Shown here in pieces: positions 1-35,836 of a stretch of 35,836 bases of DNA; within the stretch, counting starts at the first letter, position 1; every line of letters starts with the position of its first letter. Under the pieces are notes generated by a model. That model saw nothing but the letters and a program-made list of their open reading frames with translations. It did not search any database and was not told where the DNA came from. Position numbers and translations under genes: made by a program. The stretch is from Candidatus Woesebacteria bacterium (GTDB lineage Bacteria > Patescibacteriota > Microgenomatia > Woykebacterales > 2-01-FULL-43-14), in assembly GCA_020060105.1 (NCBI GenBank), contig JAGVAV010000016.1, positions 1 to 35,836 of the forward strand, given 5' to 3'.

Positions 1-714
1 CTGGCCCCAAACAAAGTCCGCCACCGTATCGCCCTTACCATTGGTTTTATCAGAGCTGAAAGGCTGGTTAAACTTCAAGACCCGGTTGTTCCCATAATCG
101 GGAAGATAAAGATTCCCTTGATTATCCACGTCGATATTTAACCTCAGCCAGGACTCGGCAATGTTGGTTGCGTAAGGGTAAAGGGATAAACACAGCGTCT
201 GACCGTCCGGGTTTTTCGTCCAGCCCAAATTATTGTCTCGATTACAAGCCGCCCCCTCAAAGTCAGCCTGGCCAAAAACAATGTCGGCACTTTTGGTCCC
301 GCTAACCTGACAAGAGTTGCCCAGCCCGCAATCGCTAGCTTCGTTGCAGGACAAAGAAGCGTCATTAGAACAAGCGCCAAGGCCGTTAAAGCCTAAAACC
401 CGGTTGTTCCCGGTATCTAAGGTGTAAATCTTATTGGGGGTACTGCTTCGGTCAACAATCACTCCGGACGAATGATACAGCCTTCGCCCCGTCACCGAAT
501 TTCGGGAGGCTTCGGTGAGAGTTTCTTGACCGTAAAGCTTTAAATACTTTAAGGAACGACCATAAAAGTCAACGGCGGTTGAAGAGGCTGCTTTACTGCT
601 TAAACTTGTCGGGCTTTGAACCTGCTTAACCGATAAAGCTAAACCCGCGACCAAAATAACTAAAGTTAAGGCGGAAAGCACCGAAAAATTTTGCTTTTCA
701 GGCAGAAAACGCAT
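1..714 (-). CDS. NHL-repeat secreted/anchored protein (3' end outside window)
   Basis: The frame stays open from an ATG at 714 to the left edge (238 codons), so the C-terminal part is missing. Residues about 9-28 form a hydrophobic signal or anchor segment. After a linker there are NHL-type blade motifs: TLDTGNNRVLGFN near residue 105 and LYLPDYGNNRVLKFN near residue 208, plus VFGQADF-type strands that typically precede such blades. NHL repeats build beta-propellers used for binding, usually outside the cell when attached to a signal segment. The ligand is unknown. An SD-like GAGGA lies four bases before the ATG, and a promoter sits just upstream. The family call is firm; the function is not. 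Confidence 0.75.
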   Translation of the reverse strand, partial: MRFLPEKQNFSVLSALTLVILVAGLALSVKQVQSPTSLSSKAASSTAVDFYGRSLKYLKLYGQETLTEASRNSVTGRRLYHSSGVIVDRSSTPNKIYTLDTGNNRVLGFNGLGACSNDASLSCNEASDCGLGNSCQVSGTKSADIVFGQADFEGAACNRDNNLGWTKNPDGQTLCLSLYPYATNIAESWLRLNIDVDNQGNLYLPDYGNNRVLKFNQPFSSDKTNGKGDTVADFVWGQ

Positions 715-730
715 AAAGTCCTCTAGAGGA

Positions 731-760
731 ATTTTAATTCTTTAGAGGAAAAGTTGTCAA
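731..760 (-). promoter_or_regulatory. Promoter of the NHL-repeat gene
   Basis: On the minus strand TTGACA (755-760) and TAAAAT (731-736) are separated by 18 bases, close to a sigma70-type consensus. It lies directly in front of the ATG at 714, giving a leader of only about ten bases. Confidence 0.6.
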
Positions 761-903
761 CCAAGAGTTAGGCTAATCTTGTTTGATCGCCGGTCTTACG
801 CACCTCATTTCCGATTAAGTCGGGGCCAGCCGTCAGACAGTAAATTTGATTAGTGAGACAAGCCAAAAAGATGAAACGGAAGTGCCGAGGAGTCAGAGTA
901 CCG

Positions 904-1878
904 TTACCTTAAATAATTGGCCACGTTAAGATTGTGCTCCTCAAGAGTCCGCGCGTAATGAATCTGCCCCTGAGGATCGTGCAGATAGTACCAGTAGGGG
1001 CTTTCTTTAGGATAAGCCACCGCTTCCAAGGAGGCTAGCCCCGGACTAGCGATAGGAGCCGGCGGCAACCCGGCTTTCTGACGGGTGTTAAAGGGAGAAT
1101 CAATTTTTAAATCTTCTTCGGTTAAGCTCTGCTTCCACCAAGTTTTTTCTTGGTCTTGATAGGCTAAAGCGTACTGGACCGTCGCGTCCACCTCCAAGGC
1201 CATACCCGCCTCTAATCTTTTTAATAAAATTCCGGCAATGGCTGGCCGGTCTTCGTCGCTGCGGCCCTCTCTTTCAATAATGGAAGCTAAAATCACCGCT
1301 TCATCTAAGGTTAAACCCCGCCGGGTTAGGTCACTTTTTAGCTGCCCGTCAACTTTCTGATCAAAAGTTTTTCTAAAGAGACTTGCTAACTCTTTGGCCG
1401 AAATACTTTTTGGCACCCGATAAGTATCCGGAAACATGTAACCTTCCACCGCTTCTTTGAGAAAATCTTTCCCTTTGATTCCTAAGGTTTTTTCTAGATA
1501 AGCCGCCGTCTCTTCCACCCGCCAGCCTTCGAGCACGGTAACTTTCAAATCCATCAACCCGCGAGTCAAGGCCTTAGCAATCTCTGGGGCGGTCATGCTT
1601 GGAGAAAGCTGATACTGACCAGCCTGAATCAGACCGGAATAGTTTTTTTGTCTTAAATAAAGGCGAAAAACTAACTCGTTTCGAATCAAACCTTCGTTTT
1701 TTAAACGAGTTACTATCGAAGAAGTTGCCTCCCCCGGCTGAATGGTAAACTCTTTTTTGATATTTTCTTGGCTAGGAGCCAGCAGGGAAAAATCCCAATA
1801 ATATTTGGCCCCACTGAGGCCAAGGAGAATTAAAGTCAGAAAGGAAAAAACCAGAATCAGTATTTTTTTTCTTTTCAT
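904..1878 (-). CDS. mltG: Endolytic murein transglycosylase MltG
   Basis: MltG (YceG) cleaves nascent glycan strands and is thought to terminate peptidoglycan polymerisation at the inner membrane. The protein starts with a basic stretch and one membrane segment (MKRKK then about 18 hydrophobic residues), followed by a LysM-like region and the YceG catalytic domain. The hallmark ILASIIEREG carries the catalytic Glu, and LEVDATVQYAL follows. About 324 residues is normal for the family. I chose the ATG at 1878 because the basic plus hydrophobic anchor begins there; a GTG at 1905 would add nine residues, and neither has a clear SD. It follows ruvX closely and ends a four-gene minus-strand run starting at 4933. 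Confidence 0.93.
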   Translation of the reverse strand: MKRKKILILVFSFLTLILLGLSGAKYYWDFSLLAPSQENIKKEFTIQPGEATSSIVTRLKNEGLIRNELVFRLYLRQKNYSGLIQAGQYQLSPSMTAPEIAKALTRGLMDLKVTVLEGWRVEETAAYLEKTLGIKGKDFLKEAVEGYMFPDTYRVPKSISAKELASLFRKTFDQKVDGQLKSDLTRRGLTLDEAVILASIIEREGRSDEDRPAIAGILLKRLEAGMALEVDATVQYALAYQDQEKTWWKQSLTEEDLKIDSPFNTRQKAGLPPAPIASPGLASLEAVAYPKESPYWYYLHDPQGQIHYARTLEEHNLNVANYLR

Positions 1879-1934
1879 AGTAAAACTGCGTGGAAATTCA
1901 GTCACGGTCGTTAAAAACAGGGCCAGAGGTTAAT

Positions 1935-2318
1935 CTAAGCCGATTGATCTAAGTAGCTTTGTAAAATCCCCACTGCGGCCATTTCGTCTAATCTTGCCTT
2001 TCTTTTACTCTTGGGCAACCCCGCCTCGATCAAATCTTTTTTGGCCGCTTCAGAGGTAAAAGTTTCATCCATATAATCCACTTCGACCCGGCTGACTTGG
2101 GCTAATTTTTCCCCAAAACTTTTCGCCCCGATAGTGTCTGGTTCCGGTAAGCCAACGACCACCTTTCCTACCTCGTGTTCTTCAATCACCCTCACTATTC
2201 TAGTCAAGGCTTCACTTTCGTTTTTGTAAGAGAAGGTAAATAATGGACTCGCTAACAACCCTTGACTAATGGCCAAACCAATTTTGCTTTTTCCAAAATC
2301 CACCCCTAAAATATTCAT
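1935..2318 (-). CDS. ruvX: RuvX/YqgF-family Holliday junction resolvase-like protein
   Basis: This is a short RNase H-fold nuclease of the RuvX/YqgF family, linked to Holliday junction resolution and to 16S rRNA 5'-end processing. The N-terminus ILGVDFGKSKIGLAIS contains the first catalytic Asp. VVVGLPEP and the C-terminal RLDEMAAVGILQ supply the other family motifs, the last with the conserved D/E pair. The length of 127 residues is typical. An AGGGG SD lies six bases before the ATG. It sits between the baseplate-J-like gene and mltG, a common neighbourhood for ruvX and mltG. Confidence 0.93.
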   Translation of the reverse strand: MNILGVDFGKSKIGLAISQGLLASPLFTFSYKNESEALTRIVRVIEEHEVGKVVVGLPEPDTIGAKSFGEKLAQVSRVEVDYMDETFTSEAAKKDLIEAGLPKSKRKARLDEMAAVGILQSYLDQSA

Positions 2319-2347
2319 CTCGAACCCCTAAGGAATAAATTTTATCA

Positions 2348-3922
2348 TTATTTTGGCACAATCTCAATCTGAATTTTACTTTCCAAGTAAGGAAGATTAT
2401 TGAAGGGTTCCGGAAGAGTCGGCCAAAGACGAATTTGGTAGTCAGTAATATTGCCTAAAGAATTAAGGTAACTCGCCGCTTCTTTCAACGGCTTTCCTCT
2501 CAAATTGGCAGCCACTTCCCCTGCCGCAAGCTTGGGAACCAGCATTCCCTCCAATCGGCCAAGTAAAACGACCTCCCCATCTTCAGTTACCCGTAAGGTT
2601 TCGGCGGTTAATTCATACTTGTCGGTGCTGACCTCGTAGCCTTTGGGAACGTCATTTTCTAGCGAGCTCGTCATCATCTTTTTCAAGTCTTCTTTTGCGT
2701 AGGCTTTCGCCGAAACAGCCAATTCTAGCTTCAAAGTTAATTCCTCCGCTTGAGCGTCGATGTCTTTATTGAAAGTTTCTTTCAAGACAGTTTCCTTAGC
2801 CGTCTTTTCTAAAAGGACTTGGCCGTCCTTAAGTTTTGACTTTAGATTTCCGCTGGCTTTTTCGGCCAACTTTTTCGTTAAAGATTCCGAAAGATTCTTT
2901 CGATCCTCTGAAGAAACTACCGTAACTTCTTTACTCGATCCTCCCGAAAAATCGGTCGCGTTAAAGGCTTCCACGTTAAGCAAGCTTTGATCCCCCACCG
3001 AAAATTGCGTTCCGGCAGCGATATTTCCGCTCTCGCCAATCGCCACCGCCGTTACCTCCACTTCCGCTTTTCCGGGATCGGTAATGAGTGTGTTCCTTCC
3101 AGTCAAAGGATCTTTCGAAGCGGATTGAGTCGCGGCCGGCACAACGATTGTCCGATCAAAGGTAAACTTGGCTCCTTCCTCTACTCCTTGGGCGACCTTA
3201 ATCACCGTTCCTTTTTCAAAACTTTTCTGGCTGACGGTGTTATAGTTGCGCACGGTCACTCGGCCTCGAGCGTGTTCCCCAACAGTCTTTTTTCCGGTCG
3301 CCTTGGCGCTAAGGCTATCCGTTTCGACCGATTCCAGGGAAACCAGGGGCAATACCTTGTTTTCCACATCCACCGCCCCCGCCCTTAAAGAAGCGCTTAA
3401 GGTTGCTTCTTTATCGAACGGCTCGGGAGAAACATACAAAGCGATCGTCGCTTTCGGAATGTACCAGTATGCGGCGAAAGCCCCTCCTAAGAGGATAAAG
3501 AGGAGTAAACCGATAATCAAAGGTCCCTTTTTCTTTACGGTTAACTTGGGGAACAAACTCCTCTTCTTTTTTTCTTTAACCGGCTCGCGGGCATTTCCCG
3601 CTTCTGCTGGAGAAGAAAAGAGGGCTGGTTCCAAGGAAGACTCGCCCCTGAAAGAGGGGGAGTTTAGGTGCTCCATCACGTCTTGGCCTTCCATAAATTC
3701 CGGTATATTTTCCTTGTCTGAGGGAGGATTAGATTCAGGCGGAAAATGAATAACTTTCCCTAGACTGGCGGCGCTTTTTTGGATAATTTTTAAATTGGCC
3801 GGATTTTTCAAAACCAAGGCTTCTTTGGCAATCACCAACGACAATTCCTTTTCCGGAACTGCTTTAATCGACTCTAAAATTTGGGCTAAAGAAGCTTCCT
3901 GCCCAAACTCAAGGTGGCGCAT
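2348..3922 (-). CDS. Single-pass membrane protein with baseplate-J-like domain
   Basis: A 524-residue protein in three parts. Residues 1-60 are a small cytoplasmic module (EASLAQILESIKAV, then a VIHFPPE end). A charged linker leads to one membrane segment at about 133-153 after a KKKRS basic patch. The extracellular part has strands resembling the phage baseplate J/gp47 fold: a GTVIKV...F turn near 240 and VEVTAVAIGESGNIAAGTQF near 285-305. Three bases separate it from the PilM/FtsA-like gene upstream, so the pair is probably translated together and may form one envelope complex. I do not know its function; the baseplate-J resemblance is by motif only. Confidence 0.6.
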   Translation of the reverse strand: MRHLEFGQEASLAQILESIKAVPEKELSLVIAKEALVLKNPANLKIIQKSAASLGKVIHFPPESNPPSDKENIPEFMEGQDVMEHLNSPSFRGESSLEPALFSSPAEAGNAREPVKEKKKRSLFPKLTVKKKGPLIIGLLLFILLGGAFAAYWYIPKATIALYVSPEPFDKEATLSASLRAGAVDVENKVLPLVSLESVETDSLSAKATGKKTVGEHARGRVTVRNYNTVSQKSFEKGTVIKVAQGVEEGAKFTFDRTIVVPAATQSASKDPLTGRNTLITDPGKAEVEVTAVAIGESGNIAAGTQFSVGDQSLLNVEAFNATDFSGGSSKEVTVVSSEDRKNLSESLTKKLAEKASGNLKSKLKDGQVLLEKTAKETVLKETFNKDIDAQAEELTLKLELAVSAKAYAKEDLKKMMTSSLENDVPKGYEVSTDKYELTAETLRVTEDGEVVLLGRLEGMLVPKLAAGEVAANLRGKPLKEAASYLNSLGNITDYQIRLWPTLPEPFNNLPYLESKIQIEIVPK

Positions 3923-3925
3923 TGT

Positions 3926-4933
3926 TTAAACCTCCAAAGATAAGGCGGCAATACCTAAATCGCTTTCTAACCCAATCTGCTGATAGTGGACAATCTCAAT
4001 TTTGGGAAAATGGTCTAATTCAAACTTTTTCGTCCAAGGAAAGGTCAGCAGCTCTGGCCTGACTTTCTCCAAACCGCTAGCTTCTCCGTAAGCTTTGATC
4101 GCTTGGGGCCAAGGATGGTGTTCTTTAAACTCCTCCAAAACTACCTCGACTCCAGTCATCCAAAAATTCGGGTTGTTGCTGCCTAAAGCCAGGCTTCGGA
4201 TCCCCACGACATGGGCGTTGGAGACAAAAGTCACTTCAGTCGATTCTAACCCAACCCAAAGTAAAATCGCCTCTTTCACCCCGCTTTTTATCATACCGCG
4301 GGCGACCGCATAAGAAGTGGGAACAATTTTTTGCAGTTTTAGATCCAGCTCCTCCACCAACTTAGCGTAAACCGAAAGCTCTTGCTCTGGTTTGAAAGCG
4401 TTAAAACAGCTCACCTCTAGATTTTCTCCCGTCAAGCCCACGGGATTAGCCACTAAAGTTCCGTCTATTAAGGTGGAAGTAACAGTGGCAAAAAAAAGTT
4501 TCTTATCGGAAGGAGCCTTTTCTTTTCCGGAGTGTTCAATGACTTGTTCAATCTCATTCACTTCAATCTTCGATTGAGGGTCTGGGCGTTGGTACTTGAC
4601 CACGGTCGTCACAGTTTCCATGTCTGAGGCGTTCACCCCTAAAACAGTCGACTGAGGAATATCTTTAACAATGGCCGAAACCGCTTCCATCGCTTCGGAA
4701 ATAGAATCCAGCAAATCCATGGTGGTGGGAACGTTCTTCCGGCCGATGCCGACTAAATGAGGCCCCTTAAAGGAAACTTCTTCTTTGGAGTCTTCACTCG
4801 CGGAAGCCGAAGAAGTAAAACCCCCGGTTGGTTTTTCAAATACCGCCGCGGTGACCTTTTCCAAGCCAATCTCGAGAATCAAAAAGTTGTCTAACTTTTG
4901 TTTCCTTGAGGAAAATATCTTAAAAAATGGCAT
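3926..4933 (-). CDS. PilM/FtsA-like actin-fold protein
   Basis: A 335-residue soluble protein laid out like PilM, FtsA or SHS2-containing ATPases: an early ILEIGLEKVTAAVFE phosphate-1-type strand, a central variable region, then ILLWVGLESTEVTFV resembling the second phosphate loop, and a C-terminal GIAALSLEV strand. Such proteins usually sit on the inner face of the membrane and organise pili or the division ring. The ATG at 4933 was chosen because GAGGG lies seven bases upstream; the TTG at 4957 has no SD. It leads the run with the baseplate-J-like gene, ruvX and mltG, suggesting an envelope role. PilM versus FtsA cannot be settled by eye. Confidence 0.55.
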   Translation of the reverse strand: MPFFKIFSSRKQKLDNFLILEIGLEKVTAAVFEKPTGGFTSSASASEDSKEEVSFKGPHLVGIGRKNVPTTMDLLDSISEAMEAVSAIVKDIPQSTVLGVNASDMETVTTVVKYQRPDPQSKIEVNEIEQVIEHSGKEKAPSDKKLFFATVTSTLIDGTLVANPVGLTGENLEVSCFNAFKPEQELSVYAKLVEELDLKLQKIVPTSYAVARGMIKSGVKEAILLWVGLESTEVTFVSNAHVVGIRSLALGSNNPNFWMTGVEVVLEEFKEHHPWPQAIKAYGEASGLEKVRPELLTFPWTKKFELDHFPKIEIVHYQQIGLESDLGIAALSLEV

Positions 4934-5037
4934 TGGGCAGCCCTCGTATAAAATCAAATATCAAAAATTAAATATTATATACAAATATTTTATAGTCTTT
5001 GATACGTAGTTTTGCTTTTTGGTATTTAATTTTACTC

Positions 5038-5046
5038 ATTATACCA
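5038..5046 (-). promoter_or_regulatory. Extended -10 promoter upstream of the PilM/FtsA-like operon
   Basis: TGGTATAAT on the minus strand is an extended -10 box. It lies in an AT-rich gap of about 120 bases between the stop of alaS and the ATG at 4933. No convincing -35 accompanies it, and other AT-rich boxes nearer the gene are possible. Confidence 0.35.
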
Positions 5047-5055
5047 CAACCAACC

Positions 5056-6834
5056 TTATTCGAGTATCGCTTTTATACGTCTCACTCCCGCCGAAACCGC
5101 CTCTTCTTTAACAATTTTAAACCGGCCCAGTTTCCCAACCTGATCTACGTGCGGCCCGCCGCAAAGTTCTTTGGAAAACTCAGCTCCTTTTGGACCAATC
5201 AGGTAAACGCTTACCTTTGCGGCGTATTTTTCGTCAAAAAGACCAATCGCCCCAAGCCTCTCCGCCTCGGCTCGAGTCATTTCTTCCCGCCGAACCACCA
5301 AATCCTGCGAAATTTTTTGGTTAACTAAGTCCTCAACCTTTTTTAATTCTTCCTCGGTTAATTTTTGAGGGTGAGAAAAATCAAACCTTAACCTTTCGGA
5401 GGTAATATTACTTCCTTTCTGATAAACGTGAGGACCCAAAACTTCCCGTAAAGCTGCCTGAAGAAGGTGAGTCGCGGTGTGAAGCTTAGTCGTTTCTTCG
5501 CTTTGATCAGCCAACCCGCCCCGAAATCTTTCGACCGCTCCGGCGCGTGATAATTCCTGATGTTTTCTCAAAGATTCCCGAAAGCCCATCTCGTCCACCT
5601 CTAATCCCCGTTCCTTAGCTAACTCTTGGGTAATCTCAAAAGGAAAACCGTAAGTTTCATAAAGTCGAAAGGCTTCTCCTCCGGAGATTTTCTTTCGCCC
5701 CTCCTCCCGGGCCAGCTTTTCAAACTCTTTCAAACCTCCTTCCAAGGTTTGATTAAACTTTTCCTCCTCCCCAGTTAATTGCCGGCTAATTTTTTCCGCC
5801 GCCGCTTTCAACTGAGGGTAAAGGCTTTGGTAATCTTTTACCACCGTTAAAGCCAAATCGCCTATAAAGCGGCCTTTAATTTCCAAGGTTCGTCCGTAAC
5901 GAATCGCCCTTCGGATTAGCCTCCTGAGAACGTAACCCCGCTCGACATTTGAAGGAACCACCCCATCGGCAATAAGAAAAACCGCCGCCCGAAGGTGATC
6001 GGCGATAACCCGAGCAGATCTTTCATGATAGCGGGTGGAGAGACTTTTAATTTCCTCCATTAACGAAATAAACAGATCGGTTTGGTAAATGCTTTCTTTG
6101 TCTTCCAAAATCATGGTCATTCTTTCTAAACCCATCCCGGTATCCACGTTCTTTTGCTTCAAAGGCTCAAATGTCCCATCGGCTTTTTTGTTATACTGCA
6201 TAAAAACATCGTTCCAAACTTCGACGAAGCGGCCGCAATCACAGTTCGGGTGGCACTTTTCTCCAAATTTGACGTCGTGTTCCCGCCCGGTCTCGAAAAA
6301 CATTTCCGAGTCCGGACCGCAGGGCCCAGTCTCCCCGGCCGGCCCCCACCAGTTCTTATCCTTACCATACTCAAAAATTCTTTCGGGGGGAACTCCCAGG
6401 GATCGCCAGATACCTAAAGATTCGGTATCTCGGGGGGCGTCCTGGTCTCCGGCAAAAATAGTCACGTAAATTCTGGCTCCGTCAAGCCCCAACCACTCTT
6501 TTGAAGTCAAAAACTCCCAACTCCACTCCAAGGCTTCCTTTTTCCAGTAGTCACCTAAAGACCAGTTGCCCAGCATTTCAAAAAAGGTGTTGTGCGTCGC
6601 GTCCCCCACCTCTTCAATATCATCAGTCCGAAGACATTTTTGAACACTGACCAGTCTTTTTCCAGCCGGGTGCGGCTGGCCCAAAAGGTAAGGAACCAAC
6701 GGATGCATTCCCGCAGTGATAAAAAGGACTGTCGGATCGTTTTCCGGAACTAATGGAGCGGAAGGAATCCTAGCGTGACCCTTTTGCCCAAAAAACTCTA
6801 GATATTTTTTTCTTAGTTCTAAACTGTTTATCAT
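5056..6834 (-). CDS. alaS: Alanyl-tRNA synthetase, compact form
   Basis: Charges tRNA-Ala with alanine. The class II catalytic core is complete: FFGQKGHARIPSAPLVP near the start, FFEMLGNWS (84-92), and motif 3 GMGLERM (233-239). The editing site is present as H452-TAT-H456 and C558-GGP-H562. At 592 residues it is far shorter than the roughly 875 of E. coli. The C-terminal C-Ala domain is missing, and the RFRGG segment runs almost directly into the editing HxxxH, so the beta-barrel subdomain normally between them is absent too. The ATG at 6834 lies six bases behind a -10 box with no SD, so the mRNA is probably leaderless. Confidence 0.97.
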   Translation of the reverse strand: MINSLELRKKYLEFFGQKGHARIPSAPLVPENDPTVLFITAGMHPLVPYLLGQPHPAGKRLVSVQKCLRTDDIEEVGDATHNTFFEMLGNWSLGDYWKKEALEWSWEFLTSKEWLGLDGARIYVTIFAGDQDAPRDTESLGIWRSLGVPPERIFEYGKDKNWWGPAGETGPCGPDSEMFFETGREHDVKFGEKCHPNCDCGRFVEVWNDVFMQYNKKADGTFEPLKQKNVDTGMGLERMTMILEDKESIYQTDLFISLMEEIKSLSTRYHERSARVIADHLRAAVFLIADGVVPSNVERGYVLRRLIRRAIRYGRTLEIKGRFIGDLALTVVKDYQSLYPQLKAAAEKISRQLTGEEEKFNQTLEGGLKEFEKLAREEGRKKISGGEAFRLYETYGFPFEITQELAKERGLEVDEMGFRESLRKHQELSRAGAVERFRGGLADQSEETTKLHTATHLLQAALREVLGPHVYQKGSNITSERLRFDFSHPQKLTEEELKKVEDLVNQKISQDLVVRREEMTRAEAERLGAIGLFDEKYAAKVSVYLIGPKGAEFSKELCGGPHVDQVGKLGRFKIVKEEAVSAGVRRIKAILE

Positions 6835-6840
6835 AAGACA

Positions 6841-6868
6841 AGTATAACAAATCTAAGGCTGTTATCAA
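6841..6868 (-). promoter_or_regulatory. Leaderless-type promoter of alaS
   Basis: On the minus strand TTGATA (6863-6868) and TATACT (6841-6846) are 16 bases apart. The -10 box ends six bases before the alaS ATG, so transcription should begin at or next to the start codon. Confidence 0.6.
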
Positions 6869-6995
6869 GAAGCCCAGGAGACCGGACTCTAGCCTCCTTT
6901 TCTAGATCTCAATCTTATCTTGATTTGTCCTGGCTAGGAAAGCACCCTTGAAGCATGGAGAAGTTTAAGAAAATGAAAACTAGTTAGAAGAAAGG

Positions 6996-7331
6996 TTATC
7001 TTCCCGGCCGTCGAAAAAAACGACGTCCTTTGGGGGCAGTTGCCGCTTTCGAAGGAGGAGCCGTACTGGGCTCCATGGCCATATCATCCGCGTATTCTTC
7101 GTCCATTTCATCCTCCGCATCCAAATCCGCCAAAAAATCTTGGGCCCGATTTAACCAATCCCCGCTTCCTTTTTGCATTTCCCCTCGAGCCCGCCGGCCA
7201 GATTCGGTGCCAAAAAACCACCACAAACCCACTCCTAAAAGAACGCCAATCATCATTCCTTTGAAAAAACCTTCTCCCGACTCACTCGGCGAAGGATGGG
7301 GGTGGGGATGATTTCCTTTAGTCGAAGACAT
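6996..7331 (-). CDS. YtxH-like small membrane protein
   Basis: A 111-residue protein with a His/Pro-rich N-terminus, one glycine-rich membrane segment (FFKGMMIGVLLGVGLWWFF, about 23-41), then TESGRRARGEMQKG. That last stretch matches the usual YtxH pattern of a GxxxG helix followed by a short SG..R motif. The tail is acidic, then basic (RRFFRRPGR). It starts eight bases after the upstream DUF948-like gene, a pairing reminiscent of ytxG-ytxH stress operons in Firmicutes. The role of such pairs is poorly known; envelope stress is only an analogy. Confidence 0.55.
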   Translation of the reverse strand: MSSTKGNHPHPHPSPSESGEGFFKGMMIGVLLGVGLWWFFGTESGRRARGEMQKGSGDWLNRAQDFLADLDAEDEMDEEYADDMAMEPSTAPPSKAATAPKGRRFFRRPGR

Positions 7332-7339
7332 AAGCCTAA

Positions 7340-7615
7340 TTATTCCTTCCGTTCTTTCGCGTCCCTTTTTTTAAAAGTATTAAATAAAGAAAGGCCTTCT
7401 CTGACCGCCGCGGCCATTCCGACAATGTTTGAAAAAGGACCGGTGACTTTGGTGTCCACCGTTTCCACTAAAGACTCAAGGTGGCTCAGAACGTGATTTA
7501 ACCTTCGAAGGTTCTCCCGAGCCTCCCGCAAAAGCAAGATAACGTAAACGCCCACGGCAATAATAATTAAGGAAACTAAGAAGATAATTATTGAGAGAAA
7601 AACTGAAGTATCCAC
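7340..7615 (-). CDS. DUF948/YtxG-like membrane protein
   Basis: A 91-residue protein with one N-terminal membrane helix (about 5-29) followed by an amphipathic, probably coiled-coil stretch (LREARENLRRLNHVLSHLES) and VTGPFSNIVGMAAAVREGLS. This layout is typical of DUF948/YtxG-like proteins. The start is a GTG at 7615 with GGAG ten bases upstream. It has its own promoter and is followed closely by the YtxH-like gene. Confidence 0.55.
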   Translation of the reverse strand: MDTSVFLSIIIFLVSLIIIAVGVYVILLLREARENLRRLNHVLSHLESLVETVDTKVTGPFSNIVGMAAAVREGLSLFNTFKKRDAKERKE

Positions 7616-7655
7616 CGGGCAGGGCTCCTAAATTTAATGTTAGACTCTTTATGTA

Positions 7656-7684
7656 AGAATATAACTTTCCTAAGTAACAGTCAA
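7656..7684 (-). promoter_or_regulatory. Promoter of the YtxG/YtxH-like pair
   Basis: TTGACT (7679-7684) and TATTCT (7656-7661) on the minus strand are exactly 17 bases apart. A leader of about 35 bases carries the SD of the GTG at 7615. The -35 hexamer TTGACT recurs in several other promoters of this window. Confidence 0.55.
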
Positions 7685-7693
7685 GAGGATTAT

Positions 7694-8677
7694 TTACCTC
7701 CCAAACTCTTTTTCCGCTTCTTTCCCTTCTTCTCCCAACATCCCTTTATCTTGGCCATCAATCAGAACACGGGTGAAACCACCATTGCTGGTTTTTATCT
7801 TTATCCTCTCTTTATAATCAAAAGTTTTACTGACACCGCTAACCAAAACGCCTTCAAATTCACTCGTTCCATCCACCTCCACTCTCACCCAAACCGATTC
7901 CTGACCGACTTTCAAAGTCGCTTGAGACCGATCCGCTTTGGGCTCTTTTATCGTCGCCGAAGGGCTAGCCTTAGATTGATCGGGGTTGGCCCCGGCTAAG
8001 TCGGAGCTGGGGGTGGCTTCAGAAACAGGCTCTCGTTCAACCAAGGGTTCAACAATCACGACTCTTTTTTCTTGGCGAATCTTGCCAAATTTATTTTCGG
8101 CGGTAATGTTTAAAATATTAGTTCCCGGCGGTAAATCCACCGCCACCACGAAGCTGCCACTTGGGGAAAGCTGAACCGGCCCGCCGTTAACTTTCAAAAT
8201 GGCGTCTGGGTAGGTCTGGCCAACTACGCTTATCGTGGAAGCCGGAGTCTTTAGGTTATCCACCGGTTCGCTGACCGTTAACTTCGGAGCGTCGGTAAAA
8301 ACTTGGTATTGCTGATAAAGATAAAAGGAAACTAAGCTGACGCAAATTAAAATAAAAGCGATAATGACGATCGTCGGGGTTAAAATAAACAAAGGCCTTT
8401 TAATCGCTTTCAAACCGCTAGAGACTTTAGCGCTATTTTTTTGCTCGTCGTATTCGCGGCGGAAAACCGCCAAAAGCTCGGAAACGTTCAAATCAAGGTA
8501 TTTACCGTAGTTTTGAAGAAAACCTTTAATGTGAGTCGGTGAAGGAAGCCGGGCGTAATCGCCGCTTTCCAGGGCTTGAAGAACGGACTTTCGAATCTTA
8601 ATCGCCGCCTCAACTTCTTCTAAGCTGACGCCTAATCGGGCCCGCGCTTCTGAAAGCATCACGCCAACCGTTTTCAT
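7694..8677 (-). CDS. RodZ-like HTH membrane protein
   Basis: A 327-residue protein with a RodZ layout. Residues 1-75 are a helix-turn-helix domain (LSEARARLGVSLEEVEAAIKI, ALESGDYARLPSPTHIKGFLQNYGKYL). There is one membrane segment at about 100-122. An extracellular Ig-like domain at about 130-205 (VSEPVDNLKTPASTISVVGQ, GTNILNITAENKFG) resembles glucodextranase domain B, and a C-terminal DUF4115-like region follows (VWVRVEVDGTSEFEGVL). RodZ links the MreB cytoskeleton to wall synthesis and shape. It begins five bases after the ftsK stop and is probably co-transcribed. Without a visible mreB nearby, a transcriptional or sensor role is also possible. Confidence 0.75.
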   Translation of the reverse strand: MKTVGVMLSEARARLGVSLEEVEAAIKIRKSVLQALESGDYARLPSPTHIKGFLQNYGKYLDLNVSELLAVFRREYDEQKNSAKVSSGLKAIKRPLFILTPTIVIIAFILICVSLVSFYLYQQYQVFTDAPKLTVSEPVDNLKTPASTISVVGQTYPDAILKVNGGPVQLSPSGSFVVAVDLPPGTNILNITAENKFGKIRQEKRVVIVEPLVEREPVSEATPSSDLAGANPDQSKASPSATIKEPKADRSQATLKVGQESVWVRVEVDGTSEFEGVLVSGVSKTFDYKERIKIKTSNGGFTRVLIDGQDKGMLGEEGKEAEKEFGR

Positions 8678-8682
8678 AAACC

Positions 8683-10821
8683 TTAACCCCCTTCTTCCCT
8701 CGTCTCCCCGCCGCCTAAGGCTCTTTCCGGATCACGAACCAAGACATCCCGGGCTTTGCTGCCGTCCGCCACTCCGACCACTCCGGCCTCTTCTAACTCA
8801 TCTAATAATCTGGCGGCCCGAGCGTAGCCGATTCTTAGCCTTCTTTGAAGCAGAGAGGCAGAAGCGCGATCGTACTGGCAAATTACCCGAACGGCTTCTT
8901 CAAAAAGGTCGTCTCGGCCATCCTCACCGTCTCCCCCGCCTCTGCTGGAAAACTTGCTAAGGGGCATGGTCGTAATTTCTTCGGTGTAATGAGGCTCGAT
9001 TCCGGACTTTTTCAAAAATTCCAGCAGTTTGATCAACTCCGGCTCGGAAACAAAGACTCCTTGAATTCGTTGAGGCTTCGAAGCTTCCGGAGGAACATAA
9101 AGCATATCGCCCTTACCCAGCAGCTTTTCTGCCCCCGGCTGATCGATAATCACCCGAGAATCAGTCAGGGAAGTGACGTTAAAGGCGATTCGGCAAGGAA
9201 TATTGGCCTTAATCAGTCCGGTGATTACGTCCACCGAAGGTCTTTGGGTGGCCAAAATTAGATGAATTCCGGTCGCCCGGGCCATCTGGGCGAGCCGGCA
9301 AATTGCGTCTTCTATTTCCACCGGGGCAAACATCATTAAATCAGCCAACTCGTCAATGATAACGACGATATAAGGCAGAGCCTGAAACCCGGACATCTCG
9401 CTGTACTGCTCGATATTGCGCGCTCCCACTTCGGCAAAAAGCTGATAACGCCGATCCATCTCGGCCATGGCCCATTTCAGAGCCGAAAGGACCTTTTCCG
9501 GTTGGTTAATGACCGGAGTCAGCAGATGGGGAATCCCGTTATAGCCGGAAAGCTCGACAATCTTTGGGTCAATCAAAATTAATTTCACCTCGCTGGGAGT
9601 GGCGCGAAAAAGCAAAGAGGCGATAAAGGCATTTAGACAAACGCTTTTCCCCGAACCGGTCGCTCCGGCCATCAGAACGTGGGGCATCCGGGCAATGTCG
9701 CCAACCACCGGCTCTCCGGAAACGTCCAACCCCAAGGCAATCGCCAACTTGGATTTGGCCTTTTGCATCGCCGAGGAAGTCAAGACGTGCTTCAAACCGA
9801 CGATTTCGGGGGCTAAGTTGGGGACTTCAATCCCCACCAGGGATTTGCCGGGAATCGGAGCCTCGATTCGAACTGTTCCCGTCGGAGTGGCCAAGGCTAA
9901 AGCGATATCATTAGCCAACCCGGTAATCTTGGTCAGCTTTGTCCCTAGGGCAATCTCGAGAGCGTATTGAGTGACCGCCGGACCGCAATTGACCTCCACC
10001 ACCCGAGCCTGAATGCCAAAACTTTCCAGAGTTTTTTCAATCACCGCCGCGTTATGCTTCAGATCGCCTCGGGAAGCCTTGCCGCCGATCTCATCAGACA
10101 AGATGTTTAACGGCGGATACTCCCAGACCCTGGTTTCCATCGGCAAATTGCTGACCACGCTCTTGCCCAAATCATCCGCCTCGGCTGCCGCAGGAGCCGG
10201 TTCGGCCGGTCTTTTCACTTCCTTGTTCGTTTCAGGCTTTAAACCCTTGGTGTTAAAAGGCAGGTTTCGGTTGGCCAGAAAGCCGGGCTTGCCCTTGCCA
10301 AAGTAACCGCGAAAAAGATAGGTTTTGCCAAATTCCCCCAAACCAACCACCCCTTTGATAAGCAAATTTAGAGTCGTGTCTAAGGAAGTGTTAAATAAAA
10401 TTACCAAAGAAAGGACCAAACTGATCAGGAGAACGAAATAGGCAATTACGCCCGGAAAGACTTCTCCGATTATCTGCCAAAGCAAATCCCCCATTTCTCC
10501 GCCAGCCTGAGAGGAAAAACCCGAGCTTAGAGTAATCAAAGACGTAAATAGGAGAAAGAAACCGGCTAAAACATTGGTTTTCAAAAAAGGCAGCTTGACT
10601 TTGGTTAAATACAGGCCAAAAAGGGCTAAGATAAGAGGCAACAGTAGTCCTCCCCAGCCAAACAACTTCAAAACATCTCTTTTGAGAGTTTCGGCTACGC
10701 CTTCCTTGCCCAAAAAGGCCAGGAAGATCAAACCCGCTAAAAAGAGGAGGGTAATCGCGGAAACAGTTTGAAGAGTTTTCCTTTTTAATCTTAATTTGAA
10801 AGGATGACGACGTCGGCCCAT
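8683..10821 (-). CDS. ftsK: FtsK/SpoIIIE DNA translocase
   Basis: A septum-located dsDNA motor that clears chromosome ends and helps dimer resolution. The 712-residue protein has four N-terminal membrane helices within the first 160 residues, a short linker, the RecA-like motor with Walker A GATGSGKS and Walker B VVIIDELADLMM, and a C-terminal winged helix (gamma domain) with CQYDRASASLLQRRLRIGYARAA-like spacing. The ATG at 10821 was chosen because the TTG at 10857 lies inside the -35 box; the -10 TATAAT ends seven bases before this ATG, so the mRNA is probably leaderless. The RodZ-like gene follows. Confidence 0.96.
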   Translation of the reverse strand: MGRRRHPFKLRLKRKTLQTVSAITLLFLAGLIFLAFLGKEGVAETLKRDVLKLFGWGGLLLPLILALFGLYLTKVKLPFLKTNVLAGFFLLFTSLITLSSGFSSQAGGEMGDLLWQIIGEVFPGVIAYFVLLISLVLSLVILFNTSLDTTLNLLIKGVVGLGEFGKTYLFRGYFGKGKPGFLANRNLPFNTKGLKPETNKEVKRPAEPAPAAAEADDLGKSVVSNLPMETRVWEYPPLNILSDEIGGKASRGDLKHNAAVIEKTLESFGIQARVVEVNCGPAVTQYALEIALGTKLTKITGLANDIALALATPTGTVRIEAPIPGKSLVGIEVPNLAPEIVGLKHVLTSSAMQKAKSKLAIALGLDVSGEPVVGDIARMPHVLMAGATGSGKSVCLNAFIASLLFRATPSEVKLILIDPKIVELSGYNGIPHLLTPVINQPEKVLSALKWAMAEMDRRYQLFAEVGARNIEQYSEMSGFQALPYIVVIIDELADLMMFAPVEIEDAICRLAQMARATGIHLILATQRPSVDVITGLIKANIPCRIAFNVTSLTDSRVIIDQPGAEKLLGKGDMLYVPPEASKPQRIQGVFVSEPELIKLLEFLKKSGIEPHYTEEITTMPLSKFSSRGGGDGEDGRDDLFEEAVRVICQYDRASASLLQRRLRIGYARAARLLDELEEAGVVGVADGSKARDVLVRDPERALGGGETREEGG

Positions 10822-10828
10822 CAGGCTA

Positions 10829-10857
10829 ATTATATACTCGCGAAACTTAAGTTGCAA
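10829..10857 (-). promoter_or_regulatory. Leaderless promoter of ftsK
   Basis: TTGCAA (10852-10857), 17 bases, then TATAAT (10829-10834), then seven bases and the ATG at 10821. No SD is present. Transcription should start essentially on the start codon. Confidence 0.7.
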
Positions 10858-10926
10858 CTCTTGTTAAATAGTTGAGGAAATAAAGCCTTTGTAAAGAAAC
10901 GGAAAGAAGATTGTTGATAAGGGTTT

Positions 10927-11634
10927 TTAAGATCCAGAAAAACTTCTAGCCAACACGTTGTAAGAAAACTGATCCAGTTTTTTAAGCCACGCGTGTTCCC
11001 GTTGATGAGATATGACATCTAGAGTTATCTTTAACAGCACTAATACCGCCAAAGCCAATACCGGCGCTCCGAATTTATCAACGGCGTAACCCCCAATTAT
11101 AACAACGGCTTCCATCACAATAATTCTGCGGAAAGGCTGTACCAAAAGTCCTTGAGGAGAAACCTTTTTATATTCTTCTTGCCTGAGAAAGTTTGAATAA
11201 TAAGAAACACCATGGCTAACAAACAAAAACGCTACAGCAACCCCTAACCCTAAAAGCGAAATTTCGACCCAGCCAAACAGGCCTAGTATAGCGGCTAAGT
11301 GAAGGAGCATAAATAGGCAAAAAACACCTAGGAAAAGGTTTATTAAGGTCAGCCTACTCGCAGTCGCTAACTCATACCGGTGAAAATGGATTTTATCAGC
11401 CACCGATTTCTCTAGGAATTCTTCGGGTGAGTGGTGGTAAAGATAAACATATTCATTATCGCTAGTTCCGGAAGCTTTGATCATTTTAAAGACGTTATAG
11501 AGACCAACTACCCCACTCTCTGCCCAGTAAATCAACAACACCTCGGAAAGGTTCCAGCCGAGGAATAAAACACCGGCTAAGGGAAAAAGATTTGCCACAA
11601 CCAAGAAGATTACAGAGAAGGTTTTCATTCTCAT
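10927..11634 (-). CDS. DUF6498-like multi-pass membrane protein
   Basis: A 235-residue protein with about six membrane segments. The N-terminal ANLFPLAGVLFLGWNLSEVLLIYWAESGVVGLYNVFKM is the pattern I associate with DUF6498 proteins, whose function is unknown. A charged loop follows (residues about 52-85), then further helices and a short cytoplasmic tail. AAGGA precedes two possible ATGs (11634 and 11628). Its promoter carries the shared TAGAATTAGACAAGC box. No terminator was seen in the 68 bases before ftsK. Confidence 0.6.
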   Translation of the reverse strand: MRMKTFSVIFLVVANLFPLAGVLFLGWNLSEVLLIYWAESGVVGLYNVFKMIKASGTSDNEYVYLYHHSPEEFLEKSVADKIHFHRYELATASRLTLINLFLGVFCLFMLLHLAAILGLFGWVEISLLGLGVAVAFLFVSHGVSYYSNFLRQEEYKKVSPQGLLVQPFRRIIVMEAVVIIGGYAVDKFGAPVLALAVLVLLKITLDVISHQREHAWLKKLDQFSYNVLARSFSGS

Positions 11635-11642
11635 TTTTCCTT

Positions 11643-11680
11643 GCTTGTCTAATTCTAAATCCTAATTCTCAAAAGTGCAA
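11643..11680 (-). promoter_or_regulatory. Shared-box promoter, copy 1 (DUF6498-like gene)
   Basis: TTGCAC (11675-11680), 17 bases, TAGAAT (11652-11657), continuing directly as TAGAATTAGACAAGC (11643-11657). The same 15 bases recur at 13863-13877 and 16892-16906, each at the same place relative to a minus-strand gene. Confidence 0.7.
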
Positions 11681-11728
11681 ACTCTAGAGCTAGACAAATG
11701 ATCCTTCTTGCTTCGTAAACGATGTTTC

Positions 11729-11836
11729 GAAATCCGTTCTCCTCCGGTCATTTCGATCCTCCGGAGCTTTAGCGAAGGAGGGGAGAAATCTAGCGAGCAT
11801 CGCCGAAGGCGTGCGAAGCGAAAAGATTTTGCGCTT
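11729..11836 (-). repeat. Palindromic intergenic element
   Basis: A stretch built of nested inverted repeats, including CCTCCGGAG against a downstream GAAGGAGG and a GCATCGCC-GAA-GGCGTGC hairpin, bracketed by AAATC and GATTT. It has no coding potential and lies between two minus-strand genes. It resembles the palindromic spacer elements often scattered through CPR genomes, but I cannot check copy number here. Strand is nominal. Confidence 0.45.
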
Positions 11837-11848
11837 TCTTGACTCCCA

Positions 11849-11885
11849 ATAAAAAGGGCTCAACCCAAAAAGAGTTAAGCCCTTC
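11849..11885 (-). terminator. Rho-independent terminator of 11919-12317
   Basis: On the minus strand an AGGGCTTAAC arm, a short loop, and a GGTTGAGCCCT arm (one mismatch) lead into TTTTTATT. It lies 34 bases past the stop at 11919. Confidence 0.75.
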
Positions 11886-11918
11886 TCACCGATAATTTCA
11901 AAGACCCGCCTTCCAGAC

Positions 11919-12317
11919 CTAGACTTTCGGGCCTAATCTCTCTTTCCCAGGCGGTTTCTTTCTCAGTAAATGAGCCAATTCCCAAACTTTAAGGGTAATA
12001 AACAAAAGAACGGCCAAAGACATCGCTCCAAATGGACTAACCAAGACAATCAGCCAGCCCACAATGAGAAGCACGACCACGACCAACAGACGTAAAAAAG
12101 AAAAGGCTCGATCACTCTCCTGAGGCGGCAAAATTCTCAAAAGATAAGCGGCCAGCCTAACGTTAGCCAGGATAAAGAACACCAGAACCAGCAAAAGAAA
12201 CCCCGCGGTTACCCAAGTCTGAGCGACTCTCCAAGAAGCTAAACCAAACAACCCAGCTATCCCAAAAGCAGTAAGCGCCAGGAAAAAGCCGATATCTTTC
12301 CAATTTCTCATAATCAT
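11919..12317 (-). CDS. Small four-helix membrane protein, unknown
   Basis: A 132-residue protein with about four hydrophobic helices (about 9-27, 35-60, 70-92, 96-116) and a basic C-terminal tail (RKKPPGKERLGPKV). No family was recognised. The ATG at 12317 is preceded by an AAGGAGAGGAGAG purine tract that gives a good SD. It forms its own unit, with a promoter at 12347-12376 and a terminator at 11849-11885, and is divergent from the gene at 12519. Confidence 0.6.
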   Translation of the reverse strand: MIMRNWKDIGFFLALTAFGIAGLFGLASWRVAQTWVTAGFLLLVLVFFILANVRLAAYLLRILPPQESDRAFSFLRLLVVVVLLIVGWLIVLVSPFGAMSLAVLLFITLKVWELAHLLRKKPPGKERLGPKV

Positions 12318-12346
12318 CTCTCCTCTCCTTTAGCCTGTTGGCAAGC

Positions 12347-12376
12347 ATTATATACCCCTTTAACCAAAACTTGCAA
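12347..12376 (-). promoter_or_regulatory. Promoter of 11919-12317
   Basis: TTGCAA (12371-12376), 18 bases, TATAAT (12347-12352) on the minus strand, with a leader of about 25 bases containing the SD. Confidence 0.6.
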
Positions 12377-12394
12377 CCTAGGAATCTCCTAAGT

Positions 12395-12423
12395 TTGACT
12401 CCTAAGAATCAGTTAAATATAAT
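12395..12423 (+). promoter_or_regulatory. Promoter of 12519-12968
   Basis: TTGACT (12395-12400), exactly 17 bases, TATAAT (12418-12423). The same hexamer pair and spacing occur at 13909-13937 and at 35694-35722. Confidence 0.7.
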
Positions 12424-12503
12424 TTAGCAAATAGCCGTCAGGCTATGCTAAATTACGTCGCTCGACGAAGTCGAGGAAGACATAATTGGGCAAATAGCCG
12501 TTA
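12423..12503 (+). promoter_or_regulatory. Structured leader / operator region of 12519-12968
   Basis: About 90 bases of non-coding leader hold three inverted repeats. The first (12423-12452) has outer arms TTTAGC/GCTAAA and inner arms ATAGCC/GGCTAT around a GTCA loop, and overlaps the -10 and start site. The second is CTCGAC-GAA-GTCGAG (12461-12475), enclosed by weak AATTA/TAATT pairing. The third is GGC-AAATA-GCC. GCAAATAGCCGT occurs twice, at 12427 and 12490. This could be an operator pair or an RNA control element; no known riboswitch class was recognised. Confidence 0.45.
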
Positions 12504-12518
12504 AGAGGAGGGAGAAAA

Positions 12519-12968
12519 TTGATCATTCTAAACCAAGAGATGATCTACCGCGTCTTACCCCAACAGGGGAAAACTCTTTTCCTAGGCGTAGTCGAAATCG
12601 TCGGAGATGAGGCGAAGGGTTATCTCAACGTAACCAACAGCCGCTGTCAAAGGAACCCTTTATGTCAACCCACCATGCGAGAAGTCGACATAGTCGAAAT
12701 GATGTTCCAAACCTTATCTCTAGCCGCCCTGTTTGACAACTACACCTTGGACCTAACTGCCTCGTTAGGGGAACATCAAATGCGTTTGAAAAGCCTCGAC
12801 GGCTTGAAAATTTATTATCCCGTTCACCCCGTCGGCGTCCTTCAAACCAAAATACGGCTGACTGAGCGTTCCCCTCAAGTGGTCGCGGGTGAAGGGAAGG
12901 CCTATTACGGGGAAGCCTTGGTGGCAGAAGTGGAAAAGATCAGGGGAGTGATCGAAAGGCGTGGTTAG
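12519..12968 (+). CDS. Small soluble protein, possibly hotdog fold
   Basis: A 149-residue protein with no membrane segment. The order of elements (MIYRVLPQQGKTLFLGVVEI, then DIVEMMFQTLSLAALF as a central helix, then strand-rich YYPVHPVGVLQTKIRLTE) recalls FabZ/MaoC-type hotdog dehydratases and thioesterases, but no catalytic His/Glu pair can be assigned. The TTG at 12519 was chosen because AGGAGG lies seven bases upstream; an internal ATG at 12540 lacks an SD. It has a strong promoter, an elaborate leader and its own terminator. The fold call is tentative. Confidence 0.5.
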   Translation: MIILNQEMIYRVLPQQGKTLFLGVVEIVGDEAKGYLNVTNSRCQRNPLCQPTMREVDIVEMMFQTLSLAALFDNYTLDLTASLGEHQMRLKSLDGLKIYYPVHPVGVLQTKIRLTERSPQVVAGEGKAYYGEALVAEVEKIRGVIERRG

Positions 12969-12993
12969 TCTCCGATTTATTATCTGTCCTTAG

Positions 12994-13031
12994 AGGCGGT
13001 CTTTTAGTTTCGACTTAAAAGCCGCCTTTTT
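12994..13031 (+). terminator. Rho-independent terminator of 12519-12968
   Basis: AGGCGG and CTTTTA arms pair with TAAAAG and CCGCCT (one bulged T), followed by TTTTTC. It lies 25 bases past the stop. Confidence 0.85.
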
Positions 13032-13081
13032 CATTACCATAGCGATTATCGAGAAATTTTTAACTTGCATAAATTTATTTG

Positions 13082-13849
13082 CTAAAAAGTAACCGGCTGG
13101 AGAACTTCGCTGGCCGCCTGGACATAGCGGCAATAGGTACAGCCCTCCGCCATCGGAGGAAGCTGATCATTCAGAAGCGTCTGGTGAATATCAAATAACG
13201 TCTTTTCGACCCAGTCGGTCTTACCCAGGTAAGGAATCACCTTTACCTCAAACTCCAGTTTCCCGTCAAAAGCTTCTTTGTCCGTGATCCCATTGCAATA
13301 AACGAAATAGCCCGTTTCGGAAACCTTATACCCGTTCCGCCGAAACAACCACTGATAAACTTCCATCTGTCTTTTATAACCGATCTGCCAATCGGCATCC
13401 AGACTGACCTCTCCGCTTTTGGCCGTCGCTTTATAGTCAACAATGATGTATTCCCCTTCCGGGTTCACCCAAACGTCGTCGACCCCGCCGGTGACCAGAA
13501 AGTTTGTGGGGGAGTGAAGATATTTTATCCCGGCATGTTTGGCATCTCGCCATTCATTCATCAACTCATGAGCCAGGGGAATCGCCTCGATCCCGTAAGC
13601 GCTCATCAAAGGATGGGCGCTTCCCGCCGCCCGATGGAGATCAAATTCTTTTTTCAACAGCAGATCCACGGCGCTATTGAGGCTAAAAGGATAACCCGGC
13701 GGCTGTCCGATCCCTAGGCGAAGGTCTAGGTAAAAACAACGAGGGCAATTAAGGTATAGATCGATCTTGCTCCGGCTGATTCTAAACGGCTCCTTCGATT
13801 TCGGGTCAAATAAGTATCGAGTTCTTTTCGGATTATATAAATTAGACAT
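13082..13849 (-). CDS. PD-(D/E)XK nuclease, RecB/Cas4-like
   Basis: A 255-residue single-domain nuclease. ISRSKIDLYLNCPRCFYLDLRL is the usual N-terminal helix with paired cysteines. GGVDDVWVNPEGEYIIVDYKAT is the catalytic core (Asp, then D-Y-K). QIGYKRQMEVYQWLFRR is the motif after the core, and CTYCRYVQ supplies the C-terminal cysteines. Four cysteines in this spacing suggest a Cas4/AddB-type iron-sulphur cluster. These enzymes act on DNA ends in repair or defence. No cas genes are near. Its promoter carries the shared TAGAATTAGACAAGC box and it is divergent from 13998-14330. Confidence 0.85.
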   Translation of the reverse strand: MSNLYNPKRTRYLFDPKSKEPFRISRSKIDLYLNCPRCFYLDLRLGIGQPPGYPFSLNSAVDLLLKKEFDLHRAAGSAHPLMSAYGIEAIPLAHELMNEWRDAKHAGIKYLHSPTNFLVTGGVDDVWVNPEGEYIIVDYKATAKSGEVSLDADWQIGYKRQMEVYQWLFRRNGYKVSETGYFVYCNGITDKEAFDGKLEFEVKVIPYLGKTDWVEKTLFDIHQTLLNDQLPPMAEGCTYCRYVQAASEVLQPVTF

Positions 13850-13862
13850 ATCGCAAACTCTC

Positions 13863-13901
13863 GCTTGTCTAATTCTATACCCATAATATCTCGATTTGCA
13901 A
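13863..13901 (-). promoter_or_regulatory. Shared-box promoter, copy 2 (nuclease gene)
   Basis: TTGCAA (13896-13901), 18 bases, TAGAAT (13872-13877), running on as TAGAATTAGACAAGC (13863-13877). Its -35 lies eight bases from the -35 of the divergent promoter at 13909. Confidence 0.65.
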
Positions 13902-13908
13902 CTTTTAG

Positions 13909-13937
13909 TTGACTCTAAGTTTTAGCTTATTTATAAT
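13909..13937 (+). promoter_or_regulatory. Promoter of 13998-14330
   Basis: TTGACT (13909-13914), 17 bases, TATAAT (13932-13937), followed by a leader of about 55 bases with AGGAAGAGA before the GTG start. Confidence 0.7.
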
Positions 13938-13997
13938 GCATGCAACCAAACTTTGGCTAAATTTAGCCAAAAACTCTAAGGAGGAATCAGGAAGAGA

Positions 13998-14330
13998 GTG
14001 AAAATCAGTTTCCGACACCTTACCAAAGAGGCGCAACAGGAACTTCTTGTCAAAATCCACGTGAGGTATCTGAAAGGAGAAGGTAGAGTCCTAGCCATTT
14101 TTGATGTGGCCAACGAAGCGGGGATCGACTTTCACATTCTCATGAAAGCCTGGTACGACAGCGAGATCTATGATAAGTACTGGAGAAAGGGGCAAAAAGA
14201 GAATCTGAAGGAAACGAGCTGGGAAAATCTCAAACCCTTAGCAGATCAAAAAAGCAGGGTGGGAAGGAATGGCCGAAATGGAAAGCACTCTAAAAACGGC
14301 GAAGTACATCAGCTCAAGTTCCAACTCTAA
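13998..14330 (+). CDS. Small basic protein, unknown
   Basis: A 110-residue soluble protein. The first 70 residues look helical (FRHLTKEAQQELLVKIHVRYLKGEG, IFDVANEAGIDFHILMKAWYDS), and the tail is basic and glycine/asparagine rich (RVGRNGRNGKHSKNGE), which suggests nucleic-acid contact. No family was recognised. The start is a GTG at 13998 behind an AGGAAGAGA SD. It has its own promoter and terminator and lies divergent to the nuclease gene. Confidence 0.6.
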   Translation: MKISFRHLTKEAQQELLVKIHVRYLKGEGRVLAIFDVANEAGIDFHILMKAWYDSEIYDKYWRKGQKENLKETSWENLKPLADQKSRVGRNGRNGKHSKNGEVHQLKFQL

Positions 14331-14349
14331 TCTCCAACCTCCCCTACCC

Positions 14350-14389
14350 AAACGGCTTACTAAATTCACGTTTAAGTAAGCCGTTTTTT
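14350..14389 (+). terminator. Rho-independent terminator of 13998-14330
   Basis: An 11-bp perfect stem AACGGCTTACT / AGTAAGCCGTT around a 13-base loop, then TTTTTTC, about 20 bases past the stop. Confidence 0.9.
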
Positions 14390-14494
14390 CTCGTATAAAT
14401 ATCTATCTTTAAAGCCGTTACCGTGAGGGGTAATGGAGATTTTCATTGTCTGATTGAATATCTGGTGAGTAAAAACAAACTTCTGTGTAAGGAA

Positions 14495-15910
14495 CTAGGC
14501 TTCTAAAATTACCGCTTTGCTCATGAAATCCACCACCGCCGGATCAACCATCACATCTCTGGGAGTGATCTGTCTTTTCAGATATAGTCCGTCGAGGGAG
14601 GCGCAACGGCTCAAAGCCACGTAAGTTTGCCCGTGGGCAAAGGCGCCCCAGCCCATATCCACTACCGCTGACTGATAGGTCTGTCCTTGAGACTTGTGCA
14701 CCGTGATCGCCCAGGCAAGCCTTAAGGGAAATTGGATAAAAGCACTGACCACCTCTTCTTCCACCTGCCCGCTTTCTTTATTATAAAAATAGCGGATTTT
14801 ATTCCAGACATTCTTATCTACCTTGTGCACTTCCCCATCGATATCGACTTTTATCTCCTCTTCTGAAACCGAGTGAATGACCCCCAAGGTTCCGTTCACC
14901 CAGCGCTTCTGGGTATCGTTTTTGAGCAACATTACTTGCGCCCCTTTTTTCAAAGTCAAAACTTCTTCAGTCGGATAAGCGGAAGGCTCGAGGTTGCCGG
15001 TAATTTCCGCTTTAAATTCGTAAGCCTTTCCAGCAAGTCCCGCCAAGCGCCGGTGGTTAATATCAAAGGCTGATTTATTGGTCGTGACTAAAGTAACCGC
15101 GCCTTCAAGCGGAGCCGTATGGCCACAGCGAGCGTTTAAAACGGTTAATAATTCGCTGCCGGCCTTCCCATTGCGAATCGCATTAAGGATCTCTTTAAAC
15201 TTCTGGTCTTTTTGCCGGAATATCGTCCTTAGTTCATAGATTTCCATCGGCACCGATCGCCAAGCATCAGCATGGAAAAAGTAATAACCGCCATGATTTT
15301 CGAGAAAGTACTGCTGCAGCTCCCTGTCACTGACCACCGGCGGAAGCTGGTGGAGGTCGCCAAACATCACGATCTGCACTCCCCCGAAAGGACTCTTGTT
15401 TGATCTGGCTTTCCGCAAGAGAAAATCGATCCCGTCCATCAGATCCGCCCTGACCATCGAGATTTCATCAATCACCAAGGTGTCAATGTTTCTTAGCAGT
15501 TCCGCCGTTTTGGAATCTAAGGGAATATTGCTCTTCGGCACAAAGGCGGGAGCGATCTTGAAAAAGGAGTGAATCGTCTGCCCTTCCACATTAAGCGCCG
15601 CTACCCCGGTCGGGGCGACCACTGCGTTACGCTTCGAAGTGTTTTGCCGAAAGTATTGCAACAGTAACGACTTCCCCGTCCCCGCTTTGCCGGTGACAAA
15701 GATATGGCTCGTCGTCTTCTCGAGCTTTTCAAACAAACTCTGCTGCTCACGACTAAGCGTAACCCTCGAAAGATCTGCTCTTCGCTCATTCATCCTCCGT
15801 TTCGGCACAACTGTCTGCCGCTTAATCGTTCGGGATTTCCTCTTCGATTTTTTACTTTTTAGAACCTGATAAATCGCATCAATAATGCTAAGTAACAACG
15901 TCTGTTTCAT
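14495..15910 (-). CDS. PIF1-like superfamily 1B DNA helicase
   Basis: A 471-residue ATP-dependent 5'-3' DNA helicase of the PIF1/RecD type. Visible motifs in order are Walker A GKAGTGKS (74-81), VVAPTGVAALNVEGQTIHSFF (motif Ia), Walker B VIDEISM near 146-152, FGDLHQLPPV (motif III), RTIFRQ, and the C-terminal AITVHKSQGQT and TYVALSRC motifs. PIF1 enzymes unwind stalled forks and unusual structures. Roughly 50 basic residues precede the core. A weak TATATT box lies about ten bases before the ATG and no SD is seen. It stands alone downstream of the membrane-protein gene at 15997-16857. Confidence 0.92.
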   Translation of the reverse strand: MKQTLLLSIIDAIYQVLKSKKSKRKSRTIKRQTVVPKRRMNERRADLSRVTLSREQQSLFEKLEKTTSHIFVTGKAGTGKSLLLQYFRQNTSKRNAVVAPTGVAALNVEGQTIHSFFKIAPAFVPKSNIPLDSKTAELLRNIDTLVIDEISMVRADLMDGIDFLLRKARSNKSPFGGVQIVMFGDLHQLPPVVSDRELQQYFLENHGGYYFFHADAWRSVPMEIYELRTIFRQKDQKFKEILNAIRNGKAGSELLTVLNARCGHTAPLEGAVTLVTTNKSAFDINHRRLAGLAGKAYEFKAEITGNLEPSAYPTEEVLTLKKGAQVMLLKNDTQKRWVNGTLGVIHSVSEEEIKVDIDGEVHKVDKNVWNKIRYFYNKESGQVEEEVVSAFIQFPLRLAWAITVHKSQGQTYQSAVVDMGWGAFAHGQTYVALSRCASLDGLYLKRQITPRDVMVDPAVVDFMSKAVILEA

Positions 15911-15996
15911 AGCATAGTTAAATATACCATAGATCTTTTGGGAAAATTCGTCTCAATTCGCGAAGAAAAAGTAAGTTATGAGAGGAAAATCATTAA

Positions 15997-16857
15997 TTAA
16001 TAAAGGGGGCGGGATCCGAGTAAGTCAAAGAAAATCGTCCCGTCATTCAGAATATAACGATGCGTGTCCCCGAGAAGACCACTATAGTGATCAATATCTT
16101 GGATCTTGAAAGAACTTTCATAGCTATTGGTCTGTTTGTTAAAGAGCTTAAAATGACCGTCTGAGCGTAACATAAGAAAATCCTCCATCATATATTCGGT
16201 GCTACTAATGTTGATAGTATCACTCTTTGTTGCTTCTTTTTGAAGATAGTCTTTTAGCCGCAAATAATAATCTTCATCTGGATATTTTTCCGCTTTGTTA
16301 TTCACGTAACTTTCGAATTCTTGATAACCAAACTCTAATTTCACTTTATCTGTTTCGTAAACAACTAACTTTTGATCGGTAGGAGTAACTAAGTTAACCA
16401 CTTGAGTCCTAACTTTATCCAGCTCACCTCGACGAACAGTCTCAGCATGGTAGCCATCATAAAAATAACCCGTTACCCCAACTAAGGCTAGCAACAATAA
16501 AACTAAGCCAAACTTCTTAATTCTCCCAATCGAAGTATCCACCACTTCAAAAACAAGCAAAGCCCCTATCCCAATATACCCGAACAAGAGAAAATCAATC
16601 GTTGTGAATGAGAAATTAACGAGGGCAGGAATAATCCAAAAAGAAGGAAGAAATAGGACGGCAACAGCGTTTCGAAAGTGCCTGTTAAACCTTGGTAAGA
16701 ACAATTTAACGACAACTCGGATAAAGGCGGCGGCGCCTAGCAAGACATAAAAATACAGGTTGAATTCTGAAAGATATAACAGACCAACGGATAAGAAAAA
16801 TGCCAGCAATGAAAAAATAATTATTTGCGTGTAATATTGCCAACCAAGCCTAAACAT
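15997..16857 (-). CDS. Multi-pass membrane protein with soluble C-terminal domain, unknown
   Basis: A 286-residue protein. The first 140 residues hold about five membrane helices (IIIFSLLAFFLSVGLLYL, FYVLLGAAAFIRVVVKLFL, and so on). The remaining ~145 residues look soluble and charged (QEFESYVNNKAEKYPDEDYYLRLKDYL). No family was recognised. The start was set at the ATG at 16857, with GGAAGG five bases upstream; the longer frame to 16929 runs through the promoter, so it is not credible. Its promoter carries the third copy of the shared box. Confidence 0.6.
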   Translation of the reverse strand: MFRLGWQYYTQIIIFSLLAFFLSVGLLYLSEFNLYFYVLLGAAAFIRVVVKLFLPRFNRHFRNAVAVLFLPSFWIIPALVNFSFTTIDFLLFGYIGIGALLVFEVVDTSIGRIKKFGLVLLLLALVGVTGYFYDGYHAETVRRGELDKVRTQVVNLVTPTDQKLVVYETDKVKLEFGYQEFESYVNNKAEKYPDEDYYLRLKDYLQKEATKSDTINISSTEYMMEDFLMLRSDGHFKLFNKQTNSYESSFKIQDIDHYSGLLGDTHRYILNDGTIFFDLLGSRPLY

Positions 16858-16891
16858 AAACCCCTTCCATCTTTCCTTAAATTTTCGCACT

Positions 16892-16929
16892 GCTTGTCTA
16901 ATTCTAGCGTTTCTCCCCTCAGTTTGCAA
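16892..16929 (-). promoter_or_regulatory. Shared-box promoter, copy 3 (15997-16857)
   Basis: TTGCAA (16924-16929), 17 bases, TAGAAT (16901-16906), continuing as TAGAATTAGACAAGC (16892-16906). The divergent mod promoter begins ten bases away. Confidence 0.7.
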
Positions 16930-16938
16930 ACCAAGCCG

Positions 16939-16967
16939 TTGTTAGTTCGGTCTTTTTGGGGTATAAT
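16939..16967 (+). promoter_or_regulatory. Near-leaderless promoter of the Type III RM operon
   Basis: TTGTTA (16939-16944), 17 bases, TATAAT (16962-16967), then nine bases to the ATG at 16977, which has no SD. The expected leader is zero to three bases. Confidence 0.6.
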
Positions 16968-16976
16968 TTGTTTAAT

Positions 16977-18896
16977 ATGGGACAAGAAACTAGAGAAAAA
17001 CTAAAAACTACCGTTAATACCACAAAACTAGGTGGTAGCTCTTATTTTCCTCAGGACGAATTAATTCAGCGTCTAAAAAGTGATTTTCCTGAAGTTTTTG
17101 CTGAAGAAAAAGTTGATTTTGGCAAGCTAAAAGCGGCGTTAGGTGAAAATGTTGACCTAGGTGAAAGATACGGACTAACTTGGAAAGGCAAAAGCGACGT
17201 TTTTCGGGTTATTCAAGAAACTACCACAAAAACTCTTAAGCCAGCTCGGGAAGAATCAGTAAATTTTGACGAAACAGATAATCTTTTTATCGAAGGCGAT
17301 AATCTTGAAGTTTTAAAAGTTCTGCAACGTGCCTACTATGGCAAAGTGAAAATGATTTATATCGATCCTCCATACAACACCGGTAGTGACTTTATCTACA
17401 ATGATGACAGAAGTCAGTCAATACAGGAATACGAAAAAGAAGCAGGAATTCGGGATGAAAATGGTTATATTAAAGAAGATACACGTCTCCGTAGAAACAC
17501 CAAAGACGGCGGCCACTTTCACAGTAACTGGCTGAACATGATGTATCCCCGACTCTACCTCGCCCGCAATCTCCTCCGCCAGGACGGTGTAATTTTTGCT
17601 AGCATCGACGACAACGAAATCCACAATTTAAGAATGATAATGAATGAAATTTTTGGTGAAGAAAATTTCATAGCAATATTTCCTTGGAGAAAAAGAACTG
17701 CGAAAACTGACGTTCCTTTTGGTATTTCTCAAGACTATGAATGGATCTTAGCATTTACTAAAGGAGAATTCCAAGCTGGAAGAATTTCCGAAAGAAAGTA
17801 TTATCATTCAGATGATTACAAAGAGGGGTGGCGCCTGTCAGATCTTACAACTCAAAGAAGTGCAACCGAACGACCGAATTCCTTTTTTAATTTAGTTAAT
17901 CCGAAAGACGGAAAAGAATACCCTGCTAACCCCAACCGAGTTTGGGGAGTTACTAAAAATTCTTTTGAACTTTATTTTAAAAAGGGAAAGATAGTTTTTC
18001 CTGGGGATTATAAATTTTTAAATATTACAAAACCAGCCTTTAGAGTTTTCGAAAGTGAGGATAAAGAGAAAAATTTAACAAATAATGGATCAGAAGTTAA
18101 TATTACGGCAATTTCAACCCTATTACCCTTAGAAACGGGCCGAACAGAGGAAGGAACGAAGGAACTTACTAACTTAATGGGAGGAAAAATGTTCCCATTC
18201 CCAAAACCTGTATCGCTAATAAAGTTTCTAATTAATATAACCAACGACAAGGATTCTATTGTGTTAGATTTTTTCGCAGGGTCTGGTACGGCTGCTCAAG
18301 CTGTTACGCAGCTAAATTCAGAAGACGGTGGAAATCGGAAGTGGGTTATGGTTCAGTTACCTGAGGAAACGGAACAAAATAGCGAAGCCCAAAAAGCAGG
18401 ATACATAACAATTGCGGACATTGCAAAGGAAAGAATTAGAAGAGCGGGGAAAAAGATTGCAGAAGAAAATAAGGATATAAAAATCGATCTAGGCTTTAAG
18501 GTCTTCAAACTTGAGTCAACTAACTTTAAAATCTGGGATTCAAGTGTCAAAACACCAAATGAACTAGAGCAGCAAATGCTCAGTATGTTTGACGTAATTC
18601 GCAAAGACGCAAACGAAGAAGACCTACTATTCGAGCTAATGCTCAAAAGCGGAATCGAGCCAACAACCCCACGTAAGAAAAAAGAAGTTGCTAGCCTCCC
18701 CTACTGGATAATTGGCGATGGGAAACTAATAATTTGTCTTGCCAAAGAAATAACACAAGAATTATTTGACACAATCCTCGCCGAAAAACCCCAAAAACTT
18801 ATTTTCCTCGAAAGTGCTCTAAAAAGTAACGACCAATTAAAAACTAACCTACACTTACAGGCAGAAAAGGAAGCTCTTGAAATTTCTGTAGTTTAG
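16977..18896 (+). CDS. mod: Type III restriction-modification DNA methyltransferase (Mod)
   Basis: Modification and target-recognition subunit of a Type III system; it methylates adenine on one strand and also guides Res. Motif IV DPPYNTG is at residues 130-136 and the AdoMet loop LDFFAGSGT near 430, so the order is that of beta-class methyltransferases such as EcoP15I Mod. The target-recognition region lies between them, followed by the C-terminal part. About 640 residues is normal. The ATG at 16977 was chosen because a TTG at 16956 lies upstream of the -10 box. It heads a five-gene operon. Base composition is visibly more AT-rich than the core genes, consistent with transfer. Confidence 0.95.
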   Translation: MGQETREKLKTTVNTTKLGGSSYFPQDELIQRLKSDFPEVFAEEKVDFGKLKAALGENVDLGERYGLTWKGKSDVFRVIQETTTKTLKPAREESVNFDETDNLFIEGDNLEVLKVLQRAYYGKVKMIYIDPPYNTGSDFIYNDDRSQSIQEYEKEAGIRDENGYIKEDTRLRRNTKDGGHFHSNWLNMMYPRLYLARNLLRQDGVIFASIDDNEIHNLRMIMNEIFGEENFIAIFPWRKRTAKTDVPFGISQDYEWILAFTKGEFQAGRISERKYYHSDDYKEGWRLSDLTTQRSATERPNSFFNLVNPKDGKEYPANPNRVWGVTKNSFELYFKKGKIVFPGDYKFLNITKPAFRVFESEDKEKNLTNNGSEVNITAISTLLPLETGRTEEGTKELTNLMGGKMFPFPKPVSLIKFLINITNDKDSIVLDFFAGSGTAAQAVTQLNSEDGGNRKWVMVQLPEETEQNSEAQKAGYITIADIAKERIRRAGKKIAEENKDIKIDLGFKVFKLESTNFKIWDSSVKTPNELEQQMLSMFDVIRKDANEEDLLFELMLKSGIEPTTPRKKKEVASLPYWIIGDGKLIICLAKEITQELFDTILAEKPQKLIFLESALKSNDQLKTNLHLQAEKEALEISVV

Positions 18897-18909
18897 CTTA
18901 GGATAAACT

Positions 18910-19569
18910 ATGACACAAACAATAAAAAGAATAAAACAACTTAAAGTAATTGAAAGTTTTATACAGGCAGATTTTGTTAAAGGTTTTAAGTACGTAGATA
19001 AAGCTGGTGAAATTGTTAATATGTTTTATGAAGGAAACACACCGCCAGTGTTTGAAATGAATTTAAACGGATTAACTATCCAAAATATTGATAAACAAAC
19101 AAGAGAGATTAAAATATCACCTTTTTCATTCTGGGCACACTTCACTGAGCCTGGTAGCTTATACGATATATTCTCATTATTCGAAAAGAAACTAGAGGCT
19201 ATTGTGCCGATACTATCCCCAGCGGGGTTTCGCCGTCTTGGCTGGAGAAACTACTTCGTCCATGAGTTTAGTAGTGAGAAAGAAAGAGAGAAAGTTTTAA
19301 TAAAATTCCTGCCCAACAAATTACTGGAGTTTAATGAGATTTCTCTCACTTCAAAAACTGAGAAGATAAGTAGTCAAATTTCAATCAAGAAAGTATTTAA
19401 AAAAAGTCCTTCTAAAACAGCTGCTCTCCTACTAGATGTTGATCATTTTATTAGTTATGAGGACTCTGTTGATCTTAGAAGAATCGAAGCCGATCTAAGA
19501 GAAATTAAATCATATTTAGATTCTCAGGATTTTCTTGGAGTTGTTAACTGTATTTTAAGTACACGTTAA
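18910..19569 (+). CDS. Operon protein between mod and res, TIGR04255-like?
   Basis: A 219-residue soluble protein placed 13 bases after mod and four bases before the next gene. ISPFSFWAHFTEPGSLYDIFSLFEKKLEAI and the later GFRRLGWRNYFVHEF resemble, by pattern only, the sporadically distributed TIGR04255 family, which often sits near defence genes and has no known activity. No catalytic motif is visible. Tight spacing implies co-expression with the restriction genes. It could be an accessory or regulatory subunit, or an unrelated passenger. Confidence 0.5.
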   Translation: MTQTIKRIKQLKVIESFIQADFVKGFKYVDKAGEIVNMFYEGNTPPVFEMNLNGLTIQNIDKQTREIKISPFSFWAHFTEPGSLYDIFSLFEKKLEAIVPILSPAGFRRLGWRNYFVHEFSSEKEREKVLIKFLPNKLLEFNEISLTSKTEKISSQISIKKVFKKSPSKTAALLLDVDHFISYEDSVDLRRIEADLREIKSYLDSQDFLGVVNCILSTR

Positions 19570-19573
19570 ATCT

Positions 19574-19936
19574 ATGGATTTTCTAAAGTACTTCGCTCAA
19601 TCTAAAATCCCAACACTTGTTCTTGTAGCACTTGTATTGTTTACAGGGGGTTACATCGTTGTAAACAGTAAAGGTGATTCAAATATTTTATTAGCCGGGG
19701 AAGCTTTTTTAGGATTAGGTGGATTCTTGGCGGTAGTTGCTTTTATTGACTATCGAAACAAAGAATACATTGATTCGATAATTACCCATTATAGGCAAGC
19801 ACTAGAAAGTATCGGTAAAACACATTCGCAAATCGAGGAAAATAAACAAGAAAGTCTTCGCCGTGAGGTAGAGGGTACCAACTATGGAGAAGACTACGCT
19901 CTCGAGTCTGAGCCGAAAACAGTAGGAAAGTCATAA
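19574..19936 (+). CDS. Small two-helix membrane protein in the RM operon
   Basis: A 120-residue protein with two hydrophobic helices (about 12-31 and 38-58) followed by a soluble, helical, charged tail (YRQALESIGKTHSQIEENKQESLRRE) that could form a coiled coil. It lies four bases after the previous gene and 27 bases before res. No family was recognised. A membrane protein inside a Type III RM operon is unusual. Confidence 0.5.
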   Translation: MDFLKYFAQSKIPTLVLVALVLFTGGYIVVNSKGDSNILLAGEAFLGLGGFLAVVAFIDYRNKEYIDSIITHYRQALESIGKTHSQIEENKQESLRREVEGTNYGEDYALESEPKTVGKS

Positions 19937-19963
19937 CACAAAGAATCTCTGGGGATAGGAAGA

Positions 19964-22669
19964 ATGATGAAACTCCAGTTTGATGCAAATCAGGATTATC
20001 AATTAGACGCTGTGAAAGCGGTGGTGGACATATTTGAAGGACAACCGTTACAAGCAGATGATTTGACTATTTCAATAGACAGTAACAACGCGAGGCAAAG
20101 ACTTATTCAGGATGTCGTTGTCGGAAATCAGCTGCTTATCAATGAACAACAGATTGCCTTAAATACTCGCGCTGTCCAGCAACGTAATGGATTAGAATTA
20201 TCAGAAACAAAAGGCGGCGGTGCTACCTTACCAGCTGCTTTACCAGTAGCTTTAGCATTTGGCAAACTTAAAGACGGAATGAACTTTACTGTCGAAATGG
20301 AGACAGCAACCGGGAAAACTTACGTTTATCTTCGCACCATTCATGAGCTTTATAAAACATACGGATTCAAGAAATTTATCATCGTTGTTCCCTCTTTGGC
20401 CATCAAAGAAGGTGCTTTAAAAAACCTGGAAATTACCAAAGAACATTTTGCCTCACTTTACAATAATCCAAAAATGGACTGGTACGTCTGGGATCCAAAG
20501 AAACGCGGACAGTCACGAGCTTTTGCTACTAATGATAGCTTGCAAATCCTAGTTATTACCATCGACTCATTTACCCGAGCTCAAAACATTATTCATCAAC
20601 AATCTGATTGGGGCGTGCCGATTGAATATATTCGTGCTACTAATCCTATCGTCATTGTGGACGAGCCGCAAAATATGGAAACAGAAATTCGGAAGAAAGC
20701 GATTGAAATGCTTAACTCTCTTTGTACTTTACGATACTCTGCTACTCACAAATACGCCTATAACATGCTTTATAAACTCGACCCTGTCAAAGCCTACGAC
20801 TTAGGACTAGTTAAAAAAATCGAAGTCGATTCAGTGCTTTCAGAGGATGCTTTCAACACCGCTTATATTCACGTCACAAAAATTGAGCGCCAGGGAAAAA
20901 GTGGCCTTGTCGCTCATATTGAAGTAGATCGAGACGATACTCGAGGATTACAACGCCAGGTACTTCGAATAAGTCCTGGTGACGATTTGTTTGCCCTAAC
21001 CAATCGGGAAATTTATCGAGACTATATTTTGGACCGAATTGATTTCGTTGAGCAATCGGTAGAATTTTCAAACGGACAGATTTTTTATATTGGTCAAAAA
21101 AATGAAGGTTTACATGAAGAAATAGTTAAATATCAGGTTCAGCGAACCGTGGAAAACCATTTTGAAAAAGAAGCTAGACTAAAAAATCAAGGAATCAAAG
21201 TTCTTTCCTTATTTTTTATCGATAAAGTCGCCAACTACCGGGAATATATCGAAGGTGGGTTTACCAAAGGAAAATTTGCTAAGTGGTTCGAGGAAGCATA
21301 CAATACTATTCAAGCTAAGCCAAAGTTTTCCGGTGTTTTAGAATTTGAAGCCGAAAAAGTGCACAACGGGTACTTTTCCCAAGATAAAAGCGGTGTTTGG
21401 AAAGACACTAAAGGAGAATCTGAAGCGGATGACAATACATACGAGCTTATCATGAAAGAAAAAGAACGTCTTCTTGATCCGAAAGAACCTCTTCGCTTTA
21501 TCTTCAGTCACTCTGCCTTGCGAGAAGGCTGGGACAACCCAAATGTTTTTCAAATTTGTACTATAAATGAAACAACCTCCGAAATTAAAAAACGTCAAGA
21601 AATCGGCCGAGGTCTTCGCTTGCCGGTAAATACGGAAGGACTAAGAGTCAGGGATGATTCAATTAATGTTTTAACGGTAATCGCAAACGAAAGTTACGAA
21701 GATTTTGCACGCAAGTTGCAGTCAGAAATTGAAGAAGAAACGGGAGTTAATTTCAGCGGTCGAATTAAAGATAAAAAAGAACGTCGAGCGGTCAAGTTAA
21801 ACAAAGGTTTTAAATTAGACGTGAACTTTAAAGAGCTCTGGGATCGAATCAAGCACCAAACTCGATATCATGTGACCTTTGACAGCAACAAGCTAATTGA
21901 AGAAGTTGCAAAAATTTTGCGAGAGGTTTCGATTAATCGCCCTAGAATAAGTAGTGTTCGGGCTCGAGTAGAATATGGCGAGGATGGATTATCAACAATT
22001 GTAAGAGACAGCTCTGGAACATATGCCGTGAATGGAGAAAACGATATTTTAATACCCGATGTTTTAGGAAAAATTCAATCGCATACCAAATTAACTCGAA
22101 AAACTATTTTTAATATCCTTAAAACCGCCAATAAAATTCCGGATATTTTAGTAAACCCTCAGCAAGTAATTGATGAAGCAAGACGAGCAATTAATATCGT
22201 GATGCCTAGTTTGATGGTTGACGGAATAAAATACGAAAAGATCGAAGGCGGCAGATGGGAAATGAAACGATTTGAAAATGAAGAGCTTGAAACTTACCTT
22301 GATGGCTTAGTGGAAGTGAAAAATCAAGATAAAACACTTTACGATCATGTTTTAGTGGATTCTGATGTCGAACGTTCTTTTGCTAAAGAGCTAGAAAATC
22401 GCGAAGACGTAAAATTTTACTTTAAACTCCCTAGCTGGTTTAAAATCGACACACCTCTAGGTGGTTATAACCCTGACTGGGCTGTGGTTTTTGAAGGTGA
22501 TAAAAGAATTTATTTTGTTGCAGAAACTAAAGGAACAGACGATTTTTATGACCCATGTCTTTCTGAGTCAGAAAGACAAAAGATACTTTGTGGACGAAAA
22601 CATTTTGAAGTTTTCAAGAATATCGTTTATAAGGCTCCAGTCAAAACGGTTCAAAAGTTACTGGAATAG
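19964..22669 (+). CDS. res: Type III restriction enzyme, Res subunit
   Basis: ATP-dependent helicase-like motor and endonuclease that cuts after meeting another complex on unmodified DNA. Motif I METATGKT is at 112-119 and motif II VDEPQNM (DEPQ) at 232-238. Later motifs include FIFSHSALREGWDNPNVFQICTI and QEIGRGLRLPV. The C-terminal nuclease core shows P837-D838 and E854-T-K856. All key residues are present, so it looks functional. The length of 901 residues suits the family. AGGAAG precedes an ATG-ATG pair at 19964. Confidence 0.96.
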   Translation: MMKLQFDANQDYQLDAVKAVVDIFEGQPLQADDLTISIDSNNARQRLIQDVVVGNQLLINEQQIALNTRAVQQRNGLELSETKGGGATLPAALPVALAFGKLKDGMNFTVEMETATGKTYVYLRTIHELYKTYGFKKFIIVVPSLAIKEGALKNLEITKEHFASLYNNPKMDWYVWDPKKRGQSRAFATNDSLQILVITIDSFTRAQNIIHQQSDWGVPIEYIRATNPIVIVDEPQNMETEIRKKAIEMLNSLCTLRYSATHKYAYNMLYKLDPVKAYDLGLVKKIEVDSVLSEDAFNTAYIHVTKIERQGKSGLVAHIEVDRDDTRGLQRQVLRISPGDDLFALTNREIYRDYILDRIDFVEQSVEFSNGQIFYIGQKNEGLHEEIVKYQVQRTVENHFEKEARLKNQGIKVLSLFFIDKVANYREYIEGGFTKGKFAKWFEEAYNTIQAKPKFSGVLEFEAEKVHNGYFSQDKSGVWKDTKGESEADDNTYELIMKEKERLLDPKEPLRFIFSHSALREGWDNPNVFQICTINETTSEIKKRQEIGRGLRLPVNTEGLRVRDDSINVLTVIANESYEDFARKLQSEIEEETGVNFSGRIKDKKERRAVKLNKGFKLDVNFKELWDRIKHQTRYHVTFDSNKLIEEVAKILREVSINRPRISSVRARVEYGEDGLSTIVRDSSGTYAVNGENDILIPDVLGKIQSHTKLTRKTIFNILKTANKIPDILVNPQQVIDEARRAINIVMPSLMVDGIKYEKIEGGRWEMKRFENEELETYLDGLVEVKNQDKTLYDHVLVDSDVERSFAKELENREDVKFYFKLPSWFKIDTPLGGYNPDWAVVFEGDKRIYFVAETKGTDDFYDPCLSESERQKILCGRKHFEVFKNIVYKAPVKTVQKLLE

Positions 22670-22675
22670 AGAATA

Positions 22676-23104
22676 ATGTCTACTAAAGAAGCTGGGGATT
22701 TTGGAGAAAATGAGATTGTTGATCTCATTGCTTGTCCAAATTGTCAGAAAAAATTAATGCTTTTGCCGGTTAGTTTCCCTCTTTACGACGTGCAATGCTC
22801 AGGTTGTAACTTCCGTGCGCAGGTAAAAACAAATTGCTGCAAACCTAAGAAAGAAATCTTTGGCGCGACATGGGAAGTAATGGACAAAACCACCAAATCA
22901 GGTTACTTCGTTCCCCCATTAATTGCCAATTTTAAATGGGTCGAAAAGGGAGAAATGAAACAAGAAATTAGATTTTATCCTTTTATTCCTAAGATAAATC
23001 TCAAAAAATATCTAGCCAAATTTAAGAATGGCCGGAAGGATCTTTGGATGTTCAATTACATCGGCCTCGACACCCTTCCCTATTTTCAACTATACAAAAG
23101 CTAA
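22676..23104 (+). CDS. DpnI-like zinc-containing PD-(D/E)XK nuclease domain
   Basis: A 142-residue protein six bases after res. Two cysteine pairs (C20/C23 and C41/C44) form a zinc ribbon enclosing YDVQCSGCNFRAQVKT, in which D38, Q49 and K51 have the D-x10-E/Q-x-K spacing of the DpnI catalytic core as I recall it. PPLIANFKW and YPFIPKINLKKY follow. DpnI itself cuts methylated GATC and has a C-terminal winged helix; that domain is missing here. The fold call is by motif. The protein may be a methylation-dependent nuclease, a nuclease for another context, or a subunit of the RM complex. Confidence 0.65.
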   Translation: MSTKEAGDFGENEIVDLIACPNCQKKLMLLPVSFPLYDVQCSGCNFRAQVKTNCCKPKKEIFGATWEVMDKTTKSGYFVPPLIANFKWVEKGEMKQEIRFYPFIPKINLKKYLAKFKNGRKDLWMFNYIGLDTLPYFQLYKS

Positions 23105-23192
23105 CCTCATTTTAGTCTACCCAACTACAGCAGAACGGTTATGGTACAATTGTTTCAACAAGAATTATCATCCGAGGGAAAGATGGGCAGTT

Positions 23193-23229
23193 TATCTAAC
23201 CCCCGGAGTTAGATAGATTCAAACCTAAG
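23193..23229 (+). repeat. Island repeat, copy A
   Basis: The left half is a perfect 8-bp inverted repeat, TATCTAAC / GTTAGATA, with a 7-base spacer (CCCCGGA). The right half is ATTCAAACCTAAGA. A short SD-led peptide frame (MGSLSNPRS, 23182-23211) runs into it and stops inside. It is the most symmetrical of five related copies in 23193-29309. Confidence 0.75.
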
Positions 23230-23386
23230 AAAAGATACTGTAGGAAGTCATAGAGAAGTTTTTGAAACATATAAACTAGTTCGAGATGCAGATATGAAAA
23301 GTAAAGATATAGATCAGTTTAAATTATGGTATGACAAAATGAAGGCTCTTAACCAAAAATTTGAAGATGTTTCATGGGAGCAATAA
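23213..23386 (+). pseudogene. 5'-truncated gene remnant downstream of copy A
   Basis: An open frame of 57 codons that follows a TAG inside repeat copy A and ends at 23386, with no usable start before an internal ATG at about residue 28. The peptide (for example REVFETYKLVRDADMKSKD and FKLWYDKMKALNQKFEDVSWEQ) looks like a helical protein C-terminus. Its last codons contain the GGGAG SD of the HEPN gene, so the two were probably translationally coupled. The 5' part seems to have been replaced by the repeat. Parent family not recognised. Confidence 0.4.
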
Positions 23387-23388
23387 TT

Positions 23389-24057
23389 ATGGATAAAAAA
23401 TTTTGTTCAGCATGTAATCAAGAAAGGGAGGTTGTTAATTCAATACCAATAGATAAGGGATTTCGACATGTCCTTTCTTGTGTCCACAATTTTATTGAGG
23501 TTAATCTCAGTGAAACCATAAAGGTAAGTGAGCTAATCGGTTTTAGAAAGACTGGAGAAAATCACGAAAAATATAAGCGCGGAGATAAACCACCTAATAC
23601 AAACTATGCAAAAAAGTTTATCGAATATGGAGATATAGATTACGGAGCAGCAGTTGTACTTTTTAACGTACAAGATAAGGATTGTGATTTTATGAATCAA
23701 GCCGCCTTTCTTTCTGCTCAAGCTGTAGAGAAATACTTAAAAGCCTTCCTTTTTTGGAATTCTCCTCAGCACTACCCAGGATTGTCGGGAAAACAAGTTT
23801 TAGAGGAATTTATAAACTTAAGACACGACCTTATAAAAATACTCAATGAGTGCGTCAAAGATAATAACGATTTTAATACCTTTAGGGCTCAATTAGAAAA
23901 TATCAATAAATACTCACTGTTAAAATATCCTGACATTGAAGATGCAATGGTTTATTCGAGTGGTGGACTGTCTATCAGTAGTGACATTTTGAAAGACGTA
24001 AAACAAATTGCTGATTTTACAAAAGAATTAATCCAGACTTCCAACCCCCGGGGTTAA
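23389..24057 (+). CDS. HEPN-domain protein with N-terminal zinc knuckle
   Basis: A 222-residue protein. The N-terminus has a short zinc-knuckle-like CSACNQE, with a later CVHNF. The centre-to-C-terminal part is a HEPN four-helix domain: FLSAQAVEKYLKAFLFW and LRHDLIKILNECVKD, with an R-H pair in the second helix. HEPN proteins are often RNases or toxin partners paired with an MNT nucleotidyltransferase; none is visible here. The ATG at 23389 was chosen because GGGAG lies eight bases upstream. The last five codons (SNPRG) and the stop lie inside repeat copy B, so the C-terminus was shaped by the repeat. Confidence 0.7.
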   Translation: MDKKFCSACNQEREVVNSIPIDKGFRHVLSCVHNFIEVNLSETIKVSELIGFRKTGENHEKYKRGDKPPNTNYAKKFIEYGDIDYGAAVVLFNVQDKDCDFMNQAAFLSAQAVEKYLKAFLFWNSPQHYPGLSGKQVLEEFINLRHDLIKILNECVKDNNDFNTFRAQLENINKYSLLKYPDIEDAMVYSSGGLSISSDILKDVKQIADFTKELIQTSNPRG

Positions 24058-24075
24058 ATAGCTTCGAACCGAAGG
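24039..24075 (+). repeat. Island repeat, copy B
   Basis: TTCCAAC-N7-GTTAAATAG followed directly by CTTCGAAC-CGAAGGA. The N7 spacer is CCCCGGG, making AACCCC/GGGGTT an inverted repeat, and CTTCG-AAC-CGAAG is a second small hairpin. It overlaps the stop of the HEPN gene. Confidence 0.8.
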
Positions 24076-24175
24076 ATTATATTAAATAATGGTAAAATCT
24101 GGGTAACCTTGGAGATGTTGAAATGTTTAATCATCCCTTTCATTATACAAGATAAGGGAAATTAGGAGTTTAAAG

Positions 24176-24211
24176 AAAAAGGACAGGCGAAATGTTCACC
24201 TGTCCTAAAAA
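24176..24211 (-). terminator. Terminator of the HAD gene
   Basis: On the minus strand TAGGACAGG and CCTGTCC arms around an 11-base loop lead into TTTTTCTTT. It lies about 85 bases past the TGA at 24295. A weaker AGGCT/AGCCT hairpin lies between the two. Confidence 0.7.
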
Positions 24212-24234
24212 TAGTGTACGCCACCCCGGGGTTT
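24199..24234. repeat. Left direct repeat flanking the HAD gene
   Basis: CCTGTCCTA, then after a gap TACGCCACCCC-GGGGTT. It is repeated imperfectly at 25076-25106, where CCTGTCCTA is followed at once by CGTATGCCACCCCTGGGGT. The two copies bracket the HAD gene with its promoter and terminator. Confidence 0.5.
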
Positions 24235-24294
24235 TAGGCTGACTTTTTGAGCCTTAGTTTGCTTGTTGATTGACAGCTTACGGAGCAGTCTTTT

Positions 24295-24993
24295 TCAACC
24301 AGGCTGAGAACAGGAAAAGGGATAGGTTTGTCTGACTTTCTCACAGACCTCGGCCCAGTTATGGCAGGGGACTATAGAAACGTCCCGTCGGGAGCAATGA
24401 GCCCCTCCGTAAAGGAAGACGGTACCGGGGTAATCTTTTGGCAGCATCTTAACTACGCCTGGATTGTCATCGACAAATCCCCTTATCTGAGGGTAAAGAG
24501 CCGTTAAAATGGCTGCTTTCCAGGCATTTCCTTGACTGAGAGAAACGTTGTCTGGCCTGGTTAAGAGTAGCGCCTTGGGAAAACCATGGCTAACCAACCA
24601 TCTTTTTGTTCCTGCTCGGGTGGTTCTTGGTCGGTTAGTCAGATAAAGACAGATGGGAACAAGGCCATCAACTTCCCTTACCTTTTCCCCCACCCTTTCC
24701 TCGATCAAGGGAAGTTTTCCTTGAACCCCATTGTTGACTCTGTGGTACTCTATCCACGCCAGAGCTTCCGGCGTTTGCCAATAGGGAACCTTTTCGCAGT
24801 AGCGATACTGGGTGCTCATCTGCTCTAGGGAAAGGTTTTCAGGATTGCCGAAAAGAGCCATCATTTGCTCAAACCAAAACTGCTTGGTTCCAACCAAGGT
24901 GTCGTCCACATCCAGGGATAAACCTGTTTTTCCAAGTCTGTTAAGGTAACCCTTAACTTTGAGTACCATTCCTTCAATGCTATACGGAACCAT
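24295..24993 (-). CDS. HAD-superfamily phosphatase-like protein
   Basis: A 232-residue soluble hydrolase. HAD motif I is LDVDDTLVG (D28, D30 as nucleophile and general acid), motif II LYLTNRPRTT, and motif IV GFVDDNPGVV. The substrate is unknown; the family includes nucleotidases and sugar phosphatases. The ATG at 24993 was chosen because AGGGGG lies five bases upstream; a TTG at 25026 lacks an SD. The stop is TGA, rare in this window. The gene carries its own promoter and terminator and is flanked by imperfect direct repeats, so it could have moved as a unit. It is on the opposite strand to the genes around it. Confidence 0.8.
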   Translation of the reverse strand: MVPYSIEGMVLKVKGYLNRLGKTGLSLDVDDTLVGTKQFWFEQMMALFGNPENLSLEQMSTQYRYCEKVPYWQTPEALAWIEYHRVNNGVQGKLPLIEERVGEKVREVDGLVPICLYLTNRPRTTRAGTKRWLVSHGFPKALLLTRPDNVSLSQGNAWKAAILTALYPQIRGFVDDNPGVVKMLPKDYPGTVFLYGGAHCSRRDVSIVPCHNWAEVCEKVRQTYPFSCSQPG

Positions 24994-25045
24994 CACTCCC
25001 CCCTTTTGATTTTTTCTCTTCCCCAATGGCTAATCTTAGGAAAGT

Positions 25046-25074
25046 ATTTTACAGCGGTATGAAATACAAGTCAA
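25046..25074 (-). promoter_or_regulatory. Promoter of the HAD gene
   Basis: TTGACT (25069-25074), 17 bases, TAAAAT (25046-25051) on the minus strand, with a leader of about 45 bases carrying the SD. Confidence 0.65.
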
Positions 25075-25075
25075 G

Positions 25076-25106
25076 CCTGTCCTACGTATGCCACCCCTGG
25101 GGTGTC
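25076..25106. repeat. Right direct repeat flanking the HAD gene
   Basis: CCTGTCCTACGTATGCCAC then CCCTGGGGT, matching the copy at 24199-24234 except for a short insertion in that copy. Confidence 0.5.
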
Positions 25107-25152
25107 TTCGTATCTGCACCCTAGGATATTTGGATTAAGAGGCTCTGGCATC

Positions 25153-25239
25153 TTCCAACCCCCGGGGTTAAATAGCCTTGTACCACTTTGGGTACATGGC
25201 CCTGAACCCTTTGTGGTTCATAGGCTTCAAACCTAAGGA
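25153..25239 (+). repeat. Island repeat, copy C (long form)
   Basis: Same left half as copy B (TTCCAAC-N7-GTTAAATAG) and right half (GCTTCAAACCTAAGGA), but with about 48 extra bases between them forming two hairpins: TGTACC-ACTTTG-GGTACA and TGAACC-CTTTGT-GGTTCA. The two hairpins are themselves related. TAGCC and GGCT at the borders of the insert can pair, giving a branched structure. Confidence 0.8.
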
Positions 25240-25310
25240 AATTTTGATTCTACTTAATCAAATAATAACTCAAATGAAACGAATCTAAACAACTCACTTC
25301 TTTGATTTTG

Positions 25311-25339
25311 TGGACCGGCAAAAATTAAAGTGGTATATT
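25311..25339 (+). promoter_or_regulatory. Putative leaderless promoter of tspO
   Basis: TATATT (25334-25339) ends six bases before the ATG at 25346; a weak -35 TGGACC (25311-25316) is 17 bases upstream. No SD is present. Confidence 0.4.
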
Positions 25340-25345
25340 TACCAC

Positions 25346-25840
25346 ATGCGCGTCAATAATTTTTTCAAATTGATTATCGCAATCGGCGTTTCGCTTTCTG
25401 CAGGCGCAATCGGCGCCATATTTACTGCGCCCGCCATTCCCACTTGGTATGCCGATCTTGTTAAACCGGCGCTCAATCCTCCCGCGTGGATTTTTGGACC
25501 GGTTTGGACAACGCTTTACGTGCTGATGGGTATTGCGGCTTTTTTGGTCTGGTCCTCCTACCCTAAAGCTTCGGAGGATAAAAAGAAACAGATAAAAATT
25601 GCCCTTGGGGTATTCGGCGCCCAGCTTTTCTTGAATGCTGCCTGGTCAATCACTTTTTTCGGTTTCCAAAACCCTGGCTGGGCACTCGTTGATATTATTT
25701 TGCTCTGGCTCGCGATCGTATGGACGATGGTTGTCTTTTACCAAATCTCCAAACCGGCGGCCTATCTCCTTGTGCCATATCTTCTCTGGGTCAGTTTCGC
25801 TTCTTATCTAAACTATTCGATTTGGGTATTGAACTATTGA
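25346..25840 (+). CDS. tspO: TspO/MBR family membrane protein
   Basis: A five-helix membrane protein of the TspO/peripheral benzodiazepine receptor family, which binds porphyrins and other lipophilic ligands and acts in stress responses. TspO hallmarks are WYADLVKPALNPPAWIFGPVW, YVLMGIAAFLVW, LFLNAAWSITFFG and a last helix ending VSFASYLNYSIWVLN. The length of 164 residues is typical. The ATG at 25346 was chosen because the longer frame from 25310 begins within the promoter. The stop is TGA, rare in this window. It stands alone between repeat copy C and the convergent DUF3800 gene. Confidence 0.96.
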   Translation: MRVNNFFKLIIAIGVSLSAGAIGAIFTAPAIPTWYADLVKPALNPPAWIFGPVWTTLYVLMGIAAFLVWSSYPKASEDKKKQIKIALGVFGAQLFLNAAWSITFFGFQNPGWALVDIILLWLAIVWTMVVFYQISKPAAYLLVPYLLWVSFASYLNYSIWVLNY

Positions 25841-25989
25841 AAAAACTTCTTGAATCAAATTTGGACAAATTCGTGAAAAACGGTCAATCTTAGCTTCAAT
25901 TCAGCTTTCGCAAGGTCCTTGACAAGTATAAGGAAGTATTATAAACTACAGGTGGTCGCGAGGTAATCGCGCCCATCGAAAGAAGGTCT

Positions 25990-26775
25990 TTAGCTATAAA
26001 AGCGGAGATCTTTTTTCGTTTCTGGAGGAAAAAACTTTAGGCCCAGTCCATCTAGTCTTCTACCTTCCCTATAAAACTTCTGTAGACTCAGCTCATCAAA
26101 TCGCCAGTAATCCCCCTTAGCTTTATTATACTCAAAAATATGATAAACAGGATAACAATAGAGATCTGCTATTTGGATACCTACGGTTTTGTCTGAAGTC
26201 GAAAAAAGCAATCGCTCGATAATATTTGGACACTTACGCCAGAAGCTATTATTCTCCTCCCACCTCATTCTATTGTGAATCTCATCCAACCGCTGGCCAA
26301 TAAAGCACTTCTCTACCTGACCCTCTCTAGGATCGATAATACATATTCCAAGTGAGTTTTGCTTCTCTAGAAATTTTTGAAACCTCTCTAACAAGAAAAT
26401 ATAAGCAATGTCGTAAGGATTTTGTGACGGGTACTTTTGCCAATAGCCCGCTTTGTCAATCACTACAGAGTACAAAATAACTGGAATTTCCCTTAAAAAG
26501 TCTGTCATTCGGGCTTCTAGTTCATTATATTTCTGACGATCGTTTAGCTTTATCGGGGAAGACTCCATCAAGTCAGGGTTTGCGTAACGAAGAAAATTAG
26601 ACTTTATCTCTATATCAGGATTTTGGTAATACTTCTGCTTTATTTGCCTGAACCCGTTCTCGATATTTTGCATATCTTTTTCGTGGATAACACACCCAGA
26701 TAACACCAAAAATTTACTTCCTTTTTGTGAAACAGGTGTTGTATCTCCAGATTCATCGATGTACATTAGATGCAT
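25990..26775 (-). CDS. DUF3800 protein
   Basis: A 261-residue soluble protein. MYIDESGDT at the start is the DUF3800 signature with putative metal-binding Asp/Glu. LVLSGCVI follows, then VILYSVVIDKA, a central CIIDPREG and the late GIQIADLYCYPVYH with its conserved Asp. DUF3800 proteins are predicted RNase H-like nucleases often found near phage-defence genes, with unknown activity. AAGGA lies five bases before the ATG. The last codons (FFPPETKKD) are duplicated as a remnant at 29335-29377. It is convergent with tspO; a CGCG hairpin (about 25954-25976) lies between them. Confidence 0.85.
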   Translation of the reverse strand: MHLMYIDESGDTTPVSQKGSKFLVLSGCVIHEKDMQNIENGFRQIKQKYYQNPDIEIKSNFLRYANPDLMESSPIKLNDRQKYNELEARMTDFLREIPVILYSVVIDKAGYWQKYPSQNPYDIAYIFLLERFQKFLEKQNSLGICIIDPREGQVEKCFIGQRLDEIHNRMRWEENNSFWRKCPNIIERLLFSTSDKTVGIQIADLYCYPVYHIFEYNKAKGDYWRFDELSLQKFYREGRRLDGLGLKFFPPETKKDLRFYS

Positions 26776-26972
26776 TTGATTCCTTCTGAACTTCCAAACG
26801 TTATTAGCTTAGTCGAAACTCTCTTCAAACAATAGTCGTAAAAATCATCCCTAATAACTAAATATTATCTCTTTTTTCTAGTGGTAGTCAAAAAGAAAGT
26901 ATAAGAAAAAATTAACGTTTAGTGTTTTTATTAAAACAGCAAGGGCTTTTTTAAACTTTTTGATTCTACTTT

Positions 26973-26988
26973 GGACAGAGCGCTGTCC
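26973..26988. promoter_or_regulatory. Perfect inverted repeat upstream of 27020
   Basis: GGACAG-AGCG-CTGTCC sits about 30 bases before the ATG at 27020, in the usual operator position. No regulator is known. It could also be a small hairpin. Confidence 0.35.
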
Positions 26989-27019
26989 CCTAGGTCTTAA
27001 TTTGTGATAGTATTACTTT

Positions 27020-27364
27020 ATGAATATTATTAAGGGAAAAAGTGGCGGGATCTGGTCTTTCTTTTGGTTCACCCTCGTCTTCGGGCTGATACTAGCCTTT
27101 ATCGGGCTCAATATCGGAATCGCCTTTACTCTGCGTCTCCCCGCCACAAATATCAGTTTATCCGGAGGCGTCTCACTCGGAAAGAAGGAAGTCGTCACAG
27201 AAGTTTTGCCGAGTTACCTAAGAGACCGAATCGCCGATAACAAAAACTTTATTAATCAGACTCACACCGTCACCATCTGGGTCGCGGAAGGAATAGGAAT
27301 TTGCATCGTAGGAGAACAACCGGAGGCCCCAAACATCGATCTTGCTTTTAATTTCAAAAGATAG
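27020..27364 (+). CDS. Small anchored protein, unknown
   Basis: A 114-residue protein with one strongly hydrophobic segment (SFFWFTLVFGLILAFIGLNIGIAF, about 13-36) followed by a soluble ~75-residue part (YLRDRIADNKNFINQTHTVTIWVAEGIGI) with no recognised motif. A TAGTAT box ends six bases before the ATG, which has no SD, so the mRNA may be leaderless. Repeat copy D begins about 12 bases past the stop, as a cassette-end element would. Confidence 0.55.
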   Translation: MNIIKGKSGGIWSFFWFTLVFGLILAFIGLNIGIAFTLRLPATNISLSGGVSLGKKEVVTEVLPSYLRDRIADNKNFINQTHTVTIWVAEGIGICIVGEQPEAPNIDLAFNFKR

Positions 27365-27375
27365 CTTTCGCGAAT

Positions 27376-27413
27376 TTCCAACTCCTAGGGTTAGATAACT
27401 TCCAACCGAAGGA
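27376..27413 (+). repeat. Island repeat, copy D
   Basis: TTCCAAC-N7-GTTAGAT, then AACTTCCAAC-CGAAGGA. The spacer TCCTAGG differs from the other copies, yet the AAC/GTT inverted arms and the 7-base spacing are kept. Here the right half repeats TTCCAAC exactly, showing the two halves are related. Confidence 0.75.
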
Positions 27414-27479
27414 ATTAGTTTTGTGTTTAGAGCTTTTCAACTCCCCTCTAAAGTGCTAGATTGTATAAAAGGAGGGCAA

Positions 27480-29198
27480 ATGGACAATACCGGCAATCTG
27501 CCAGAGGGACAAATCACCCCCAAAAAGAAACTACCCTGGCCCTGGATTTTGAGTAGCATTTTAGTTCTCATAGGCGCATCAATCTTTCTCGCCGGCTTCT
27601 TAAAAAACAAAGACCCGAAAATCAGTACTCAAGAAACATCGGCTATCTCCGAGGCGGTAGAGATACCCTCGGAAATACTGTCGAATAAATTCGGCTGGCT
27701 GGGCGGAGGTCAAGAAGATATTTCATATATCGGCGATGTCGGCGGCGCCTGGTCTCGTCCTCATCCCGGGCCTTTTCTTTGGGACTCCATGCAAAAAACA
27801 GAAAGCAGCGAATTTGATTTTTCCTCCACCGACAGCCTGGTCAAATCTCAACAAAATCAAAATTACGGCACCCTGGTGACTCTCTGGCCTTTTGCCGACT
27901 GGGATCAAAAAAACCGCTTGGACAGCGGAAGCTGCGCCGTGAGCAGTGAAGATGAATTTTTACCCAGAGGGGGGAGAAAAGACGAAGGGCATTATCTACC
28001 CGGATACCGCTGTAATCCTAAAGATTGGCTATCTTATGAACAATGGATTACCGCCATAGTCGAACGCTATGACGGCGACGGACGGGAAGATATGAAAGGG
28101 CTAGGAATTCCGATCAAGTATTGGGAAGTGATGAACGAGCCGGACTTGCAATACCAAAGCGATCTACCGACTGGAGAACCCGAACGGCTAAACTTCTATA
28201 AACAAGGCCCCTCTGAGTATGGCGAGCTTTTGAAACGAACCTACTCGGCAATCAAGAAGGCCGACCCTCAAGCCAAGGTCTTAATTGCCGGAGCTGCCGG
28301 AGGAAGTCCGAGAATGTTGGGATTTTACGCCGAGCTTTTCAGAAAAATGCCCGAGGCGTCCAATTATTTCGACATCGGCAATGTCCACTGCATTTCCAAC
28401 GATCAGGAAACAAAAGACTTTAACGTCGGCCCTTACCAAAAAATGCTTGCCGAGGCCGGCATTACCAAACCGATTTGGGTCACGGAAGCAGAGGCCTTTT
28501 ATGGTCAATCTGCCGAAGAAAACTACCAAAATACCAAGACCAGCACCGAACAAGCCATCTCGGCCGGAGCGGAAAAGATCTTCTTCACCCGCTTTAATTT
28601 CCACGACTTTCGAACCGATATGTCGGAAAAACCCAAACTGAGTAATGACTCCTTCGAGGACAGTGAAAAGAAGTTTAAGTCTATAATTGAGAAATATATC
28701 ATCTCTAAGCCAAAGAGCTTGACCCAAGAAGAAAACCAGCAGGAGCAAAAAGACAACGAGCTAACACCCGAACAGAAACGGGAAAAGCTTTTCCACGATA
28801 ATGCTTTTCAAATCGGTGATACGCCGGGAGTTTATGGCCGCTTCATCGGTGAAACAACCCGTTCTTGCCTTGATTCAAACTGCAGTGAGCAAAAAGATGG
28901 TTGTTACGTTTGGAACAAGTTTAAAGACGAGTGCTATCGGCAAACCAAGGTTTGCTTTAAGGATAGTTGCGCCAAGTCCAAAATTTATTGCGAGCTGGTA
29001 GTGGTAAACCAGGGTAGCAGCAAAGCGGTCAACGTCAGTTTTGACGCCAATTACGTCACCAAAGACGGAACAAAGCACCTTGTTCAAAAACTTAGCTCGA
29101 AAATTGAAGTGGGCCACGGCTGGCCGTTTTCTTGGACTTATGATGTCGCCACTGGCGACAGCGGCCGGTGCGATTACGGAAACTTGCGTGTAGAATAA
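27480..29198 (+). CDS. Anchored GH-A-clan-like glycosidase with Cys-rich C-terminal domain
   Basis: A 572-residue protein. One membrane anchor (about 19-41) is followed by a TIM-barrel-like region with WEVMNEPDLQ (acid/base Glu E220) and, 116 residues later, IWVTEAEAFY (nucleophile Glu E336), the spacing of clan GH-A hydrolases such as GH39 or GH5. After a linker rich in Gln and Glu, residues about 440-572 hold many cysteines (CLDSNCSEQKDGCYVW, CYRQTKVCFKDSCAKSKIYCE) and a beta-rich tail, probably outside the cell. The substrate is unknown. The ATG at 27480 has AGGAGGG five bases upstream; a GTG at 27423 has a weaker context. It lies between repeat copies D and E. Confidence 0.75.
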   Translation: MDNTGNLPEGQITPKKKLPWPWILSSILVLIGASIFLAGFLKNKDPKISTQETSAISEAVEIPSEILSNKFGWLGGGQEDISYIGDVGGAWSRPHPGPFLWDSMQKTESSEFDFSSTDSLVKSQQNQNYGTLVTLWPFADWDQKNRLDSGSCAVSSEDEFLPRGGRKDEGHYLPGYRCNPKDWLSYEQWITAIVERYDGDGREDMKGLGIPIKYWEVMNEPDLQYQSDLPTGEPERLNFYKQGPSEYGELLKRTYSAIKKADPQAKVLIAGAAGGSPRMLGFYAELFRKMPEASNYFDIGNVHCISNDQETKDFNVGPYQKMLAEAGITKPIWVTEAEAFYGQSAEENYQNTKTSTEQAISAGAEKIFFTRFNFHDFRTDMSEKPKLSNDSFEDSEKKFKSIIEKYIISKPKSLTQEENQQEQKDNELTPEQKREKLFHDNAFQIGDTPGVYGRFIGETTRSCLDSNCSEQKDGCYVWNKFKDECYRQTKVCFKDSCAKSKIYCELVVVNQGSSKAVNVSFDANYVTKDGTKHLVQKLSSKIEVGHGWPFSWTYDVATGDSGRCDYGNLRVE

Positions 29199-29245
29199 CA
29201 AATAGCTTCAATTCCCCGCTTCCTTAACTCCTTTCAAAGAAAAAA

Positions 29246-29309
29246 TTCCAACCCCCGGGGTTAAATAGTCTTGTACCACTTTGTGGTTCATGGGCTTCGA
29301 ACCTAAGGA
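29246..29309 (+). repeat. Island repeat, copy E (intermediate form)
   Basis: Left half TTCCAAC-N7-GTTAAATAG and right half GCTTCGAACCTAAGGA flank a single hairpin, TGTACCAC-TTT-GTGGTTCA, related to those of copy C. AAGGAG at its right edge is followed eight bases later by an ATG opening a 14-codon frame of doubtful meaning. Confidence 0.8.
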
Positions 29310-29334
29310 GTTGTCTTTATGTTTAAAACACTTC

Positions 29335-29377
29335 TTGAACCAACGAAATCTTTTTTCGTTTTTGGAGGAAAAAACTA
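29335..29377 (-). pseudogene. Remnant of a DUF3800 gene 3' end
   Basis: Read on the minus strand it encodes FFPPKTKKDF, matching FFPPETKKDL at the end of the intact DUF3800 gene. The 32 bases at 29345-29376 differ from 26005-26036 at only two positions. It lies directly after the stop of the membrane-protein gene 29378-29740 and next to repeat copy E, so it looks like a recombination scar. Confidence 0.65.
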
Positions 29378-29740
29378 TTAAGCAGTAAAAAATAGTTCTT
29401 TTTCTGAGACTAGAGCGTAAAAGGAAAAAATATTTATGGATAGAGGGATCAATGAAGATAGCTCAAAGTTAGAAACTAATGTAAATAAGTTATAAGCTGC
29501 AACTAATGGAACGATTACCATCCCAACATACCAGGCCCACTTCTTGTGTCTCCTTAATGAGGAACCCCAGATTATCCCAAACACGCCCAAAAACAACGAC
29601 AAAATTCCGATTAATGGCTGGTTTGGATTATCAATTATTCCCCCCTGAAAAATAATTGGGAAAACAACCAAAAACATAAAAGATAAAAGGAAAATCGGGG
29701 ACACAATGATATATAACCAACCAACAATATTTGTTTTCAT
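29378..29740 (-). CDS. Small four-helix membrane protein, unknown
   Basis: A 120-residue protein with four hydrophobic helices (about 6-31, 40-60, 67-88, 95-112) and a basic turn (SLRRHKKWAWY). No family was recognised. It follows the Asp-box gene by four bases and is probably in the same transcript. Its 3' end abuts the DUF3800 remnant. Confidence 0.6.
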   Translation of the reverse strand: MKTNIVGWLYIIVSPIFLLSFMFLVVFPIIFQGGIIDNPNQPLIGILSLFLGVFGIIWGSSLRRHKKWAWYVGMVIVPLVAAYNLFTLVSNFELSSLIPLSINIFSFYALVSEKELFFTA

Positions 29741-29744
29741 AGTT

Positions 29745-31094
29745 TTATTCTAAGGTATAAACCCCGTGATTTGAAAGCAAATATAATCTTGATCCATCAT
29801 CACTCCATTTCACTTTTTCGACTATAATGAATTCGCGCTGGTTCTGTTTTTGTAGCACCAGTCCTTTATTGACCTCTACCCAAGTTTTACCGCCATCTTG
29901 GCTGGCAATTACTCCATCCGCTTTCGTTCCAGCCGCAATTATATTTGGGTCCGATGGATTCACCGAAAGACTAGTTATCCATTTTTGTCCAGTGCTCGTG
30001 ATCGTATCAAAACGGCTAATCTGGTTAGATTTGGAGATGTTTTTGGGCAGATCTTTTCCCTGCAAAGTATCTCCTAAAGACTCCCAACTATTTCCACCAT
30101 TAGTTGAGGTAAATATTCCGCCTAACCCCCCAACTATTATTCTTCGAAAATTGTTTGGATCGACATAATGAGAATTTATTGAAGATGTTTTTGGTAGAGC
30201 GTCTTCTCCCGTCATAAGGGTTTTGCCTCCGTCAGAAGATTTGATTGTTGGGGCAAACCTCAAATATATTTGGTTTGGGTCGCTTGAATTAATGGATAAT
30301 CCGTTAACAGATGTAAGATCCGGCAGAGTTTGCCAAGTGTCGCCCATATTTTCCGTTTTGATAAGCGTATAATCGCCGGCAATGGCATAAAGGATCTTGT
30401 TGTTGCTTGGAGAGATTACTAAAGCTGAGACTCCTACTCCGTCCTTCTCTGAAAATTTAGTCCGAACGCCATTGTTTACTGATTCCCAGCTTTGCCCCCC
30501 GTCTTTACTTCTATACACGCCCGACATTCCTGACGCGGCAAAGACGGTATTGCCAGAGTTGTCAAAAACTATTTGATAAGGCAAATCATTTAGTTTAATC
30601 TTTGCTTGAGTTGGTTGACTATTCAAGTTATCCCAAAAAGAATCAACTTGCCAAGTTTTTCCTCCATCGAAGCTCTTATATAAATGATCCTCACAACTTA
30701 CAAAAATTTTATCGTTTTTAATCCCAATCTCTCGGCATTCTTGATTACCTATTTGTTCAATTTGTTTCCATTGAGAAAAAGTTTTATTGTTAAGTTCAAC
30801 CTTGCCACTCAAAAGTGATGTTTTGTTTTTAAGATAAAAAAATCCTCCAGCAATTCCGACAATAATTAATAAAACCACAAAAACCATATAGTAGATTTTT
30901 TTACTACTTTTGCTTGGCTGGTTTGTGGCAGGAGTTAAGTTAGTTGCCGTTGATTGACTATCGAGGGTGTCAAATGCTTGCATAATATCGTTTTCATCTC
31001 AGCCGTTTATAATCGAATCACTTTTTATATTTTCTCTACTTACTCCATTTTGGAGCTGTTGTTTAATGTAATCGAGTAATTGTTGCGTAACCAT
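29745..31094 (-). pseudogene. Asp-box (BNR/Ycf48-like) propeller gene with in-frame TGA
   Basis: From an ATG at 31094 the frame reads MVTQQLLDYIKQQLQNGVSR...ING, meets TGA at 30999-31001, and continues in frame as DENDIMQAFDTLDS into a 412-residue open frame. The N-terminal module is a short helical domain common in CPR proteins, where I expect Trp at the TGA site. After it come one membrane helix and a beta-propeller with repeated Asp-boxes (SKDGGQSWES, SQDGGKTWVE, SFDGGKTWQV). The intact part could restart at the ATG at 30983, but that codon has no SD. Either a recent nonsense mutation or readthrough is possible. The ligand is unknown. Confidence 0.7.
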
Positions 31095-31122
31095 ATTTTT
31101 TATCTTAGTTAGGTCTATGTTC

Positions 31123-31152
31123 AATATATACTAATCTTCTAGAATTCTGCAA
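31123..31152 (-). promoter_or_regulatory. Promoter of the Asp-box gene
   Basis: TTGCAG (31147-31152), 18 bases, TATATT (31123-31128) on the minus strand. It lies upstream of the ATG at 31094, supporting that ATG as the original start. Confidence 0.5.
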
Positions 31153-31193
31153 CTGTTAAAAGTTGGCAATTAAGTTACAGTTATATGAGACTT

Positions 31194-31319
31194 CTAACGA
31201 GGATCATGAATTGTTTCTAAGCCTGCTTGTTGAAACGCGTTAAGGTACTCTTCTTTGGTAAATAGACCCAATTCATGCAACTCGGTGAAATGCTCAACAT
31301 CAGCTTCTAAAATTATCAC
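31194..31319 (-). pseudogene. C-terminal fragment of a SAM-dependent methyltransferase
   Basis: The 41 sense codons include EADVEHFTELHELGLFTKEEYLNAF, then QAGLETIHDPR and a stop. This matches the region near the end of a common class I methyltransferase type, as I recall it, which normally continues with a GLTGRGLY-type strand. The AdoMet-binding part is absent. Confidence 0.5.
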
Positions 31320-31468
31320 TTAGGATTAATTTAGAAAAGCACCTATCACCGTAAATTCGTAGGATTGGCTTTAATCATCTGGATTGACTTGGTTAGTTAA
31401 TTTTGGCAAACTGGAAGTATGGGAAAAGAAAGTTTGCTACTAATGGCCAACCCAGCAGAGGGTCTATT

Positions 31469-31534
31469 GATGGTGATTATCTGTATCTAGCTGATGGGGA
31501 TGCAGGTTTAACTGTTGTAAATATTGCTAAGTGA
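31469..31534 (+). pseudogene. LVIVD-repeat protein fragment
   Basis: DGDYLYLADGDAGLTVVNIA followed by Lys and TGA is one clear LVIVD-type propeller blade. No start or further blades precede it in frame, so this is the tail of a lost gene. Confidence 0.5.
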
Positions 31535-31559
31535 CTTTGAGTACATGCTAATATAAATT

Positions 31560-32363
31560 ATGGCCTTTAAATTTTCTAAAAAATTAAATAAAACATTAAA
31601 ATGGCTTCTTGTCATCCCTGTTGTTGTTATTGCCTTCTTTGTTATTATGTTTATTAAATATTCTGGTCCTCCAAGCCAGGAAGAAGTTAATGACAAATTT
31701 ATAGTAGTTAATCCTCTTGACCTTTCACAAATAAAAGGTCTCTCTAAATACAGAAGTTGTGCCGGGCACGATTACCGAGGACCAATAGTCCAAACCGGCA
31801 AGAAAGAAGCAACCCCACGGTCAATGAAGCACTATATAAAAGTGAAAGATGAATTAGCCGGCAAAAATGGTGTGGTTAAAGCCATTGCCCCCTTTGACGG
31901 TAAAATTTTAGACATCGTAAATTGGGAAGAGGTTAATATACCTGAAGACCAGAATATCTGGTTGACCCCTGATACTAATGAAAAAAGTCCAAGGCAATGG
32001 GTCTTTATCTTTTTCCATATTGATTTAAAAGACGGGCTTGAGAAAGGTTCTAAGATAAAAGCCGGAGAGGTCATAGGTACCGCGCATTTGAGAAGAGGCC
32101 CGGAAAAATACACTGACAATTTTGATATGGCGGTAAAGTTTATGAGACCCATGAGTCCCCCGGCAATTGATCTTCCTTTGGCTCATGCAACTGCTGAGGT
32201 CTTTGCAGAGTATGAAAAACTTGGTGTAACGCTACCTGGCTTGGAAATCTCGGAAGAGTACCGTGACCAAAACCCCTGTCCTACAACTGGGCAAGTTAGA
32301 TTAGGAGATGTCTTTTTCCCTGCCTCAACAGATCCCAACGACTGGGTTTACTTTAAAGAGTAA
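31560..32363 (+). CDS. Anchored protein with M23/lipoyl-like KAGEVIG domain, paralogue 1
   Basis: A 267-residue protein with one N-terminal anchor (about 12-33). The outer domain starts YRSCAGHDYRGP, followed by SMKHYIKVKDE, VKAIAPFDGKILDI, WVFIFFHIDL and KIKAGEVIGTA, the strand pattern of M23 peptidases and biotinyl-lipoyl folds. GHDYRG may keep part of an M23 metal site, but the classic HxH is not seen, so activity is doubtful. The ATG has no SD; TAATAT lies five bases before it. Two paralogues and a fragment follow at 32971-35189. Function unknown, probably envelope-associated. Confidence 0.6.
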   Translation: MAFKFSKKLNKTLKWLLVIPVVVIAFFVIMFIKYSGPPSQEEVNDKFIVVNPLDLSQIKGLSKYRSCAGHDYRGPIVQTGKKEATPRSMKHYIKVKDELAGKNGVVKAIAPFDGKILDIVNWEEVNIPEDQNIWLTPDTNEKSPRQWVFIFFHIDLKDGLEKGSKIKAGEVIGTAHLRRGPEKYTDNFDMAVKFMRPMSPPAIDLPLAHATAEVFAEYEKLGVTLPGLEISEEYRDQNPCPTTGQVRLGDVFFPASTDPNDWVYFKE

Positions 32364-32379
32364 AATAGGTAAGTCTATC

Positions 32380-32408
32380 TTGTAATTTATTTTAGAAAGT
32401 CCTAAAAT
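32380..32408 (+). promoter_or_regulatory. Near-leaderless promoter of the deacylase gene
   Basis: TTGTAA (32380-32385), 17 bases, TAAAAT (32403-32408), then nine bases to the ATG at 32418. The -10 box lies inside the 17-bp direct repeat. Confidence 0.55.
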
Positions 32409-32412
32409 TTGC
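32396..32412 (+). repeat. 17-bp direct repeat, left copy
   Basis: AAAGTCCTAAAATTTGC, identical to 32908-32924. The two copies are 512 bases apart and flank the deacylase gene. This copy carries the gene's -10 box. Confidence 0.8.
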
Positions 32413-32417
32413 TAAAG

Positions 32418-32894
32418 ATGAAAGATGTCTTCAAGATTCTCAGAGAAATTGGTATTGAATATCAACAATACGACCACCCAGCAGTTTTTACTGTGGAGGA
32501 AGCCGAGAAGTATGCTAGAGAGGATGGAGCACATAGTAAAAACCTATTTTTAAGAAATAAAAAAGGTAATAAACACTTCTTAGTTATTTTAGAAGGATCA
32601 AAAAGAGTCGACTTGAAAAATTTGGCAAAATTGGTTGGTGAAAGTGATTTGAGTTTTGCTTCGGGAGAAAGACTGTTAAAGCTTCTTAGGCTTACTCCCG
32701 GTTCTGTTTCACCATTTGGGCTGATCAATGATGAGGGGAAAGAAGTTCATGTAATCGTGGATAAGAGCTTACTAGTGTTTGACATGCAAGGATTCCACCC
32801 AAATGTTAATACTTCAACCTTAGTTATAACAACAAAAAATTTTAAAAAGTTTTTAGAGTGGACAAAAAATCAAATCTCATATCTTAATATCTAG
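32418..32894 (+). CDS. YbaK/ProX-like aminoacyl-tRNA deacylase
   Basis: A free-standing trans-editing enzyme of the YbaK/ProX-INS family that would hydrolyse mischarged tRNA, probably tRNA-Pro carrying Ala or Cys. Visible motifs: an N-terminal IEYQQYDHPAVFTVEEAEKY, then KNLFLRNKKGNKHFLVIL, VDLKNLAKLVG, LTPGSVSPFGLINDE and a late FHPNVNTSTLVI. The PrdX/ProXp-ala branch fits best by these motifs. The ATG at 32418 (158 residues) is chosen over the TTG at 32409, which directly abuts the -10 box. It has its own promoter and is flanked by exact direct repeats. Confidence 0.85.
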   Translation: MKDVFKILREIGIEYQQYDHPAVFTVEEAEKYAREDGAHSKNLFLRNKKGNKHFLVILEGSKRVDLKNLAKLVGESDLSFASGERLLKLLRLTPGSVSPFGLINDEGKEVHVIVDKSLLVFDMQGFHPNVNTSTLVITTKNFKKFLEWTKNQISYLNI

Positions 32895-32907
32895 CCAAAA
32901 TCTCCCA

Positions 32908-32924
32908 AAAGTCCTAAAATTTGC
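32908..32924 (+). repeat. 17-bp direct repeat, right copy
   Basis: AAAGTCCTAAAATTTGC, identical to 32396-32412, 14 bases past the stop of the deacylase gene. Confidence 0.8.
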
Positions 32925-32970
32925 GCTCCTTCTTACCTTTCATAAATTCCGGCTTTAGAATGAACTTGTT

Positions 32971-34146
32971 TTACCTGTAGTAAGTTTTTGCTTGGCTTTC
33001 AGGGAAAGTTGCGGGGCAGGAACCGGAGGGGCTGTAAACCATAGACATCTGCATGTCTGAATCTATCCGGAAAAAGGCATAACCTTTGTAGGTACTTGTA
33101 TGCCAGTTATCTGTTAATTGGTAACAGTGGGAATTAGTTATCTCTTTAGGGTCCTTATATGTTGGGTTCGAAGGATAGATGGTAAATACTCTTTTGTTAA
33201 TTTCATAAATAGTGATGTTTTTATCTGAGGTCGTGTAAATTGAAAATGGGTTTGCATAAACTCCTTCATATTCTCCCGTACTTAAACCCTCTTTTTTCAG
33301 ATGCCAGAGTCCTGACAAAGTACCTTTTTTATCAGTTGATGGATTACCGCAGGATTTTGCCTCCCCGGCTTTGGTAGTACCTAGTAGTTTATAAAACTCA
33401 TTTTTTATCTTTTCATCCTCATAATAATCAAAGATACAGGCAGCATTGACTAAAATATTGGCTGAGTAACTATCTTCATACCGTTTCTGGTTTACAAATT
33501 GGTTTTTTACCTTTTTATCCTGCAGGTAGATATTCCAATTGCGCGCCTGTGATGTGCCGGTAGTGGTGCCGATAACCTCTCCGGCCTTGAATTTGATTGA
33601 TGGTCTTAAATCAGTTGTTCTTGAGTCGTTTAATTTTGGTTTATTACCAACTGCATTCACTATTTTGGGGCTGGCATTTTTGATATGGTGAACCACCAGG
33701 CTTATGTCTTTATTGATTTGAAAATGGAAAGCCCAGTCCGGTTCTGGTTCAGGCTCCATCAGAGTATGAGAGTAAGAAACCAGCTCCATGTCAGTTGGTG
33801 CATATACCTCGATCGGGCCTTTGGCTGCAATGTCCTTTTTAATATTAATTGTCATACCGCCTAAGGGTTGGACTTCATTGTAGCCTCCGTTTGATTCACC
33901 TAAAGGCGAGACCCAATCGATTTCCTCCGGATTAAAGATCGGGTGTGTGAATTGAGCGGGTGCAGGATTAGAAGGACTTTGTTCTGTCTGATTTTGAAAA
34001 TCGCTGCTGATAGGGTTTTGTGAACGGTCAAAAGGCCTAAAAAGGATGAAGCCTGCAGCTACGATCACTGCAACAACCATTAAAATTAGGACGAAAGAGA
34101 AACCTTGCTGGATTTTGCACACCAGAGAGACTATATTACTAGGCAT
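32971..34146 (-). CDS. Anchored protein with KAGEVIG domain, paralogue 2
   Basis: A 391-residue protein with one membrane anchor (about 14-36). The middle domain has IEVYAPTDMELVSYSHT, ISLVVHHIKNAS and IKFKAGEVIGTTTG, aligning with paralogues 1 and 3. The C-terminal ~130 residues form an extra beta-rich domain with scattered cysteines, ending SGSCPATFPES. AGGGG lies nine bases before the ATG. It closes a minus-strand run starting at 35189. No complete M23 metal site is seen. Function unknown; probably faces the outside of the cell. Confidence 0.6.
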   Translation of the reverse strand: MPSNIVSLVCKIQQGFSFVLILMVVAVIVAAGFILFRPFDRSQNPISSDFQNQTEQSPSNPAPAQFTHPIFNPEEIDWVSPLGESNGGYNEVQPLGGMTINIKKDIAAKGPIEVYAPTDMELVSYSHTLMEPEPEPDWAFHFQINKDISLVVHHIKNASPKIVNAVGNKPKLNDSRTTDLRPSIKFKAGEVIGTTTGTSQARNWNIYLQDKKVKNQFVNQKRYEDSYSANILVNAACIFDYYEDEKIKNEFYKLLGTTKAGEAKSCGNPSTDKKGTLSGLWHLKKEGLSTGEYEGVYANPFSIYTTSDKNITIYEINKRVFTIYPSNPTYKDPKEITNSHCYQLTDNWHTSTYKGYAFFRIDSDMQMSMVYSPSGSCPATFPESQAKTYYR

Positions 34147-34158
34147 TAATAAATCCCC

Positions 34159-34386
34159 TCATCTTACAAACTCTACGAAATTATCCATTTGCCATGGGCC
34201 TTGGCTGCAGCTACCAGAATCCAGTTTGCCTATTTTTAATTTTTCCGGCTCCGGCATGTTCAACAACATTACTGTGGTAGATGGCTGTTTACCATGGCTA
34301 TATAAAGATTCTTTCGTTTCAAAGCAGTATGTTTGTCCATCAGCTTTCACATCCCTAAAAGGCCTGTTAATTAATTCTTCATCCTT
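34159..34386 (-). pseudogene. C-terminal fragment of a KAGEVIG-family paralogue
   Basis: An open frame of 75 codons bounded upstream by TAA, with no ATG in frame. A GTG at 34350 behind AGGGAT could give 63 residues. The peptide ends LDSGSCSQGPWQMDNFVEF, echoing the SGSC near the end of paralogue 2. It lies between paralogues 2 and 3 and probably derives from a fourth copy. A real small protein cannot be excluded. Confidence 0.4.
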
Positions 34387-34412
34387 TTATATAGACTTGT
34401 ATCATCAATATA

Positions 34413-35189
34413 TTAATTCATGGTCTCAGCTTCATTTAGTTTTTCATACCTACAGCCAGGGAAAATCCAGGAAGCCTCGTCATAAATCTGGGGATTGCCT
34501 GTATACTCTTCCCAGTCTTTGGCAAACTGCAGGATTTTTTGAGCGTATTTTTCTTTGACGGAATCATCCAGCAAGAGGTAGAGGCAATAATTTTCGATAT
34601 CTTCTGGTCTAAAACCGTCTAGAAAGACGCTAATCTCGGTCATGGTAAAATTTCCGGCGTCGTTACCATAGCCTAAAGAGATTTCGCCGATCACCTCCCC
34701 GGCCTGGACGGTCTCGCCTTTTTTAAACCGAACATTTTCCAGATGATCGTAGGCAATTCGCCAAGCCGGGGCCTCCAGAGGCTGAATCATCAATTCATAA
34801 TCGTTAGACTCCGGCTGGAAACGAAGATCCACCACCTTTCCCGATCCAACGGCCATCATCTTCGTTCCTTGGGGTAAAAAATAAGTCGGGTGAGGAAGAA
34901 TCTTTTTCCCTTGATCGTTTTTCGCCAAATAGCCAAACTCGAGAAACACCCTGTTCTCCCAGGCCTGATCTTTGCTAAAAACAAAATCCCCGGCCCGGCT
35001 GGTGGAAGGATTAAAGTCCTCAAAATTAACCCCGAGATTATAGACGGTCGGACGGTTTTTTAACTTCACTTCCTTGCTCTGAAACATTGGGGGAAGAACT
35101 GAGCTTTCTTTAAGAAAAAGGTTAAAGACAACGACGATAAGCAAGGTAGTGAAGGCTAAAACTGTTGCGACAAGAAAAACTTTTTTCAT
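34413..35189 (-). CDS. Anchored protein with KAGEVIG domain, paralogue 3
   Basis: A 258-residue protein with an N-terminal anchor (about 3-26). The outer domain shows TKMMAVGSGKVVDLRF, WRIAYDHLENVRFKKGETV and VQAGEVIGEISLGYG, then a helical tail (DSVKEKYAQKILQFAKDWEEY) and a final WIFPGCRYEKLNEAE. It is the same fold type as paralogues 1 and 2. YDHL resembles the M23 YxHL stretch, but other metal ligands are not evident. It is first in a minus-strand run with the fragment and paralogue 2. It has no clear SD and an extended -10 promoter close by. Confidence 0.6.
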   Translation of the reverse strand: MKKVFLVATVLAFTTLLIVVVFNLFLKESSVLPPMFQSKEVKLKNRPTVYNLGVNFEDFNPSTSRAGDFVFSKDQAWENRVFLEFGYLAKNDQGKKILPHPTYFLPQGTKMMAVGSGKVVDLRFQPESNDYELMIQPLEAPAWRIAYDHLENVRFKKGETVQAGEVIGEISLGYGNDAGNFTMTEISVFLDGFRPEDIENYCLYLLLDDSVKEKYAQKILQFAKDWEEYTGNPQIYDEASWIFPGCRYEKLNEAETMN

Positions 35190-35200
35190 AGGCTAAGCAA

Positions 35201-35209
35201 ATTATATCA
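35201..35209 (-). promoter_or_regulatory. Extended -10 promoter of paralogue 3
   Basis: TGATATAAT on the minus strand, with the TATAAT (35201-35206) ending 11 bases before the ATG at 35189. The predicted leader is only about four bases. No good -35 is seen. Confidence 0.5.
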
Positions 35210-35254
35210 AATACCGGCCAAGTAAGTTTTCCAACCTAACAGAAGGCGGAATGA

Positions 35255-35284
35255 AAAAGCTCCAACGGGCTTGTTGGAGCTTTT
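35255..35284 (-). terminator. Rho-independent terminator of 35290-35664
   Basis: A 12-bp perfect stem (arms AAAAGCTCCAAC and GTTGGAGCTTTT) with a 6-base loop, with T-runs available on both strands. It follows the TAG at 35290 by five bases. Confidence 0.9.
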
Positions 35285-35289
35285 GACGG

Positions 35290-35664
35290 CTAGGCTTTCA
35301 GGTTTTTTTGAACCTTTTCAATGGCTGCAACTAGGAGATCCAGAGCGTAAGGATCGTAGGTAAAGGCTCCTTTGATCTGCTCGTAGCAGTCCTGTAGGGT
35401 TAACGCTACCTCAGCCATATCCCCGCGGATACTTCTGGGAAGCTGATCATCTAAGGTAAAGTCCTTAATCTTTTGCCTCAGGACGGGAAGCCTCCTGGCA
35501 ACACTGGCCTCTTTCTCTTCATCCGAAGCTCGAATCAACTGCGACCGTATCTCCGGGTCGTTGAGTTCTTCCATCGCCTGACTGACAGCCGACCAGGCCA
35601 CTGGCTTGCCGTGGAAAAGGGGGCTGCGAACCCAGTCGATCAAATGCTGACAAGCAAAGGACAT
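35290..35664 (-). CDS. Small soluble helical protein, unknown
   Basis: A 124-residue protein, mostly helical and charged (AVSQAMEELNDPEIRSQLIRASDEEKEASVARRL), without membrane segments or recognised motifs. GGAG lies eight bases before the ATG. It is a complete single-gene unit with a consensus promoter and a strong terminator. Confidence 0.6.
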   Translation of the reverse strand: MSFACQHLIDWVRSPLFHGKPVAWSAVSQAMEELNDPEIRSQLIRASDEEKEASVARRLPVLRQKIKDFTLDDQLPRSIRGDMAEVALTLQDCYEQIKGAFTYDPYALDLLVAAIEKVQKNLKA

Positions 35665-35693
35665 AATCTTCTCTCCTATTTTTATTTGGGGAA

Positions 35694-35722
35694 ATTATAC
35701 CAAAAGCTAGCCACTTAGTCAA
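35694..35722 (-). promoter_or_regulatory. Promoter of 35290-35664
   Basis: TTGACT (35717-35722), exactly 17 bases, TATAAT (35694-35699) on the minus strand. The hexamers and spacing are identical to those of the promoters at 12395 and 13909. Confidence 0.75.
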
Positions 35723-35779
35723 TACTACAGGATATTATCGCAATGGTTCAATACCTTCGCAACAATTGCTAACTAAAAA

Positions 35780-35828
35780 GGTAGGTGTCAAACTTAAGTT
35801 GTTAGCACTTAAAGAAAGGACACCTACC
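35780..35828 (+). mobile_element. Probable left end of an IS30-like element
   Basis: GGTAGGTGTC (35780-35789) and its inverted copy GACACCTACC (35819-35828) lie directly before an ATG. Short arms with a TGTC core just ahead of a transposase start reading MS are typical of IS30-type insertion sequences as I recall them. The element is cut by the window edge, so this is an inference. Confidence 0.4.
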
Positions 35829-35836
35829 ATGAGTTA
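35829..35836 (+). CDS. Start of a gene, possibly IS30-family transposase (partial)
   Basis: Only ATG AGT TA is inside the window (Met-Ser, then probably Tyr). IS30-type transposases often begin MSYTHLT or similar, and an inverted-repeat end lies directly upstream. An AAAGGA purine tract is about nine bases before the ATG. Nothing more can be said from two codons. Confidence 0.3.

Follow-up and report, generated by a model that had tools for sequence, protein, structure and literature searches.

A Type III restriction-modification operon from a Candidatus Woesebacteria genome with a conserved soluble-plus-membrane gene pair between mod and res

Described systems and the layout of the window operon

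Restriction-modification (RM) systems are usually regarded as pairs of a methylase and a nuclease that are complete in themselves. The closest described relatives of the locus analysed here are the Type III systems of the EcoP1I/EcoP15I type, with which it shares full-length Mod and Res subunits retaining all key motifs and encoded in one operon; it differs from them in that two unrelated conserved genes (ORF2 and ORF3) split mod and res, and that a nuclease gene (P5) follows res. Second-line genes inside RM operons of several types have also been described, namely PrrC, RloC and HEPN genes (PMC3710099), with which ORF2 and ORF3 are comparable in their location, but they contain neither a HEPN nor an NTPase domain. 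Each ingredient of the locus is already known, be it the Type III RM system, the DpnI-type domain or the RM-linked second-line gene as represented by PrrC and RloC (PMC3710099); neither the family libraries nor the open-access literature searched contained a dedicated soluble-plus-membrane RM accessory common to Type II and Type III systems.

The window, i.e. the whole stretch of 35,836 nucleotides analysed here, is one of the 40 contigs of a 1.09 Mb genome (97.9% complete), and its named relatives that were found belong to Patescibacteria. Its plus strand carries five tightly packed ORFs in the order mod, ORF2, ORF3, res and P5 (Table 1), separated by gaps of 13, 4, 27 and 6 bases. The promoter-like site ahead of them is the best one in the scan, and the ATG of mod lies 10 bases beyond its end. 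Downstream of mod, a scan detected no plus-strand terminator-like site as far as the end of P5, which is weak evidence, and the Rfam search gave no match at or above threshold.

Table 1 Features of the operon (positions in the window)
Feature	Position	Strand	Basis
Promoter-like site TTGTTA-17-TATAAT	16939..16967	+	consensus scan only, 10/12 matches
mod, Type III N6-adenine methyltransferase subunit, 639 aa	16977..18896	+	motifs and profiles
ORF2, conserved soluble accessory protein, 219 aa, pI 8.8	18910..19569	+	AF2, Foldseek, relatives
ORF2 signature motif R-x-G-W-R-N-Y-F, residues 109-116	19234..19257	+	alignment
ORF3, predicted two-helix membrane hairpin with cytosolic tail, ORF2 partner, 120 aa	19574..19936	+	hydropathy, neighbourhood
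ORF3 predicted transmembrane segment 1, aa 12-30	19607..19663	+	hydropathy
ORF3 predicted transmembrane segment 2, aa 38-56	19685..19741	+	hydropathy
res, Type III helicase-nuclease subunit, 901 aa	19964..22669	+	motifs and profiles
Res C-terminal PD-(D/E)XK endonuclease domain, aa 790-894	22331..22645	+	Pfam RE_endonuc E 4.5e-36
P5, zinc-ribbon PD-(D/Q)XK nuclease domain, relative of the DpnI catalytic domain, 142 aa	22676..23104	+	profile, alignment
P5 predicted active site D38...Q49-V-K51 with zinc cysteines C41, C44	22787..22828	+	invariant in alignment

In Mod, DPPY (aa 130) precedes FAGSG (aa 433), which is the motif order of the beta class of methyltransferases, and the protein matches Pfam N6_N4_Mtase (E 8.5e-34) and PADLOC MTase_III (E 9e-198). 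Res contains the SF2 helicase motifs TATGKT, VDEP, SATH and GRGLR as well as the C-terminal nuclease motif NPDW...ETKG, and matches PADLOC REase_III (E 1.8e-291) in addition to the Pfam family given in Table 1. Both genes share strand and operon, with ORF2 and ORF3 lying between them, and their products are, judged by motifs and profiles, intact Type III subunits. Systems of this type characteristically set m6A on one strand of an asymmetric site and require two head-to-head sites for cleavage. A sequence-only reading of this DNA had already stated that Mod and Res keep all key motifs and that five genes, with gaps of 4-27 bases, form one unit; the former is borne out by the motif positions, Pfam and PADLOC, and the latter by the confirmed ORFs and their spacing.

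A gene pair behind unrelated restriction-modification systems

A sample of 380 genomes of the phylum contains two clear relatives of ORF2 (in G395 and G280) and a distant one (in G372), and a scan of the genomes of 84,980 species, which relies on short conserved words and so misses distant relatives in other phyla, yielded eight ORF2 loci (L030-L037), two of which are those of G395 and G280. About nine loci of the pair, which has a size of about 1 kb, are known, all from Patescibacteria. In each of the nine strong loci (window, L030-L037) the gene preceding ORF2 encodes a DNA methylase or a restriction enzyme, and ORF2 is followed, always in this order, by a whole or partial ORF3 (located at 9662-10075 in L034 and shortened to 77 aa in L032); the ORF2 of L036 is frameshifted, and the pair of L037 is decayed and partly deleted, only the end of ORF3 being left. 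Measured against two N6/N4 methylase genes among about 1000 genes, a rough yardstick with the gene number estimated from genome size, this adjacency lies far beyond chance. Of the two N6/N4 methylase genes in the window's genome, the second (573 aa) is separate and lies elsewhere, with no ORF2 there. The gaps before and within the pair run from -17 to +16 bases, which suggests translational coupling.

The partners comprise Type III systems of three kinds and Type II systems of four (MvaI/BcnI, C5-methylase, TdeIII and MutH-like), the pair separating mod from res in the Type III loci and standing last in the Type II loci. The order mod-ORF2-ORF3-res of the window, where P5 follows, recurs in the Type III locus L033 of G395, whose mod and res are 45% and 62% identical to those of the window. 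Type III-like are also L031, with an extra Bro-N gene ahead of res, L030, whose Mod differs and whose Res falls into the BPTD_3080 group (below the cut-off of the model), and L034, with another Res and a Mod containing a TypeIII_RM_meth domain. The Type II loci combine an N6/N4 methylase with MvaI/BcnI (L035, E 3e-66), a C5 methylase (E 1e-78) with a 263 aa gene without assigned function (L032), a methylase with TdeIII (L036, E 6.5e-62) and a methylase with a MutH-like enzyme (L037, E 3.9e-10). A maximum-likelihood tree of eight ORF2s joins the window ORF2 with that of L030 (support 99/97), whose neighbouring Res is of another group; the ORF2 of L033 groups with L031 instead, in spite of the 62% identity of its neighbouring Res to that of the window, and the ORF2s from Type II loci fall into a single clade, the restriction enzymes beside them being unrelated. 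The branching of ORF2 thus does not follow the RM type, which shows that the pair moves between RM systems and has been exchanged between Type II and Type III systems that are unrelated to each other. Only two of the 13 phylum genomes with a close relative of Res, those of the window and G395, contain the pair; in the remaining 11 Res loci mod adjoins res, a Bro-N gene or a 261 aa gene is present, or the locus is too short or rearranged to tell. Tree and count together make the pair optional and mobile relative to its RM partner.

The sequence-only reading had regarded the two middle genes as an addition to the Type III architecture and had suggested looking for their co-occurrence with mod and res. 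The addition is real and conserved, the pair being found in eight other Patescibacteria loci, with the same gene order in L033 and a similar setting in L030, L031 and L034; instead of being confined to the window or lying far from RM genes, it stands behind RM genes in nine of nine loci. What has to be abandoned is the restriction of the pair to Type III, since it also stands behind four kinds of Type II system, and the inclusion of P5 in a conserved set, as no other pair locus contains P5 and the relatives of the latter sit in various surroundings.

In the phylum, it is not uncommon for mod and res to be separated by further genes. Bro-N/DinD-like genes split mod from res, or follow ORF3, in L031 (1554-2396), L048 (590-1444) and L050 (645-1511), an assignment for which the Pfam check covers the L031 copy only, and they apparently represent a recurrent insertion in Type III operons of Patescibacteria; they share with ORF2-ORF3 the position between mod and res, but are unrelated to them, and L031 has both. 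The 261 aa gene between mod and res of L040 (711-1493) has no Pfam match.

The distant ORF2 relative of G372 (230 aa; L029, 7225-8401) overlaps the gene for a 164 aa protein that has a single transmembrane segment and a tail resembling a coiled coil; a D12 methylase and an AlwI-type enzyme are encoded at a distance of 2 kb. With such a membrane neighbour, the pairing of a soluble with a membrane protein may be a wider theme. Weak matches to ORF2 in three more genomes are likely due to chance, the one in G020 containing internal stops and those in G406 and G527 lying in reading frames of other genes.

Against the Pfam, NCBIfam, PADLOC and PHROG families, ORF2 and ORF3 gave only chance-level scores. 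In the alignment of ORF2 the signature residues R, G, W, R, N, Y and F are invariant, and a second cluster of invariant residues is D-x-A-G-E-x-V-N (30-37). The AlphaFold model, built from seven sequences (mean pLDDT 83.7), has the element order b-a-bbbb-a, then b-a-bbb-a, which is suggestive of two tandem TBP-like repeats. Its top PDB matches in Foldseek are TBPs (probability 0.99-1.00, E about 5e-4), with TM-scores of just 0.32-0.40 and an rmsd of about 10 Å, so that the match is only topological, a hint at the level of the fold. With the TBP-domain superfamily (TBP; N-domain of RNase H3, PMC4132731) ORF2 would share the predicted tandem b-a-b4-a repeats and the basic character, whereas it lacks sequence similarity and a catalytic domain, stays at a TM-score of 0.40 or below and has a membrane protein as partner. 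No sequence match of ORF2 to any PDB chain was obtained, and a profile comparison of its halves detected no sequence repeat. The closest viral model is that of a 202 aa protein (BFVD A0A515MGR4; TM 0.57-0.61, E 6e-10), and no ORF2 relatives were found in the phage genomes, viral contigs and plasmids searched. TIGR04255, considered as a possible family of ORF2, was rejected, as neither ORF2 nor four of its relatives has a match to it in NCBIfam (E<=1); members of TIGR04255 were found neither in 96 phylum genomes nor in the controls.

ORF3 consists of two hydrophobic segments with a short loop between them and a tail of about 60 residues, which is probably cytosolic according to the positive-inside rule; G25, G42, G49, E64 and Y73 are invariant in the alignment. 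With two predicted transmembrane helices and a soluble partner gene, it has the features expected of a two-transmembrane effector of defence systems.

Possible roles of the pair

As the partners are unrelated, the module is probably coupled to them via DNA or co-expression and not by specific protein contact. Our first choice, proposed tentatively, is an intact Type III RM system joined by a promiscuous ORF2-ORF3 module, which may back up restriction, and by a separate gene for a DpnI-type nuclease. ORF2, basic and with a predicted doubled TBP-like fold, would read the state of the DNA, be it incoming, cut or unmodified, and would then switch the membrane hairpin ORF3; this in turn would perturb the membrane and the cell would stop when restriction is overwhelmed, making the pair a backup, abortive-type arm of the RM system. 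P5 would act as an independent nuclease on DNA which escapes or bears a foreign mark. PrrC and RloC (PMC3710099) are precedents for suicide arms linked to RM systems, and in comparison with them the predicted hairpin of ORF3 suggests a target in the membrane rather than tRNA.

Next to this, though on the whole somewhat unlikely, comes a membrane tether, in which ORF3 would anchor a DNA-binding ORF2 and thereby bring restriction to the site of DNA entry, either the competence channel or the site of phage injection, so that in a naturally competent epibiont the RM enzymes would meet incoming DNA first. The predicted hairpin with its cytosolic tail, the predicted fold of a nucleic-acid-binding type and the basic pI of ORF2 are consistent with anchoring, as is the ComEC encoded in the window's genome, Patescibacteria having been described as competent through ComEC and pili (PMC12455944), and coupling mediated by DNA would explain the change of partners equally well. 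A simple anchor would, however, not need conserved glycines in both membrane helices of ORF3, and the pair is absent from most RM systems of the window's Res family in the phylum. RM thus works without the pair, but this does not tell backup, anchoring or a mere passenger apart. That the pair is such a passenger, an independent defence or addiction cassette that resides in RM operons but is functionally unconnected to them, we regard as distinctly improbable: it does swap partners, RM systems do without it and decayed copies exist (frameshifted in L036, partly deleted in L037), but all nine loci lie directly behind RM genes, whereas a free cassette should also occur alone, as P5 does.

Controllers form an established class of accessory genes in RM systems and usually lie ahead of the RM operon. 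ORF2 could be such a controller, tuning the expression or activity of the RM system for safe entry into new cells, with ORF3 linking it to membrane or stress signals. The tight operon spacing and the ability of TBP-like folds to bind DNA agree with this; the position of the pair after mod and inside the operon in Type III loci does not, a membrane partner would be unusual for a controller, and no HTH family was matched, so that we consider control rather improbable. Least probable by far is a dedicated five-gene Type III variant including P5, for which the gaps of 4-27 bases speak, since P5 is found in no other pair locus and its relatives have Type I genes, Type II genes or no RM genes at all as neighbours.

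The pair might be an unrecognised mobile, membrane-acting defence unit, composed of a bacterial DNA sensor with a TBP fold and a membrane hairpin, which can join RM systems of Types II and III alike and would serve them as a shared backup arm or membrane address; we put this forward with reserve. That a conserved partner stands behind unrelated RM types suggests that there is a general function which RM systems can acquire, candidates being a response at the level of the membrane or the positioning of DNA cleavage at it, and the hosts of the pair are ultra-small, DNA-importing Patescibacteria, mostly without CRISPR.

The DpnI-like gene and its surroundings

P5 alone matches Pfam DpnI with an E of 6e-4, below the curated cut-off, and its family profile matches DpnI in the PDB across the catalytic domain (E 1.8e-6). 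To DpnI (Dam-replacing family, PDB 4esj/4kyw), an enzyme that cleaves only methylated GATC, it can be aligned over the catalytic domain including the zinc cysteines and the D...xK pattern; it differs in having Gln instead of Glu in the motif and in ending after the catalytic domain, the C-terminal winged-helix domain that reads DNA being absent. QxK replaces ExK in all ten P5 relatives aligned, D38 and K51 being invariant. Structure prediction from the single sequence was uninformative (pLDDT 35.7), and no relatives were found in the phage genomes and viral contigs searched. Eight other phylum genomes contain P5 relatives (54-66% identity), located beside Type I genes in G071, G366 and G298, beside an AlwI-type system in G207 and without RM neighbours in G195, G473, G522 and G358, so that five of nine members, including that of the window, lie beside RM genes. 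P5 itself is absent from every other ORF2-ORF3 locus. Judged by profile and alignment, the P5 family is a real, sporadically distributed family of nuclease domains not tied to the pair, and it exemplifies a looser RM link than that of the pair in the same phylum sampled.

One of the RM loci with a P5 relative (L006, 6132-12218) combines a methylase that carries a fused HSDR_N-like domain with an ATPase/OLD-like gene, HsdS and a 106 aa gene, with no obvious full HsdR. HEPN genes are frequent companions of RM systems; the window encodes a HEPN-domain protein with an N-terminal CxxC motif (23374-24057, Pfam HEPN E 9e-7) on the same strand as P5, 270 bases downstream of it. A DUF3800 protein is encoded about 3 kb downstream on the minus strand (25990-26775, Pfam E 4e-21), and a gene of similar appearance is found at 3946-4767 of L006. 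The window also contains a PIF1-like helicase gene (471 aa, 14495-15910), and a helicase similar in appearance lies near a P5 relative in L018.
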